NCBI RefSeq assembly: GCF_000183545.2
Contig: NZ_JH976535.1
Coordinates: forward strand, 696,840 to 760,839
Direction of reading: 5' to 3'
From: Thermaerobacter subterraneus DSM 13965
Lineage (GTDB): Bacteria > Bacillota > Sulfobacillia > Thermaerobacterales > Thermaerobacteraceae
DNA length: 64,000 nt
Below the pieces are notes generated by a model. It saw only the letters and a list, made by a program, of their open reading frames with translations, did not search any database and was not told where the DNA came from. How positions within the stretch are numbered: the first letter of the stretch is position 1; every line of letters begins with the position of its first letter. Positions 1 to 64,000 of this stretch are shown in pieces. Position numbers and translations under genes: made by a program.

Positions 1-1248
1 GGACCAGCGGCGGAGACCGACGTGGTCCATGCCATGGAGCGGGCCATCGCACAGCTCCAAAGCTACCACGGGGTCCTTGAGAAGCGCGCGACCAACGCCG
101 GCGGGGAGACGTGGCTGGTGCGGCGGATCGAGATCTGGGTCGACGGCGACCGCTACGTGACGCGCGACGACACGGGCGTGGTCACGGTGCACGACGGCCG
201 GCGCAAGTGGCAGGTTCGTCCCGCCGATCGGGTGGTGGCGCTGCTGCCCCCGCTGCCCGACGTGCGGCCCTTCGACCTGGAGGACGAGGCGCGCGCCGCC
301 CTACGCTACCCCCACCGGGTGGTGGGCCGCGAGCAGGTTGCGGGGCGCGAGGCGATCCGGCTGCGCATCGAACCGCCGGGCGGGCTGCCCTACGACCTCT
401 GGGTCGACGCCGAGGCCCACCTGCCCCTGCGCCTGCGGACGGCGATGCAGAACGGCCTCCAGACCGAGACCACCTTCGTCCGGTTCGAGGCCAACGCGCC
501 CGTCGACCCGTCCCGGTTCCGTTTCGAGGTGCCGGCGGGCTACCGCGTGGAGGAGGAGAACCCCGGGCAGCTGGTGGACACGCCCGCGGAGGCGGCGGCC
601 ATCGCCGGCTTCACGCCGCTGCTGCCGGACGAGGCGCCCCGTCGGATCCTGGCGGCTCGGGACCGGGTGGTCCTGGACTACGGTGAGACGGTGATCGTGG
701 AAGAACCGGCCCAGGGCCCGTTCGAGCCCCAGCCGAACGCCGCCCTCGGCTCCGCCGGCCAGGACGGCGTGCTCGAGGTCTTCGGCGAGCGGCTGCGCTG
801 GCGCCAGCAGGCACTCGAGATCACCGTCGAGGGGCCGCGGCGGGTGGAACTGGCCCGCGCCCTGGCGCCGGACCTGCGGCTGCCCGATCCCGGCGGGCAG
901 CCGTCCGGCAGTGGGTCCGCCAGTGGCAACTTCGACCCCCAGGTCGAGGTCTCCGTCGACATGGAGGTCGAGCGCAACTCCCAGCAACAGGTCGACGGCG
1001 GCCATTTTCCGTGGATGCTGGATCCCGTGCAGGTGGCGGGGGCCTTCCTGCTGGGCCAGTTCGGCGAGCAGATGGGCGATCCCGCGGCCCTGGTGGATGA
1101 GCACATCCGCGTCGTGCACAACGACGGCCGGCGGGCCATTGTCGAGGTCGGGGTGGGTCCGGTGGCGCGGGTGTACCTGGAGCGGCTGGTCCGCCCGGAC
1201 GAGTCGGGGATCTGGACGGTGGTGGGTTACGATCCGCGCGGGTCGTAA
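1..1248 (+). CDS. LolA/RseB-like outer-membrane-lipoprotein-carrier-fold protein (5' end outside window)
   Basis: The frame is open from base 1, so the true start and any signal peptide or anchor lie upstream. The first residues seen (A-M-E-R-A-I-A-Q-L-Q-S-Y-H-G-V-L-E) and the alternating strands that follow (RRIEIWVDGDRYV, GREAIRLRIEP, LPYDLWVDAEAHLPLRLRT) are typical of the LolA/LppX/MucB-RseB half-barrel found in extracytoplasmic sigma-factor regulators and lipoprotein carriers. A second region (about residues 310-415) ends in a hydrophilic strand pair (AIVEVGVGPVARVYLERLV) that I do not recognise. In Firmicutes such proteins often follow an ECF sigma/anti-sigma pair, but that context is not visible here. 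The fold assignment is inference from pattern. A strong hairpin follows 125 bases downstream. Confidence 0.6.
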   Translation, partial: GPAAETDVVHAMERAIAQLQSYHGVLEKRATNAGGETWLVRRIEIWVDGDRYVTRDDTGVVTVHDGRRKWQVRPADRVVALLPPLPDVRPFDLEDEARAALRYPHRVVGREQVAGREAIRLRIEPPGGLPYDLWVDAEAHLPLRLRTAMQNGLQTETTFVRFEANAPVDPSRFRFEVPAGYRVEEENPGQLVDTPAEAAAIAGFTPLLPDEAPRRILAARDRVVLDYGETVIVEEPAQGPFEPQPNAALGSAGQDGVLEVFGERLRWRQQALEITVEGPRRVELARALAPDLRLPDPGGQPSGSGSASGNFDPQVEVSVDMEVERNSQQQVDGGHFPWMLDPVQVAGAFLLGQFGEQMGDPAALVDEHIRVVHNDGRRAIVEVGVGPVARVYLERLVRPDESGIWTVVGYDPRGS

Positions 1249-1373
1249 GGAAGCGGACAAGAGGAACGGACGAGGCGGGACAAAAAGGGCCGAGACGAGT
1301 CAAGGCTAAGGCGGCACAACCGGCACGCCGGCCTTGCAAGTCAGGGTGGCTGCGGCGCGACCGGGACGCTCGA

Positions 1374-1420
1374 GCGCGGGCGGCCGGATTCCGGCGGGGC
1401 CGGAATCCGGCCGCCCGCGC
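1374..1420. terminator. Perfect 21-bp stem hairpin, probable terminator
   Basis: Arms 1374-1394 and 1400-1420 are perfectly complementary around a 5-base loop (CGGGG). The right arm is followed by CGCTTTCGTT. The hairpin lies 125 bases after the stop of the first gene and before the promoter of the next, so it probably ends the upstream transcript. The T-run is weak, as is common in very GC-rich genomes. Confidence 0.65.
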
Positions 1421-1488
1421 CGCTTTCGTTGCCCCACTGGAGAATGCGGGCAACGTCGTCTCCCTGCCGGAGCAGGTAGCCGTGCGCG

Positions 1489-1517
1489 TTGCCCGCCGGA
1501 CACAGCGGAGGTATGAT
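1489..1517 (+). promoter_or_regulatory. Sigma-A-type promoter of the small membrane protein gene
   Basis: TTGCCC (1489-1494) is followed after exactly 17 bases by TATGAT (1512-1517). Transcription would begin near 1524. That excludes the upstream ATG at 1489 as a start and supports the GTG at 1558. Confidence 0.5.
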
Positions 1518-1557
1518 CTGGATGAGGCATGCTGGCAGCCGGGAGGGGGTGAGGCCG

Positions 1558-1893
1558 GTGCCGCTGGAGGCGTTGGACACTCTGCTGCTTGGCGCCCTGC
1601 TGGGGATTCCCGGCTGGGTGCTGACCATCGGGTGCGGGCTGGCGGCGCTGGTTACCCGTCGGGCAGGGTGGGTCTATGCGGCAGCGCTGTTCGCCATCGG
1701 ACCCCTTGTCTACTTTGCCGCCACGCCGCGCTTTCAGTACGTGGCACCGGTGGGCATCGTGCTGGCCATCGTGGCGGTGCTGGTGCTCCGCAGGAAAGGG
1801 GACGTGCGGGCCGCCGCGGCCCTGGCGACGGTACCGCTGGTCGCTATCCTGGCGTGGATGCTGGTTTCGGCCGTGATCACGGGCCAGATCTAG
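1558..1893 (+). CDS. Small integral membrane protein (111 aa), unknown function
   Basis: Starting at GTG 1558, which is preceded by GGGAGG at 1541-1546, the protein has about four hydrophobic segments: a first near residues 5-25 (LLLGALLGIPGWVLTIGCG), a second around YAAALFAIGPLVYFAA, a third around VGIVLAIVAVLVL, and a last (LATVPLVAILAWMLVSAVI). The loops between are short and basic. GTG 1549 is an alternative start but sits only two bases from the Shine-Dalgarno sequence. I do not recognise the family. It appears monocistronic. Confidence 0.6.
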   Translation: MPLEALDTLLLGALLGIPGWVLTIGCGLAALVTRRAGWVYAAALFAIGPLVYFAATPRFQYVAPVGIVLAIVAVLVLRRKGDVRAAAALATVPLVAILAWMLVSAVITGQI

Positions 1894-2080
1894 GCCGATA
1901 AGGGTCGACCAGTGCGACGTCATCTACGGATCCGGTCGTAGCCCGGTCCGTAAGCGCGAAAGCAGAGGGTAGTACGGGACGCGGTAACGGACCGAGTGCC
2001 GACGGTGTTTGCACCACAGACCCTCGGCGTGGTGCGGTCCGGACCACGGGGGCAGGAACATCGCGGGGGCAGGCAACATC

Positions 2081-2848
2081 ATGGGCATCGAGATTCGCCG
2101 GGCGATGCCGGCCGATGCGGCCGGCATCGCCCGGGTGCAGGTGGCCACGTGGCGCAGCACCTACCGGGGGGTGATCCCCGACGCGTACCTGGATGCCATG
2201 GAGGAGGAACCCCGGGCCCGGTGGTGGCAGGACGTCATCGCCCGCGACGCGGGAGATGCCGGTTCGTCCTTCGTGGTGGTGGCGGTGGATGGGGTAACCC
2301 TTGGCGGCGATGCTGGGGCCGCCGACGGGGGCGGCTCGGGCCGGGAGGCCGGTAGTGGTGCCTCCGGCGACGAATTCCGGGCGGGCAGGACGGGTGCGCA
2401 CCAAGTAGGGGTCCCGCTGGATGTGGAGCGCCGGCCGGTGGCGAAGCACCCGGCGGGAGCGGCCCGGACCTTGGCGCGGAAGGGAGACGACCCGGTGGCA
2501 ACGGCGGAGCGGGTGGTGGGCTTCGCCGCCGCGGGCCCGGAGCGGTCGGGGGACCCCGAGTTCCGCGGGGAGCTGGGCGCCATCTACGTGCTCGAGGAGT
2601 ACCAGGGGCGCGGCGTAGGCCGGCGGCTGGTGGCGGCGGCCGTCCGGGAACTGCTGGCCCGCGGTCATCGGTCGATGCTGGTGTGGGTGCTGGCCCAAAA
2701 CCCTTACCGGCGTTTCTACGAGACCCTGGGTGGCACTCGCGTCCGTACCCGGACCATTGCGATCGGCGGGGTGGACCTGGAGGAGTGGGGGTACGGATGG
2801 GCGAACCTCGAGGGGTTGTTGCGAAGGCTGGAGGGACAGGGCTCCTGA
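2081..2848 (+). CDS. GNAT family N-acetyltransferase (255 aa) with long central insert
   Basis: The N-terminus (IEIRRAMPADAAGIARVQVATWRSTYRGVIPD) matches GNAT strand 1/helix 1 of the type that begins 'I.R.A...D...I..V...TWR..Y.G'. The acetyl-CoA motif A is YQGRGVGRRL near residues 178-187, followed by the motif B strand and helix (MLVWVLAQNPYRRFYE). Between strands 3 and 4 there is an insert of roughly 60-70 residues (about 72-140), rich in Gly, Ala and Arg, that is absent from typical 160-190 aa members. ATG 2081 is chosen because the fold begins immediately after it. The substrate cannot be predicted. Confidence 0.8.
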   Translation: MGIEIRRAMPADAAGIARVQVATWRSTYRGVIPDAYLDAMEEEPRARWWQDVIARDAGDAGSSFVVVAVDGVTLGGDAGAADGGGSGREAGSGASGDEFRAGRTGAHQVGVPLDVERRPVAKHPAGAARTLARKGDDPVATAERVVGFAAAGPERSGDPEFRGELGAIYVLEEYQGRGVGRRLVAAAVRELLARGHRSMLVWVLAQNPYRRFYETLGGTRVRTRTIAIGGVDLEEWGYGWANLEGLLRRLEGQGS

Positions 2849-3019
2849 GGAGGTCGGCGCAGCCACTGGGGTGAGACCTTACGCCATGATGGGCCGTGGT
2901 CCGACGGCGGAAATGGGTGGGATCGGATTCACCCGACCACTGGCAAACGGGCAAGCAGCAGCGAGCCGTAGAAGACAAGGGGCGTTGTACGGATCACGAA
3001 CGAAGGCGGTGGGGGATGG

Positions 3020-3244
3020 ATGTCTGTATCGTATGCCGCGCCGGGCGGACCGCTCTTGTGGGTGACCCTTTGGCTCGCGGTGGCCGTCCTTGGGCTGGTC
3101 GCGGCCGCCCGGCTTTCGGCCGGTGGGAACCGCGGCGGCCGGGGCGTCCTGTGGTGGGTGGTGGCGACGCCCCTGGCGCTTGTCGCCGCGGCCGTCGTCC
3201 TTGTCCTGGTGAACGCCGTCATCGCGGTGCTGACGATGTCGTGA
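3020..3244 (+). CDS. Two-helix small membrane protein (74 aa)
   Basis: A GGTGGGGG ribosome binding site precedes ATG 3020. The product has two strong hydrophobic helices, LLWVTLWLAVAVLGLVAAA and, after a Gly/Arg-rich loop, VLWWVVATPLALVAAAVVLV, extending to residue 70. No conserved motif is visible. It lies between an acetyltransferase and a peroxiredoxin gene, with at least 170 bases on either side, so it is probably transcribed alone. Confidence 0.45.
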   Translation: MSVSYAAPGGPLLWVTLWLAVAVLGLVAAARLSAGGNRGGRGVLWWVVATPLALVAAAVVLVLVNAVIAVLTMS

Positions 3245-3501
3245 CGCGATGAGGCCCAGGAGGGCATTGGTGCGTCGGACCACGAGCTGGGGCGAATCGA
3301 GGTCGAATAAGGCCTGCCCCTTGGCCATGCGAGCCGGTGGCCGCCGGTTCGTGGGCCGCTGGATCGACCGGGACGTCCTGAGCCCGGACGGGGTGCGGTC
3401 GCGGGCTGGCGGAGCCTGAGCCCGTCATCGGACCTGGCCAGGGTGTGCCCCGCCGTAGTACGCGTCCTTCAGCGCTGATGGATCCCAGGAGATGAGCCCC
3501 C

Positions 3502-3987
3502 ATGCTCGGTCCCGGTGACCCTGCCCCCGACTTCACCGCCGTCGACGATGCAGGCCGCTCGGTTCGCCTCTCGGACTTCCGCGGAAGGCCCGTCGTCTTG
3601 TACTTCTATCCCAAGGACTACACACCCGGCTGCACGGCGGAAGCCTGCCACTTCCGGGACCGCCATGCCGACCTGGAAGCCCTGGGGGCCGTGGTGCTGG
3701 GCGTCAGTCCGGACCCGCCCCAAACCCACCAGGGCTTCCGCCAGCGGCACCGCCTGCCGTTCCGCCTCCTTGCGGACCCCGACCGGAGCCTGGCCGCCGC
3801 GTACGGGGTGCGGCGGGACCTACCCGTCATCGGCCGGTTCGTCCCCCTGGTGGACCGGGTGACCTTCGTGATCGGGCCCGACGGGCGGATCCTTGGGGTG
3901 CTTCGGGGGATCCCGCCCAACCGTCATGCGGAGAAGGCGCTCGAGCTGCTTCAAGGCGAGTTGCAGGTTCCAACGAAACGCGGATGA
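3502..3987 (+). CDS. bcp: Peroxiredoxin, Bcp/PrxQ type
   Basis: The 161-aa thioredoxin-fold protein carries the PrxQ/Bcp signature YFYPKDYTPGCTAEACHF. The peroxidatic Cys is in TPGCT, and a second Cys five residues on is the usual resolving Cys of the atypical 2-Cys subclass. The N-terminal GDPAPDFTAVDDAGRSVRLSDFRG and the later VTFVIGPDGRI segment are standard for the family. It reduces hydroperoxides in the cytoplasm using thioredoxin. Length and start (ATG preceded by GGAGATGAG) are normal. It stands alone, with no regulator gene adjacent. Confidence 0.93.
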   Translation: MLGPGDPAPDFTAVDDAGRSVRLSDFRGRPVVLYFYPKDYTPGCTAEACHFRDRHADLEALGAVVLGVSPDPPQTHQGFRQRHRLPFRLLADPDRSLAAAYGVRRDLPVIGRFVPLVDRVTFVIGPDGRILGVLRGIPPNRHAEKALELLQGELQVPTKRG

Positions 3988-4118
3988 GACTGCGACCCCC
4001 ACTCCCGCGACGTCGCCCCCAGTCTGCCGTTCCACTCATCTCACTGCTTACTTACTTTCTTTGACTTACTTATTCGACTACGTGTCGGTCGGAATGGGGG
4101 AGGAAAGGGGCGACCGCT

Positions 4119-4676
4119 TTGAAGATTGTTCGGGTTGAACGGGCGAAGATCACTCGTTACCGCGATGGCATCCTAAAGGTCTATCGGGAGGCATTCTCTG
4201 CCCCGCCCTATTGTGAAGGACCGGAGCACTTCGAGCGGTTCAACACCTCACTGGCTTCGCACCTGGAACGCCCGGGGTTTCACTGCTATGTTGCTTTGGA
4301 ACCCGACGGTGACAAGGTAGTGGGGTTCGCCTACGGGTACAGTGGACTCCCCGGTGGCTGGTGGTGGGACACAGTAGCTTGCGCCCTGGACAAGGAGAGC
4401 GTCGTACGCTGGTTGGAAGGCTGCTTCGAGTTTGTCGAGTTGGCCGTCATGCCGGCATACCAGAGGAAAGGAATCGGGACACTGCTGCACAACGCCCTTC
4501 TCGACGGCATCCCGCACCGAAAGGCGGTACTCTCCACCCTGGATGCGGATACCCCCGCCCGTCGATTGTACGAGCGCATGAACTGGACAACTTTGCTGAA
4601 GGACTTCCGCTTCCCGAGCGGAACCACTCCGTACGTGATCATGGCTCGGGATCTGACAGCGCGGAATGATGGGTGA
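4119..4676 (+). CDS. GNAT family N-acetyltransferase (185 aa), lower-GC
   Basis: A TTG start at 4119 is preceded by GGGGGAGGAAAGGGG. Motif A is present as VELAVMPAYQRKGIGTLL, with the Q/R-x-x-G-x-G acetyl-CoA loop (QRKGIG), followed by LSTLDADTPARRLYERMNW. The centre holds an aromatic cluster (GGWWWDTVACALDKESVVRW) like that of several Streptomyces-type GNATs. Base composition over 4040-4680 is visibly lower in G+C than the surroundings, with an AT-rich leader (4040-4085), suggesting recent acquisition. Substrate unknown. Confidence 0.8.
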   Translation: MKIVRVERAKITRYRDGILKVYREAFSAPPYCEGPEHFERFNTSLASHLERPGFHCYVALEPDGDKVVGFAYGYSGLPGGWWWDTVACALDKESVVRWLEGCFEFVELAVMPAYQRKGIGTLLHNALLDGIPHRKAVLSTLDADTPARRLYERMNWTTLLKDFRFPSGTTPYVIMARDLTARNDG

Positions 4677-4858
4677 GGCTGCCCATGAGGAGAGCACTGC
4701 TCGGCCTCGGGAGGGGCGGGCTTGAACCGGTCACGGTCGGTGCGACATCGGTTTGATGTCGGTTTCGCCGGGGCTTGGGTGACGAACTTCCTCCCGTCCA
4801 ATCTCGTGATGGGGGCAAGGTGGCGGTCACCGTCACAGGTCAGGCCTTGCCCGGCAGC

Positions 4859-6325
4859 CTAGCTACTGACTCCGCGGTCCGATCGGGTGCGAACCCGGAC
4901 GGCCGCCAGCGCCGTGACGGCATGGACCACCGCCAGGATCCCGAACAGGACTCCCAGCCCCCACCGCTCCCCTGCATAGCCCAACACGGGGAAGGAGGTC
5001 AGCGACAACGCCGCCCAGAGCGTGTTGGCGGCGGACAGCACCGTGCCCCGAAGGTGGGCGGGTGCCGCCTCCAGTAACCGCGCGTTGAAGGTCACCTGGC
5101 TGGCTCCACCCGCCAGGCGGTGCAGCACGAGGCCCCCCACGGCCAACGCCAGAGCTGGGTTCAAGAGCGCCAATCCGCCGTCCGGTTCTGCGGGGCCCGT
5201 GACGACGCGATGCGCACCGACGCTCGGCACCGCAGCCAGGGCCCGCAGCAGGGCCCCGGCTGCCAAAAGCCACGGAATCAGGACGAACACGGCCCGCCGC
5301 GGCCCGCGCCACGCCCCGGCCAGCCGGGCCCCGGCCATGGTGACCAGCGAGGCACCGGCCAGAAGGGTCGAGACGGCACCCGGACTGGCGCCGAGGGCCA
5401 GGAGCAAGGGCTGGGTATATTCGGTGGCCGCGGCCGATCCCGCCCAGGTCAGGGCGACCACGACAACCAGGGCCAAGGTTTGCCAATGCCGGCTCGCGAC
5501 GGTCCATGTGGACCGGGCCAGGGACCATCGCGATGCGAGCGATGCCAGCAAGTCGCCGCGCCTCACCCCGGCCCCGCCCGCCCCGTGGAGAACGGGACCG
5601 GAACCCCCACCCGTGCGGGGGAGTCCTGCCGCCACGATCATCCCCGTCGCCGCCACCGCCGCTTCCAGGGCGTAGAGCCATTGGAAGGACCGACCGGCGA
5701 CCAGGCCGCCGACCCATCCGGCCAGCAGCGTGCCCGTGGCAGTCAGGGTGACGTAGGTGGCCAGCAGCCGGTCGAAGGCGGCAACCTCGCGCGGATGGCC
5801 GTCAGGGCCGGTTCTTCCGGGCGGGGATGGCGACTCGGCCGGGTCCCGGTTTTGAGCCGCCTCGGCCGCCGCCCCAGCCACCTTCTCGGCCACCTCCCGG
5901 AAATAGGCCAGGTTCGTCCCGGAAGGAAGGGTCCGCGCCAGGCCCGTCAGGGCTGCCGACGCCAGCACGACCCCCAGGTTCACCGGATAGAGCAAGAGCA
6001 GGGCGGCTGTCGCCTTGCAGGCCATCCCGGCCACCAGGAAGGTGCGGCGTCCCAGGCGGTCGGCCAGGTACCCCGACGGCACCTCGGTGGTGAAAATGGT
6101 CGCCTGGTAGACCACGTACACCAGGGATACCTGCGCCAGGGAGAACCCGTGGCCCAGCAGGTAGAGCATCCACACGAACTGGTCGAACTGCACGGCTTCC
6201 AAGAGCCCGTAGACGTAGAATCGGTAAAGGGGGAGCCGGTGCCGGTCCGGGCGGATGCGGAAGAACCGGCGCCGGTGGGGGCCCTTGGCAGTGACCTGCC
6301 CCGGATGGTAGGGCTCCACGTCCAT
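4859..6325 (-). CDS. MFS transporter (488 aa)
   Basis: A major facilitator superfamily protein with about 12 predicted membrane helices. The first half carries the MFS loop 2-3 motif as GYLADRLGRRTFLVAG (about residues 85-100), just after FTTEVPSGYLADR, which is typical of DHA1-like drug/sugar exporters. A hydrophilic central loop (about 158-185) separates the halves and starts with AAAEAAQNRDPAESPSPPGR. The ATG at 6325 follows AAGGGGAAG. The 5' end of this gene is duplicated as a decayed copy at 9174-9420. The substrate is unknown. Confidence 0.85.
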   Translation of the reverse strand: MDVEPYHPGQVTAKGPHRRRFFRIRPDRHRLPLYRFYVYGLLEAVQFDQFVWMLYLLGHGFSLAQVSLVYVVYQATIFTTEVPSGYLADRLGRRTFLVAGMACKATAALLLLYPVNLGVVLASAALTGLARTLPSGTNLAYFREVAEKVAGAAAEAAQNRDPAESPSPPGRTGPDGHPREVAAFDRLLATYVTLTATGTLLAGWVGGLVAGRSFQWLYALEAAVAATGMIVAAGLPRTGGGSGPVLHGAGGAGVRRGDLLASLASRWSLARSTWTVASRHWQTLALVVVVALTWAGSAAATEYTQPLLLALGASPGAVSTLLAGASLVTMAGARLAGAWRGPRRAVFVLIPWLLAAGALLRALAAVPSVGAHRVVTGPAEPDGGLALLNPALALAVGGLVLHRLAGGASQVTFNARLLEAAPAHLRGTVLSAANTLWAALSLTSFPVLGYAGERWGLGVLFGILAVVHAVTALAAVRVRTRSDRGVSS

Positions 6326-6713
6326 CGACCGCTTCCCCTTCGAATCACGAACCGGCCGAATGCGAATCTACGCACCACCCGAATACGAACAACGCCGAAC
6401 GTCAAACAACATTGGAATTGGCCGCAGACCTGCGGGAACCTGCCGCGCCATCGCCCGGTACTGGGTGCCACGAAGTGATTGCTTCCAAGGAACGGACATG
6501 GCAAGCCTCCTCGATAACGTGGAGGGTTGGCTCCGAGGGTTGGCTCCGGCGGCGATTGCAGGCGTGCAGGTTTCCGGGCCTGCCCATCTCTGGACGCCGC
6601 CCGCCGGCCTGCCGATCACTTCCGGTAGATCCGGTCGCTGCAGGCGGTCCTGTTCCCGTGGCGAACCGGTTCTCCGTGGCAGTTCATACCACAGGGTGCA
6701 AGGAGGAGCCGTC

Positions 6714-7385
6714 GTGTCGCCGGATGCCGAACCCCGCCAACCCACCCTCTTCGCCACCGGATACGGAACGGTCTCGGTCACGCCCGACGTGGCGGTGTTG
6801 CGGTTCTACGTCTACAGGACGCATCCCACGAACCACATGGCTGCCTACCGGGCGGCGGTCGATGCCGCGCAGCAGGTCATCGCCGCCCTGCGGGAAGAGG
6901 GACTCGCCGACGACGCCCTGCGGACCGTGGACATCGAAACCAACACCCGTCACCACACCGATCGCCAAGGTCGCCGGCACCTGATCGAACACGAGGTCCG
7001 GTACGTCCTGGAAGCCCGAGTGCGGGACTTCGAGCTGGCGGGCAAGCTGGTCGGGCGGGCTCTGGCTGCGGGGGCCAGCGAGGCGACCTTGTGGGGGTTT
7101 GAGATTTCCGACGTGCGGGAACTGGAGCTGCAGGCCGTTGAACATGCCGTCCGGCACGCGCGGGAGCGGGCTGAGGCGGCCGCCCGGGCGGCGGGAGTCC
7201 GGGTCGGTCCACCACTCCGGATGAACTTGCGCCTGAGTGGCCGCGCGTCCCGCTATGACTACCGCGATTCTTTCGTGGTGTACTCGGCAGGACCCGCAGA
7301 GGAACCTGCCGCTCCCATCAGCCCCGGCCAGCGGGAGATCGGCGCCGAGGTCGAGGTGACCTTCGCCCTCGAGCCGAGCGGCTGA
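6714..7385 (+). CDS. SIMPL (DUF541) domain protein
   Basis: From GTG 6714, preceded by AAGGAGGAG, the 223-aa product begins LFATGYGTVSVTPDVAVLRFYV, the DUF541/SIMPL opening (G-x-G-x-V...P-D-x-A), and ends with EIGAEVEVTFALE, the closing strand. The central heptad region (ELQAVEHAVRHARERAEAAARAAGV) is the conserved 'A...A..kA..lA.a.G' helix. Bacterial homologues (YggE, BP26) are secreted or periplasmic and oligomeric, with loosely defined stress roles. No signal peptide is obvious here, so it may be cytoplasmic. The frame is open upstream, but the ribosome binding site decides the start. Confidence 0.85.
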   Translation: MSPDAEPRQPTLFATGYGTVSVTPDVAVLRFYVYRTHPTNHMAAYRAAVDAAQQVIAALREEGLADDALRTVDIETNTRHHTDRQGRRHLIEHEVRYVLEARVRDFELAGKLVGRALAAGASEATLWGFEISDVRELELQAVEHAVRHARERAEAAARAAGVRVGPPLRMNLRLSGRASRYDYRDSFVVYSAGPAEEPAAPISPGQREIGAEVEVTFALEPSG

Positions 7386-7387
7386 AT

Positions 7388-8062
7388 TCAGAAGAACCGC
7401 AGGAACAGGGGTTTCCGCTCCCCGTCGGCCCGGGCTTCCGCAGCAACCATGGCGATACATTCGCGCAGCTGCTGGATCTCGTCCAGGCTGCGCCTGATTA
7501 TGTGGAGGGGATACACCCAGCCCTCGACGGCTGTACGGATCAGCCGCGACTGCAGCCCATTCGGGTAAACGGAGAGGGACTGCTGCCACCGCGCAAGCGC
7601 ACCGGCAGTGCACAAGGGAAGCGCATGAAAGACGGCATCTGCGACGACCAAGCGCTCATGGTCCAAGACATCCCCGCGCAACGTCTCCGCCACGAGTTGA
7701 CTCTGGGTCTGGATGCCTTGCCACGCAGCCGCAACCCACACACCGTGAAACCCGAACGTGACCGACACCGACCCGTCAGCGATTGGAGTATCGTCGACGT
7801 AGACATCGGAAACCCCATCAAGACGGCGGAGCTAAGTCAACTGCCCGGCAAGCCACGCAGGCCGCTCGTGGAACGCATCCGGAATCGTGTCGGTCCAAAA
7901 GTTGATCTCGAGATCTGAGCGCGCGCCGGCGACGCCGCGGGACGTCGAGCCCGTGGCGGCGATCTCCTGCGCCAGCTCCGCCGGGCATTGCGCCGCAAGG
8001 TCACGAGCCAAACGGTAACGGATCCGGCTTGCCTGAGTTGCCTGGGGTGGAAGCTGCCTCAC
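7388..8062 (-). pseudogene. Nucleotidyltransferase-fold gene with an in-frame TAG
   Basis: The frame from GTG 8062 reads 76 codons to a TAG at 7832-7834, then continues open in the same frame to 7388 (about 224 codons in all). The first part carries the Pol-beta nucleotidyltransferase motif GSTSRGVAGARSDLEI (GS-x10-D-x-E). The part after the stop continues plausibly (VSDVYVDDTPIADG, then a helical C-terminal half ending LFLRFF). Protein-like character on both sides of one stop codon suggests a recent nonsense mutation. It begins 6 bases after the rsgA stop (same strand) and ends 2 bases from the convergent SIMPL gene. Family resembles aminoglycoside-type nucleotidyltransferases, but the substrate is unknown. 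Confidence 0.7.
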
Positions 8063-8068
8063 CGCCAG

Positions 8069-9109
8069 TCACTTCCCTACCAGCTCGTTCATCAGGCGAC
8101 GGTAACTCTCGTAACGTCCCGGGGCCACCTCGCCACGGCTGACGGCCTCCTTAACCGCACAATCCGGCTCATGGGTGTGACTGCAGTCCCGGTACCTGCA
8201 CGCCGTGGCGAAAGGCAAGAAGTCGGGGAAATATAACCGCAATGAATCCGGGTCGATGTCCCACAGCCCCAGCGAGCGAATCCCCGGCGTATCGATGATG
8301 AAGGTGTCGTGATCCAACCGGTACATCAATGAACTGGTAGTCGTGTGCCTGCCCCGGCCCGTGCGGGTCAGCTCGCCCACGCGTTGGATGCTTTCACGAA
8401 GCAAGGCATTGAAGATGCTGGACTTGCCGACGCCGCTCTTTCCCGTGAGCACCGAACACCTGCCGCGCAGGTGTTGCTTCAGCCTCTCCATGCCGGCCCC
8501 GGTGAGCGCCGATACGTAGACCACGGGGATGTCCATGTCGGTGTACAGGCTCAAATCCGGACGGGTAGTCACCAGATCGATCTTGTTAACGCAGATGAGG
8601 GGGCGGATGCCACCATACTGGCACATGATGAGGTACCGGTCGATCAGCCGCGGATGAAAGGGCGGCGCGGCAGCTGAGGCGACGATCACGGCCACGTCCA
8701 CGTTCGCGGCCAGGACGTGTTCCTCTTTGCTGAAGGCCGAGCGGCGTGTGGCATCCCCCCGCATCCGGACCAGTTTGCTCTTGCGGGGCAGCACCTCGAG
8801 TATGACGGCATGGTTCCCCTCGACAACAAACCGAACCCGGTCGCCGACCACGAGCGGCACGCGGGTCAGGTTCGCGTAGCACCGCTCACCCGCCATCACA
8901 ACACGGATGTCGCTGCGCACCTCGCAAACAACGCCTATCGACGCATCATCTGAAACCGCCAACGGCGCATCATCTCCACCTGGCTCCGGCGTACCCCCCT
9001 CCTCTCGTTCCAGGCGCGCTCGGTACTTCGCTGAGCGCCTCTCCCTCGCTCTCAGCGCCCGGCGGTTCTTCCACTTCCGGTCGAACCAGTTCTCCCGCGC
9101 TCTCCGCAA
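8069..9109 (-). CDS. rsgA: Small ribosomal subunit biogenesis GTPase RsgA
   Basis: This circularly permuted GTPase shows G4 (VNKIDL), then G1 (TGKSGVGKSS), then G3 (DTPG), in that order, which is diagnostic for RsgA/YjeQ. An OB-fold precedes (CEVRSDIRVVMAGERCYANL, VVGDRVRFV), and the C-terminal zinc site C-R-Y-R-D-C-S-H-T-H-E-P-D-C is complete. RsgA checks and releases late 30S subunits. At 346 aa it is longer than usual because of a very basic 45-residue N-terminal extension beginning at TTG 9109, preceded by AGGAGGG. The interrupted nucleotidyltransferase gene follows on the same strand after 6 bases. Confidence 0.95.
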   Translation of the reverse strand: MRRARENWFDRKWKNRRALRARERRSAKYRARLEREEGGTPEPGGDDAPLAVSDDASIGVVCEVRSDIRVVMAGERCYANLTRVPLVVGDRVRFVVEGNHAVILEVLPRKSKLVRMRGDATRRSAFSKEEHVLAANVDVAVIVASAAAPPFHPRLIDRYLIMCQYGGIRPLICVNKIDLVTTRPDLSLYTDMDIPVVYVSALTGAGMERLKQHLRGRCSVLTGKSGVGKSSIFNALLRESIQRVGELTRTGRGRHTTTSSLMYRLDHDTFIIDTPGIRSLGLWDIDPDSLRLYFPDFLPFATACRYRDCSHTHEPDCAVKEAVSRGEVAPGRYESYRRLMNELVGK

Positions 9110-9173
9110 CAGCCTGTCCCTCCTGCCCCTGCCTCCGCCTTGCCGCAGCGCCCGGTCCGGAGGTCTTTCTAGT

Positions 9174-9420
9174 TAGACCACGTACACCAGGGATACCTGC
9201 GTCAGGGTGAACCCACGGCCCAGGAGGTAGAGCATCTACACGAGCTGGTCGAACTGCACCGCTTCCAAGAGCCCGTAGACGTAGAACCGGTAAAGGGGAA
9301 GGCGGTGCCGGTCCGGGGGGATGCGGAAGAACCGGCGCCGGAGGGGGGCTCCTGGCGGTGACCTGCCTCGGCTTGCATGGCTTCACGCCCATCGACCGCT
9401 TCCCCATCGAATTGCGAACC
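9174..9420 (-). pseudogene. Decayed duplicate of the 5' end of the MFS transporter gene
   Basis: Bases 9174-9420 match 6108-6353 over about 246 bases with roughly 88% identity by eye, covering the start codon region and the first ~70 codons of the MFS gene at 4859-6325. The copy has stop codons and a changed start region, so no product is expected. A second matching block (9430-9506 versus 6594-6658) shows that the upstream intergenic sequence was duplicated too, with about 240 bases of the original missing between the blocks. The copy abuts the 3' end of the MNT-HEPN gene. Confidence 0.85.
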
Positions 9421-9530
9421 CGCCTCGGGACGCCGCCCGCCGGCCTACCGATCCCTTTCTTGAGCCGGTCGATTGGAGCCGCTCGCTACAGGCGGTCCTG
9501 TTCCCGGGTGACGGCACCGGCGAAACCGGA

Positions 9531-10598
9531 TTAGAAGAACCGTCGGACCACGGCTCCGATACACAGGTCGAAGTCCCCCATGGGACAGGCCAGGATCGCA
9601 TGAACCTCTTCGGGCGAGATCGTGTCGTACAGGTGCACCGCGCGATTGCGGAAGCGGACCATCCGGTGGAAGGTGGACCGGTGCTCCGCGGGGAGGCGCC
9701 CGGCCTCCACCGGCGGGTCGAAGGCTTCGCGGTACGACTTGGGAACGCCAAGCCCCAGGCGGGCCACCACGTGGTTGGCCACGTCGATCATCGCCTCGAT
9801 GGAGGTCTGTAGCATGTGGACGGCCGCGCCCTCGGCGATCTTGTCGTCGCGCAAGGCAGCGGGTCCGCGCCGGGCGAGGGCCTCGAGGTGCACCAGGTTC
9901 CTCCGAATGAACTCGAGCTTGTCCCGTACCTTCTCCCGGTCGATGACGCCCATCGGTGCGGCCGGGGACCCGCCGTTTATGGCCGGCCGATCCTCCGGCA
10001 CCCGCTCGGGGCCATCCCGACGCGGTCCTGCCATCGGCCAGCCGGGTTCGTCCGTGGGTGTGGGGCCGCCGGGATCCGGACCTTCTCCCTTGGCCCTGCC
10101 CGGATCCTGGGACCCGCCAGAAGAATGGGAGGGCGGCACCCCGTACATCGGCGCGTAGGCCTCCTTCAGCGCCCGGTCGTAGTCCAACGCCAGGCGCCGG
10201 TAGTCGGGGTCGAAGTCGCCGTAAAGCTTGCAGACGCGTTCCCGGAAGTCTGCCAGGGCCACGGGATCCGCGACGTAGAGCAGCCCGCCGTTGGTGAGGC
10301 CGCGGAACTGAAAGGGCAGCGGCGTCCGATTGAGGACGGTGACGGACACGTCTTCGAGGCCCAAAGCGTCTTCCACGGCGCCCTGGAGGTTCGCGAGTTC
10401 CCGGAGGTCCGGAAGCCGCTCCGCCCGGTAGACCACGGCCAGGTCCACGTCGCTCAGAGGCGTCTGGTGCGGGGTGCCGTAACTGCCGTGGAGGAATGCG
10501 GCCACCAGGCCGTCGAACCGGGCGAAGACGCCCGGAAGGCGGTAGAGCCGCTCGTCGACGCGGACGAACTCGCCGGTCACCCGCAGCTTACGGACCAC
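9531..10598 (-). CDS. MNT nucleotidyltransferase-HEPN fusion (MntA-HepT-like toxin-antitoxin in one chain)
   Basis: Residues 30-130 form a minimal nucleotidyltransferase with G38-S39-x10-D50-V-D52, the GSx10DxD active site of MntA antitoxins. Residues 155-214 are a Gly/Pro/Asp-rich disordered linker. Residues 216-350 form a HEPN/DUF86 domain with R317-x4-H322-L-Y324, the Rx4HxY RNase motif of HepT toxins. In the known system MntA and HepT are separate adjacent genes, and MntA AMPylates the tyrosine of that motif to silence the RNase. Here all catalytic residues sit in one 355-aa open frame from GTG 10598 (GGGAGG, 9-base spacing). No ribosome binding site is evident before the internal ATG at the HEPN border. 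It appears monocistronic. Confidence 0.85.
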   Translation of the reverse strand: MVRKLRVTGEFVRVDERLYRLPGVFARFDGLVAAFLHGSYGTPHQTPLSDVDLAVVYRAERLPDLRELANLQGAVEDALGLEDVSVTVLNRTPLPFQFRGLTNGGLLYVADPVALADFRERVCKLYGDFDPDYRRLALDYDRALKEAYAPMYGVPPSHSSGGSQDPGRAKGEGPDPGGPTPTDEPGWPMAGPRRDGPERVPEDRPAINGGSPAAPMGVIDREKVRDKLEFIRRNLVHLEALARRGPAALRDDKIAEGAAVHMLQTSIEAMIDVANHVVARLGLGVPKSYREAFDPPVEAGRLPAEHRSTFHRMVRFRNRAVHLYDTISPEEVHAILACPMGDFDLCIGAVVRRFF

Positions 10599-10820
10599 GG
10601 CTCCGAACCTCCCGTATCAGTACGATGTTACCACCGGCGAAGGCCCACCGGCCGGTGGAGTGGCCCGCCAGGGAAGGAAGGACGAGGGAAATTCTTCAAT
10701 AACGGGGTGGAGTGCCGGTAGGTCTTGCCGTCACCCTACGCGAAATCCTCCGGCGGCGGCCCGCGCCCGGTCGAACCGGCACGGCGCCGTGCGAAATTGG
10801 CGAAATAGGGATCAGGGCCT

Positions 10821-11654
10821 ATGCCTTTGCACCGCGTGGGGTGGATCGGCCTTGGCGCCATGGGGAGTCGCATGGCGCGCAACTCGATCAAAGCGGGTTT
10901 TGAGGTGGACGTGTGGAACCGGACACCGGCCCGGGCGGAGGAACTCGGCCGGGCGCCGGTTCGTCTGGGTCGACATGAGCACCATCGGGCCGCAGGCCGC
11001 CCGCCAGTTCGCGGCCGAAGCCCGGGAACGGGGCGTCGCGTTCGTGGACGCGCCGGTCAGTGGCAGCCTGGGGGCGGCAGAAGAGGCGCAGCTGGTGATC
11101 CTGGCCGGCGGCGACCCGGCCGTGGTGCGCGACCTCGAGCCGCTCTTTACCGTCCTGGGCCGCAAGACCATCTACTTCGGCGAGGCCGGTCAGGGCCAGG
11201 TGGCCAAGATGCGGTCAACCTCGTGCTGGCGGGGCTGCTGCAGGTGGCGGCCGAGGGCCTGGTCCTGGCCGAGCGCCTGGGGGTCGACCGGCAGGCGTTC
11301 CTCGACTTGCTCGAATCCGGGCCGGCCGCGGCGCCCCTGCTCAAGATGAAGCTGCCCTCGTGGCGCAACGGGGACTTCCCGCCCCAGTTCCAGCTGGCCC
11401 TGATGCACAAGGACCTCGGCCTGGCCTTGGCGGCCGCTCACGAGGCACGGGTGCCGCTGCCCGCCACCGCCCAGGTGGCCCAGACCTACGCCGCCGCCAC
11501 GGCCGGGGGGCTGGGGCATCTCGACTTTAGCGCGATCCTGCGCGAGGTGGAGCGGCGGGGGGGGGGGCCGGGAGGCGAATCCGGGGAGCGGGCCGGAGGC
11601 GGCTTGAAGGTCTCCGTTCCCGTGGGCGCCTGGGGCGCCCTGTGCTGCGGCTGA
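10821..11654 (+). pseudogene. 3-hydroxyisobutyrate/6-phosphogluconate dehydrogenase-like pseudogene
   Basis: Three pieces in two frames make up the gene. 10821 to about 10950 encodes the Rossmann start (VGWIGLGAMGSRMARN, VDVWNRTPARAEELG). About 10960-11205, in the other frame, encodes the conserved DMSTIGP, FVDAPVSGS and AGGDPAVV segments. About 11215-11654, back in the first frame, encodes the C-terminal helical domain with KMKLPSW and MHKDLGLAL. Compared with the family, about 50 residues between the Rossmann start and DMSTIGP are missing, and a one-base shift lies at KM/VNLVLAG. Two independent lesions make this a pseudogene unless the assembly is wrong. Confidence 0.8.
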
Positions 11655-11788
11655 CGGGTGCCACGATCTCTGGTGACGGGTGTCGCAACCGTGGTGAACT
11701 TGATTCGACCTTCCACCACGTTCTGGGGGATCTCTACCGCTCCCCATGCGCTGTCTGCCGCTGCGAAGACGAGAAGGAGCAAACCAGC

Positions 11789-12424
11789 GTGGAACAGCGG
11801 AACGGGACGCCCTCCCTGTGGATGCTCTACCTGAGCGCCGTGTACGTCGGGGTGTTTGGTTTCCTCATCCTCCTGCTCGGCGATGCCAAGACGCCCTCGT
11901 GGTCCGAACTGCTCGCGCTGGGGGATGCGCGGCAGGTGTGGGGCCTGGGAACGATCCTGGGCCTCCTCGCCGTGGCGATGCAAATCGGCATCGCCGTGTT
12001 CCTCCCCGAACGGTTGTGGGCCGACGACGGTACCAACGCCTTCTTCACCCGGCTCAGCTACGCCCACATCGTCCTGCTGATGGCCTTGACGGCCCTCGGC
12101 GAGGAGCTCTTCTTCCGGGCAACGATCCAATCCCTGCTCCTTCGCTGGATCCCCTCCGTGGCCGTAGGCCTAGCGGTGGCAGCGGCCGTCTTCGCCGTGG
12201 CCCACGTGCGGTATGTGACGCGGCCCGTGCTGCTGGCGGGGGCGTGGGGGATCGGGCTCCTCCTGGGTTGGGGATATTGGTTCACTGGCAGCATCTGGAC
12301 CGCGGTGTGGGCGCACTTCCTGGTCAACGTCACCATGACCGTGCTGGGGAAGCACGGGTGGTTCCTGCCGGGGTGGAGATCGTCGAAGGGGGAGCGCCGG
12401 CGGCTCCGACGGCCCGGACCGTAG
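11789..12424 (+). CDS. CPBP (CAAX protease/bacteriocin-processing) family intramembrane metalloprotease
   Basis: From GTG 11789, preceded by GAAGGAG, this 211-aa protein has about six membrane helices and the CPBP/Abi motifs: EELFFR (motif 1, with Glu-Glu and Arg), then FAVAHV (motif 2 His), then HFLVN (motif 3 His and Asn). These are the expected catalytic and metal-binding residues of the Rce1/Abi superfamily. Bacterial members serve in bacteriocin immunity or membrane-protein processing. No bacteriocin gene is visible nearby, so the substrate is unknown. The frame remains open upstream into the dehydrogenase pseudogene, but the ribosome binding site sets the start. Confidence 0.85.
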   Translation: MEQRNGTPSLWMLYLSAVYVGVFGFLILLLGDAKTPSWSELLALGDARQVWGLGTILGLLAVAMQIGIAVFLPERLWADDGTNAFFTRLSYAHIVLLMALTALGEELFFRATIQSLLLRWIPSVAVGLAVAAAVFAVAHVRYVTRPVLLAGAWGIGLLLGWGYWFTGSIWTAVWAHFLVNVTMTVLGKHGWFLPGWRSSKGERRRLRRPGP

Positions 12425-12589
12425 TGACGCCTCCTTGGCTGCAGGCCTGGCTGCCAGGTCCGTCATCTTGCTCCCGACCGCCGTAAGCCGGCCGAGCCTT
12501 GGGCCGTGCAGTGGCCGTCGCGAGGCCGCGGCTGGCCCGTCGGCAAGCGGAGGCATTGCGCGAGTCGAGTCAAAGCGCGAAAATAAATA

Positions 12590-12630
12590 CGCATAAAATG
12601 ATGAATAAGCGCATACGATGAAAGGAGGTC
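12590..12630 (+). promoter_or_regulatory. AT-rich promoter/operator of the toxin-antitoxin pair with two CGCATA repeats
   Basis: CGCATA occurs at 12590-12595 and 12610-12615, exactly 20 bases apart (about two helical turns). A -10-like TAAAAT lies at 12594-12599 and AAAGGAGGTC at 12621-12630. Spacing and position suggest an autoregulatory operator for the antitoxin downstream. The -35 is unclear. Confidence 0.4.
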
Positions 12631-12634
12631 GAAC

Positions 12635-12997
12635 ATGGCAGGGGGTACGGCCGCCATGGCTTCCAAGCCGCCGTTTACACGGGACCAGATCGTTTCGGCC
12701 ACCGAAGTGGCGCGCCACTGGCGTTCGCGCGTGGAACCCAAGCTTCGCGAGTTTCCCTATGTCCTCGTATTTTCCGGATCCGATCCCCGGACCACGATCC
12801 TGCCCTATGACCAGTTCGAGGTGTTGTGGCAGAAGGCCGAAAAGGCCGCCGAACTCGAGTTGGAGCTGGAAGTTCTGGCACGGGTGCTCCACGCGGCAGT
12901 CTCCGGGGAGCAGATGATCCCGTTGGCGGACGTGATGAAGGAGTTCGGGATCACCCCGGACGAGCTGGCGGGGGACGTGGACATGGACGATGAGTGA
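12635..12997 (+). CDS. Phd/YefM-like antitoxin (120 aa)
   Basis: The N-terminal segment IVSATEVARHWRSRVEPKL resembles the Phd/YefM DNA-binding start (I..S.s.aR.n....v..), followed by strands YVLVFSGSDPRTTILPYDQFEVL and a long Glu/Leu-rich helix (residues 68-90, KAEKAAELELELEVLARVL) of the sort that wraps a toxin. The C-terminal tail is acidic (ELAGDVDMDDE). The last 8 bases overlap the next gene, which encodes a RelE-like protein, a classic type II arrangement. The start is fixed by AAAGGAGGT. Confidence 0.7.
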   Translation: MAGGTAAMASKPPFTRDQIVSATEVARHWRSRVEPKLREFPYVLVFSGSDPRTTILPYDQFEVLWQKAEKAAELELELEVLARVLHAAVSGEQMIPLADVMKEFGITPDELAGDVDMDDE

Positions 12998-13352
12998 AGT
13001 CCTACCACCCAACGTGTGGTTTTTCCCCGACGCCAGGACCGACTTGGGCCGCTTAGACCGGTCGCAGCGAGTCCTCGTCCTCCGGGCCATTGTGAAGATC
13101 GCGCGGGCACCGGATCGGGTGGGGAAGCCGCTGGGGCATCTTGCTGGCCTCAATCTGGAAGGTTTTCGGAGTGTGTACGTGGACCGTAAGAGGATTCGTA
13201 TCGTATGGAAGGTTACCGAAACCGGCGTCGTGCAGGTTGCGGTCATTGCGGCGGTCGCAGAACGCCAAGGATTGGTGGTGTATCGGACGGCGGCCCAGCG
13301 TCGGGAAGCCATTGGTGCGTGGATTCAAAAGCGCATTGAGAGTTCGGGATGA
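12990..13352 (+). CDS. RelE/ParE-superfamily toxin-like protein (120 aa)
   Basis: The order of elements fits RelE/ParE/HigB folds: an N-terminal strand and helix (WFFPDARTDLGRLDRSQRVLVLRAIVKIA), a basic core strand set (GFRSVYVDRKRIRIVWKV), then VQVAVIAAVAERQGLVVY and a basic C-terminal helix. Arg and Lys in the central strands are candidates for RNA contact. Its start overlaps the antitoxin gene by 8 bases, indicating translational coupling. RelE members cleave mRNA at the ribosome and ParE members poison gyrase, and the sequence does not decide between them. Confidence 0.7.
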   Translation: MSEVLPPNVWFFPDARTDLGRLDRSQRVLVLRAIVKIARAPDRVGKPLGHLAGLNLEGFRSVYVDRKRIRIVWKVTETGVVQVAVIAAVAERQGLVVYRTAAQRREAIGAWIQKRIESSG

Positions 13353-13398
13353 GTGGGCATCGGGGCGGGGCCGTCGGCTGTTAATCTGCAACAGGCCC

Positions 13399-13423
13399 CA
13401 TGCCCCCTTGGATGGGGGGCATG
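13399..13423. terminator. Hairpin after the toxin-antitoxin operon
   Basis: CATGCCCC (13399-13406) pairs with GGGGCATG (13416-13423) around a nine-base loop, 47 bases after the toxin stop. There is no T-run, so this is a probable, not certain, terminator. Confidence 0.4.
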
Positions 13424-13466
13424 CCATTGGTAGAGCCAGCCTGGAGTTGCGGGGGGGGCATAAATC

Positions 13467-13874
13467 ATGGTCGTCGGCTGGCGAAAATGGTGCCATATCT
13501 CTCTCGTCATGGTTGCATTTCTCCTGTTCACCGGCTGCGCAAGCGAACCGTCAACGACCATCACCATGGTGGTCCGCCGCCTCCCCGATAGCGATATCGT
13601 GGACATGACGAAGGGTGAGCTTCCACCTCTAGCCGACGCCGTGGTTGCGGTCCGGGAACTGGGCCTCGAGAAGGTCACCGACGCCAACGGACAGGTGATG
13701 TTTGTTCTCCCGCTGGGTCGGACACCTGGATACGCTCGGGATGAGGCCGTCTACACTTTCGATGTGTGGGTCCCCACGCCTCCGTTTCACACCGTGGTGC
13801 GGCGACGAATCACCCCCGATGAGCCGAGGTTCGAGATCCACTACAATCCCAAACGTAATGTGACCATTCAATGA
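13467..13874 (+). CDS. Small lipoprotein with carboxypeptidase-regulatory-like domain (135 aa)
   Basis: A basic start followed by a hydrophobic stretch and the lipobox LFTGC (cleavage before Cys24) marks a lipoprotein signal peptide. The mature part has an 'ADAVVAVRELGLEKVTDANGQ' pattern, like the repeating sandwich of carboxypeptidase-regulatory/Big-type domains in which a value becomes a 'default plus next-level' extension, and ends in a strand pair (VVRRRITPDEPRFEIHY). It lies on the outer face of the membrane. Function unknown. The membrane-protein gene 50 bases downstream is probably co-transcribed. Confidence 0.65.
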   Translation: MVVGWRKWCHISLVMVAFLLFTGCASEPSTTITMVVRRLPDSDIVDMTKGELPPLADAVVAVRELGLEKVTDANGQVMFVLPLGRTPGYARDEAVYTFDVWVPTPPFHTVVRRRITPDEPRFEIHYNPKRNVTIQ

Positions 13875-13923
13875 GGTTGAGGGTCCCCCAAGGTCGCCGG
13901 GATACGTAAGGAGCTGATTTGCC

Positions 13924-14223
13924 GTGCCGCCGCTGGAATGGCTGTACACGCATAGGGTGGAACTTCTCTACCTAGTTGCCGTCGGCGTCGTGTTGGCGTT
14001 GTTGACGTTCGGCCGAAGATCCGGCTGGCTGACGGTGGCCGCGGTGTGTTTAGCCAGCCTAGGTGCGATTGCCGTCTGGAATGAAGTGTTGGAGGTGCCG
14101 CCGATCGAGCGGTTGTCCGACGATACCCTGGTCGCCGCTATGAAGGTGCTCTACTTCCTTGGCGTCGGAGGCGCGGCTGTAGCCCTGGAGGTTGGTGTAC
14201 GAAGGAAAAACGGGAATCGGTGA
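13924..14223 (+). CDS. Membrane protein (99 aa), unknown
   Basis: A GTG start is preceded by AAGGAGCTGATTTGCC. Three hydrophobic helices are visible: VELLYLVAVGVVLALLTFG, GWLTVAAVCLASLGAIAVW, and after a short acidic loop MKVLYFLGVGGAAVALEVG. The tail is basic. No family is recognised. It follows the lipoprotein gene by 49 bases and precedes a strong bidirectional terminator, so the two likely form one transcript. Confidence 0.5.
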   Translation: MPPLEWLYTHRVELLYLVAVGVVLALLTFGRRSGWLTVAAVCLASLGAIAVWNEVLEVPPIERLSDDTLVAAMKVLYFLGVGGAAVALEVGVRRKNGNR

Positions 14224-14340
14224 ACCGGTGGACGTGGGCGGTGTGGGCCGGCCGTTGCCGTGAGGTCGTTCGCTCCCCCGGGGCGCCTGCGCCCGCTCCC
14301 GAGGCCCGTCGGGGTGCCCGGAAGAACCTGCGCATTGCAG

Positions 14341-14386
14341 AGCGGCAGGGGGCCCAGCCGGTCGACCGGCCGGGCCCCCTGCCGCT
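14341..14386. terminator. Strong bidirectional hairpin between convergent genes
   Basis: The 15-base arms 14341-14355 and 14372-14386 are perfectly complementary, and the inner CCGGTCGACCGG (14358-14369) is itself palindromic. It sits between the plus-strand membrane-protein gene and the minus-strand pckA and can end both transcripts. Confidence 0.7.
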
Positions 14387-14463
14387 CGCTACCAGTCGAT
14401 CTTGGTCGTCACATTGCTTCGGCCTTCACGTCTGGGGCCTACCTTCCCGACGGGGGTGTGCGA

Positions 14464-16059
<1,596 letters not shown>

Positions 16060-16576
16060 GGCGGGCTCTTACCCCCAGTGCGGCCGGGCGTCGCGGCCCT
16101 GCAGGTACCCCTGGGAATGGCGGCCGGCGTTGCCGGCGCGCCGCCCGGCCCCTGCTGGCCGGTGCAGCCCCTCGAAAGCCTTGTACCACGACCCCGTGGT
16201 GTGGCCACAAGCCAGCCCCGCCCGCGGCCCGAGGTCAGGTGCGGACGGGTACGGGCGGGCAGGCAAGATAACCTGCGCCGGGCTGGCCGTGTTGCAGGTT
16301 CCATTTCAGCATATTTGGGCGCCGGCGGCAACGGCGAACGGGCACGCATCCTGGCGGCAGGCCGGGGGCCGGTTGCGGCATGAAGCAAGCCGGGCCGGTT
16401 CGGCCACCCGCGGTGCACCGCAGCCCCTCCGCTTTGGGGTATCGTCACCCTTGGGGCCCGGTTGCCTGGGGTCCTGTTGCCGCCGGGTCCTGTTGCCGCC
16501 GGGTCCGTTGTAATGTTGTCATTCGGTCCGTTGAAGAGGTTGCAGGCGAAGGGTCTGGAAGGAGGAGGGCGCGCCC
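16060..16576. other. Divergent intergenic region between pckA and the rRNA methyltransferase
   Basis: This 517-base stretch separates two divergent genes and must hold both promoters. No convincing coding frame or riboswitch is seen. A relatively AT-rich patch near 16295-16320 is a candidate promoter area for pckA. The methyltransferase ribosome binding site (GGAAGGAGGAGGG) lies at the right edge. Confidence 0.4.
16469..16509 (+). repeat. 16-bp tandem repeat, about 2.5 copies
   Basis: GGGTCCTGTTGCCGCC is repeated exactly at 16469-16484 and 16485-16500, with a partial third copy to 16509, shortly before the methyltransferase gene. Possibly slippage-prone. No function is evident. Confidence 0.7.
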
Positions 16577-18040
16577 GTGGCGACGGCCGTGTTCGAACGC
16601 TACCGCACCATCATCGACGACTGGGAAGCCTTCCAGGCCGCCCTGGCCCGGCCCCAGCCGGCCACCCTCAGGGTGAACCGCCTCAAGGCGGATCCCGGCG
16701 CCCTGCGCACCCGTCTGGAAGAACGCGGCTTCCGCCTCGAGCCCTACGACTGGTATCCGGACCTCTGGCGGGTGGTGGAGGAACCGTTCCCGCCCGCCCT
16801 GACCCTGGAGCACTGGCTGGGCTGGTTCTACCTCCAGGAGGCGGCGGCGGCCGTGCCCGTCCTGGCCCTGGACCCCCGGCCGGGGGAGGTGGTGCTGGAT
16901 CTCAGCGCCGCCCCGGGCGGCAAGTCGACCCAGATGGCCGAGCGCATGGGCGGCCGGGGCATGGTGGTGGCCAACGACCCCGACCCGCGCCGCCTGGCGG
17001 CGCTGGCCCACAACCTCCAGCGCCTGGGGATCACCATGGCCGTGGTGACCCGGGCCGACGGCCGCCAGTTCCCCGGCGGGGTGGCCTTCGACCGGGTGCT
17101 GGTCGACGCGCCCTGCTCGGCGGAAGGCAACGCCCGGCGCAGCGCCCGGGCCCGGGAGGGGGCCGGCCGGCACCAGCGACGGCGGCTGCCGGCCGTCCAG
17201 GAGGCCCTGCTCCGGCGGGGCCTGGCGCTGGCCCGGCCGGGCGGCGTGGTGGTGTATTCCACCTGCACCTTCGCGCCGGAGGAGAACGAGGCCGTGGTCG
17301 ACCGGATCCTGCGGGAGGCGGAGGGGGCCGTGCGGCTGGAGCCCCTGCCGCCGGGCCTGCCCGGAACGGCCGGGGTGACCGCCTGGGAGGGGCGGCGTTT
17401 CCGGCCGGAAGTGGAGCTCTGCCGGCGGCTCTACCCGCACCACCTGGACTCGGGCGGCATGTTCGTGGCCCGGCTGCGGAAGGAAGGTCCCGTCCCGTGG
17501 GAAGAACCCGGCGGCCCCGGGGCCGTCCCGCCAGGCGGGGCCGGCCCCGGTGGCGGCCCGGACGGGGTGGGGTGGCAGGCTGCCGACGCCGGCCTGCGGG
17601 AGCAGGTGGTGGCCTGGTTCCGGCAGGAGTTCGGTCTGGACGAGGCGGTGCTGGCCGGCCTTTACGCCTATTCCAGCGAGGGGCAGGGGATCTGGCTGGC
17701 GTCGCTGCCCCGCATTCCGGGCTGGGAGGAGCGGTGGTCGGTGGGGCTCCGGCTGGTCCGGGCCCACGGAGCCACCTGGAAGCCCACCAGCTTTGGCCTG
17801 GTGCAGTGGGGTTCAGCGGCCACGCGGAATGTGGTCGACCTGGAGAAGGAGGCCTTGCGGGCGCTGCTGGAAGGCCGGCAGGTGACGCCGCCGCCCGGGG
17901 CGCCGCTGGAGAGGCGGGGTTGGGTCGTCCTGCGTTACCGGGGCTACGCCGTAGGGTGCGGGTTCTGGGACGGCGAGCGCCTGCGTTCCGCGCTGCCCCA
18001 GGAACGGGCGGGGGAACTGCGCAGCATTCTGGCCCGCTAA
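16577..18040 (+). CDS. RsmF/RsmB-like rRNA (cytosine-C5) methyltransferase, NOL1/NOP2/Sun family
   Basis: The AdoMet site DLSAAPGGKSTQMAERM (residues ~112-128), the catalytic DAPCSAEG (Pro-Cys) and the second Cys in STCTFAPEENE are the three signature blocks of m5C RNA methyltransferases. The N-terminal LRVNRLKADP is the family's RNA-binding lead. A long C-terminal part (from about residue 330) with KPTSFGLVQWG and VLRYRGYAVGCGFWDGERL resembles the extra PUA-like domains of RsmF. 487 aa fits RsmF rather than the shorter RsmB. GTG start after GGAGGAGGG. Target base not certain. Confidence 0.9.
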   Translation: MATAVFERYRTIIDDWEAFQAALARPQPATLRVNRLKADPGALRTRLEERGFRLEPYDWYPDLWRVVEEPFPPALTLEHWLGWFYLQEAAAAVPVLALDPRPGEVVLDLSAAPGGKSTQMAERMGGRGMVVANDPDPRRLAALAHNLQRLGITMAVVTRADGRQFPGGVAFDRVLVDAPCSAEGNARRSARAREGAGRHQRRRLPAVQEALLRRGLALARPGGVVVYSTCTFAPEENEAVVDRILREAEGAVRLEPLPPGLPGTAGVTAWEGRRFRPEVELCRRLYPHHLDSGGMFVARLRKEGPVPWEEPGGPGAVPPGGAGPGGGPDGVGWQAADAGLREQVVAWFRQEFGLDEAVLAGLYAYSSEGQGIWLASLPRIPGWEERWSVGLRLVRAHGATWKPTSFGLVQWGSAATRNVVDLEKEALRALLEGRQVTPPPGAPLERRGWVVLRYRGYAVGCGFWDGERLRSALPQERAGELRSILAR

Positions 18041-18126
18041 GAATGCCGGGGTGGCGGGCGATACCGGTGCCGCCCGCGCTACGGGCTCAGCGCCAGCGCC
18101 GTGGACTCAGCGCCCGTACCGCGGGC

Positions 18127-19521
18127 TCAGCGCCCGCCCGTTCCACCGGCGACCCAGCGCCAGGCCACCGCAGTGCCGGCCAGCGCCAGGGCCAGGGACA
18201 CCAGCGGCACGCTCCCGAGCCCTGCGGCGTCGGCCACCAGCCCGCCCAGGGCCCCTCCCACCGAGGCGGCCAGGGCCGCGCTGCCCTCGTAGACCCCCAC
18301 ACCCTCGCCCCGCCGCTCCGGGGGGATGGTCCGGCTGATGATGCCGGTGGCGCCGGTCGCGGTCAAAGGGTAAAGCGGCAGGGCAAAAGCCGCCACCGTG
18401 GCCAGCGGGGTGCGGAAGGCGGCGATCAGGCCGTACATCACCACATACCCGAGAATGCCCAGGGTGAAGACCCGCTGTGGTCCCCAGCGGTCGGCCAGCC
18501 GCCCCACCGGCGCCATGATCAGGATGCCCAGGGTGCTGGCGATCCCCAGGGCCCATCCCACCTGGCCGCTGCTTCCGTGCAGGTATTCGGTGAGATACGG
18601 CCCGAAGACGGCAAAGAACGCCTCGTTGCCCGCGGCGGTGAAGAGCACCGCCACGGCGATGGCCACCACCGCGGGGTAGCGCCACACCGGCCGCGCCGGG
18701 GCCGCCGGCGAGGGGAGCGGAGCCGGCAGCGGGGAGGGCGTGACGGTGCCGGCGCCCCTCAGCGGCCGGGAAGGCCGGCGCAGGTCAACCGGGGACGATC
18801 CCGGCCCTTCCGGCCCGGCCTCGCCCCAGGCCAAGGCCGGGGGCGACGCCGGGCCGCTGCCGCCGGTGACCGGCGCCACCGCCGGGGCCCGGGAGGCCAG
18901 CCCGCTGACCACGGCCGCGGCCGCCAGGGCCATCCCGGCGGCCAGCCAGAAGGACAGCTCGATGCCTGCCATGCCGGCCCGGTCGACCAGCCAGCCGCTG
19001 CCGAAGCTGCCGGCTGCCCAGCCCACGGACCGGGCCCGGTAGAGAGCCGCTGCGGCCTCGCCGGGCCGGTCGGGATGGCGCAGGGTCAGCCAGGCGACGG
19101 ACAGGGGCATCACGGCGGCCAGAAAGGCGGTGGTGGTGACCAGGAGCGTAATGAACCCCGCCGACGACGGCACCAAGGGCAGCAGAGACAGGGCCAGGGC
19201 GGCGCCCGCCAGTCCCAGGGCGACCAGCCGTGCGGGCCGGCCCGTCAGGTCCCCCCAGCGCCCCCAGCGCCCGGCCATCAAGAAGGTCGCCAGAGAGGCC
19301 AGGGCGAGACCCGCGGCCGGTACCGAGAGGCGCGGTTCCCCCAGGGCCTGGCGCATGAACACCGGCGCGTAGGCGTAGACCGCCACGCCCCCCATCCCCT
19401 CCACCGCTGCGGCCAACAGGAAGGGAAGGGGGGTGCCGGAGATCCAGGACCCAGCTGGTCTACGGGCTTGGGAACGGCGAGCCGGAACGGGCATGGGGGA
19501 CGGGAACCCACCCTTCCACAT
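18127..19521 (-). CDS. MFS transporter (464 aa)
   Basis: Twelve hydrophobic segments in two six-helix halves are separated by a hydrophilic loop (about residues 215-275, rich in Gly, Pro and Ser). The loop 2-3 motif appears as GRWGRWGDLTGRPARL in the first half and GRLADRWGPQRVF in the second. The family is DHA1-like, near sugar-efflux and multidrug exporters. The first ATG (19521) lacks a Shine-Dalgarno sequence. ATG 19494 (Met10), after AAGGGTGGG, is an equally likely start. It is convergent with the methyltransferase gene and downstream of the VWA operon. Confidence 0.85.
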   Translation of the reverse strand: MWKGGFPSPMPVPARRSQARRPAGSWISGTPLPFLLAAAVEGMGGVAVYAYAPVFMRQALGEPRLSVPAAGLALASLATFLMAGRWGRWGDLTGRPARLVALGLAGAALALSLLPLVPSSAGFITLLVTTTAFLAAVMPLSVAWLTLRHPDRPGEAAAALYRARSVGWAAGSFGSGWLVDRAGMAGIELSFWLAAGMALAAAAVVSGLASRAPAVAPVTGGSGPASPPALAWGEAGPEGPGSSPVDLRRPSRPLRGAGTVTPSPLPAPLPSPAAPARPVWRYPAVVAIAVAVLFTAAGNEAFFAVFGPYLTEYLHGSSGQVGWALGIASTLGILIMAPVGRLADRWGPQRVFTLGILGYVVMYGLIAAFRTPLATVAAFALPLYPLTATGATGIISRTIPPERRGEGVGVYEGSAALAASVGGALGGLVADAAGLGSVPLVSLALALAGTAVAWRWVAGGTGGR

Positions 19522-19811
19522 GCAAACAAACCCACATGCAAACGGATGTTCGTGATTCTAGCCCACTGGCGAGAACCGGTCAAGAGGGGATCGGCCGGGC
19601 GAGTCCCCATCGTCAACTATAACGACAACGGTTCGGGGACGATGGACGGTTCGGGCAACCTGGTTTGTTTCTCCTCGGGCGCTTGCCGGGCGCTTGCCCG
19701 TCCGCTCCGACCGGTGCGCCTTCCCTCCAACAACCTGGCCGAACTTGGGGGTCCGCTCCGATTTCCCCGTGCACCGTCGCCCTTGCCAGCCCGCCCTTTC
19801 GTGCGGCGGCG

Positions 19812-22800
19812 TCAAGGCCCGGCAGAGGGATCCACGTGCCGGCGCACCCGCTCGGCCAGGCGGGCCCGGGAGCGCTGGCGGGCGGCCTGAAGGCGGGCCA
19901 GGCCGGCATCCTGCACCGGGGCGGGGGCAGGCGATTGTTGATCGGGCTGGGCACCCTGAGCACCTGAAGCTCCCGCGGCGCCAGGCCTTTCCAGGACCCC
20001 TTCACCCTGCCAGCCTGGCTGGGCTGCGGGGCCCGATGGGGTGGGTGCGGCGACCGGCCGGGCCGGCGGGGCCGGTTCGTCCGGGGCAGGGGTGGAAAGG
20101 GCGATGGGTTCGAAGGCCGAGTCTCCCGGCGGCTCGCCTGCCGTGCCGGCGGCGGGGTGACCTGCCTGGCTGCTGGCCGCGCCCGGCGGGCCTGCCCCAA
20201 GCTGGCGCGGGTCACGCGCCATGCGCTGGGCCGGTGGGGCCTCTTGCTGCACCCGCTCGGCCGCCCGCTGGGCTGACCGGACCTCCTCCTGGGCCAGCTG
20301 GCCCGGCCGCTGGGCTCGCTGGACCCGCTGGGCCCTCCGGTCCGGCCACAGCAGGGTCGCCAGGGCGGCCGGGAGTCTCCTGAAGCTTCCCCAGGTCCAG
20401 CCCAGGCGCCGGGCGGCCACGTCAGCCGGTAGCAGCGCGGCGGCGGCCAGGAGCAGGTACGGCCACAAGAACCAGCGGCCCGGCGGCGCCGGGACGCCCT
20501 GGGGGTCCAGCGCGCTGCGGGGATCCCATGCCTCCAGCCGCACCGCCCGGCCCCCGGTGAGGGCGGCCAGGGTCTCCATCAAGACGGGGTCGCTTCCGGT
20601 CTGGAGGAACTCCGCCGGGTAGGGTACCGCCACGACGGTGCGCAGGGTGCCGGTTCCTCCCCCCGCCGGTTCCACCACCACCGGGTGGACACCGGGCTCC
20701 GGCGCAGGAAGCACGGCCTCCGAGCGGCCCGCCGCGACGGGGATCAGCAGCGCCTCCGCGTCCCCGAGGCGGACCTTGCCGCTCAAGGGCGGCGAGCCCT
20801 CCACCGTGACCGTCACCGTGCCGGCCGGCGTGGCCCGGGCCCCAACCTGCCAGGGGATGTTGCCGCCCGCCGCTCCCTCCAGCAGCCAGTCGGCGATGTT
20901 GGCCCACAGGCGGGCGAAGGGGCCCGTTCCCTCCGGTGCGGCGCCGCCGGTCCAGGCGGCGATGCCGGGTCCTGCCGTGGGTGCCGTCCAGGCCACCGCC
21001 CGGCCGAGACCGTAGAACCAGGCGGCCAGCACGGGATCGCCGTCCTCGCCGGCCAGGAGCACCTCGGCCCGGTCCCGGGGTGCGGTGAGCACATAGCCCC
21101 CCAGGGGCGGTAGCAAGGCTCCCTCCCCGGGCGGCGCCTGCGGCCCGCCGCCGGCTACCCCGGATGCCCCAGGACCTGCAGCCGCCCCCGGACCTCCCGG
21201 CGCCCCCGCCCCCGGACCGCCTTGCGACCCCGGATCCCCTGGAGCCGCAACCGGCGAGGGCACCACTCCCTGCAGGATGGCGCCGGGGCCGCCCGGTGCC
21301 GGCGCCGCGGTGACCACCGGGCGGAAGGGTTCGTCGCGGATGAAACGGCGGGCGGCCAGGGCGGTGTCGCGGGCCAGCAGGGTGGGCAACTGGCCGGGAT
21401 CGGCAGCCTCGTACAGCGCCCCGCCCCCTTCCCGCGCCAGCTGGGCCAGGGTGTTCCGGTCCGCGTCCGGGCCGATGGCCACGGCCGAAAGGGTGACGCC
21501 CTGGCGGCGGAAGGCGCGGGCCAGGCCGGTCACGTCGAAGGGCTCCGAGACGCCGTCGGTCAGGGCGATGACGTGGCGCACGTCGGCCTTGACGCCCTCC
21601 ATCAAGGGGAGGGCCGCTGCCAGGCCGCTGCCCAGGCTGGTCCCGCCCTGTGCCGCGGCGGGGAAGGCGCGGTCGACCTCGCCAGGGTTGCGGACCGGCT
21701 CCAGGGGCCGGGTGACGTAGGCCTGGCTGTCGAAGAGGACCACCGCCAGGCGGTCGGCCGGCGTCAGCAGCTGGGCCACCCGGCGGGCCGCCTCGACGGC
21801 CATCTGCAGCTTCAGCCCCGCCATGCTTCCCGAGCGGTCGATCACCAGGGTCAGGGCCACCGTGGGCAGGTTCTTCCGGTTCCGCAGGTCGCTGTGGACG
21901 GGCAGGGCTCGCTCCACAGGGGTGCCGGTGTAGCCCCCGGGGCCGAAGGTGTCGGGCATCCCCGCCATCACCAGGCCCCCGCCCAGGTCCCGGACGAACC
22001 GCTCCAGGTCGGCCATGGCGGCCTCGCCCAGCTGGGGGGCGGGCACGTTGTCGAGGATGACCGCCCCGTAGCGCTCCCACCCCGCCAGGTCCGCCGGCCG
22101 CTGGGCCGGCCGGCGGCTTTCCACCGGGATTCCCTGGGCGGCCAGCAAGCGGGCCAGGGGCGGGTCGGGATGGGGACTCAAGACCAGCACGGGGCGAGCG
22201 CCTTCCACCTGGAGGACGGCATCGAAGGCATCGTTGGCCGGCTCGGTGCTGGTGGAGGGCGGCACCGCCTCGATCACCGCCCGCAGCGCCAGGGGGCCCG
22301 GCCGCTCCGGGGTGACCGTCAGGACGAACCGGTTTTCCCCTGGGGCCAGCTGGACGGGACGGCTGGCGGCGACCCGGTCGCCGGCCATAAGGTGCAGCCG
22401 GGCCGGTCCGGCCTGGTGGGCCCGAACGGTGACCTCAACGGCCGCGGGCCGTCCCGGCCTGGCGGCGGCCGGGACGTCGAGCCCGGTGACGGCCAGGTCC
22501 GGCCGGGGGTCCGGGTTCACCACCACCGTGTCCAGGACGGCGCCGGCCGCCGCCAGGGCCCGGGCTTCGGCCACCGCGTCGCCCCGGGTCTGCTGCCCGT
22601 CGGAGATCAGCACCACCCGCCGCCGGTGATCGGAGGGCAGGCTGGCGGCCGCCAGCCGCAGGGCGGCGGCCAGGTCGGTGGCCGCCCGCTGGGCCGGGGC
22701 CGTCCAGGTCAGGGGAGGCTGGGGCACCGGGCCGGGGGAGCGCTCGACGGCCGGCACCCCACCGGCGGAAATCACTGCCACCTGCACGGGCTCGCCCCCA

Positions 22801-23267
22801 AGGTCCGCGCCGGGGTCGGAGGTGAGGAGGCGGTCGATGGTCCGGGTCACCTGATCCAGGACCGGTTCCATGCTGGCCGAGCGGTCGACCACCACGGCTA
22901 CGGCCAGGCCGCGGGAGGGCAAGGGCAGGGACGGGCCGGCCAGGGCCAGGATGAGGCAGGCCATGGCCAGCGAGCGCAGCAGCCGGCCGGGGCGCGGCGC
23001 CTGGAGCCGGAGGAGCGGCCCTCCAGCGGGGCGGGAGGCGGTGGCCCGCCTCTGCCGCCGGGGCCCGGCCGGCCCCAGGGCCGGACGGCGCCAACGCAGC
23101 AGGACCCAGCGGGGCCGTTGCGGGGCCGAACGGGGCCACCACGACAGGGCCCGGCCCGGCCATTGCAGGACCCGGCCGGGCCACTGCAGCGACGGACCGG
23201 GCCAGCCCAGGGCCACGGCCAGGGGCCACACGAGAAGCACCAGGATCCAGGGATGGTCAAAGCTCAT
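19812..23267 (-). CDS. Large membrane protein with two VWA-like regions and a GATase-like middle (1151 aa)
   Basis: The last gene of an eight-gene operon. N-terminal and second hydrophobic segments (5-20; ~97-112) are followed by a VWA region with MIDAS start D128-R-S-A-S. A central 'VLVLSPHPDPPLARLLAAQG...YGAVILDNVPAP' region has a glutamine-amidotransferase-like look. A second VWA has DRSGS at about 474-478 (VALTLVIDRSGSMAGLKLQ) with VVLFDSQAYV and IALTDGVSE. A late membrane segment (WPYLLLAAAALLPADVAA) precedes a Gln/Ala/Arg- and Pro-rich cytoplasmic tail. The architecture matches the BatA/BatB-like, 'DUF1194/VWA with N-terminal TM' proteins that accompany MoxR ATPases. The start overlaps the previous gene by 11 bases. 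Function unproven. Confidence 0.8.
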   Translation of the reverse strand: MSFDHPWILVLLVWPLAVALGWPGPSLQWPGRVLQWPGRALSWWPRSAPQRPRWVLLRWRRPALGPAGPRRQRRATASRPAGGPLLRLQAPRPGRLLRSLAMACLILALAGPSLPLPSRGLAVAVVVDRSASMEPVLDQVTRTIDRLLTSDPGADLGGEPVQVAVISAGGVPAVERSPGPVPQPPLTWTAPAQRAATDLAAALRLAAASLPSDHRRRVVLISDGQQTRGDAVAEARALAAAGAVLDTVVVNPDPRPDLAVTGLDVPAAARPGRPAAVEVTVRAHQAGPARLHLMAGDRVAASRPVQLAPGENRFVLTVTPERPGPLALRAVIEAVPPSTSTEPANDAFDAVLQVEGARPVLVLSPHPDPPLARLLAAQGIPVESRRPAQRPADLAGWERYGAVILDNVPAPQLGEAAMADLERFVRDLGGGLVMAGMPDTFGPGGYTGTPVERALPVHSDLRNRKNLPTVALTLVIDRSGSMAGLKLQMAVEAARRVAQLLTPADRLAVVLFDSQAYVTRPLEPVRNPGEVDRAFPAAAQGGTSLGSGLAAALPLMEGVKADVRHVIALTDGVSEPFDVTGLARAFRRQGVTLSAVAIGPDADRNTLAQLAREGGGALYEAADPGQLPTLLARDTALAARRFIRDEPFRPVVTAAPAPGGPGAILQGVVPSPVAAPGDPGSQGGPGAGAPGGPGAAAGPGASGVAGGGPQAPPGEGALLPPLGGYVLTAPRDRAEVLLAGEDGDPVLAAWFYGLGRAVAWTAPTAGPGIAAWTGGAAPEGTGPFARLWANIADWLLEGAAGGNIPWQVGARATPAGTVTVTVEGSPPLSGKVRLGDAEALLIPVAAGRSEAVLPAPEPGVHPVVVEPAGGGTGTLRTVVAVPYPAEFLQTGSDPVLMETLAALTGGRAVRLEAWDPRSALDPQGVPAPPGRWFLWPYLLLAAAALLPADVAARRLGWTWGSFRRLPAALATLLWPDRRAQRVQRAQRPGQLAQEEVRSAQRAAERVQQEAPPAQRMARDPRQLGAGPPGAASSQAGHPAAGTAGEPPGDSAFEPIALSTPAPDEPAPPARPVAAPTPSGPAAQPGWQGEGVLERPGAAGASGAQGAQPDQQSPAPAPVQDAGLARLQAARQRSRARLAERVRRHVDPSAGP

Positions 23268-25881
23268 GCCGCACCACCCACGTCCCGGCGGCCAGGCCCG
23301 CCAGGGCCAGCCAGGCCGCCCACCGCCAGGCCGGGTGACCGGCCAGGGGGCCGGGGGAGGACAGTGTACCCGGGCCGGGTGGGCCGTCCCCGGCCGCCGG
23401 GGCGGCCGCCCGGGTATCGCTTTCCTGCCGTCCGGCCGCGGCTTCCGTCCCCCGGCCCGGCTGGGGTGGGGGGACGTGGCCCGTGCCTACCAGGGGTCCT
23501 TCGGCCACCGCCAGCGACTCCCCGGGGTCGGGCTGGACCCAGAGGGCCGCCTCCACCGTCTCCTCCGCCGCTTGTCCGCCGCCGGAACCGCCGGTGGGGG
23601 GCACGACCGGGCGGGCGGTGATGCGGTAGAGGCCGGGTTCGTCCAGCACGGATCCCGGCAGGACGGGCCGGCCGGAAGGGGACAGCACGGTCACCGCCGT
23701 GAGCCAGGGCGAGGGGGCCAGGGCCAGCACCTGGCCGGCCCGCTGGCGGGGCGGGGCGCCTAGCCCGCCCGGCGCCAGGTCGGACACCAGGGCCTGGACC
23801 AGAAGCGGCCACGCCGGCCGGAGCAGCAGCGTCCCCTGGTAGGGATCGAAGCCCAGAACGGCCCGGCCGCCCCGGCCGGGGCCGGGGGGACGGTAGGTGG
23901 CGATGGGCCGGCCGTCGCCCAGGAGCAGCGGGACCTCGCCGGGTTCCCGCTGGCCCCGGGCCGGCTCGAGGGCCTGGGCGGAGAGGAGGGTCACCCCCTC
24001 CAGCGGCACCAGGCCAAGGAGCCGGGCGGCGTCGCCCCCCGGGGCCACCGCCAGCGAGCGGGGCTGGAAGGAGGGGCCCGGCGGGTCGATCCAGATCACC
24101 GGCAAGCTTGCGGGAAGACCGGGCGGCAGCGGCAGGCCCACCACCACCAGCAGATCCAGCCCGGCCACGGCCTCGAGGGGAAGGGCCGCAGCGGCTTCCG
24201 GGCCGAGCGCGGCACCTGCTGCGGCCCCGGGTTTGCTTCCTTCCGTACCCGCCGCCGGTCGGCCCTCGGTGGGCACGGGTTGCCCCGCGCCTCCGTTTCC
24301 GCCTGCACCCGCCGGGCCGCCCTCGGGGGGAACAGGTTGGCGCGCGGCGGAGCCTTCGCCGGAGTAAGCGGGTTCGCCCCCGGCCGGCCGTGGCCCGGAA
24401 GGAGGGGGGCCTTCCCCGGTTCCGCCGGTTGTGCCCGTGCCCGGGGGGACGAGCCGGACCACCTGGGCGCCCGGTCGCAGCGCCAGCGCCCGGTGGATCA
24501 GGGCCGCCTCACCCTGCGCCAGAAGGCCGATGCGCACGGTGGGCGACGCTTCGGGGATCGCCCAGGCAACGTCGTCGGTGGGGTAGGCATCGCCGGGAAC
24601 CAGGGCCACCCGGTAAAAGGGGGCGCCACCGGGGACGGAGATGGTCACCTGCAGGGGCCGGCCGGGCTGCAAGGTCACTGTTCGCGGCGGGACGTTGCCG
24701 GACGAACCGGCGGCGACGGCATGCTCTCCGGAGCCGGTGGACGCTGCCCGGCCGGTCCGGCTGGCGCCGGGCCCGTCCGGCACGCTTCCGCTGGCGCCTG
24801 GCGAGCCCGGGCTGCTCCCGGTGTGGCCTGGTGCAGCCGAGCCACCGGCGCCACCGCCTTGCGGGCCCGCGGTACCTTGGCGAGGACCGGGCGAGTCCGG
24901 GCTGTCCCCGCCGGCGCCTGGCGAGGCCGGGTCGCGGGGGGCCGGTTCGACCACCACCGTGACGGTGGCGGGCTTGCGGCCGTAGTGGACCAGGGTGACG
25001 GTGAGCTCGGTGTTGCCGCCAGGGTCCCGGGACGCCAGGCCATTCCCGAGGGCGTTCCCGAGGCCGTTTCCCACGCCGTTCCGGAGGCCGTCCCCCACGT
25101 CGCTCCCGAAGTCGTTCCCCGGGCCCGTCCCCTGGCGCGGCCCGGGTAGGTGTACCGCCAGGATGGCCGTGTTCTCCACCGGCTCGCCGGTCACCACCAC
25201 CTCCAGGGGATGCAGGGACGCCGGGGGAGGCGATGCCAGCTGCCGGGCCAGGGCGGGGTCGGTGCCATCGGTGACGACCCGCACGGGGCTGCCGGGAGGC
25301 AGGGCCCCCGCTGCCCCGTAGGCCAGGGCCAGGACCGTTCCCCAGTCCGTGGTGCCTCCCGCCGGGCCCGAGGGGGAGGCGGCCAGCCGGTCCAGGGCGG
25401 AGCCGATGTCCGCCGCCGTCGCCCCCGGCTCGGCCAGCCAGCCGGGTACCGGGCCGGCCCAGAGCAACGCGCCCCGAAACCCCGGGCCAGTGCGGCGGAG
25501 ATCGTCGTGGAGGAGGGCGATGGCCTCCTGCCATCGCCCTTCGACGCCCATGCTGGCCGTGGCATCGAGGACCCAGACCACCCCGGGGGCCGCCGCCGTG
25601 CCGCCCGGCAGGGCGGGCCGCGCCAGCGCCAGGGCCAGGGCCAGGGCGCCCAGAAGCTCAAGCCAGAGGGAGAGGCGGGACCGCAGCCGCTGCCAGGGCC
25701 GGCGGGCCACCTGATCCCGCACCACCTGCTGCCAGAGCAGGGTGGAAGGCACCGGCCGGATCCGGGGCCGGCGGCGCAGCATGTAAAGCAGCACGATGAG
25801 GCCAGCTCCCAGAAGGGCCAGCAAGGGCCCGAGCCAGCCCCAGCCTGTGGTGAGAAAGATGCTGCCGGCCGCGCCCGGCAC
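23257..25881 (-). CDS. BatA-like VWA membrane protein (874 aa)
   Basis: The opening (LGPLLALLGAGLIVLLYMLRRRPR, then VPSTLLWQQV) is the classic BatA/aerotolerance N-terminus: a membrane helix and an Arg-rich loop, then a second helix (LELLGALALALALARPAL). The VWA MIDAS appears as D106-A-T-A-S, followed by a Thr-bearing loop. The rest is low-complexity, Gly/Pro-rich, with a short 'L-G-N-x-L/V-G-N-G' repeat (about residues 255-280). A final membrane helix ends the protein (WAAWLALAGLAAGTWVV). GTG 25881 follows GGGAGGT. It overlaps the next VWA gene, which suggests coupling. Confidence 0.8.
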   Translation of the reverse strand: MPGAAGSIFLTTGWGWLGPLLALLGAGLIVLLYMLRRRPRIRPVPSTLLWQQVVRDQVARRPWQRLRSRLSLWLELLGALALALALARPALPGGTAAAPGVVWVLDATASMGVEGRWQEAIALLHDDLRRTGPGFRGALLWAGPVPGWLAEPGATAADIGSALDRLAASPSGPAGGTTDWGTVLALAYGAAGALPPGSPVRVVTDGTDPALARQLASPPPASLHPLEVVVTGEPVENTAILAVHLPGPRQGTGPGNDFGSDVGDGLRNGVGNGLGNALGNGLASRDPGGNTELTVTLVHYGRKPATVTVVVEPAPRDPASPGAGGDSPDSPGPRQGTAGPQGGGAGGSAAPGHTGSSPGSPGASGSVPDGPGASRTGRAASTGSGEHAVAAGSSGNVPPRTVTLQPGRPLQVTISVPGGAPFYRVALVPGDAYPTDDVAWAIPEASPTVRIGLLAQGEAALIHRALALRPGAQVVRLVPPGTGTTGGTGEGPPPSGPRPAGGEPAYSGEGSAARQPVPPEGGPAGAGGNGGAGQPVPTEGRPAAGTEGSKPGAAAGAALGPEAAAALPLEAVAGLDLLVVVGLPLPPGLPASLPVIWIDPPGPSFQPRSLAVAPGGDAARLLGLVPLEGVTLLSAQALEPARGQREPGEVPLLLGDGRPIATYRPPGPGRGGRAVLGFDPYQGTLLLRPAWPLLVQALVSDLAPGGLGAPPRQRAGQVLALAPSPWLTAVTVLSPSGRPVLPGSVLDEPGLYRITARPVVPPTGGSGGGQAAEETVEAALWVQPDPGESLAVAEGPLVGTGHVPPPQPGRGTEAAAGRQESDTRAAAPAAGDGPPGPGTLSSPGPLAGHPAWRWAAWLALAGLAAGTWVVRHEL

Positions 25882-26010
25882 CGTTCACCGACCTCCCGTT
25901 GCTGTGCCCGTTGCCGTGCCCGCTCCGCTTGCCGTGCCCGATCCTCGCCCCGGCCTCCATTGCTCCCAGGCGTCCCGGGAGCACGCCGGCCCTTCTGACC
26001 GGCCGCACCC

Positions 26011-27105
26011 TCAACCCAGGAGCCCCGCCGGAACCAGGTGCCCGGCGATCAGGGTGCGGGCGGGGGCCGGAGCCGGCACCGCCACGTAGAGCACCTGCTG
26101 GGCGTGGCATGCCCGGCGCCAGCCTTCCGCCCACCGGGCAACGGCCTGGCGGTAGCGGGCCAGCAGGCTGCCGTCCACGGTGACCTCGACGGTGGTGCCC
26201 GTTTCCGCGTCCACCAGGGTCCATTCCCCCGGCGGCGGGACGCGGTCGTCCAGGTCCAGCAGGTGGATCACGGCGCCCTGCCCTGCCGCGGCCAGCAGGG
26301 CGGCCACCTGGCGGAAGTAAGCCGGGCTGTCGATACCGCCGGGGTCCAGCAGGTCGCTGATCAGGATGGCCAGGCCACCGCGCCGCGGCGGGCCCCAGGC
26401 CGGCCCCGCCCGGGCTCCAGCACGGGCCTGCTCTCCCCCGGGCCCTGAATGCCAGCGTTGCAGGGCGGCCCGCAGGGCCGTGGGCACCGGCGGGCCGCCG
26501 CCGGCCGCCCGGGCTGCCGCGGGCTCCCCGGGCACCTCCTGCCCCTTTCCTGCGTGCGTGCCCGCCCGATCCCCAGCCGGCTGCCCGACCTGGAGGACCC
26601 CGGCCGCCCGCTGCCCGGCCATCCGGCCGGCTGCCGCCGCCAGGGCCACCGCCAGCCGGTGGCGGGCGGGCCTCCCCCGCCCACCGCCCAGGGCCAGGGC
26701 CCGGGGGCCTTCCAGCAGCACCACCTCCAGGCGGTCGCCGTGGTGCAGGGTGCAGTACCCCAGCGCCGCGGCCAGCTCAAGGGCCGTGTCTCCCTTGTCG
26801 CCTGCCACCATGGAGGCGGACCCGTCGATCAGCAGGGTGACGGTCCGCTCCCTCTCGGCCTGGTACTCCCGGACGTAGGGCCGGTCCAGCCGGGCCAGGG
26901 CCTGCCAGTCCAGGGTGCGGGGATCGTCCCCCGGCACGTACTCGCGGAAGCCGGCGTACTCAAGGGAGCGTCCCTTGGACCGGGCGCGGTACCGCCCCGA
27001 CCATGCCTGGGGAGCGGCGGCCCGGCCCAGCAGCTGGAGCCGCTCCAGCAGGGGCACCAGCGGGCGCTCAAGCCAGCGGTCCAGGTTGGGCGCGGTCATG
27101 GTCAC
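26011..27105 (-). CDS. DUF58 domain protein
   Basis: Contains the DUF58 signature around residues 45-75: SLEYAGFREYVPGDDPRTLDW, followed by ALARLDRPYVREYQAER. A VWA-like strand with LLIDGSASM follows. DUF58 proteins are regularly encoded directly after MoxR ATPases, as here, and are thought to act with them as chaperone-like assembly or activation factors. Starts at GTG 27105 or ATG 27099 inside the end of the moxR gene (overlap 32-38 bases). A Pro/Gly-rich insert lies about 165-225. Three imperfect repeats of CGGGCACGGCAA lie in the 130-base gap that follows. Confidence 0.88.
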   Translation of the reverse strand: MTMTAPNLDRWLERPLVPLLERLQLLGRAAAPQAWSGRYRARSKGRSLEYAGFREYVPGDDPRTLDWQALARLDRPYVREYQAERERTVTLLIDGSASMVAGDKGDTALELAAALGYCTLHHGDRLEVVLLEGPRALALGGGRGRPARHRLAVALAAAAGRMAGQRAAGVLQVGQPAGDRAGTHAGKGQEVPGEPAAARAAGGGPPVPTALRAALQRWHSGPGGEQARAGARAGPAWGPPRRGGLAILISDLLDPGGIDSPAYFRQVAALLAAAGQGAVIHLLDLDDRVPPPGEWTLVDAETGTTVEVTVDGSLLARYRQAVARWAEGWRRACHAQQVLYVAVPAPAPARTLIAGHLVPAGLLG

Positions 27106-28282
27106 CGTCTCCCCGATCGCCCGCGACGGGCGGGCGGGATGAAGCCACCAGGCGGTGGGCTGGCGTCCGGCTCCCGGCAGGGGCCCGTTCGTCCCCCGCC
27201 GGTTCCGCCGGCCGGTCTCCGGGGATGGGAAGATCCAGCCGGGCTGCCAGCTCGGCCAGCACCTGTTCGGCGCCGGTGCCTTCGGCCTCCGCCTCGAAGG
27301 TCAGGATCAGGCGGTGCCGCAGGGCGGGGAAGAGGACGGCACCCAGGTCGGCATAGGCCACGTTGAGCCGTCCGTCCATCAAGGCGCGGGCCCGGGCGCC
27401 CAGCAGCAAGGCCTGCAACCCCCGGGGGCTCGCACCATAGCGGACGAACCGGCGCACGGCGGGGGGAGCCTCCGGGTGCTGGGGATGGGTCATGGCCACC
27501 AGCCGGGCGGCCCGCTCCAGCACCTCCCCGGTGACCGGCACCTGGCGGGTGAGGTCGATCCAGGCCTGCACCGCGGCGGCGCCTTCGGCTACCGTTTCCG
27601 GTGCGGGCGGCTCCGGACCCGTGGTGAGCCGCCCGATGGCGGCCAGGGTGGCTTCGGAAGGATACGGCACCAGCACCTTGAACAGGAACCGGTCCAGCTG
27701 GGCCTCGGGCAGGGGAAAGGTCCCCTCCATCTCCAGGGGGTTCTGGGTGGCCAGAACGAAGAAGGGACGGGGCAGCGGCCGGGTGCTTCCGCCGGTGGTG
27801 ACCTGGCCTTCGGCCATGGCTTCCAGGAGGGCACTTTGGGTCTTGGGGGTCGCCCGGTTGATCTCGTCCGCCAGCACCAGGTGGGCCCAGATGGGGCCGG
27901 GCTCCCACCGCCAGCCCCGGCGCCCGCCCGGCTGCTCCTCCAGGATGTGGGTGCCCAGCAGGTCGGCGGGCATCAGGTCCGGGGTGAACTGGATCCGGGA
28001 GAACTGAAGGCCCAGCACCCGCCCCAGGGCCCGCACCAGGGCGGTCTTGCCCAGGCCGGGCACGCCTTCCAGCAGCACGTGGCCGCCGGCCAGAAGGGCC
28101 CAGAGCACCTGGCGGACGACGTCGTCCTGGCCCAGGATGACCCGTTCCAGCTCCGTACGGACCCGCTCCAGCTGTTCGGCCACCTGGTCCAGGCGCCGGG
28201 CCAGGACATCGGGATCGTCCAGGCCGGGCGTTCCCTGCCCCGGCGGGTTGAAGCCGCTGCCGCGGTCCTCGCGATCCGTCAC
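27068..28282 (-). CDS. MoxR family AAA+ ATPase
   Basis: MoxR landmarks are all present: GQDDVVRQVLWALLAGGHVL, Walker A GVPGLGKT (73-80), sensor helix with FTPDLMPADLLGT, Walker B HLVLADEINR (134-143), ALLEAMAEGQVT, and sensor 1 FVLATQNPLEMEGTFPLPEAQLDRF. These ATPases act as chaperones that load cofactors into, or activate, VWA-domain partner proteins, and the next three genes encode a DUF58 and two VWA proteins. GTG start at 28282. It has an unusual Pro/Arg-rich C-terminal tail where it overlaps the DUF58 gene. Confidence 0.95.
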   Translation of the reverse strand: MTDREDRGSGFNPPGQGTPGLDDPDVLARRLDQVAEQLERVRTELERVILGQDDVVRQVLWALLAGGHVLLEGVPGLGKTALVRALGRVLGLQFSRIQFTPDLMPADLLGTHILEEQPGGRRGWRWEPGPIWAHLVLADEINRATPKTQSALLEAMAEGQVTTGGSTRPLPRPFFVLATQNPLEMEGTFPLPEAQLDRFLFKVLVPYPSEATLAAIGRLTTGPEPPAPETVAEGAAAVQAWIDLTRQVPVTGEVLERAARLVAMTHPQHPEAPPAVRRFVRYGASPRGLQALLLGARARALMDGRLNVAYADLGAVLFPALRHRLILTFEAEAEGTGAEQVLAELAARLDLPIPGDRPAEPAGDERAPAGSRTPAHRLVASSRPPVAGDRGDGDHDRAQPGPLA

Positions 28283-28487
28283 CCGTTCCGCCCCCTGTCT
28301 GGACGTTGCGCCGCCGGTTTCGTCCCGCTTCCGCTGCGGGCTGCGTCAACCCTGGGGCACGGGCCGGACGGGGCCCTCGGCCTGGCCGCCTGCCTGCCGG
28401 CCGTCCCGGCCCCGCCCGCGGTCACGGCCCGTGTGCCCCCCGCCCACCCGGCCGCCCGGCCCCCGCCCGGTTACGGGCCCGCCGGGG

Positions 28488-30536
28488 TCACGGGCCGGGC
28501 AGGCTGTCCGTGCCCGTGCCGCCGAAATAGGCCTGCACGAGCCACTGAAGCTCCGGCGAGAGACCCTGAATGCTGCTCCTGCCCAGGTCCAGGGCAGCCT
28601 GGCTGGCCCACTGGCGCTGCAGCTGGCCCGCGGGCAGGGTCTGGCCCGGCTGGATGGTGATGGGTTCGTCCGCCCAGCCGGGAAGGGTGAGGGAGCCCGG
28701 CACCTGGGCGCCCGGAAGTCTCTGGACGGTGCCGCCGGGCAGGGTGGATGCCAGCCCGCCGGCCAGGGGCGAGCCGGTGGTGCCCCGGCCCCACCCTGCA
28801 CCGCCGGCTCCCTGGGCCGCGCCACCGCCGCCCGGGCTGCCTCCGGCAGCGGCTCCGGTGTTGCCGGATCCACCTCCGGCGCCCGCACCGGACCCGCCGC
28901 CGGGTCCACCGCCAGGCCCACTCCCAGGCGCCCTGCCCGATCCGCCTCCACTGCCCGCACCGGACCCGGGGCTCGACCCCGGTGCCGTTCCCGGTGGAGT
29001 CCCCGGCTCGAAGACGGGGGGGCTCCCGGACGCCAGCCCGCTTCCTCCCCCGGCGGGGCTTCCCGCGCCGCCCGGGCCGCTGCCCTGCCCCGGCAGGAAG
29101 GGGACGGCTCCGGGGCTCCCGAGCCCCCGGGCGAGGCCGGCCAGGGCCACGTGCCGGGCCAGGACCTCCAATCCCCCGGCCAGCGTGGAGAGCTGGCTGG
29201 CCAGTGCCTGCAGCGCGGCGGCCGTCTCCTGGGCAGCGCCTCCCGGGACGCCCGCCGTGCCTGCCGCCCCCGGCGTTGGTGTCCCCCCGGGCCCCGGCGT
29301 CGCCGGGAGCCGGGTTTCCGGCGTGGCCGCCGCGGCGGCCCGGGCCAGGTCGGCTGCCCGCTGGGCGGTTGCAGCCGCCCGGGCCAGGGCCGCAGGATCC
29401 AGGCTGGCTCGAGCCTCCTGCAGCTGCCGGGCCAGGGTGTCCAGGGCTCCCGACAGGGCACTTACGGGCGATGCTGCGGAACCTTCCCCCGTGCTCCCGG
29501 AGCTCGTCCCGGCCGGTCGGCTGCCGCGGGATCCGCCGGCGGCCGCCTGCTCCCGGGAACCTCCGGGCTGGCGGCCGGGCGGGCCGCCGGGATCGGGCCC
29601 CTGCGGTTCCGGCCGGCCGGGACTGGCGCCCGAGGGGGAGGGGGCGCCATCCGCGTCCTCCTCGCCGCTGGCCTGCGGCCGGTCCTCCGGCGGGCGGGTC
29701 CCGGCGCCCGCGGGGGCCGGGGTGCCGGGTTCCTCCCCCCGCGGGTTCACGGTGGCGGGAAGGCTTTCCTCAAGGGCCTTGACCTGCCTTTCCAGGCGGG
29801 CCAGCTCGGCCCGCCACTGGGCCCGCTGGGCGCGGGCCGGGGCCAGGGGGTGAGGGGCCAGCCAGAGGGCAGCGTCCGCAGCCAGCGCCAGCAGGGCCAC
29901 CGCCGCCCATCGCCGCCAGCGCCGGGGGGCGACGGGCAGGTGCCGAGGGTCGGCTTGTCGCAGGGCATCCAGGGCCCGCCGGCGCTGCAGAAGGGTCATG
30001 GCGGCCGGCACCAGGGGATCGGGGTGCAGGGCCGTCAGGGCCTGCTCCCCCAGGTTGGTTGCGGCATCCGCCGCCCGGGCGGCTTCGGTCCAGCCCGGTG
30101 CGGTGATCCAGGCCCGCACGGCCGCGGCGGCCAGGGTGAGGGCGGCCACGGCGAGGGCGGTGGTGCGGCCCACCGGGTCGACGAGCCAGCGGTCCGTCAC
30201 CAGCGCCGGCAGCGCCAGCCCGGCAGCCAGGACCAGGCCGGCCAGGCCGTGGGCCAGGACGTGCCGGCGCCGCAGCCGTCTCCGCCAGGGCGCCAGGGCA
30301 GAGCGGATCTGGGCACCCGCCCCCTCCCCGGCCGTCTCGCTGGGCAGCCCCTGGGGCTGCTCCCGGATGGTGCCCGCCACGCCGGGGACGGGGCGGGTCC
30401 CGTGCGAACCCGACCCGCACAAGCCCCGCCGGTGCCCGCTGCGGTCGCCCCGCTGCGAGCCGCCCCCTGCCTGCCGGTCCTCTTCCGGGCGGATGTTGGC
30501 TGCCGCTCCGGGTCCGGTGCGGCGGCGGAACCTCAT
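28488..30536 (-). CDS. Membrane-anchored, disordered Gly/Pro-rich protein (682 aa), unknown
   Basis: From ATG 30536, preceded by AAGGGAG. An N-terminal basic region is followed by two hydrophobic helices (HGLAGLVLAAGLALPALV and TTALAVAALTLAAAAVRAW) and a third after a short domain (AAVALLALAADAALWLA). The rest is a Gly/Ser/Pro/Ala-rich sequence with short helices (ARLERQVKALEESL; ALDTLARQLQEARASLDPAALARAAATAQRAADLARAAA, which looks coiled-coil). Topology and layout resemble DUF4175-type proteins found beside DUF58/VWA operons, but I cannot confirm that. It lies between the ABC permease and MoxR genes. Confidence 0.65.
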   Translation of the reverse strand: MRFRRRTGPGAAANIRPEEDRQAGGGSQRGDRSGHRRGLCGSGSHGTRPVPGVAGTIREQPQGLPSETAGEGAGAQIRSALAPWRRRLRRRHVLAHGLAGLVLAAGLALPALVTDRWLVDPVGRTTALAVAALTLAAAAVRAWITAPGWTEAARAADAATNLGEQALTALHPDPLVPAAMTLLQRRRALDALRQADPRHLPVAPRRWRRWAAVALLALAADAALWLAPHPLAPARAQRAQWRAELARLERQVKALEESLPATVNPRGEEPGTPAPAGAGTRPPEDRPQASGEEDADGAPSPSGASPGRPEPQGPDPGGPPGRQPGGSREQAAAGGSRGSRPAGTSSGSTGEGSAASPVSALSGALDTLARQLQEARASLDPAALARAAATAQRAADLARAAAAATPETRLPATPGPGGTPTPGAAGTAGVPGGAAQETAAALQALASQLSTLAGGLEVLARHVALAGLARGLGSPGAVPFLPGQGSGPGGAGSPAGGGSGLASGSPPVFEPGTPPGTAPGSSPGSGAGSGGGSGRAPGSGPGGGPGGGSGAGAGGGSGNTGAAAGGSPGGGGAAQGAGGAGWGRGTTGSPLAGGLASTLPGGTVQRLPGAQVPGSLTLPGWADEPITIQPGQTLPAGQLQRQWASQAALDLGRSSIQGLSPELQWLVQAYFGGTGTDSLPGP

Positions 30537-30622
30537 GGCGCCATGCTCCCTTGCAGGGGGGTGATCCTTCACCGGCCCGACCCCCTCCCCTTGACTCGGC
30601 TTCCCTTCCCTCGCCTTGCCTG

Positions 30623-30650
30623 CCCCTTCCTCCCCCTTCCTTCCCTTCCC
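30623..30650 (-). other. G-rich tract with four G-runs (possible G-quadruplex) inside the operon
   Basis: On the transcribed (minus) strand this gap reads G3-N2-G3-N6-G5-N5-G4 within a 100-base polypurine stretch, between the ABC permease stop and the next gene of the same operon. It could form a quadruplex in RNA or DNA and modulate downstream expression. Composition alone could also produce it. Confidence 0.35.
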
Positions 30651-30656
30651 GCGGCC

Positions 30657-31668
30657 TCAGCCTTCCGCCCGGCGGCGGTTCAGCAAGAGGGTTGCGGCCG
30701 CCGTCAGGACGAAGGTCACGAGCAGCGCAATGGCGACATAAAGCCAGAAGTAGCCATCGGCCCCCAGGTAGGCCGCCACCCGAGCGGCTACCGTCAGGCG
30801 GTTCTGCGCCGGTGTCAGGGGGGCCACCGGCGACGGGGAGGGCGGCACGGCGATGCTGCCGGCAATCCAGTTCCAGGCTTCGAGCAAGGGCGAGCGCATG
30901 GCGTAGAGCAGCGCCAGCACCGGGCTGGCCACCTCCACGGCCAGCGGGCCCACGGGCTGGGGCGGCAGCGGGCCGTAGGGCGGCCCCTGGCGCAGGGCGT
31001 TGAGCAGGGTGCGGCTGATCAGGGTCAGGATGACCCAGCCCGAGGCCGTGGCGTACGTGGCGATGACCGCCGGGATGGTCCGGCGGAACAGGGTGGAGAA
31101 GAACAGGCCCAGGGCGGCCCAGGCCAGGCCGCTGGCGGCGAACACCGCGCCGACCTTCAGCAGCGTGCCGGGATCCACCGCATTGAACCGGAACAAGGGC
31201 AGGAAGACGGGAAAGGAGGCCACCACCAGCCAGAGGGAGAGGGCGACGGCGGCCACCAGCTTGCCGGTCATGATGCGCCACGCGGGCAGCCGGGTCGTCA
31301 GGAGCACGTCCAGGGTCTGCCGCTCCCGCTCGCCGCTGATGGCGCCGGCGCCCGAAGCCCCGGCCACGGCGCCGGTGAGCACCAGTTCCGCCAGCATCAT
31401 CGCCTGGAAGAGCAGCCAGCTGACCTCATAGGGGCTGGCGTGGAGCCTGCTGGCCCGGTTGATGCCCGACAGCACCACGCCCAGGACGAACACGGCCGCC
31501 ACCACGGCCACGTAGGCCACCAGGAGGACCACCGTCCGGCTGCGGCGCATCCGGGCCCGGAACTCCAGCTCGATGATGGGGTTCAGCGGGGTGGGTGCCA
31601 GGAGACCGCCCAGTTTCTGGCGCAGCGCCTCTCGCCAGGCCGCTTCCTTGACTCGCCAGGCCGCCTCC

Positions 31669-31679
<11 letters not shown>
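30657..31679 (-). CDS. ABC transporter permease, ABC-2 type (340 aa)
   Basis: Six-helix permease with the ABC-2 pattern: NPIIELEFRARMRRSRTVVLLVAYVAVVAAV at the start, the conserved ISGERERQTLDVLLTTRLP loop (which contacts the ATPase) near residues 115-135, and repeated helices to the end. The GTG at 31679 follows AGGGGAGGTGG and overlaps the ATPase gene by 11 bases. It probably forms an exporter with the ATPase upstream. The substrate is unknown. Confidence 0.88.
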
Positions 31680-33011
<1,332 letters not shown>

Positions 33012-33015
<4 letters not shown>

Positions 33016-36000
33016 GGGCTCACCTCCAGCGAGAGGACCGGCCGGCCCAGGACCATCTCCTCACCCTGCGGGCCGGACAAGCGAACCAGCAGGCGGCCCC
33101 CGGGCGGGAGGAAGCGGCGCAGGGCTTCACCCTCGACCACCACCTGATCGCCGGTCACCGTGACACCGCTGGCCACCCAGGATGGGGCGTCGGGGGCCAG
33201 GCCACCCTGAAAGGCCTTGACTGGTACCCACCGGCCGGCGCTGAAGTCGTAAACGTCCACGGCCACCTGCGCCGAAGCCGGCGGGGCGGAGAACCTGCCA
33301 CGGTACTGCAGCTCGATCGCCAGCCGGCGGGCAGCCGCGGTGACGGCCGCCGGTGGCCGCCACTCCATCACCGCCTCGCCCGAGCGCAGGCGTACGGTGT
33401 CGGGATCCGGCACGAAGACCTCGCTGGCCCGCAGCGACCGCGTCATGGCCGGCCAGATGGCGTTGCTGGCGGTGAAGGCCGGCAGCGGTCTTTCGGTGGC
33501 CGGGCCGGTGGCGGCTCCTCCGGGTCCACCCGCCTGGGGAGCGGCTGGTGCTTCGGTGTCCAGGCCGGGTGCGGTGACCGGTGCCAGGAGCAGCGTGTAG
33601 CCGTTGGGATCCCACTGGGAGGGCGGGATGGCCTCGGATCCCCCCGTCCCGGATCCCCCCGCCCCGGGGGACGAGGGCGGCACCGCACCCCCGGTGCGAC
33701 CGGCCACCACAGGAGTCCCCTGGATACCCGCCACCAGCACGGCGTCACCAGCGACGGCAGGCAACAGCGATTCCAGGGCCTGTTCAAGGCGGGCCCGCTG
33801 GCGCAGGGTGGCGATGTCCGCCCCCGAAGCCGGCCCCGGCGCGGCCAACCCGGCCCCCGGCACGCCGCTGCTCAGGCTGCCCGGCACCAGGCTGCTCGAG
33901 GGGGTGGACGGCCGGTCGAAGACCCGGACGTCCTGCACCGCCTGCTCGCCCGGGTTCAGGTCGCCGAAGCGCGCCACCACCCGGCCCCCCTGCAACAGCA
34001 GGACTCCCGAAAGCCGTACGCCAAGGCCGTTGGTGACCTCCACGCGCCAGCGGCCGCCTCCGGCGGGGAACCACCGGGCTACCAGCCCTCCCGCCGGGCG
34101 TCCGGCGTCGAGCTGCAGATCCAGGTGGGCTGCCACGGGGATCACCCGTCCGGCCGAGGCGGGCCACGTCACCTCCAGTCCCCGGGGGGTGACCTCCGCC
34201 TCGAGGGTGCGGTTGTCCGCCGGCCGGTCGAAGGGGCCAAACCCCATGCCGGCATCCGGTGCGGTGACCAGGGTCCCGTTGCGTAAGACCAGCTGGGCCC
34301 TGCCGCCGGGGCGGTAGGCGGAGACCATCCCCGCCCAGACCCCCCGGGTGCCCGTTTCGTCCAGGAGGAGGAACCCGGCCCCGGTATGGGGGACCCCGCG
34401 GCCCGCCAGGCTACCGCTGGCGTACGACGCCCCGATGACCAGGAGGGCCAGGGCGGGGACCACCACCCAGGCCCAGGGGCGGCGTCGCTTCCGCCCCAGC
34501 CACCGGAAGGTGAGGGGACCGATGAGAAGGAGGTAGGCGACCACCCCGCCGACCAGCACCGCCGTGGAGGGGAACTGCAATCCCGGAAGATCCTGGGCGC
34601 CGCTGCGCCAGAGCTCCACCACCTGCCAGGGGGCCTGGTGGGATCCGAGGGCGCGCAGCAGCGCCTGCACCAGGAACCGGTACCCGCCGGCGTCCAGCGT
34701 GGTGGGCATGTCGACCGGCGCCGGCACCCCCGAGGCCCCCGGCGTCATCATCCCCATGCCCACCTGGGCCGCGACGGACGTGGCCAGCCGGGTGGAGGGC
34801 GGGCTCAGGTCGCCTCCCAGCCAGCCGGCCAGGGCGTTCGGGGTCCCCGGCCAGCTGAGCCAGGGCTCGGCGTCGAGCCGGGTCGACCAGGCATAGACCC
34901 GGCCAAAGCCTACCCGGGCGACGGATCCCAAGGGGGTCGAACCGGCGCCGGCGGCCTCGCCGGCCTCCCCGGCTCCGGCGGCTTCGCCGGTGCCGCCGGC
35001 CTCGGCGACAGGGGCCGTCCCTGAGGGCCGGAGCCGGGCGGCCACCACCGGCGTGCCGGCCGGCGGGGCCGGGGTTTCGGGGTCGATGGACCGGGCCCAC
35101 ATGGCCGCCTCATCGAGGGGGCCGGTGGTGGTGCTCCCCGTCACCTCCCAGGGGAAGGCCTTGGGGCCCAGCAGCTCCGCCAGGGCGGTGGCGTCGGGTC
35201 CTGTGCCCACCAGCAGCGTTCCGCCCAGCTGGACCCAGGTGACCAGGGCGCTCCGCTGTTGCCCGTCCAGCCGGCGCAGGGCCGCGGCACCCTCGACCAC
35301 CACCAGGTCGAAATTGGCCCAGCCCACCGTGGTGCGGGGGCTCAGCTGCGGATCGAGGCGCTCCACGCTGGCCGAGCCGCCGCGGGGCACAGGAAGGGCC
35401 GCCAGATAGGGGATGTCGCGCTCGGCCAGGAGGGCGATGAGCACGTCGGCGGGCCGCCCGCGACCCACGGGCAGGGGGGCGAAGGCCACCACCTGGCCGC
35501 GTTCGTCCCGCAGCCGGACGTCAAGGCCCATCGTGGGGGTCTCCCGGGGGCCGGTGGCCACGGGCACGATCACCGTGCGGGTCGCTCCGGCGGGAACCTC
35601 TACAGGCTGGCGCCAGCGGACGGCATCCACGAAGGCCTGGCCCCGGCCCGGTGGGGTGATGACGGGCGGTGCAGGCGAACCGAAGGAAGGGTCGAAGACC
35701 ACCCCCGCGATCTCCAGGGTGCCCCGGAAGGTGCCCGGACCCGGGTGGGTGATGGAGACCTGGGCGGGCACCCACGGGCCGCCCACCGGTTGCCGGCCGT
35801 AACCGGCGGCCACCTCCAGCCGCGGTTTGTCACCGGTCGAGGCGGGACCCCCGGGAGTGGCCGCCTCAACCAGGGGTGGCCAGGCACCGGAGGCTGCCGG
35901 CGCAAGGGCCAAGGCGACGCTCGCAAGCAGCGTGGTCAGTACCGCCAACAGGATCGCCAGGACGGCCTCGATCCGTCCCCTGCGCGGGAGGGGACCGGCG

Positions 36001-36041
36001 TGCTGGTCCCGCTGGTTCAACTTGGTCAATCCCAGGTCCAT
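33012..36041 (-). CDS. Large secreted/membrane protein with GATase-like region (1009 aa), first gene of the MoxR-VWA operon
   Basis: From ATG 36041, preceded by GGAGGGGGCG. An N-terminal signal-anchor (EAVLAILLAVLTTLLASVAL) is followed by beta-rich extracellular domains (GTLEIAGVVFDP; VPAGATRTVIVPVA). A region with a GATase-like fold follows (DVLIALLAERDIPYLAALP...FDLVVVEGAAALRRL...LVTWVQLGGTLLVGTG), where the catalytic Cys of true amidotransferases is absent. Two central membrane helices (VLVGGVVAYLLLIGPLTF; WAWVVVPALALLVIGASYA) precede a second beta-rich part. This layout is common in proteins next to ABC-2 exporters and MoxR/VWA operons. The frame is open to 36284, so a longer product is possible. 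Function unknown. Confidence 0.7.
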
Positions 36042-36425
36042 CGCCCCCTCCGAGGCCGTTCCCCCTGCCGGTGGCCGGCACCGGTGGCCGGCCGGCCGCT
36101 GGCGCAGGCGGCCCGCCGCCTCCCTCTGCCGTTCGCCTTCCAGGGCTCCAAATCCTGTAATAACCCAGGGCGATTTCTCGCTCCTGGCGCCGCGCAAGGC
36201 ACGGCGAGGGATGCACGGCGCCTGCCAGGAAGGATACGGCTGCGGGACAGCTGCGCGTGATCCGCTGCGTCCGCCCTCATGCATGATAGACGGAGGGCGC
36301 CCCGCACCCGTTCCCGGCTCCGCAGCGGCTGCCCACCGGCTCCCACCGGCTGCTCACCGGTTCCCGGCTTCATGCGGGCGCGGAGGCAACCCCGCCTGGG
36401 CCGCCGGCTGCGCCGGCTAAGCCGG
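36042..36425. other. Leader region of the 16-kb MoxR-VWA operon
   Basis: 384 bases separate the start of the operon from the stop of the amidohydrolase gene on the same strand. It holds a less GC-rich patch on the minus strand (near 36150-36180, containing TTATTACAGG) that is a candidate promoter, and a string of CACCGGC/CCGGCT repeats near 36335-36425 that can form hairpins and may end the amidohydrolase transcript. No further gene is seen. Confidence 0.35.
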
Positions 36426-38183
36426 CTAAGCTTCGTAGACCCGCTCGCCGTCCAGGTACGTGGCCAGCACCCGCACCGCGTCGAGCTCCGCGGCGGTGTC
36501 CGGTCCGGCCGCCAGCACGTCCCGATCCAGGACCACGAAATCCGCCGCAAAGCCGGCTTTGAGCTGGCCGGTGCCAGGGATCCGGGTGACCCGGGCCGCC
36601 TCCCGGGTATACAGGGTCAGGGCCACATCCAGGGGGATCGCCTCGTCCGGACCCAGCACCATCCCGTGGGATGCACGCCGGGTGACGGCCATCTTGAGGT
36701 TGGCGAAGGGGCTGGCCGGGTCGGCCCAGGAGGTGGCCGGGGCGTCCGATGACATGGCCACCTGCACCCCGGCTGCAAGCATGGACCGGAGGGCGTAGGC
36801 CCGCGACGCCCGTTCCGGGCCCAGGTTGCTCAGGTAGCTTTCGACCTCCGCGAACAGGAAGATGGGCTGGGGGACGAAGGCGATGCCCGCCCGGGCCGCT
36901 ACCGCCATGGCTGCGGGGGAAGCCAGGGTGGCGTGCTCCAGGCGGATGGAGGGGCCGCCGTCCAGCCAGCCCGGGCCGTCCGGCCGGCCCGGCAGGCGGG
37001 CCAGGGTGTTCACCACCAGGTCGATGGCCCGGTTGCCCATGGCATGGACGGCCAGCTGCACCCCGAGCCGGCGGGCCGCGGCTGCCGCTTCCAGAAGCTC
37101 GGCCGCGGAGGTCATGGACAGGCCGGAATCCTCGGGGGAGGGGGCGCCCGAAGCGCTGAAGGGCGGGTCGACCCACGCGGTGCGGCCGGAGATGCTCCCG
37201 TCGGCAAAGACCTTGATGCCACCGGCAGCCACCGGCTGGCCGGGCCCCGGCAGCGCCTCCGGCCGGAGGGCGGAGGCAGGCTCATCGCGGAGGTGCTCCC
37301 ACAGGTAGTAGAGCACCACCCGCTGCCGCAAGCCGCGGGCGTGGGCGTCCTGGTAAAGGGCCAGGTCGTCCACCGGCCGGCGCCGGGCCATCATGTCGGT
37401 GATCCCGGTGATGCCCCGGGCGAAGAGGAAGGGACTGAGGTCGGCCAGCATCTGGGCCCACGCCGCGGGGGGCGGGGTGGGGATGCGCTCCAGGACCAGG
37501 TACCGGGCCGACTCCCGCAGGATGCCGGTGGGCTCGCCGTGTTCGTCCCGGTCGATCCGGCCACCCGGCGGGTCCGGCGTCTCGCGGGTGATCCCCGCCA
37601 GCTCCAGGGCCTTGCTGTTCACCGCCACCACGTGGTAGCAGATGCGGGTCAAGACCACGGGGACATCGGAGGCCCCCCGGTCCAGATCCCGGCGGGTGGG
37701 GGCCCGGCCCTCGGCCAGCTTGCCCTCGTCGTAGCCCCAGCCCAGGATCCAGGGCAGGGGACCGGACGAACCGGCGTGGCCGGATCCGGGCGCGGGCCGC
37801 CCGGCCTCCCGGCCGAGCTGCTGCCGCCTTCGCCGCACGGCCTCGATGATGTCGCCGACCGAACGGGCGGCCGGAGGCAGGCAGGCAATCTGCTGGGCGG
37901 TTTCGGCAAGGAACAGGGGATGCATGTGGGCATCGATGATGCCCGGGATCACCCGGCGACCCTGCAGGTCGACCCGTTCCACGCCGGTGCCGGGGTTGGC
38001 GTCCGTTTGCCGGCCGATCCAGAGGATCCGGCCGTTGGCCACGACCATGGCGTCGGCCTCGGGCTGGTCCGGGTCGGCGGTGAAGATGCGCCCGTTGTAG
38101 AAGTAGCGGGCGGGCTGGGCTGGGCTGGCGGCCTTATGAGACGGAACGGGGCCGGATGGCCCTGGGCTCGAGGGCGGGTTCAT
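36426..38183 (-). CDS. Amidohydrolase family protein, YtcJ-like metal-dependent hydrolase (585 aa)
   Basis: From ATG 38183, preceded by AAGGAGGT. The metal ligands occur in the expected order for the amidohydrolase superfamily (amidase-3/YtcJ subgroup): D-A-H-M-H near residue 87, a Lys in GGIKVFADGSISGRT, His in VHAMGNRAID, His in LEHATLA, and Asp in MSSDAPATS. C-terminal ARVTRIPGTGQLKAGFAADFVVLDRD is the usual small beta-sandwich. It would hydrolyse an amide or amidine bond in the cytoplasm. The substrate is unknown. No transporter or regulator gene is adjacent. Confidence 0.9.
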   Translation of the reverse strand: MNPPSSPGPSGPVPSHKAASPAQPARYFYNGRIFTADPDQPEADAMVVANGRILWIGRQTDANPGTGVERVDLQGRRVIPGIIDAHMHPLFLAETAQQIACLPPAARSVGDIIEAVRRRRQQLGREAGRPAPGSGHAGSSGPLPWILGWGYDEGKLAEGRAPTRRDLDRGASDVPVVLTRICYHVVAVNSKALELAGITRETPDPPGGRIDRDEHGEPTGILRESARYLVLERIPTPPPAAWAQMLADLSPFLFARGITGITDMMARRRPVDDLALYQDAHARGLRQRVVLYYLWEHLRDEPASALRPEALPGPGQPVAAGGIKVFADGSISGRTAWVDPPFSASGAPSPEDSGLSMTSAAELLEAAAAARRLGVQLAVHAMGNRAIDLVVNTLARLPGRPDGPGWLDGGPSIRLEHATLASPAAMAVAARAGIAFVPQPIFLFAEVESYLSNLGPERASRAYALRSMLAAGVQVAMSSDAPATSWADPASPFANLKMAVTRRASHGMVLGPDEAIPLDVALTLYTREAARVTRIPGTGQLKAGFAADFVVLDRDVLAAGPDTAAELDAVRVLATYLDGERVYEA

Positions 38184-38542
38184 GACCAACCTCCTTGGTT
38201 GACCGTTCAGGCGCACAGGCGCAGGGCAGGTGCTCCCGATCGGAGGAGCCCCGGCCTGGGGAAGAGCCTTCGACACCGGAGCGGTGAATTCCTGAAGCGG
38301 TGGGGGCCACCGCTGGCGGTGAAACTAGCACAGCCGGGCCAGGTCCGGGGAACCTCCTAAGATTCGCAAACCCAGACCTCCGGCTTTCCCGCCATGCCGC
38401 CGCCACCCGGTGGCCGGAGAAAGGAATTTCCATGGGGACGTGGAAAGGAGCGGAAGCGCAACCGGCGACGCATTCGATGGTGTCCCGGGGGCTTCACGGG
38501 CCACCGGGCAGGGCCACCGGCTGACCGCGAGGGAGACGCAGA
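38184..38542. other. Divergent intergenic region between amidohydrolase and acyl-CoA dehydrogenase remnant
   Basis: 359 bases. A short hairpin AGCGGTG/CACCGCT lies near 38297-38315. No frame with coding character is visible. Confidence 0.35.
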
Positions 38543-39060
38543 GTGCAGCAACAATCCTACGCCTATGGCCTGAATCACTGGGACGTGAATCCAGACCTGC
38601 GGCAGGTCCTGGCCTGCAACTGGCCCGAATACACCAGCCACCAGGCCGATTCGCCGCGGTTCGGGGAGCTGCCGGGCCGCGACGTCCGCGAGGTCGCCTA
38701 CCACTTGGAGGTCCTCACCGTATCCCGGCTGGCCAACGCCATCGCCGGCATCGGCATCGCCCGCAAGGCACACCTGGAGGTGCTCGAGCGGGTGCGCCGG
38801 CGCCGGTCCTTCGTCCGGCCCCTGGTGGACCACCCCCCGATCCGGCGAGACCTGACCGCCATGGCCGCCCGCCTGGCCGGAGGACTGGTGCCAGGCTTCC
38901 ATGCGGCCCGCCGCTTCCAGGGGGCGTGGGAAGAGCGTCCTCCCTACTCTCCCGGTACCACCATGCCCGCTTCCTGTCCCAGCTGACCAAGAACCGCACG
39001 GCCGACCACGCCTTAGCCTGGGGCGGCTGCCGGGGGAAGTCGGGGCTCGCGGAGGGTGCC
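38543..39060 (+). pseudogene. Acyl-CoA dehydrogenase pseudogene (AidB-like), internally deleted and frameshifted
   Basis: A good ribosome binding site and GTG start are kept. About 50 residues of the family N-terminus follow (LNHWDVNPDLRQVLACNWPEY, FGELPGRDV). The sequence then jumps directly into the C-terminal alpha-bundle (SRLANAIAGIGIARKAHLEV, RRRSFVRPLVDHPPIRRDL, AARLAGGLVPGFHA), so roughly 250 residues are missing. Near 38958 the frame shifts: the matching continuation (YHHARFLSQLTKNRTADHA) is in another frame, and then the homology ends. No functional enzyme is possible. Confidence 0.75.
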
Positions 39061-39098
39061 GTAGTCCGGAACGGCCTGATCTGGATCAAGGGGGCGAT

Positions 39099-39686
39099 AT
39101 GGTGAAGCCGTGGATCATGCTGGTCATTGTGCTTGCCGTGGCGATGCTGGCCTTGGTCCGGCTGCGGGAAAGGACCCCGGCTCGCAAGCTACCGTTTCAA
39201 AGGGTCGCGTCGTTGCTCACCCCTGCGGAAAAGCAGTTCGTCCAGGTGCTGGACCAGGTCGCAGGCGGTCGTTACCGGGTGCTGTCCAAGGTGCGCTTTG
39301 CCGACCTGTTCACCATTCAGGCGTCGGGGAAAGACTGGTGGCAAGCCTTTGGTCGTATCAGCAACAAGCATATCGACTTCGTCCTCGCCGACCCGACCTC
39401 CTGGGCACCGCTGCTGGCCATCGAACTGGATGACTCGTCCCACAGCCGGCCCCAGCGCCGCCAGCGGGACGAGCTCGTAGACCAGATCTGCCGGGCAGGC
39501 GGCCTGCCCCTGCTGAGGATTCCGGTACGGAAGCGCTTGAGTCCCGAAGAGGTCGGCGCGGAGATCGCCCGGCAGATCAGTTCATCCGAGGGGCTTCCCA
39601 CCCCGGCAGATCCCCACGCGGTGACGGCAGCACAGGCGGAGACTGCTGCGTCGTCGGACGCTCCAACCGCCGGTCGTCGCCGGTAA
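39099..39686 (+). CDS. DUF2726 domain protein with N-terminal membrane anchor (195 aa)
   Basis: From ATG 39099. A membrane helix at residues 5-22 is followed by the DUF2726 pattern: LLTPAEKQFVQVLDQVAGGRYRVLSKVRFADLF, then KHIDFVLADPTSWAPLLAIELDDSSH and DELVDQICRAGGLPLLRIPV. The D...E-L-D core with the downstream R..P.. strand is reminiscent of restriction-endonuclease-like (PD-(D/E)xK) folds (D-F-V, then E-L-D), which suggests a nuclease-like or DNA-binding role. No partner gene is next to it. It is convergent with the broken ligase gene. Confidence 0.75.
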   Translation: MVKPWIMLVIVLAVAMLALVRLRERTPARKLPFQRVASLLTPAEKQFVQVLDQVAGGRYRVLSKVRFADLFTIQASGKDWWQAFGRISNKHIDFVLADPTSWAPLLAIELDDSSHSRPQRRQRDELVDQICRAGGLPLLRIPVRKRLSPEEVGAEIARQISSSEGLPTPADPHAVTAAQAETAASSDAPTAGRRR

Positions 39687-39690
39687 CCCG

Positions 39691-39721
39691 CCGGGTGGCC
39701 GGTCAAGAACCGGCCACCCGG
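39691..39721. terminator. Bidirectional hairpin between DUF2726 gene and the ligase pseudogene
   Basis: 12-base arms 39691-39702 and 39710-39721 are perfectly complementary around a 7-base loop that contains the stop codon of the minus-strand ligase remnant. It follows the DUF2726 stop by 4 bases. Confidence 0.65.
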
Positions 39722-39825
39722 GCGCGCAGAACGTGCTTAAGGACCTTCCCCGTCGCGTTGCGGGGCAACTGGTCCATCACATGCAGCTGCTTGGGGATCT
39801 TGAAACGGGCCAGCTTCCGTTACCT

Positions 39826-39869
39826 GAAACATCGTCATCTGTTTCAGGCAGCCGATCCTTGCGGATCGG
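39826..39869 (-). repeat. Right-end hairpins of IS copy 1 (probable omega-RNA 3' part)
   Basis: Hairpin A (39852-39869) has a 7-bp stem CCGATCC/GGATCGG with a GCAA tetraloop. Hairpin B (39826-39845) has GAAACA/TGTTTC arms. They follow the tnpB stop within 12 bases. In characterised TnpB elements such as ISDra2, this position is the scaffold end of the guide RNA, with the guide read from the flanking DNA. Assignment is by position and structure only. Confidence 0.45.
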
Positions 39870-39880
39870 CGGTGCCGGTC

Positions 39881-41170
39881 TTACCCGGCCATGCGCCGGT
39901 GCCGGTTTCCCGCTTCCTCCGGGATCGCCTGCCTTGCGGCAGGTCTTCCATCCCGTCCACGGGCGTTTTCCGTCTCCGGACCACTCCCGGCGACAGCGGC
40001 CGCCAGGGCCGCGAGATTGCGGGCTGCGTTTTCGTCCCGGTCGAGCACGAGCCCGCATTCCTCACAGCGGAAAACGCGCTGCGAAAGCGGCAGCGACGGC
40101 TTGACCGCACCGCACCGGGAACAACGCTTGCTGCTGGGATCGAAGGGCGGCGCTTCGACCAGGACCGCCCCGTGCCAGGGACACTTGTAGCTGAGCTGGC
40201 GGCGGATCTCCGCCAGGGCCGCATCGGCCAGCACCCGGGCCAGCCGCCGGTTCTTCAGCATGCCCGCCACGTGCAGTTGTTCAACCACCACCACGCCGTA
40301 GGTGCTCGCGAGGTGGTGTGTCAGCTTGTGAAGGGCATCCTGGCGGAGGTTCCGGGCCCGCGCATGGAGCCGGGCCAGCCGGCGGCGGGCCTTTTGCCAC
40401 CCCCGGCTGCCCTTCTGGCGGCGGGCCAGGGCGCGGTTCCACCGGGCGATCTTCCGGAGGGCTTTCTCAAGCGGCCGCGGGTTCGGCCACACCTCGCCCG
40501 TCGAAAGGACCGCCAGGTGCTTGACGCCCGCATCGACGCCGACGACCTTCCAGGGGAACCGGGGCCGGCCCGGCGGCCGTTCCACCTCGCAGGTGAAGCT
40601 GACGAACCACCGGCCCCCTTCCCGGGCGACCGTGGCGGACAGGATGCGAGCCGTTCCCGCTTCGATGCGCCGGAGCAGGGCCGTGGCCGGCTCGTGGGTC
40701 TTCACCCGCCCGATCCGGGGCAGGACGACGTGGCTTTGGTCGTCCACCCGGATCGCGCCGGTGGTGAACCGCACCGACTCCCGCCCTCGGCCCTTCTTCC
40801 GGAACCGGGGGAACCCCACCCGGCGCCCCTTGCGTTCACCCTTGCGGCTTTTGGACCAGTTCTGCAGGGCCCGGGCCAGCCCGTCCAGCCCGGAGGAATA
40901 GGCTTCCTTCGAGTTCTCCCGCCACCAGGGGGCGACGAGGTGCTTTTGCCGGTTCCACTCCCGCCGCAGGGCCGGAAGGGTCCATGGCACCTCCACATCC
41001 TCGCCCCGGTCGCGGGCGGCCAACCGTTCCTTCACCAGCACCAAACCCCAGTTGAAGGCAAAGCGGCGGGCGCCCACGTGGGAGGCCAGCGCCCGTTCCT
41101 GGCGGGGTGTGGGGTCGAGGGCAAAGCGGTACGCCTGCAACACACGCACGGGCAGGCCCCCCAAAATCAT
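39881..41170 (-). CDS. tnpB: TnpB, RNA-guided endonuclease-type IS605 OrfB (copy 1, intact)
   Basis: 429 aa with an N-terminal helical domain starting LQAYRFALDPTPRQE, and a RuvC-like nuclease with D213 (GVDAGVKHLAVL), E297 (VVVEQLHV) and D379 (LDRDENAARNL). The four-Cys zinc ribbon C350-x2-C353...C369-x2-C372 lies between. All catalytic residues are present. The ATG at 41170 lies only about 9 bases from the -10, so a downstream GTG (codon 8 or 10) is likelier to be used. TnpB proteins cut target DNA guided by an RNA from the element's right end and promote retention of the element. Confidence 0.93.
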   Translation of the reverse strand: MILGGLPVRVLQAYRFALDPTPRQERALASHVGARRFAFNWGLVLVKERLAARDRGEDVEVPWTLPALRREWNRQKHLVAPWWRENSKEAYSSGLDGLARALQNWSKSRKGERKGRRVGFPRFRKKGRGRESVRFTTGAIRVDDQSHVVLPRIGRVKTHEPATALLRRIEAGTARILSATVAREGGRWFVSFTCEVERPPGRPRFPWKVVGVDAGVKHLAVLSTGEVWPNPRPLEKALRKIARWNRALARRQKGSRGWQKARRRLARLHARARNLRQDALHKLTHHLASTYGVVVVEQLHVAGMLKNRRLARVLADAALAEIRRQLSYKCPWHGAVLVEAPPFDPSSKRCSRCGAVKPSLPLSQRVFRCEECGLVLDRDENAARNLAALAAAVAGSGPETENARGRDGRPAARQAIPEEAGNRHRRMAG

Positions 41171-41178
41171 CCAAGGAC

Positions 41179-41207
41179 AGCATATCAGAACATATGTTCC
41201 GTGTCAA
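41179..41207 (-). promoter_or_regulatory. tnpB promoter with LexA/SOS-like box (copy 1)
   Basis: On the minus strand: TTGACA (41202-41207), a 17-base spacer and TATGCT (41179-41184). The spacer contains GAACATATGTTC (41188-41199), a perfect palindrome that matches the Gram-positive LexA (DinR) consensus GAAC-N4-GTTC. A repressor bound there would occlude RNA polymerase. Confidence 0.6.
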
Positions 41208-42315
41208 AGAGTGCGGCCGAGGAGCGAAGGGAGGAGATGCGAAGATTTGATGACGTTGGGCGAGAAATGATAAGAAACGCATTAGCTGTTCTCAGCCCCT
41301 CGAGGAAGCGGAAGCCGCGGGACTGGAAGAACTGGATCACGGTGAGCGGGCAGGGGGCACCTCCGGAGACCAGGCTCCGCAGGCTGGCCAGGTCGTAGCG
41401 ATCGAAGCCGGGAAGCCACATCAAGGCCTGCCACATGGCCGGCACCAGGAACAGCACCGTGATCCGTTCCCGTTCTACCAGCTCCAGGGTCCGCCGCGGG
41501 TCGAACTGGCGCTCTAGCACCACCGTGCAGCCCTTGAACAGGGCCGGCAGGGTGTAGACGCTCAGCCCGCCGATGTGGAACATGGGTGCCACCGTCAGCA
41601 CCACGTCCCGGGTCTCCAGTCCTTCCTCGTTGAGGAGCATGTTCACGGCGTTCCACACCGAGTTGCTGTGGGTAAGGACCGCCCCCTTGGGCCGCCCGGT
41701 GGTGCCGGAGGTGTACATCATGAGATGCGGGTCAAAAAAGCTGACCTGGGCTTCAGGCTCGCCGGCGGCCGGCAAGTGGGGTTCCAGGAGGGCCTCATAC
41801 TGCAACGGCTGGCTCTCGGCCGAAGCGGGCGGGTTCGTGCCGGCGACGGGGCCGTCCCTTGCCTCGACCCGGGCCCGGACCGCCGTGCCGGCTACGGCGT
41901 GCCGGGCAAGCGGCTCGAGGAGAGCGTCGTAGTACAGCACGCAAGCCCCCGAGTCCGACAGGATGAACTGGACCTCCGGCGGCGCCAGCCGCAGGTTGAT
42001 GGGCACGGCAATGGCGCCCAGCTTGGCGGCGGCAAAGAGCACCTCCAGGAACTCGCAGCGGTTGGGCATCAGGATGGCCACCCGGTCGCCCTTCCTCACC
42101 CCCAGCCCAGACAGGGCGTGGGCCAGGGCGTTGACCCGGCGGTTCAGGTCGCGGTAAGTGAAGCGCCGGGGCCCGTCGACCACCGCCACCTTGTCCGGGT
42201 ACAGCAGGGCCGCCCGGGCGAGCAGGTCGCCCACCCGGGGCGGCTCCATGACCACCCCACCCGACACGTACGCCCCCATGATCGCACCCCCATGCGATCC
42301 AAGACGATCCTGGTG

Positions 42316-43872
42316 TCAACTCAGGATGGTGGCGTGCTTGCGCCTCGGCAGCTGTACCTCCCGGTTCTCGAACTGCTCGAAGTAGCGGCTCACCTCCCGG
42401 CGCAGGTCCCGCGGCGGGATCAGGTCGTCGACCACCATCTCCGCCGCCAGCCTGGTGATCTCGTAGCCCTTGCGGTACTCCGCCCGCAGGGCGGCCACCA
42501 CCCGGGCCCGCTCGGCGGGGTCGGGGATGGCCTGCAGGCGGTTGAAGTAGACCGCATTGATGGCCGCTTCCGGGCCCATCACGGCGATCTCCGCCGAGGG
42601 CAGGGCCAGGGTCACGTCGGGATTGTAGGCAGGCCCGGCCATGGCGTAGATCCCCGCTCCGTAGGCCTTCCGCACCACCACGCACACCTTGGGCACCGTG
42701 GCCGACGAGGTGGCGAAGATGAACTTGCGCCCGCGCCGCAGGATCCCCGCCCGTTCCACCGCCGACCCGGCCATGAACCCCGGCGTGTCGCAGAGATACA
42801 GCAGGGGGATGTTGTAGGCGTCGCAGATCCAGACGAACTCGGCCCCCTTGTCCGACGACTCGGGGAAGATGGCCCCGCCCCGCACCGCCGGCTGGTTGGC
42901 GACGATCCCCACCACCCGGCCGTCGATGCGGGCGAAGCCCGTCACCAGCTCGCCGGCGTAGGCCGCCTTGACCTCAAGAAAGCTTCCTTCATCCACGATG
43001 GCTTCGATCAGGCGCCGTACATCGTAGGGCTGGTTGGGATCCTGGGGGATGATGGCGTCGATCTCCGCAGGATCCCGGGCCGGCGGCCGCGGTTCGCCCC
43101 GGGGCGGGCGCTCGTCGCAGTTGTCGGGCAGGTAGGAGAGGAGCCGCTTGACCAGATCCGCTGCCTCTTCCTCCGACCGGGCGACAAAGTCTGCCGAGCC
43201 GCTGACCGTGGCGTGCATGCGGGCGCCGCCCAGTTCTTCCGGCGAGACCTTCTCCCCCGTCACCATCTGCACCATGCGGGGGGAGGCAATGGCCATGGCG
43301 GAGCCGGCCATCATGATGACGAAGTCGCAGAACACAGGGGTGTAGGCGGTCCCGGCGAAGCACGACCCGTACAGCACCCCGATCTGGGGCACGACACCGG
43401 ACATGATGCTGTGGTAGTAGAACAGCCGGCCGCCGCTGTAGCGGTCGACGTGGTAGCCGCCCGCCTCGTCGATCCGCGCCCCCGAGGAGTCGACCAGGTA
43501 GAGGATGGGCCGCCGTGCCCGCATGGCGGCCTCCTGGGTGCGGATGAGCTTTTCGCCGTGGTAGCGGCCGATGGAGCCGGCCTTCACCGTGTAGTCGTTG
43601 GCGGCGAAGAACACCAGCCGCCCGCCGATCCGCCCGGTGCCGGTCACCACCCCGTCGGCCGGCAGCTCGGGATCGCCGGCCCTGGCGAACTCGCCGAACT
43701 CGGTATAGGGCTCGCCGTCGTCGAAGAACAGGCGCAGCCGGTCGCGGACGAAGAGCTTGCCCGCCTCCCGCTGCTTCTCGTGGCCTCGTTCGGGACCCCC
43801 GCGCTTGATGCGTGCGAGCTCCTGAAGGATGCGGGCCTCCCGTTCCACCGCCTCGTGACCTCCTCCGCTCAT
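42316..43872 (-). CDS. Acyl-CoA carboxylase, carboxyltransferase (beta) subunit
   Basis: 518 aa from ATG 43872. Contains the carboxyltransferase halves: the acyl-CoA site region (VDSSGARIDE, GVVPQIGVLYGSCFAGTAY) and the second lobe (PAVRGGAIFPESSDKGAEFV, CDTPGFMAG, AYGAGIYAM, LPSAEIAVMGPEAAINAVYF). It resembles methylcrotonyl-/geranyl-/propionyl-CoA carboxylase beta chains. The biotin carboxylase/biotin carrier (alpha) subunit is not in the window and must be encoded elsewhere if the enzyme is active. The start codon overlaps the SDR stop as ATGA. Confidence 0.93.
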   Translation of the reverse strand: MSGGGHEAVEREARILQELARIKRGGPERGHEKQREAGKLFVRDRLRLFFDDGEPYTEFGEFARAGDPELPADGVVTGTGRIGGRLVFFAANDYTVKAGSIGRYHGEKLIRTQEAAMRARRPILYLVDSSGARIDEAGGYHVDRYSGGRLFYYHSIMSGVVPQIGVLYGSCFAGTAYTPVFCDFVIMMAGSAMAIASPRMVQMVTGEKVSPEELGGARMHATVSGSADFVARSEEEAADLVKRLLSYLPDNCDERPPRGEPRPPARDPAEIDAIIPQDPNQPYDVRRLIEAIVDEGSFLEVKAAYAGELVTGFARIDGRVVGIVANQPAVRGGAIFPESSDKGAEFVWICDAYNIPLLYLCDTPGFMAGSAVERAGILRRGRKFIFATSSATVPKVCVVVRKAYGAGIYAMAGPAYNPDVTLALPSAEIAVMGPEAAINAVYFNRLQAIPDPAERARVVAALRAEYRKGYEITRLAAEMVVDDLIPPRDLRREVSRYFEQFENREVQLPRRKHATILS

Positions 43873-44651
43873 GCCATGCCGAACAGCGTGGCGCCCCCGT
43901 CCAGCGTCAGGCCGCCGTCGCACACCAGGGTCTGGCCGCAGAGCCAGCCCGCGTCGCCGGTGCAGAGGAACCGGATGATACGGGCCACGTCCTCGGGGGT
44001 GGCCACCCGCTTGCGCGGGGTGGCGGCCACCAGCCGGGCCGCCACCTCGTGCCAGCGGTCCCCCGCGTAAAAGCGGGCGGAGTCGGTCTCCACCGGCCCG
44101 GGACAGACGGCGTTCACGTTGATGCCCAGGGGGGCCAGTTCCACCGCCAGGTAGCGGACCAAAGATTCCATGGCCGCCTTGGCCGCCCCCAGGATGCCGT
44201 GGCCGGGGATGAACCGGATGCTGTCGTATCCCGACACGGCGACGATCTTCCCCTCCCGCCCCTGCATGAGGGGGACCGCCGCCTGGACCATCTGGATGAA
44301 GGCCTGGACGGTGATGGCAAAGGTCCGCTGGATGTTGTGCGGCCCCACGGCCAGGAGGGGCTTGAAGGCCGTGGCGGCGGCATTGGCCACCAGGATGTCC
44401 AGGACCCCGGCCTCCTCCCGGATGCGGTCCATCATGGCCGCCACTGCCTGGGGGTCTTCCAGGTCCGCCCGGACCGGGATGCCGCGCCCCCCGTCCCGGG
44501 CGATGGCCTCGGCCACCCGGCGGGCGTCCTCCCCTCGCTGCTTGTAGTGGACGAAGACCGTGGCTCCCTCGCCACCCAGGGTGCGGGCCACCGCCTCGCC
44601 GATGCCGCGGGAGGCGCCGGTCACCAGGGCCACCTTGCCGGCAAAGCTCAT
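43869..44651 (-). CDS. Short-chain dehydrogenase/reductase, FabL-like, lacking the catalytic Tyr
   Basis: 260 aa from ATG 44651 (GAGGAGG upstream). The NAD(P) site TGASRGIGEA (11-20) and NAA (90-92) are normal. The active-site region reads VSGYDSIRFIPGHGILGAAK. In the ordinary SDR Y-x3-K the Tyr would be at residue 154 (here Leu), and in the FabL-type Y-x6-K at residue 151 (here His), with Lys158 kept. The sequence otherwise follows FabL (GxxSIRx, then SKAAxExLxRYLAVEL-like). It is therefore probably a divergent or non-reductase SDR of the acyl-CoA operon. ATGA-coupled to the carboxylase gene. Confidence 0.85.
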   Translation of the reverse strand: MSFAGKVALVTGASRGIGEAVARTLGGEGATVFVHYKQRGEDARRVAEAIARDGGRGIPVRADLEDPQAVAAMMDRIREEAGVLDILVANAAATAFKPLLAVGPHNIQRTFAITVQAFIQMVQAAVPLMQGREGKIVAVSGYDSIRFIPGHGILGAAKAAMESLVRYLAVELAPLGINVNAVCPGPVETDSARFYAGDRWHEVAARLVAATPRKRVATPEDVARIIRFLCTGDAGWLCGQTLVCDGGLTLDGGATLFGMA

Positions 44652-44774
44652 GCCCATCCTCCTCTTGTGGCGCTGCCCGTGTACGGGTGGTACCGCCCGT
44701 GTACGGCACGGCCGGTTCGACACGCCCGCCTCGGCACAGCCGCCCCCGGCATAGCCGCTTCCGACGCAGCCGCC

Positions 44775-45983
44775 TCAATACGAGCGCGGCAGCTCCAGCT
44801 CGTGCTCGGCGATGAAGTTGAGCACCATCTCGTTGTTGATGGGTGCCGTCCGCAGCAGCCGCGCCGAGGTCCACAGGTGGATCAGCTGGTTCTCCCTGAC
44901 GAACCCCTGCCCGCCGAAGGTCTGGATGGCCCGGTCGACGGCCTCGATGGCCGTCTCCGACGCCAGGTACTTGGCCATGTTGGCCCAGGTGCCCACCCGC
45001 TCCGGCGAGACCTGCCGGTCGAAGGCCTGGGCGGCCCTGTAGGTGAGCAGCCTGGCCGCCTCCTGCATCACCCGGATCCGCGCCAGGGGGTGCTGGACCG
45101 CCTGGTACGAGCCGATGGGCCGGTCGCCGAACACCTTGCGCTGGCGAGCATACTCGGCAGCCCGCCGCAGCACGTGCTCGGCCAGCCCGACGCCCGTGGC
45201 GGCGGCCAGGATGCGCTCGGGATTCAGGGCGGAGAACAGCACCTGGGCGCCCATGTGCTCGGCGCCGATCAGGTGGTCGGCGGGCACCTCCACGTCGTCG
45301 AACACCAGGCGGAACTGGCGGTAGCCCTCGATCCCGGCGGTGTTCATGGGATACAGGTGCAGGCCGGGGGCGCGGCGGTCCACCAGGAACAGGCCCAGGC
45401 CGTAGGTCCGGGGCAGGCCCTGTTCCTTCAGGACGGCATAGGGGATGGTCCGGGCCACCACCAGGATCATGTCGGCCACGTCGGCCCCGGTGATCCAGCC
45501 CTTTTCGCCCCGCAGCCGGTAGACCCCGCCCTCCTTGCGGGCCTCGGTCTTCATGCGGAAGCTGTTGGTGCCGCTCTCGGGCTCGGTGATGGCAAAGGCC
45601 AGCTTGAGGGTGCCGTCGGCGATGCGGGGCAGCCACCGCTGCTTCTGTTCCTCGCTGCCCCCGCGGAGGATGGCGGTGGTGTCCATGCTGGTGACGACCA
45701 CCAGGGCGTTGCCGTAGCCGGCGCTGGCCAGTTCTTCCATCACCAGCGCCATGGCGAGCAGGCCCAGGCCGGTGCCGCCGTACTCCTCGGGGATCAGCAG
45801 GCCCAGCAGGCCCGCCTCGGCCATCTGCTCCCACATGGCCTCGGGGAAGCGCTGCTCCTCGAAGATCTGGCGGAGGAACTCGCTGCGCTGGGGTTCGAGG
45901 CGCCGGATCAGGTCGCGGGTGATCTCCACCACCTGGCGGTACTCGTCCCCCAGATCCAGCAGGTTGAGATGGGTTGCCTGCAC
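44775..45983 (-). CDS. Acyl-CoA dehydrogenase (402 aa)
   Basis: FAD-dependent alpha,beta-dehydrogenation of an acyl-CoA. From GTG 45983 after AAAGGAGG. Shows the family blocks LLGLLIPEEYGGTGLGLLA, FAITEPESGTNSFRMKTEA (acyl-CoA/FAD contact), GEKGWITGADVADMILVVA, the C-terminal bundle with RKVFGDRPIGSYQAVQHPLA and the FAD-site GGQGFVREN. The catalytic Glu position is not assigned with certainty. Neighbouring hydratase, carboxylase and AtuA genes suggest a branched-chain or acyclic terpene-type acyl-CoA substrate. Confidence 0.93.
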   Translation of the reverse strand: MQATHLNLLDLGDEYRQVVEITRDLIRRLEPQRSEFLRQIFEEQRFPEAMWEQMAEAGLLGLLIPEEYGGTGLGLLAMALVMEELASAGYGNALVVVTSMDTTAILRGGSEEQKQRWLPRIADGTLKLAFAITEPESGTNSFRMKTEARKEGGVYRLRGEKGWITGADVADMILVVARTIPYAVLKEQGLPRTYGLGLFLVDRRAPGLHLYPMNTAGIEGYRQFRLVFDDVEVPADHLIGAEHMGAQVLFSALNPERILAAATGVGLAEHVLRRAAEYARQRKVFGDRPIGSYQAVQHPLARIRVMQEAARLLTYRAAQAFDRQVSPERVGTWANMAKYLASETAIEAVDRAIQTFGGQGFVRENQLIHLWTSARLLRTAPINNEMVLNFIAEHELELPRSY

Positions 45984-46155
45984 CCCGGGTGCCTCCTTTC
46001 GTGTCGATCGGGTTCGTGCGCGGGATTCCCCGCGGGTTCCGCAGGGGGACGCCGCGGGAGACGGCCGGGCGAGACGCCCGGACATGCCGGCCCGGCGAGC
46101 CGGCCCTACAAGACGGCCCTGCGGGGCCACCGGGCGGCACGGCCGCCCTGGCCGG

Positions 46156-46539
46156 CTATTCCCCGGGTGCCTGCAGGACCGCCCGCGGCGGGCGCATGAA
46201 GGGGGTAGCCGCCAGCACCTCGTCGGGAACCTCCACGGTCATCCGCAGCATGGCGGCGGCCAGGGACTTGCCCTGGGCATCGAGGCGCAGGGAGGCCGGC
46301 CCGCCGCCCCCCAGGGCGTTGCGCAGGACGATCTTGATACCCCGCACCCGGGGCAGGGGGTAGACTTCGGCCGGTCCCCGGGCCAGACCCCGGAAGTGCT
46401 CCAGCACCGCCGCCGGTGTCAGTTGCTCTTCCAGCGCCCTGTAGAACCCGTCATTGGGGGCGAACACCGTCAGGTCAAGGGTGTCGCCCTTGTCCCCCGA
46501 GCGGACCTGGCAGTAGCCCCTTAGGGCGACCCGTGCCAT
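46156..46539 (-). CDS. AtuA C-terminal-like small protein (127 aa)
   Basis: The sequence YCQVRSGDKGDTLDLTVFAPN is the hallmark of the AtuA-associated C-terminal domain (AtuA ferredoxin-fold; 'RsGDKGd..nig'), which is fused to AtuA in some species and separate here. It follows the atuA gene by 164 bases in the same direction. From ATG 46539. Its biochemical role is unknown, but it is strictly associated with AtuA proteins of acyclic-terpene and related acyl-CoA pathways. Confidence 0.85.
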   Translation of the reverse strand: MARVALRGYCQVRSGDKGDTLDLTVFAPNDGFYRALEEQLTPAAVLEHFRGLARGPAEVYPLPRVRGIKIVLRNALGGGGPASLRLDAQGKSLAAAMLRMTVEVPDEVLAATPFMRPPRAVLQAPGE

Positions 46540-46703
46540 GCAAACCCCTCCTTCACCGTCCCGCCCCGTTCTTCCCGGGAGTGGCTCGGCCGCCGAGGAC
46601 ACCGGCTCGCCGAAGTCCCCGGCTCGCCGGACCGACCCGCGGCGCGCTGCCGCGGCCCCTCCTCCGGGGCGGCGGGCCCGCCCGCACCGCCAGGGAAGCC
46701 GGT

Positions 46704-48095
46704 CTACCCCGCCCTCTCCAGGGCATCCAGCCCCAGCACCTCGACCCGCACGGCCTGTTCGACCCACTCGCGGGGAACGGTGGTGGACCAGATGCCCAGC
46801 AGCTGGCGGGAGCGACCCAGGCCCGGCAACGCGCCGCCGATGTACGGGGGCCCGTTGAGGGCCAGGGGCGGGAAGAGCCGGGCCAGCCGCTCGGCCTCCT
46901 CCCGGGTCCGGGTCCGGATGGCGAAGCGCAGGTAGACCTCGTTGGGCTCGTCGGGGATGGGGGCCAGCGGGCCGTGGAGGGCGTTGACCCCCAGATACTC
47001 CACATGGATCGCTTCGGGGTTCAGCCCTGCCCGGGCCATCTGCCGCCGGATGATCCGCTCCGCCGCCTGGGCCTTTTCCAGGGCGTCGGGCCAGGAGTAG
47101 CCGATCACCGCCTGGCCGAGCCAGCCGTCGTCATAGCCGGCGGTGACCTTCAGGACCTCGGGCCGGGGACCGCCCCGGATCCCGCTGACCCTGACCCGGT
47201 CTGGGCCTTCCTGGACCAGCTCGATCTGGGAGAAGTCGGCGGTGACGTCCGGGTTCACGTAGCGGGCCGGGTCGTGGACCTCGTAATAGAGCTGCTCCTT
47301 CACCGTGTCGGGGGTCACCAGGCCGCCCGTCCCGTCCGGCTTGGTGATGACCAGCCCGCCGCCTTCATCGACCTCGGCGATGGGGTAGCCGATGCGATCC
47401 ATGTCGGGGACTTCCCACCAGGGGCCGCTGAAGTTGCCGCCCGTGGCCTGGGCCGAGCATTCGCTGATGTGCCCGGCCACCACCCCCACGGCCAGGCGGT
47501 CCCAGTCGTCCCACCGCCAGCCGAACTCGTAGACCAGCGGGGCGAGGAACAGGGAGGCGTCGGCCACCCGTCCCGTGATCACCACGTGGGCACCGGTGGC
47601 CAGGGCGCGGACCACCGGTTCGGCCCCCAGGTAGGCGCTGGCGAAGAGCAGCCGCGGCCGGACCTCTTCATACGGCGGGCCGCCGTCCAGCGGTTCCAGG
47701 GGTGCCCCTTCTTGCCGGAACAGGTCCAGGCGGTCCAGGACGTCATCGCCCGTGACCACCGCCACCTTGAGGTCGTGCAAGCCCAGGCGGGCCGCCACCT
47801 GCAGGACCTCGCGGGCCGCGCCGTAGGGATTCAGCCCGCCGGCGTTGCTGATCAGCCGCACGCCCCGGGCCATGGCCGCCGGCAGCACCGCCTGGCACAG
47901 GAGCCCGATGTCGCGGGTGTAGCCGGCGCCGGGGTCGCGCTGCCGGTCCTTGTGCAGGATGGCCATGGTCAGCTCGGCCAGGTGGTCGCAGCAGAGGTAC
48001 TGGATGTCGCCTACTCGCACGGCGTCCGCCGCGGCAAAGGGGAGGTCGCCGTAAAAACCCAGCCCCGCGCCGATGCGGACGGTCCTGGCTGCCAT
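46704..48095 (-). CDS. AtuA family protein (DUF1446), acyclic terpene utilisation
   Basis: 463 aa. Has the DUF1446 signatures: IGAGLGFYGD, VRVGDIQYLCCDHLAELTM, RDIGLLCQAVLPAAMARGVRLISNAGGLNP, ASAYLGAEPVV, VVITGRVADASLFLAPLVYEFGW, and GNFSGPWWEVPD. AtuA is required for citronellol/geraniol breakdown in Pseudomonas, with unknown chemistry. With the neighbouring carboxylase, dehydrogenase and hydratase, a geranyl-CoA/isovaleryl-type pathway is plausible. A perfect 20-bp palindrome lies 168 bases upstream. Confidence 0.92.
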   Translation of the reverse strand: MAARTVRIGAGLGFYGDLPFAAADAVRVGDIQYLCCDHLAELTMAILHKDRQRDPGAGYTRDIGLLCQAVLPAAMARGVRLISNAGGLNPYGAAREVLQVAARLGLHDLKVAVVTGDDVLDRLDLFRQEGAPLEPLDGGPPYEEVRPRLLFASAYLGAEPVVRALATGAHVVITGRVADASLFLAPLVYEFGWRWDDWDRLAVGVVAGHISECSAQATGGNFSGPWWEVPDMDRIGYPIAEVDEGGGLVITKPDGTGGLVTPDTVKEQLYYEVHDPARYVNPDVTADFSQIELVQEGPDRVRVSGIRGGPRPEVLKVTAGYDDGWLGQAVIGYSWPDALEKAQAAERIIRRQMARAGLNPEAIHVEYLGVNALHGPLAPIPDEPNEVYLRFAIRTRTREEAERLARLFPPLALNGPPYIGGALPGLGRSRQLLGIWSTTVPREWVEQAVRVEVLGLDALERAG

Positions 48096-48262
48096 ACCTC
48101 ATCACCTCCGGGGGAAGAACCCTGCCCCTCGGGTCCCACCGCTGCTTGCCGCTCCCCGGGCGGCGAGGCCGGCCGCCGGCCGGCCGTCGATCGAACCGGC
48201 CCTGGCGGGAAGGCCCGGCGAGAGCCCCGGGACCGGTGGCGGTGCCGGCCGGATCCCGATTC

Positions 48263-48282
48263 CCGACCAACCGGTTGGTCGG
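48263..48282. promoter_or_regulatory. Perfect 20-bp palindrome, probable repressor operator upstream of atuA
   Basis: CCGACCAACCGGTTGGTCGG is its own reverse complement. It sits between the enoyl-CoA hydratase stop (48307) and the atuA start (48095). Sites of this size and type (ACCRACCGGTYGGT-like cores) are typical of TetR-family regulators of acyl-CoA genes such as FadR and PaaR. No TetR gene is in the window. Confidence 0.6.
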
Positions 48283-48306
48283 TGCCGCCCACAGGAAAAC
48301 CGCGCC

Positions 48307-49137
48307 TCAGCGGTGGGTCCACTGCGGCGCCCGCCGCTCGAGGAAGGCCGTGGCACCTTCCTTGAGGTCGGCGCTGAGGAAGGTGCTCACCCTCAGGCTG
48401 TTGGCGAAGTCGATGGCCGCCGGGGCCGGCAGGCTCAGGGCAGCCGCGTAAGCCCTGAGGCCGGCGCCAATGGCGGCCCCGCTGCGGCCCGCCAGCTCGG
48501 TGGCCACGGCCCGGGCCCGCTGGAGGACCTGGCCCCGGGCCACCACCTCCGTCACCAGGCCGAGGGCGCGGGCTTCCTGGGCACCGATCCGCCGGCCGGA
48601 AAGGCCCAGGGCCAGGGCCTGGCGCGGGCCCATGACCTGCATCATCAGGGGCAGGATCACCAGGGGGAAGAGGCCCAGCTGGATCTCCGGCGTGGCAAAG
48701 ACCGCATCGTCGGCGGCCACCACCCAGTGGCAGAGGCACACGAGGCCCAGCCCGCCCCCCATGGCTGCCCCCTGCACGGCGCCGATCAGCGGCTTGGTCA
48801 GCCACTGCCCGGCCTTGAAGAGCTCGGTCGACCGCTCACCCTGCTCCAGCACCTGGGGTCCGGTCAGCCGGTCGAGCCCGGCAAACTCGCGGATGTCCCC
48901 CCCGGCGCAGAAGGCCTGGCCCGCTCCGGTCAGGACCAGCGCCCGTACCTGGGGGTCCCGGCACCCCCGCCGCAGGGCCGCGATCAGAGCCTCCGCCATG
49001 GCGGTGGAGAGCGGGTTCCTTCGTTCCGGGTCGTTGAGGGTGATGATGGCCACGGGGCCGTCGGTCTCGTACAGAACCAGCTGGTCTTGTAGCCGGGCCT
49101 CCCCATGCACCCCGTCCTCTCCCTGCATTGCGGCCAC
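48307..49137 (-). CDS. Enoyl-CoA hydratase/isomerase (crotonase) family
   Basis: 276 aa from GTG 49137 after AGGAGG (ATG 49128 is possible). Core motifs: ITLNDPERRNPLSTAMAEAL, the oxyanion-hole loop FCAGGDIREFAGLD, and GAVQGAAMGGGLGLVCLCHW. The crotonase catalytic Glu pair position at PEIQLGLFP keeps one Glu (ATPEIQLG). Hydrates an enoyl-CoA in the cytoplasm as part of the acyl-CoA operon. The frame stays open upstream, so the start rests on the ribosome binding site. Confidence 0.9.
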   Translation of the reverse strand: MAAMQGEDGVHGEARLQDQLVLYETDGPVAIITLNDPERRNPLSTAMAEALIAALRRGCRDPQVRALVLTGAGQAFCAGGDIREFAGLDRLTGPQVLEQGERSTELFKAGQWLTKPLIGAVQGAAMGGGLGLVCLCHWVVAADDAVFATPEIQLGLFPLVILPLMMQVMGPRQALALGLSGRRIGAQEARALGLVTEVVARGQVLQRARAVATELAGRSGAAIGAGLRAYAAALSLPAPAAIDFANSLRVSTFLSADLKEGATAFLERRAPQWTHR

Positions 49138-49392
49138 AAGCCACCACCTCCTGCCAAGCCTGGCAATGGGGTCGCCCTCTGGTCGCCATCTGATTTCCCA
49201 GCTCCCAACGGCATTCCCCGGGGCATCTCCAGGCTCAACTTCCGGCCTGGGCCCCAGGCCCAACCCCCGCCTAGGCCCATCCGTCCATGCCCATCCGTCC
49301 ATGCTCATCCGGCAAGCACCCGAAGCACCGCCCCCACGCTCGCCGGAGGGCGCCGGCCGCCCGGCCCGCCCCCGGGCAGCGGGTGGCGGCCC

Positions 49393-51096
49393 CTAGCCCT
49401 GGTAGAGGTCCCGGTGCTGCTGGCGCAGCACGTGCTTCTGGATCTTGCCGGTACCCGTCCGCGGGAACTCGGTGGCGAAGACCACCCGCTTGGGCACCTT
49501 GAACCCCGCCAGCCGTTCCCGGCAGTGGGCGATCAACTCCTCCTCGGTGGCTTGGCTCCCGGGCTTCAGGAGGACGAAGGCGGTCACCGCCTCGCCCCAG
49601 CGGTCGTGGGGCAGCCCGACCACGGCGCACTCGGCCACCGCCGGGTGGGCCAGAAGGGCCCGTTCGACCTCGATGGACGCCACGTTCTCGCCGCCGGTCT
49701 TGACCATGTCCTTCTTGCGGTCCGTGAACCACACGACGCCTTCCTCGTCCATCCAGCCCACGTCGCCGCTGTGGAACCAGCCGTGGCGGAAGGCTTCGGC
49801 GGTGGCCTCGGGGTTGTTCCAGTAGGCCGTCATGCACTGGGGCCCGCGGTAGACGATCTCCCCCACCTGGCCCCGGGGAAGGAGCCGGCCCTGGTCGTCC
49901 ATGATGCGCACGTCGGTCATCACCGTGGGCAGGCCCCAGGAGGCGGGCTTGGTGTGCTGGTGGTGGGGGCGCTGGAAGACCGTGGGCGGGGTGAACTCCG
50001 TCTGGCCGGACCCCAGCACCACGTCGGCGTTGGGGAAGAGGGCCTGGATCTCGGCGATGCGCTCGGGCGCCATGGGAGCCATGGCATAGAGGCAGCGGCG
50101 CACGGAGGAGAAGTCCCGCTCCCGCACGCCCGGCTGCTGCAGCAGTTCCTGCCACATCATGGGCAAAAGGAGCACGTGGGTCACGCGGTGCCGCTCGAGG
50201 GCGTCCATCACGTCCCGGACGTCGTACTTGCGGAGGAACACGGCCGTGGCGCCCACCAGCAGGGCCGGCAGCAACAGGGCGTTGAGGGCGGCGCAGTGGA
50301 AGATGGGTAGCACCAGCAGCAGGACGTCGTCGGGATCGGACTTGTTCGCCACCGCCGACGCGAGGGCGGTGATGGTGACCGCCAGGTGGCTCGTCAGCAC
50401 GCCCTTGGGCAGGGAGGTGGTGCCGGAGGTGTAAAGGCACTGCACCGTGTCCCGGTCGGCGATGAAAACCTCCAGCTCCGCATCGTCCGGGTCAAGGCCG
50501 GCCCGGGGGCCGCCCCCGCCCGGTGGCCCACCGCCGGGGGAGCTGGCCTGTGCCGGCGGTCCGGCCAGCAGGCGGTCGAAGGCCAGGAACTGGACATGGC
50601 CGGCCGTGAACTCGGTGGCCGGGTCGACCTCCGTCAGGTAGACCCGCTGGATGGCGGGCAGGCGGCTTGCCGCGGCTTCCAGGGCCGTCCGGAAGATCCC
50701 CTCGGCCACCACCACCCGGGCCCCGGCGTCGTGCAGGACGTAGCCGATTTCCTCGGGCCGTAGGCCCAGGTTGACGGGCATGGCGATCAGGCCCGCTTTG
50801 GCGCAGGCGAAGTAGGTCACCACGAACTGCCAGGTGTTGCGGGCCATGATGGCTACCTTGTCCTGGTGCCCCAGGCCCAGGCCGAGCAAGGCCCGGCCCA
50901 CCCGGTTGGCGTAGCGGTTCAGCTCGGCGTAGGTCAGGGTTCGCCCGCCATGGATGTCGACGATGGCCGTCTTGCCGGGATACCGCTGGGCCGTGCGGGT
51001 CAGGATGTCGCCGGCGCAGACCCGCTGGATGAGGTTCAGGGCAAGGTCAAGGGACGGAGCGTCCCCCTCCCGCACCCGTGACGCCGTCCCCCCCAT
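49393..51096 (-). CDS. AMP-dependent acyl-CoA synthetase/ligase (567 aa)
   Basis: Activates a carboxylic acid with ATP and CoA. ANL-superfamily motifs: A3 YTSGTTSLPKG, A5-like GSGQTEFTPP, A7 GWFHSGDVGWMDEEG, A8 DRKKDMVKTGGENV and A10 PRTGTGKIQKHVLR with the catalytic Lys. Length matches medium- or long-chain synthetases. A Pro/Gly insert around residues 180-200 is unusual. It heads the acyl-CoA operon downstream of msrA and the first SDR. Confidence 0.93.
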   Translation of the reverse strand: MGGTASRVREGDAPSLDLALNLIQRVCAGDILTRTAQRYPGKTAIVDIHGGRTLTYAELNRYANRVGRALLGLGLGHQDKVAIMARNTWQFVVTYFACAKAGLIAMPVNLGLRPEEIGYVLHDAGARVVVAEGIFRTALEAAASRLPAIQRVYLTEVDPATEFTAGHVQFLAFDRLLAGPPAQASSPGGGPPGGGGPRAGLDPDDAELEVFIADRDTVQCLYTSGTTSLPKGVLTSHLAVTITALASAVANKSDPDDVLLLVLPIFHCAALNALLLPALLVGATAVFLRKYDVRDVMDALERHRVTHVLLLPMMWQELLQQPGVRERDFSSVRRCLYAMAPMAPERIAEIQALFPNADVVLGSGQTEFTPPTVFQRPHHQHTKPASWGLPTVMTDVRIMDDQGRLLPRGQVGEIVYRGPQCMTAYWNNPEATAEAFRHGWFHSGDVGWMDEEGVVWFTDRKKDMVKTGGENVASIEVERALLAHPAVAECAVVGLPHDRWGEAVTAFVLLKPGSQATEEELIAHCRERLAGFKVPKRVVFATEFPRTGTGKIQKHVLRQQHRDLYQG

Positions 51097-51179
51097 GGAC
51101 GGTCACCCTCAGAAAGGTGTTGGAGAGGGGCATTCGGCGGGAAGGGGATAACTCCTGCCGCAACCACGAACCGGGTGCC

Positions 51180-51806
51180 TCAACCGGACGCCTTCAGGCG
51201 CCGGGCGAACGCCTTGCGGAACTTTTGCACCTTGGGGTCGATCACCACCCGGCAGTAGGGGTAGCCGGGGTTCTTGCGGTAGAACCGGCGGTGGTAGTCC
51301 TCGGCCGGGTAGAACGCCTCGAAGGGCACCACCTGGGTGACGATGGGGTCCTGCCACCGGCCGCTGGCCTCCAGCTCCCGGATCACCGCCTCGGCCGTAG
51401 CCTTCTGCTCCGGCGAGTGGTACAGGATGATGGACCGGTACTGGGGACCCACATCGTGGCCCTGGCGGTTGGGGGTGGTGGGATCGTGAACGGAGAAGAA
51501 CACCTCCAGGAGATCCCGGTAGGAGATGAGCTGCGGGTCAAAGGTCACCTGGACCACCTCGGCATGGCCCGTGGTCCCGCTGCAGACCTGCTCGTAGGTG
51601 GGGTTGGGAACGTGGCCGCCGGCGTAGCCGGGTTCGACCCGCACCACGCCCTCCAGCTCTTCGAAGATGGGCTCAAGACACCAGAAGCAGCCGCCTCCCA
51701 GGGTGGCCGTCTCCAGGTGCCGGGTACCGGGTCGCTGGTCTTCCCGGGCCCCGGTCCCGGCGGTGGCCGAGCCCGGCTTGGTGGCGGGATCGTGCCATTC
51801 GGCCAA
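51180..51806 (-). CDS. msrA: Peptide-methionine (S)-S-oxide reductase MsrA
   Basis: Contains [14 protein letters not shown] with the catalytic Cys, the [28 protein letters not shown] core, [28 protein letters not shown] and the C-terminal [17 protein letters not shown]. It reduces methionine sulfoxide. A 30-residue N-terminal extension precedes the fold. Met start follows AGGAGGGG. It lies between two acyl-CoA-type genes but has no obvious pathway link with them. Confidence 0.96.
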
Positions 51807-51909
51807 GGGTATCCCCTCCTGTCAAGGGCTCCTCATGCCTGTCGAACCTGCCGAATTCCCTGTCCAAGACTCTCCGTTAAGGGCGCCTGAACAGCGGTCC
51901 GGCCCGCGC

Positions 51910-52728
51910 CTACAGGGCGACCACCAGGCCGCCGTCGGCGGCAACCTGCTGGCCGGTGACGTAGCTGTTGCGCGGTGAGAGGAGGAAAGCCACCACCTCG
52001 GCGATTTCCTCCGGCTGGGCCAGGCGCCGGAGCGGGATGCGGGCGGCCGCCCCGGCGGCCACCTGCTCCGGTGTGGTGCCCTGGCGGGCGGCGTGGGCCG
52101 CGTTCCACTCGCGCAGGCTTTCGGTCAAGGTGTAGCCCGGGGCGACCATGTTGATCAGGATGCCCGAGGGCGCCAGCTCTAGGGCCGCCGTCTTCAGCGC
52201 GTTGACCAGGCAGGCCCGCAGGGCGTTGGACAGGCTGCTGCCGGGGCCGGGCTGCTTGACGGTGAAGGAGGTGATGGCCACCACCCGGCCGCCGCCGCTG
52301 CGCTCGAAGAGGGGCACCACGCGGCGCAGGAGGCGCAGGGGGGCCTGAACCAGAAGCCGGAACGCCCGGTCCCAGTCGTCATCGGCCAGCTCCACGAAGG
52401 GGCGGACGGCCGGGCCCGGCGTGTTGAGGAGCAGAGCATCCAGCCGCCCCAGCTCTCCGGCTGTTGAGGCCAGGCGTTCGGCCGTCTCCGGCAGGGCGAG
52501 GTCCCCGGCCACGGGTACCACCGTCGCCCCCTCCGCCTGTAGGCGCTCCGCCGCGGGCTCGGGCCGCCGGCTGGAGACGATGAGGGTATATCCGTCCCCG
52601 GCCAGGCGCCGGGCCACTGCAAACCCCATGCCCGACGAGGCGCCGGTCAGCAGCGCCACGGGCCGTCCGGGGGCGCCGAACCTGCCGGGTCCCCGGGGTG
52701 CGGGCTGGGGCGTAAGGTGAGCTGCCAT
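51910..52728 (-). CDS. SDR family oxidoreductase (272 aa), non-canonical active site
   Basis: From ATG 52728 (AGCAGGAGGG). NAD(P) motif [13 protein letters not shown] and NTPG, typical of SDRs. The active-site stretch reads [18 protein letters not shown]: the usual Tyr-x3-Lys is Leu-x3-Arg. A branch of FabG-like SDRs with S-N-x-L-R-x in this place is known and of unclear activity. The C-terminal [14 protein letters not shown] is normal. Probably the first gene of the minus-strand acyl-CoA cluster. Confidence 0.85.
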
Positions 52729-53049
52729 GGAATCGTTCCCTCCTGCTCGCCTTTGGGTCCTATTCTCCCATTGAAGTGGCGAGCAGCGGGTTCCCCCCAA
52801 CACCCTCGCCGCCACGCTACGTGCGAAGTTCCTGCGCCGGCTGGAGGAGGCGGCCCGCTAGGCGCCCGCCTTTCCGGCCTCGCTGGTCTCGACAGCTGGC
52901 AAACCCCGGCCTGTCCGGGCGGGGGTTTGTTGTTGCCCTTAAAAGGGGCGGTGTTGCCCCCCGGAGGACTTGATCGCCGGGTGGGGAATCCACCCAGCAG
53001 GTCGCAGGCATCCAGGGCGAATCCGGTGCTTCGGCAGGGAGGACTTCCT
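52729..53049. other. Region between SDR and DUF262 genes with an orphan 3' end and a terminator
   Basis: 321 bases. An open stretch 52775-52861 encodes a 28-codon C-terminal tail with a clearly helical end ([14 protein letters not shown]) and a stop at 52859-52861, and a terminator hairpin follows 40 bases later. No start is present. Beyond the terminator is a leader that includes a stem-loop (GGGTGG/CCACCC near 52980-52996) before the GCAGGGAGG of the DUF262 gene. Confidence 0.45.
52901..52928 (+). terminator. Rho-independent terminator of a vanished gene
   Basis: AAACCCCG pairs with CGGGGTTT around GCCTGTCCGGG and is followed by GTTGTTG. It has plus-strand orientation, and the only upstream candidate on that strand is the 28-codon remnant. 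Confidence 0.55.
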
Positions 53050-54846
53050 ATGTCCACGCAACGCTACTCGGTGACCCCCCATCCCATCGAAACGCTACTG
53101 GCCTGGGTCAAGTCGGGAGAAATCGCCATCCCCGAGATCCAGCGGCCGTTTGTCTGGAATGCCACCAAGGTCCGCGACTTTCTGGATTCCCTCTACAGGG
53201 GCTATCCCGTGGGATACCTCATTGCCTGGAGGAATCCAAGCGTCCGTCTTAAGGACGGCACTCTCTCGGCCGGGAAGCGAATACTGATTGACGGCCAGCA
53301 AAGGGTGACGGCCCTTCGCGCTGCCCTGCTGGGGGAGGAGGTGCTGGATGAGAACTACGCGCGAAGGCGGATCCAAATCGCGTTCAACCCCAAGGAAGAA
53401 CGGTTCGAAGTCCGAAACTCCGCCATCGCCCGGGACCCCTCCTGGATCGATGATATCAGCCGCCTCTTTGCGCCCGATGCTTATCTCGGAGATTTCGTGG
53501 ATGACTACGTATCCAAGAATTTGGACATCGATCGCAAGCACGTAGGCCGGATCCTGGAGCGGCTCAAAAAGATCGTCAACAACCATATCGGCCTCATCGA
53601 ACTGGCAGAGGATCTCGACATCGAGACCGTTACGGAAATCTTCATTCGGGTCAACTCGGCCGGCGTCGAACTGTCTCAGGCGGACTTCGCGATGTCCAAA
53701 ATTGCTGTCAACGAAGCCTATGGTGGGCACCTTCTGCGGAAGGCCATTGATTACTTTTGTCACCTGGCCCGGAATCCCGAGTTTTACCTGCATATTGAGA
53801 AAAATGACGCTGAGTTTACCCGAACAGAATTCTGGTCCAAAATGAGGTGGCTCAAAGATTTCAATGATGATCTCTATGACCCGGATTACACGGATATGCT
53901 GAGGGTGGCATTTACGTCGCAGTTTGGTCGGGGACGTTTGCAGGACTTGGTTGCTCTCCTGTCGGGGCGGAATTTCGAGACGCGACAATATGAGGAAACT
54001 ATTGTTGAAATATCATTCACTAGGCTGAAAGATGGAATCCACGCTTTCATCAATGAAACTCACTTCAAGCGATTCATGATGATCCTTCGCTCTGCAGGAT
54101 TCATTACTAGCAGCTTGATTACTAGTCATAATGCAGTGAACTTTGCTTATATTCTATATCTGCGTGGAAGATCAGAAGGAATTGCCGCGGATGAATTGGA
54201 GCATATAGTCCGTCGATGGTATGTTATGTCTATTTTAACCGGACGTTACACAACCCACCCCGAAACGGCTTTTGACCTCGACATCCGTCAGATTGAGAGC
54301 CACGGCATTGCCCGTTACACGGAAGCTGTCCTTTCCAGTGAGCTTTCCGACAGCTTTTGGACCAATCTTTTGCCACAACTAATGGAGACATCGTCAGTCC
54401 AAAGTCCATACTTTGTTGCGTTTAAAGCAGCCCAGGTGTCGCTCGGCGACAGGGGATTCCTTTCATCCAATATAAGGGTTCGCGATCTACTTCTTAACCA
54501 GGGCGACCACCACCACATATTTCCCAGGAAGTACCTTCAGCGGCTTGGAATGAGTAGGGGCCGCTACAACCAGATTGCCAACTTTGTGGTCACCCAAAGT
54601 GAAATCAACATTGCCATTGGTGATACGCCACCCGATGTTTACTTCAAGGAGCTTTGGGCTCAGGTGAACGGCGGTCCTAAGAAGTATGGAGGAATTACCG
54701 ATCGTGAGGACTTGAAGCATAACCTGGAGGAGAATTGCATTCCGTTGTCCGTGCTTGAAGGTAACGTACCCGATTATGATGTCTTCCTAGCGGAACGGCG
54801 GCGTCTCATGGCCCTTCGAATCAAGCGGTGGTATGAGCAACTGTAG
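53050..54846 (+). CDS. DUF262/DUF1524 (GmrSD-like) protein, probable defence gene (598 aa)
   Basis: The N-terminal DUF262 (GmrS) region has [10 protein letters not shown] (27-36) and the ParB-like DGQQR (81-85), with [16 protein letters not shown] further on. The C-terminal [16 protein letters not shown] (about 484-499) with [12 protein letters not shown] is the DUF1524/HNH nuclease of GmrD. GmrSD-type proteins restrict modified (for example glucosylated) phage DNA using NTP hydrolysis. Here both halves are one chain, as in several Type IV and related anti-phage systems. Middle and 3' parts are clearly AT-richer than the neighbours, implying acquisition. It stands alone, beside an IS copy. 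Confidence 0.88.
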
Positions 54847-55246
54847 GGTCGTGAGGGATCGGGGTACGGCTCAGATCAACGGGATGGTCAAATGGTAGGC
54901 TATCGCCGCACCGGATGCCAGCCTTGACCCTTGCCCGGATTGCCGCGGACCGGCTGCCGGGGGATGCGCAGCGGGGAGGAGGGGCTACAATGGGCGAGCG
55001 CTTGCGGGATGTGGTCGCAAGCTACTACCAGCGGGTCGACGCCGGGGATCTGGAGGGCTTGCTGGGGCTGTTCCATCCGGAGGTCCGCTACGAGCGGGGC
55101 GGTCGGGACCCCGTTGAGGGGATCGACGCCCTGCGCCGCTTCTTCGAGGGGGAGCGGGCTGAGAACAGCTAATGCGTTTCTTATCATTTCTCGCCCAACG
55201 TCATCAAATCTTCGCATCTCCTCCCTCCGCTCCTCGGCCGCACTCT

Positions 55247-55275
55247 TTGACACGGAACATATGTTCTGGTATGCT
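55247..55275 (+). promoter_or_regulatory. tnpB promoter with LexA/SOS-like box (copy 2)
   Basis: TTGACA (55247-55252), 17-base spacer, TATGCT (55270-55275). The spacer contains GAACATATGTTC at 55255-55266, conserved in both element copies although the bases just after the box differ (TGA versus TGG). Confidence 0.6.
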
Positions 55276-55283
55276 GTCCTTGG

Positions 55284-56573
55284 ATGATTTTGGGGGGCCT
55301 GCCCGTGCGTGTGTTGCAGGCGTACCGTTTCGCCCTCGACCCCACACCCCGCCAGGAACGGGCGCTGGCCTCCCACGTGGGCGCCCGCCGCTTCGCCTTC
55401 AACTGGGGTCTGGCTCTGGTGAAGGAGCGCCTGGAAGCCCGCGACCGGAGCGAGGATGTGGAGGTGCCGTGGACCCTTCCCGCCCTGCGGCGGGAGTGGA
55501 ACCGGCAAAAGCACCTCGTCGCCCCTTGGTGGCGGGAGAACTCGAAGGAAGCCTACTCCTCGGGGCTGGACGGGCTGGCCCGGGCCCTGCAGAACTGGTC
55601 CAAAAGCCGCAAGGGTGAACGCAAGGGGCGCCGGGTGGGGTTCCCCCGGTTCCGGAAGAAGGGCCGAGGGCGGGAGTCGGTGCGGTTCACCACCGGCGCG
55701 ATCCGGGTGGACGACCAAAGCCACGTCGTCCTGCCCCGGATCGGGCGGGTGAAGACCCACGAGCCGGCCACGGCCCTGCTCCGGCGCATCGAAGCGGGAA
55801 CGGCCCGCATCCTGTCCGCCACGGTCGCCCGAGAAGGGGGCCGGTGGTTCGTCAGCTTCACCTGCGAGGTGGAGCGGCCGCCGGGCCGGCCCCGGTTCCC
55901 CTGGCGGGTGGTGGGCGTGGACGCGGGGGTGAAGCACCTGGCGGTCCTTTCGACGGGCGAGAAGTGGCCGAACCCCCGGTCCCTTGAAAAAGCGCTCCGA
56001 AAGATCGCCCGAACGAGCCGCGCCCTGGCCCGCCGCCAGAAGGGCAGCCGGGGGTGGCAAAAGGCCCGCCGCCGGCTGGCCCGGCTCCATGCGCGGGCCC
56101 GGAATATCCGCCAAGATGCCCTTCACAAGCTGACACACCACCTCGCGAGCACCTACGGCGTGGTGGTGGTTGAACAACTGCACGTGGCGGGCATGCTGAA
56201 GAACCGGCGGCTGGCCCGGGTGCTGGCCGATGCGGCCCTGGCGGAGATCCGCCGCCAGCTCAGGTATAAGTGTCCCTGGCACGGGGCGGTTCTGGTCGAA
56301 GCGCCGCCCTTCGATCCCAGCAGCAAGCGTTGCTCGCGGTGCGGTGCGGTCAAGCCATCGCTACCGCTTTCGCAGCGCGTTTTCCGCTGTGAGGAATGCG
56401 GGCTCGTGCTCGACCGGGACGAAAACGCGGCCCGCAATCTCGCGGCCCTGGTGGCCGCCGTCGCCGGGAGTGGTCCGGAGACGGAAAACGCCCGTGGACG
56501 GGATGGAAGGCCTGCCGCAAGGCAGGCGATCCCGAAGGAAGCGGGAAGCCGGCACCGGCGCATGGCCGGGTAA
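55284..56573 (+). CDS. tnpB: TnpB, RNA-guided endonuclease-type IS605 OrfB (copy 2, intact)
   Basis: 429 aa, differing from copy 1 by about 13 residues counted by eye (for example LALVKERLEARDRS, EKWPNPRSLE, ARTSRAL). The RuvC triad D213, E297, D379 and all four zinc-ribbon Cys are retained, so both copies look functional. As in copy 1, the ATG lies very close to the -10, and an internal GTG is the likely start. Confidence 0.93.
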   Translation: MILGGLPVRVLQAYRFALDPTPRQERALASHVGARRFAFNWGLALVKERLEARDRSEDVEVPWTLPALRREWNRQKHLVAPWWRENSKEAYSSGLDGLARALQNWSKSRKGERKGRRVGFPRFRKKGRGRESVRFTTGAIRVDDQSHVVLPRIGRVKTHEPATALLRRIEAGTARILSATVAREGGRWFVSFTCEVERPPGRPRFPWRVVGVDAGVKHLAVLSTGEKWPNPRSLEKALRKIARTSRALARRQKGSRGWQKARRRLARLHARARNIRQDALHKLTHHLASTYGVVVVEQLHVAGMLKNRRLARVLADAALAEIRRQLRYKCPWHGAVLVEAPPFDPSSKRCSRCGAVKPSLPLSQRVFRCEECGLVLDRDENAARNLAALVAAVAGSGPETENARGRDGRPAARQAIPKEAGSRHRRMAG

Positions 56574-56584
56574 GACCGGCACCG

Positions 56585-56628
56585 CCGATCCGCAAGGATC
56601 GGCTGCCCGAAACAGATGACGATGTTTC
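56585..56628 (+). repeat. Right-end hairpins of IS copy 2 (probable omega-RNA 3' part)
   Basis: CCGATCC-GCAA-GGATCGG (56585-56602) and GAAACA/TGTTTC (56609-56614/56623-56628), identical to copy 1 except for one base between them. A guide transcribed onward would be copied from the NTF2-like gene, starting near 56637. Confidence 0.45.
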
Positions 56629-56922
56629 AGGTAACGGTCATCCAGGAAGGCCGCCACCAGCTGGACGCCATCCTGGTCGAGGGCGAGCAGGTGGCGGTCC
56701 GGGGCGTGTTCCGGGGTGTCCTCAAGACGGGGGAAGAAGTGACCGTCCGGTTTGCCGACTTCCATCATTTCCGCGACGGCTTGATCTGGCGCCGTTACAG
56801 CTACTTCATGGATCGCTTCGTGTAGGCACGCGACCCGGGACTGAGGCGCCGCGAACCAACGGCACCGGCAGGAGGGGAAGCCGCAGGGACCCCTCCGGAG
56901 ACGGCCATCAAGGGGGCGGGCC

Positions 56923-58079
56923 AGTGAGCGAATCGGCGGAGGCAGACTTCGTCCCCCGGGGTGAACCCCTACGTCCTTCCGGTGCACCAGGGCCGCGGAG
57001 CCGAGCAGGTGGTGCTGCCGGAGCTCATCGGGCGGCGGGGCCGGTTCGTCCTGAGCAACATGCTGTTCGACACCACCCGGGCTCACGTGCAGCTGGCCGG
57101 TGGCCGGCCGGTGGAGCTGGTGGCGCCGGAGGCCATGGACACCCGGACCCCCCATCCGTTCAAGGGCAACATGGACGTGGCCCGGCTGGAGGAGTTCCTG
57201 AACCGCCATCCGCCCGAAGACGTGGCATGCATCATCCTCACCGTGACCAACAACTCCGCCGGCGGCCAGCCCGTGTCCATGGCCAACATTCGCGCCGTGG
57301 CCGCCCTGGCCCGCCGTCACGGCATTCCCTTGCTCTTCGACGCCGCTCGCTACACCGAAAACTGCTGGTTCGTCCGGGAGCGGGAGCCAGGCTACGCCGG
57401 CCGGGACCCCCGGGACATCGCCCGGGAGATGTTCGCCCTGGGCGACGGCATGTTGATGAGCGCCAAGAAGGATGGGCTCGTCAACATCGGGGGTGTGGCC
57501 GCCTTCAAGGACGAGGAGCTGTACCGCCGGGCGGCGGCGCGCCTGGTGCCCTACGAGGGCTTTCTCACCTATGGCGGCATGGCGGGGCGGGACATGGAGG
57601 CTCTGGCCGTGGGGCTCGGGGAGGCGCTGGACCCGGCCTACCTGGCGTACCGGGTGGGCCAGGTGGAGTACCTGGGGCGGCTCCTGCGGGAGGCCGGGGT
57701 CCCGATCCAGTGGCCCACCGGGGGCCATGGGGTGTTCGTCGACGCACGGCAGTTCCTCCCCCACATCCCGCCGGAACGGTTCCCCGGCCACGCCCTGGCG
57801 CTGGAAGCCTACCTGGAAGGCGGAGTGCGGGGTGTGGAGGTGGGCTCGCTGATGATGGGGCGGGATCCGGCCACAGGCCGGCAGCTCCCGTCCCCCTTCG
57901 AGTTCTACCGGCTGGCGGTGCCTCGCCGGGTCTACACCCACCGCCACCTGGAGGATGTGGCGGAGGTGGTGGTGCGGGTCTTCCGGCGGCGGGAGCAAGT
58001 GCGCGGCGTGCGGTTCGTGGACGAACCGGCCGTACTGCGCCACTTCACCGCCCGGTTCGACTGGTGCGAGGCGGGATGA
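56923..58079 (+). pseudogene. Tryptophanase/tyrosine phenol-lyase family, N-terminal deletion and frameshift
   Basis: GTG 56923 opens with a plausible N-terminus ([14 protein letters not shown]). From 56961 in another frame it continues at [15 protein letters not shown] to the normal end. About 85 residues, including the LLTDSGT...AMSD.QW segment that forms part of the active site, are missing. The rest is complete: [27 protein letters not shown], and the PLP-lysine site [14 protein letters not shown]. Probably inactive, although a product from a GTG at 56961 could fold in part. Confidence 0.8.
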
Positions 58080-58212
58080 GCCCGGCCGCAGGGCGCAGGG
58101 CGGCGCGACGGCCTCCAGGCAGGAACGCCGCGAGTTCGAGCCGAATGGCAATGCCATTCGCGCTGTGGGATGCCGGTGGGCTCATCTTCGTTCCCAACTG
58201 GGGGTGGGATGC

Positions 58213-59586
58213 TTGCAGCGGATCGGTGAGGCGCTCAGCCGGTTCACCCGCCGCTACCTTCCGGACTCGTTCATCTTTGCCATCCTGCTGACGCTGGTGG
58301 TCTACGTCATGGGCCTGGTCTTCACCGACCACGGGCCCTACCAGCTGGTGCTGGACTGGTACGGCGGCTTCTGGAACCTGCTGGCCTTCGGCATGCAGAT
58401 GACGCTCATCCTGGTCACCGGGTACGCCCTGGCGAACACGCCCAGCGTGCGCAGGGGCCTGCAGCGCCTGGCGGACTGGCCCCGGTCGGCCGGCCAGGCG
58501 GTGGCCCTGGTGGCCTTCATGACCGGCCTGCTGGGCCTGATCAATTACGGGCTCAGCCTGGTGGCCGGGGCCTTGCTGGCCATCGAGGTGGGGCGGTCCT
58601 GCTCGCGGCGGGGGATCAAGGTGCACTTCCCCTTGCTGGTGGCGGCAGGCTACATCGGCCTGATGATCTGGCACAACGGGCTCTCCGGGTCCGCTCCGCT
58701 CACGGTCAACACACCGGGGCACTTCCTGGAGAAGCAGATGGGGCTGCTGCCCCTGACGGAAACCCTGTTCCGGCCCTTCAACGTGGTGGTGGCCCTGGTG
58801 CTGCTCTTCCTCTCGCCGTGGATCATGGCCCGCATGCACCCGTCCGATGGCGAGGTGGTAGAGATCCCGGCAGGGCTGGCCGGTGGAGCCGGGGAGGGGA
58901 CCGCCGCGACGGCCGAGCCGCCCCTGGCGCCCGGCGCGGGACGCCCGGGCGTGGAAATCACACCGGCGGAGCGCCTTGAGCACAGCCGCATCCTGACGGG
59001 GCTGATCGTCCTGGCAGGCGTGGTCTACATCATCAGCGCCTTCGGCCAGAAGGGGCTTGCGGCCCTGGACATCAACATGGTGGTCTTCATCTTCCTGATC
59101 CTGGGCATGCTGCTGCACGGAACCCCCATCCGCTACGCCCAGGCCATCGCCGAGGGCGTGCGGTCGGCCAGCGGGGTGATCCTGCAGTTCCCCTTCTACG
59201 CGGGCATCATGGGCATCATGACGGGGTCGGGCTTGGTGGCCGTCATCGCCAACTGGTTCGTGGCGATCTCGACCCCCCTCACCTTCCCCTTCTGGATCTT
59301 CGTCAGCGCCGGCCTGGTCAACCTGGCCGTGCCGTCGGGAGGGGGCCAGTGGGCGGTCCAGGGGCCCATCGTGATCCAGGCGGCCCAGGCGCTCAACCTT
59401 GATCTGGGCAAGGCGGTCATGGCGGTGGCCTTCGGCGACGAGCTGACCAACATGATCCAGCCCTTCTGGGCGCTGCCGCTGCTCGGCATGACGGGCCTGC
59501 GGGCCGGCCAGATCCTGGGCTACACCGCGGTGGTCATGCTGGTGGCCTTCGCCGTCATGGCCCTGGGCCTGGTCTTCCTGCCCTGA
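58213..59586 (+). CDS. atoE: Short-chain fatty acid transporter, AtoE family
   Basis: A polytopic protein of about 12 helices with AtoE hallmarks: RYLPDSFIFAILLTL, LLAFGMQMTLILVTGYALA, GLINYGLSLVAGALLA, AGYIGLMIWHNGLSGSAPL, FYAGIMGIMTGSGL, NLAVPSGGGQWAVQGP and FGDELTNMIQPFWALPLLG. Transports short-chain fatty acids (acetoacetate/butyrate type) across the membrane. TTG 58213 follows GGGGGTGGGA; GTG 58204 is an alternative. A Gly/Ala-rich loop (about 220-250) is unusual. It sits next to acyl-CoA catabolism genes. Confidence 0.92.
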   Translation: MQRIGEALSRFTRRYLPDSFIFAILLTLVVYVMGLVFTDHGPYQLVLDWYGGFWNLLAFGMQMTLILVTGYALANTPSVRRGLQRLADWPRSAGQAVALVAFMTGLLGLINYGLSLVAGALLAIEVGRSCSRRGIKVHFPLLVAAGYIGLMIWHNGLSGSAPLTVNTPGHFLEKQMGLLPLTETLFRPFNVVVALVLLFLSPWIMARMHPSDGEVVEIPAGLAGGAGEGTAATAEPPLAPGAGRPGVEITPAERLEHSRILTGLIVLAGVVYIISAFGQKGLAALDINMVVFIFLILGMLLHGTPIRYAQAIAEGVRSASGVILQFPFYAGIMGIMTGSGLVAVIANWFVAISTPLTFPFWIFVSAGLVNLAVPSGGGQWAVQGPIVIQAAQALNLDLGKAVMAVAFGDELTNMIQPFWALPLLGMTGLRAGQILGYTAVVMLVAFAVMALGLVFLP

Positions 59587-59600
59587 GGGCCTGCCCGGGT

Positions 59601-59644
59601 CCCCCCTGACCGGCGCGGGGTTCCCCCCTGACCGGCGCGGGGTC
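59601..59644. repeat. 22-bp tandem duplication with hairpin potential
   Basis: CCCCCCTGACCGGCGCGGGG plus two bases occurs twice in direct succession, 15 bases after the atoE stop. Each unit can pair CCTGACC with GGTCAGG. Possible terminator. Confidence 0.6.
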
Positions 59645-59710
59645 AGGATCTTGGGACATGCCCTTCCTTACGCAAAGAGAGTACGCCCCACCGGGGCATC
59701 CCAGGCGCGA

Positions 59711-59754
59711 CGCCCCCGGTCGCCCGGCCCTTGGGCCGCGGGCGGCCGGGGGCG
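59711..59754. terminator. Bidirectional hairpin between atoE and the stress-protein gene
   Basis: CGCCCCCGG (59711-59719) pairs with CCGGGGGCG (59746-59754), and an inner CGCCCG/CGGGCG strengthens the stem. Confidence 0.6.
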
Positions 59755-59781
59755 ACTTGCCGGAATCCCTCGCGGGATCCT

Positions 59782-60249
59782 TCATTCGTTCCTGGCCGGC
59801 TGCTCCTGCTGGATCACCAGCACGGGCAGGCGGGTGTGGCGAAGGACGTACTCGCTTACGCTGCCCAGCAGGACCTCCTGCAGTCGTCCCAGGCCTCGCC
59901 GGCCCACGACGATGAGCTGGTAGCCACCGGCCCGCGCATAGCGGCAGATCTCCTCGCCGGCGGCGCCCGTGGCCACGTCGACCTCCGCCCGGAAGCCGGC
60001 GGCGGCCAGTTCATCCCGCGCCGGTTCCAGGTCGCGCCGGGCGTTGGCCTCTCCCAGGACCAGCAAGTCGTCGCCCGCCGTCAGGGGCGGCGCCAGCGGG
60101 TTGGACAACGCGGGTGGAACCGGCGGCGCCAGGACCTGCAGGATGGTGGCCGTGGCGCCTCCGCCCTGGGGGAAGAGCTCTCGTACCGCCCGGGTAAGCC
60201 GGAGGGCGTCGCCGGCACCGTCGGCGGCGATGAGGATGCGTTGAATCAT
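59782..60249 (-). CDS. Universal stress protein, UspA family
   Basis: 155 aa from ATG 60249 after AGGAGG. N-terminal IQRILIAADGAGDALR and C-terminal nucleotide-binding loop VVGRRGLGRLQEVLLGSVSEYVL (G-x2-G-x9-G-S) indicate the ATP-binding UspA subgroup. Cytoplasmic. Lies divergently from the germination operon. Confidence 0.9.
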   Translation of the reverse strand: MIQRILIAADGAGDALRLTRAVRELFPQGGGATATILQVLAPPVPPALSNPLAPPLTAGDDLLVLGEANARRDLEPARDELAAAGFRAEVDVATGAAGEEICRYARAGGYQLIVVGRRGLGRLQEVLLGSVSEYVLRHTRLPVLVIQQEQPARNE

Positions 60250-60422
60250 TGCACCCACCTCCTTCTTGCAACTTCATCGTCAACAAGCCACTTGAATTCC
60301 TGCTGAGTGCCCCGTGACGGGAACCTGAGGAAAGGGCCGGACCGGTGCGGCCCTGGGGCGGCATAGGTGCCGGTTCTGGCGGTGATCTTATCCAGGTGGG
60401 AAGGGTGGGAGGTGGTGGGTGC

Positions 60423-62300
60423 GTGAGCCGCAGCGTACGGCGGGTGGGGTGGGGGCCGGGGGACGGGGCCCGGCCGGCCGGCGGGCAAACCCGGGCCGGG
60501 GTGCAGCCGCCGGCCGGGGCGCCCGCCCGGCAGCCCGTCCACCCTGAGGCCGGGCTGAAAGGCGCCGCCGGGCGGCTGGATCGCCTCCACGCCCGGCTGC
60601 CGGCCTGGTCGACCACGCCTCCGGGAGGCCGGCCGCCCCTGGCGGAAACCCCTGCCACCCGGTTGCGCGAGCACCTGGAAGACTTCCTGGGCCGGATGGA
60701 CCGCTGGGTCGCCGACCTGGCGCTGGAAGAAGCCGTACCGGCGGAGGTGCGGTCGCTGGAGGCGCTGGTGCGGGATGCCCTGGGCCACGCCGCCGACCTG
60801 GTGACCGTGCCCTTCCGGCGCCCGGGGGGCGCGGAACTGCTGGTCATGTACGTGGACGGCCTGGTGGGCGACACCCTGCTCAACCAGTTCATCCTCCGGC
60901 CGCTGCTGGAACGCCTGCCGGCTACCGCACCCCAGGTGGCCCGCTGGCTGGACCGGGGCCTGTTGCCCGGCGGCCGGGTTCGTCCCGTGACCCGACTGAC
61001 AGAGGCGGTCGACGGGCTTCTGGACGGGTGTGCCCTGATCGCCGTCGACGCCGCGGGCGGACTCCCCGCCGCCGGTTCCGGGAGCGCACCGGCGGCCGGT
61101 GCCCCGGAACAGGGGGCGTCCGGTGCGGGCCCCGCGGCCACCCCGGACGGGCAGCGGGCCGGCGGGGTGACCACCGCGTGGCTGGTGGACGTCCAGGAGT
61201 TCGAGCACCGCGGTGTGGACGCCCCGGCCACGGAAGGGACCATCGGTGGCCCGCGGGAGGCCTTCGTCGAGGTCCTGCGGGTGAACACCGCGACCCTGCG
61301 CCGGCGGCTGCGCACACCCTACCTGCGCATCGAAGAGCTGGAGACGGGCCGCCTGAGCCGCACCCGGGCGGCCGTGGTCCATGTGGCGGGGCGGGCCGAC
61401 CCGGGCACCGTGGCCCTGGTCCGCCGGCGCCTGGAAGCGGCGCCCTGGGACATGCTTTTCTCGGAGGAACAGGTGGAGGCCCTCTTGCAGGACCGGCCCC
61501 TCTCCCTCTTCCCCCAGACGCGGCTGACGGAGCGGCCCGACGTGGTGGCGGCGGGACTGATGGAGGGGCGGGTGGCCGTCCTGATCGACGGGACGCCCTT
61601 CGCGGTGGTGGTTCCCCTCCAGTTCTGGGACCTGCTCCAGTCGCCCGACGACTACTACCTGCGCTGGCCCTTCGCCAGCATCCTGAGGATGGTGCGGCTC
61701 ATTGCCGTGCTGCTGATGACCGTGGGACTCCCGCTGTATGTGGCGGTCACCACGTACAACCAGGAGCTGATCCCCCGGGAGTTCCTCTTCTCCCTGGCGG
61801 CCTCCCGCGAGGCTTTGCCCTTTCCCACGGCCCTGGAGGCTGTCGGGCTGAGCTTCGTCTTTGACATCCTGCGCGAGGCCACCACCCGGCTGCCCCGCCA
61901 GGTTGGCGGCGCCCTGACCATCGTGGGGGGCCTGGTCATCGGGGATACGGCGGTGAGGGCAGGCATCGTCACCGCTCCGACCCTGATCCTCATCGGCGTC
62001 AGCGCCATGGCCGCCTTCGCCCTGCCCACCTTCGCAGCGGCCATTCCCTTCCGCGTTCTGCACTACGTGTTCCTGGGGGTGGCGACCGTGCTGGGGATGT
62101 ACGGGCTGGTCACGGCGTTCCTCATCGTGCTGGCCCATATGGTGTCCCTGCGTTCGGTGGGCGTGCCCTACCTCACGCCCTATGCGCCGTACCGCCCCCA
62201 GGGCTGGGAGGATGCCCTGGTCCGCGCCCCCTGGGCGATGATGCGGGGCAAGCCGCCCCTGATCGGACGCGAGGGCGCGGGCGCCGGTGCAGGCCAGTGA
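60423..62300 (+). CDS. Spore germination receptor protein GerAA (GerA family)
   Basis: 625 aa from GTG 60423 after GGGAGGTGG. The N-terminal hydrophilic domain is followed by the GerA hallmark TERPDVVAAGLMEGRVAVLIDGTPFA and five membrane helices (MVRLIAVLLMTVGLPLYVAV, VGGALTIVGGLVIGDTAVRAG, LILIGVSAMAAFALP). An Ala/Gly-rich insert (about 225-260) is unusual. GerAA subunits sit in the inner spore membrane and respond to nutrients. gerAB and gerAC follow. Confidence 0.95.
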   Translation: MSRSVRRVGWGPGDGARPAGGQTRAGVQPPAGAPARQPVHPEAGLKGAAGRLDRLHARLPAWSTTPPGGRPPLAETPATRLREHLEDFLGRMDRWVADLALEEAVPAEVRSLEALVRDALGHAADLVTVPFRRPGGAELLVMYVDGLVGDTLLNQFILRPLLERLPATAPQVARWLDRGLLPGGRVRPVTRLTEAVDGLLDGCALIAVDAAGGLPAAGSGSAPAAGAPEQGASGAGPAATPDGQRAGGVTTAWLVDVQEFEHRGVDAPATEGTIGGPREAFVEVLRVNTATLRRRLRTPYLRIEELETGRLSRTRAAVVHVAGRADPGTVALVRRRLEAAPWDMLFSEEQVEALLQDRPLSLFPQTRLTERPDVVAAGLMEGRVAVLIDGTPFAVVVPLQFWDLLQSPDDYYLRWPFASILRMVRLIAVLLMTVGLPLYVAVTTYNQELIPREFLFSLAASREALPFPTALEAVGLSFVFDILREATTRLPRQVGGALTIVGGLVIGDTAVRAGIVTAPTLILIGVSAMAAFALPTFAAAIPFRVLHYVFLGVATVLGMYGLVTAFLIVLAHMVSLRSVGVPYLTPYAPYRPQGWEDALVRAPWAMMRGKPPLIGREGAGAGAGQ

Positions 62301-62375
62301 GGGGGCGGGGGCGAGGCTTGGACGGCACGCTCAGAGAGGCAGGAGCCCGAGGCAGGCGGCGGGGAGGAACCGGCC

Positions 62376-63614
62376 GTGCCGCGCCGTGACCAGGTCGATC
62401 CCGCCTCCATCGCGGCCCTGCTGATCGTGGTGGTGCTGGCTACCCTGGCCTTCTTCCTGCCGCGGTCGCTGGCGGCCGTCGCCGGCCGCGACGCCTGGCT
62501 CGCCGTGCTGGCCAGCACCCCCGTGGTGGCCCTGGTGGTCGGGGCGTGGTACGCCCTCTACTTCCGCCCGGGGCTTACGCCCCTTGACCGCCTGCGGTTT
62601 CACCCGCTCATGCGGTGGCTGGTCCTCCCTGTGCTGGTGGCGTATGCGACCTACCATGCCGGCGGCATTCTGGGCGAAACGGTGCTCCTCATGGTGGTGG
62701 TCTTCCCGGAGACGCCGGTGTGGGCTTTTCATGCCACCATGGCCCTGACCACCTGGGTCCTGGTGGCATACGGGCGCGAAACCCTGGCCCGGATGGGGCT
62801 GCTGGTCCTGCCGGTGATGGTGCTGGCCCTGGTGACGAACCTGCTCATCCTCCTTCCGGGCGATGCGGAGTGGGCCCAGCTCTTGCCGCTGCTGGAAGGG
62901 GGCGCGGGGCCGCTGCTGCGAGGGATCCCGGTGATGGTGGCGGCCACGGCCGAGACCCTGATCCTGACCTACTTTGCCGACGGGCTTTCGTCCCGGCATG
63001 GTGTTCTGCGGCCGCTGATGCTTGCCGCGGCGGGCATGGTGGTGCTGCTGGCCGGTGTGGCGCTGGCCGGCATCGTCGTGCTGGGTCCGGGGGAAACGGC
63101 CCGGGCGGTGGCCCCCACCTTCATTCTGGCTCGGCTGGCCCGGCCCGTGCCCGTGATGTCCCGTCCGGAGGTGTTCACGATTTCGGCATGGCTGCTGGGC
63201 ATCGCCCTGAAGCTGGCCCTCTTCGTCTACGCGGCGGGGGTGACGGCACGAGCGGGCCTGGGGCTCACCGAGCGGTGGCAGGGACCGGTCCACGGGCTGA
63301 TGACCCTGGCTGCGGTCGCCGTGGCGGCCATCCTCTTTCCCGACACCGAGCGCTGGGACTGGCAGTTTACCCGGGTCTGGCCCCTGGTGGCGATGGCCGG
63401 GCTGGTGGCGGGGCTGGTGACCGGCCTGTTGCCCGCCTGGCCGGGACGGGCGGCCGCAAGGGTGGAGGAACGATCCCCGGGGCAGGCACCGGAGGGTATG
63501 CCCGCCGGGCGGCACCGTCCGGGTTCCGGCCCGGCACCCCAGGGCGACGAGGCCCCCGAAGCCGGACGGTCTGCCGCCGCCGGCAGGGAGCCTACCGGGG
63601 AGCGGATGCCGTGA
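62376..63614 (+). CDS. Spore germination permease GerAB
   Basis: 412 aa from GTG 62376 after GGGGAGG. About ten membrane helices of the APC-like GerAB type (AWLAVLASTPVVALVVGAWY; FPETPVWAFHATMALTTWVLVAYGRETLARMG; TLILTYFADGLS). The C-terminal ~70 residues after the last helix are Pro/Gly/Arg-rich, longer than usual for the family. The stop overlaps the next start (TGATG), indicating coupling. Forms a germinant receptor with GerAA and GerAC. Confidence 0.93.
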   Translation: MPRRDQVDPASIAALLIVVVLATLAFFLPRSLAAVAGRDAWLAVLASTPVVALVVGAWYALYFRPGLTPLDRLRFHPLMRWLVLPVLVAYATYHAGGILGETVLLMVVVFPETPVWAFHATMALTTWVLVAYGRETLARMGLLVLPVMVLALVTNLLILLPGDAEWAQLLPLLEGGAGPLLRGIPVMVAATAETLILTYFADGLSSRHGVLRPLMLAAAGMVVLLAGVALAGIVVLGPGETARAVAPTFILARLARPVPVMSRPEVFTISAWLLGIALKLALFVYAAGVTARAGLGLTERWQGPVHGLMTLAAVAVAAILFPDTERWDWQFTRVWPLVAMAGLVAGLVTGLLPAWPGRAAARVEERSPGQAPEGMPAGRHRPGSGPAPQGDEAPEAGRSAAAGREPTGERMP

Positions 63615-64000
63615 TGATGGGCCGCGGGGGCCGCTGGCGGGCCGGGTTCGTCCTGATTCTGAGTGCCCTGCTGCTGGGCGGATGCTGGGGCTACAACGAG
63701 GTCAACGACCTGGCCTTCATTACGGTGGCCGCTCTGGACCGGAACCCTGCAGGACGCTACCTCTGGACGGTGGCGATCCCCGTGCCCGAGCTGGTCCTGC
63801 CGGCGTCGGTGGGAGGGGGCGGCGCAGGAGGGCCGGGAATGAGTCGCAACACGCTGTTCCGGTCGGCGCCCGGCCAGACCCCGCGCATGGCCGCCGAGTC
63901 CCTGGACCGCAGCGTGCCGCGGGAGGTCCGCTGGTCCTTCACCGACCACATCCTCATCGGGGAGCCGGCCGCCCGGTCGGGCCTGCGGCCCCTGCTGGAG
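63614..64000 (+). CDS. Spore germination lipoprotein GerAC (3' end outside window)
   Basis: From ATG 63614, overlapping the gerAB stop by one base (GTG 63611 and ATG 63617 are possible). The lipobox LLLGGCW is followed by NEVNDLAFITVAALDRNP, matching the GerAC start 'GCWdxxEindla.v...giD'. Then ESLDRSVPREVRWSFTDHILIGEP follows, the typical GerAC second block. The reading frame runs off the right edge. Confidence 0.92.
   Translation, partial: MMGRGGRWRAGFVLILSALLLGGCWGYNEVNDLAFITVAALDRNPAGRYLWTVAIPVPELVLPASVGGGGAGGPGMSRNTLFRSAPGQTPRMAAESLDRSVPREVRWSFTDHILIGEPAARSGLRPLLE

What the first reader, a model, noticed from the sequence alone, without database searches (positions are those of the whole stretch)
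55164..56636. Empty site of the TnpB element can be read from the split NTF2-like gene
Joining GCTGAG with GTAACG restores a continuous SnoaL-like protein, giving element ends and a candidate insertion context (CTGAG on the left). The right-end hairpins would be followed by a guide copied from the NTF2-like gene, so the target and target-adjacent motif of this TnpB can be predicted from one locus.
Basis: partly seen in the sequence, partly recalled or inferred. Interest (0 to 1): 0.55.

Follow-up and report, generated by a model that had tools for sequence, protein, structure and literature searches.

The report
IS607-type jumping gene with readable empty site

Summary
The SnoaL/NTF2-like gene really is split by a TnpB element, and an intact copy exists in a related species (G003), so the empty site can be read directly. 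The true left flank ends ...GAGCGGG (55158) and the right flank starts TCATCC (56638). The element is 55159-56637 (1479 bp) and shares a GG with the target, with no target duplication. TnpB fits the IS607 TnpB family, and the right end holds a known Rfam RNA (RF03015). In four genomes of the genus, 20 of 22 recognisable left ends lie after GGG. The predicted TAM is therefore GGG, with the guide starting TCATCC. That equals the measured TAM of the IS607 element ISXfa1. The element lacks tnpA, and no IS607 tnpA is found in this genome; a sister species has six. Verdict: a new member of a known kind. One oddity: at 2 of 8 tested sites the element lies between two GGG sites whose intervening 340-495 bp are missing.

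The parts
54990..55158 (+). 5' piece of the split SnoaL/NTF2-like gene, ending in the target motif GGG
   Evidence: contiguous with the 3' piece in G003, G001 and G002; joined protein 113 of 118 identical to the intact G003 protein; intact G003 protein hits PF12680, PF07366, PF13577 and PF02136
55156..55158 (+). GGG: insertion motif and predicted target-adjacent motif; 55157-55158 is the GG crossover pair counted on the left
   Evidence: G before GG in 20 of 20 left ends that carry the GG; GGG also in the empty site of G003
55159..56637 (+). the element (GG counted on the right), tnpB-only, 1479 bp
   Evidence: alignment of copies and empty sites
55159..55316 (+). left end of the tnpB-only form (CTGAGAACAGC...); shared with autonomous copies only at the terminal motif and a short ACATATGT stretch
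55308..56573 (+). tnpB, IS607-type, 421 aa from GTG (429 aa from ATG 55284); start codon not settled
   Evidence: NF038280 520 bits against cut-off 350; Pfam OrfB_IS605, Cas12f1-like_TNB, HTH_OrfB_IS605; aligns with solved ISDra2 TnpB, D-E-D residues kept
56538..56607 (+). Transposase-2 RNA (RF03015): core of the guide-RNA scaffold
   Evidence: 79.4 bits against gathering 42.7
56606..56631 (+). terminal hairpin of the right end, before GTAACGG; one stem pair broken in this copy
   Evidence: folds (z -5.1 for 56485-56637); pairs listed
56636..56637 (+). GG crossover pair on the right
   Evidence: all 32 right ends detected end in ACGG
56638..56657 (+). predicted guide (first 20 nt of the right flank, TCATCC...)
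   Evidence: position after the right end; by analogy with ISXfa1 in PMC10711439
56638..56825 (+). 3' piece of the split SnoaL/NTF2-like gene (ends at the stop of ORF 56616-56825)
   Evidence: PF12680 hit, continuity in congeners
39817..41295 (-). second full copy of the element in the window, 96% identical, inside an acyl-AMP-ligase-like gene (name from the reading frame, no family search run); 495 bp of that gene missing

Best explanation
This is a tnpB-only element of the IS607 type. A serine transposase supplied from elsewhere recombined the element's GG ends with a GG inside the sequence GAGCGGG|TCATCC of a SnoaL/NTF2-like gene, leaving the gene in two pieces with no bases lost or duplicated. 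TnpB with a guide RNA made from the right end (RF03015 core, terminal hairpin, AACGG end) would recognise target DNA with GGG followed by the first 16-20 nt of the right flank, that is, the empty site, and cut it, which favours keeping the element. Shown: the split, the exact ends, the empty site, the GGG preference, the TnpB family and its catalytic residues, the RNA family, absence of an IS607 tnpA match in this genome. Inferred: movement by a TnpA in trans or by a lost tnpA, guide RNA expression, GGG as the TAM, and cutting of the empty site.
For: Empty site: G003 reads GAGCGGGTCATT with no gap, 94% over 150 nt. Three more gap-free empty sites for other copies: c1949 in G003 (263 of 264 nt), G001_1344a in G003 and G000 (96% and 94%), G003_2471 in G000 (97%). 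G before GG in 20 of 20 left ends that carry the GG, against 0.29 expected before a GG in this window. All 32 right ends found in the 40 stretches examined end in ACGG. NF038280 at 520 bits. RF03015 in the window, in 15 of 20 further stretches of the genus and in 10 of 20 relatives elsewhere, each of those 10 followed by AACGG. Published: IS607 crosses over at GG and prefers (G)GG (PMC6188088, passages); ISXfa1 TnpB TAM is GGG and the right-flanking nucleotide is scaffold (PMC10711439, section 25 and legend passages).
Against: The empty site of G003_2471 in G000 reads AG where the model needs GG; a later G-to-A change is assumed. G001_1732 aligns with gaps near the junction and G001_2675 has no usable empty site. 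Two flank pairs (c736, c1114) are not adjacent in congeners. Two identical tnpA-bearing copies on contig C2 of G001 lack the GG at the left. No RNA or cleavage data exist here. This copy has a base change that breaks one pair of the terminal hairpin.
Confidence: 0.93

Rival explanations
1. One reading: ends at GCTGAG / GTAACG, with CTGAG as the insertion context, as in an IS200/IS605-type element placed behind a short motif.
For: That join also keeps the reading frame.
Against: It leaves 12 bases that no intact homologue has. CTGAG lies inside the conserved left end and GTAAC inside the conserved right end of many copies. TnpB scores 520 bits with the IS607 model against 252 bits with the IS200/IS605 model, under that model's cut-off of 425.
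Confidence: 0.01
2. The GGG is only the insertion preference of the serine transposase; the TnpB may need a longer or different TAM.
For: IS607 TnpA itself prefers (G)GG (PMC6188088). The base before GGG is also skewed here (G 16, A 3, C 1 of 20). RAGATH-18-linked IS607 TnpBs use AGGAG or GAGGG (PMC11061315, passages).
Against: The measured TAM of ISXfa1 TnpB is GGG (PMC10711439); the insertion motif and TAM must agree for the nuclease to cut its own empty site (inference).
Confidence: 0.25
3. The element is dead in this genome: no transposase, and TnpB no longer cuts anything.
For: No IS607 TnpA match in G000 at E <= 1e-3. Several copies are truncated.
Against: tnpB is open with D, E and D motifs in this copy and several others; the c1949 insertion has flanks 263 of 264 identical to the empty site in G003, so movement was recent.
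Confidence: 0.3

Closest known systems
ISXfa1 (IS607 family, Xylella fastidiosa), PMC10711439
   Same: IS607-type TnpB, GG crossover, GGG next to the guide, right-end guide RNA that runs past the element boundary
   Different: This element has no tnpA; the match of the TAM is predicted from insertion sites, not measured. Sequence identity to ISXfa1 was not computed.
IS607 (Helicobacter pylori) and IS1535, PMC6188088
   Same: insertion at (G)GG, no target duplication
   Different: those carry tnpA; tnpB-only form here
RF03015 Transposase-2 RNA (Rfam)
   Same: the right end scores 79.4 bits against a gathering score of 42.7
   Different: the Rfam model covers the core only; the terminal hairpin and AACGG end lie outside it
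ISFba1 and other RAGATH-18-linked IS607 TnpBs, PMC11061315
   Same: IS607 TnpB with a right-end guide RNA
   Different: TAM AGGAG or GAGGG, another RNA family (RAGATH-18 did not reach E 1 here)
ISDra2 TnpB (IS200/IS605), solved structures 8bf8, 8exa, 8ex9
   Same: TnpB relatives by sequence, D-E-D residues aligned
   Different: IS605 family with a Y1 transposase and TTGAT TAM (recalled)

Membership tests
IS607-type TnpB | match to the IS607 TnpB model above its cut-off | tested here: met
   NF038280, 520.5 bits against 350
IS607-type TnpB | RuvC D-E-D residues and zinc-ribbon cysteines | tested here: met
   aligned to ISDra2 TnpB 8bf8; sequence
IS607 transposon family | GG at both ends, insertion at a target GG, no target duplication | tested here: met
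   window empty site in G003 and three other gap-free empty sites, one with AG in the empty allele
IS607 transposon family | tnpA serine recombinase in the element | tested here: not met
   none in this element and no NF033518 match in G000; six tnpA genes over cut-off lie beside related tnpB copies in G001. So this is a tnpB-only derivative with IS607-type ends, not an autonomous IS607 element.
IS607 transposon family | circular intermediate and TnpA-catalysed exchange | not testable with these tools
   needs experiment
TnpB guide RNA (reRNA / omega RNA) | conserved structured RNA at the right end ending at the element boundary | tested here: met
   RF03015 hit, fold z -5.1, 32 of 32 right ends found end in ACGG
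RNA-guided nuclease with GGG TAM | guide-directed cutting next to GGG | not testable with these tools
   only predicted from insertion sites
IS200/IS605 TnpB | match to the IS200/IS605 TnpB model above its cut-off | tested here: not met
   NF038281, 252 bits against 425

The most novel reading that the evidence does not exclude
IS607-type elements in this genus generate deletions of target DNA that run precisely from one GGG to another. In two of eight copies examined against congeners (c736, 495 bp missing; c1114, 340 bp missing), the left end abuts one GGG and the right flank is the sequence behind a second GGG in the same gene, with both element ends exact. This would fit one-ended exchange by the serine transposase between an element-flank GG and a nearby GG, or two nearby insertions followed by recombination.
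Probability: 0.25. Interest if true: 0.45.

Novelty: new member of a known kind. Interest (0 to 1): 0.25.

Why it matters
It gives exact ends, a native target and a predicted TAM for one element family from sequence alone, and agrees with the GGG TAM measured for ISXfa1, so it supports reading IS607 TnpB TAMs from insertion sites in this RF03015-linked group. It also shows that an open reading frame across a proposed junction is not proof of the ends: a 12-base error kept the frame. If the GGG-to-GGG deletions hold up, IS607 elements would have a further way of removing genes.

Tried and rejected
Rejected: CTGAG as the insertion context and GCTGAG|GTAACG as the junction. Rejected: IS200/IS605 membership. 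Considered: a TnpB-made deletion for c736 and c1114; the sequence behind the left GGG of c736 does not resemble its present guide, so a guide-directed cut there is unlikely; in c1114 the two sites are alike for about ten bases behind GGGGG, so it is not excluded. Also considered: ordinary slippage between short direct repeats; the two sites share 7 nt (c736) and 5 nt (c1114) up to the breakpoint, so this is a real rival, though it does not explain why a breakpoint sits exactly at the element end in both.

Rows dropped: of 24 left-end pattern matches, four (c1218, G003_2123, G001_2128, G001_1531) were dropped as chance because their BLAST matches do not reach the left end; two of those four have G before GG and two have C. 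One second right-end pattern match in G003_971 was dropped.

Led nowhere: genus guess Thermaerobacter (recalled, no call supports it; one search covered the name, listing only). A Pfam scan of TnpA with wrong coordinates was not repeated for that protein. Three of the ten paper searches and the structure prediction tools were not used.

Full report
What is there. The window is G000:C1:696840-760839 of a two-contig genome of 2.89 Mb. At 55159-56637 lies a 1479-bp element with one gene, tnpB. It interrupts a SnoaL/NTF2-like gene whose 5' piece ends at 55158 and whose 3' piece starts at 56638. The 3' piece alone hits PF12680; the intact homologue in G003 hits PF12680, PF07366, PF13577 and PF02136.

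The empty site. The two flanks were searched in the four held genomes of the genus. The left flank has matches in G003 and G002, the right flank in G003, G001 and G002, besides the window itself. In G003 the two are contiguous: GAGCGGG followed by TCATT, 94% identical over 150 nt with no gap. The orthologues in G001 and G002 are more diverged but also uninterrupted, with no gap at the junction. The window therefore reads GAGC-GGG|element|TCATCC, with GG present at both element borders (55157-55158 and 56636-56637).

GCTGAG (55158-55163) joined to GTAACG (56631-56636) leaves 12 element bases. The frame stays open because 12 is divisible by three, but the protein is 122 aa with four residues that the intact protein lacks; the correct join gives 118 aa, 113 of 118 identical to G003. 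The left motif is GGG, not CTGAG.

Ends from many copies. The element has 17 matches in G000, 29 in G001, 6 in G002 and 8 in G003, many of them fragments. Forty stretches were collected (14 from G000 including the window, 26 from the other three). Thirty-two hold a right end, and all 32 end in ACGG. A left-end pattern gave 24 matches, four of which were dropped as chance (see Tried and rejected); all 20 others have G before GG, and the base before that is G 16, A 3, C 1. The chance of G before a GG in this window is 0.287. Two further left ends, identical copies on contig C2 of G001, lack the GG.

More empty sites. Eight of the 18 copies with both ends were tested against congeners. Four are gap-free: the window copy; c1949 in G003, 263 of 264 nt; G001_1344a in G003 and G000; G003_2471 in G000, where the empty allele has AG instead of GG. 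G001_1732 aligns with gaps near the junction and G001_2675 gave no usable empty site. The other two, c1114 and c736, have flanks that are not adjacent in congeners: 340 bp lie between them in G003 and G001 (c1114), and 495 bp in G003 (c736).

What it is. TnpB matches NF038280 (IS607 TnpB) at 520.5 bits against a cut-off of 350, and NF038281 (IS200/IS605 TnpB) at 252 against 425. It aligns with solved ISDra2 TnpB over residues 9-404, with the D, E and D columns kept. The right end contains Rfam RF03015, 79.4 bits against 42.7; RF03015 also occurs in 15 of 20 other stretches of the genus and in 10 of 20 relatives from other taxa (20 of the 56 loci were given), each of the 10 followed by AACGG. 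The last 153 nt fold at -77.6 kcal/mol, z -5.1 against shuffles.

No transposase in this genome. NF033518 (IS607 TnpA) has no match in G000, G002 or G003 at E <= 1e-3, and eight matches in G001, six over cut-off. Those six lie beside tnpB copies that match the window element only from position 159 on. Their left ends share only the terminal stretch and a short ACATATGT stretch with the tnpB-only form (one autonomous copy compared by BLAST). A tree of 1321 shared bases mixes tnpA-bearing and tnpB-only copies: three label changes in the tree and in the bootstrap range, though deep branches are weak and one origin is not ruled out by the well-supported branches. This fits tnpB-only elements that share their tnpB and right end with tnpA-bearing ones.

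How it works. Published work: IS607 exchanges at GG and prefers (G)GG (PMC6188088, passages); circular intermediate and GG overlap (PMC4058570, passages); ISXfa1 TnpB uses GGG as TAM, and the right-flanking nucleotide belongs to the scaffold (PMC10711439, section 25 and passages). By the same logic this TnpB should look for GGG followed by TCATCC..., which is the empty site. This last step is inferred.

The deletions. In c736 the left site is CTCGAAGGG and the right site TGCGAAGGG in G003; in c1114 both are GGGGG. GGG precedes 12 of 615 positions in the c736 interval and 24 of 460 in the c1114 interval. The sites share 7 and 5 nt up to the breakpoint, so repeat-mediated loss is possible. In the listing of a search for IS607, TnpB and 'adjacent deletion' none of the ten papers shown (of 34) holds that phrase; one search listed ten of 17 papers, of which PMC6188088 and PMC5358919 were read in passages only, and those passages describe no such deletions. 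I do not claim that they are unreported.

Verdict. Ordinary in kind, with a useful correction: a new tnpB-only IS607-type element, predicted TAM GGG.

Noticed in passing
window 39817-41295 (-) and G000:C1:1114185-1115658 (L023): Two full copies whose flanks are 495 bp and 340 bp apart in congeners; both breakpoints lie at GGG with element ends exact.
   Followed up: partly
G000:C1:474183-474332 (L167): Empty site of the G003_2471 copy reads AG where GG is expected.
   Followed up: partly
G000:C1:1665507-1665714 (L031) and G003:C1:935571-935779 (L079): Old solo right ends in two species with similar right flanks, upstream of what looks like an endonuclease III gene in G000 (recalled from the reading, not searched).
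   Followed up: partly
G000:C1:1353835-1353919 (L032), G000:C2:206764-207218 (L028), G000:C1:1218420-1219040 (L027), G001:C1:2128321-2128417 (L081): Truncated copies that keep an intact-looking right end and flank, so they could supply guide RNAs in trans to TnpB from full copies.
   Followed up: no
L071 606-675 and 2129-2515: In G003 an element copy lies close to the RNase P RNA gene (RF00010).
   Followed up: no
L025 (G000:C1:786852-788280): Copy c786 has lost the loop of the terminal hairpin of its right end and the first 38 bases of its left end.
   Followed up: no
G001:C2:14556-15876 and 66240-67560 (L074, L073): Two copies with identical element sequence and the same flank on a 78-kb contig, lacking the GG at the left end.
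   Followed up: no
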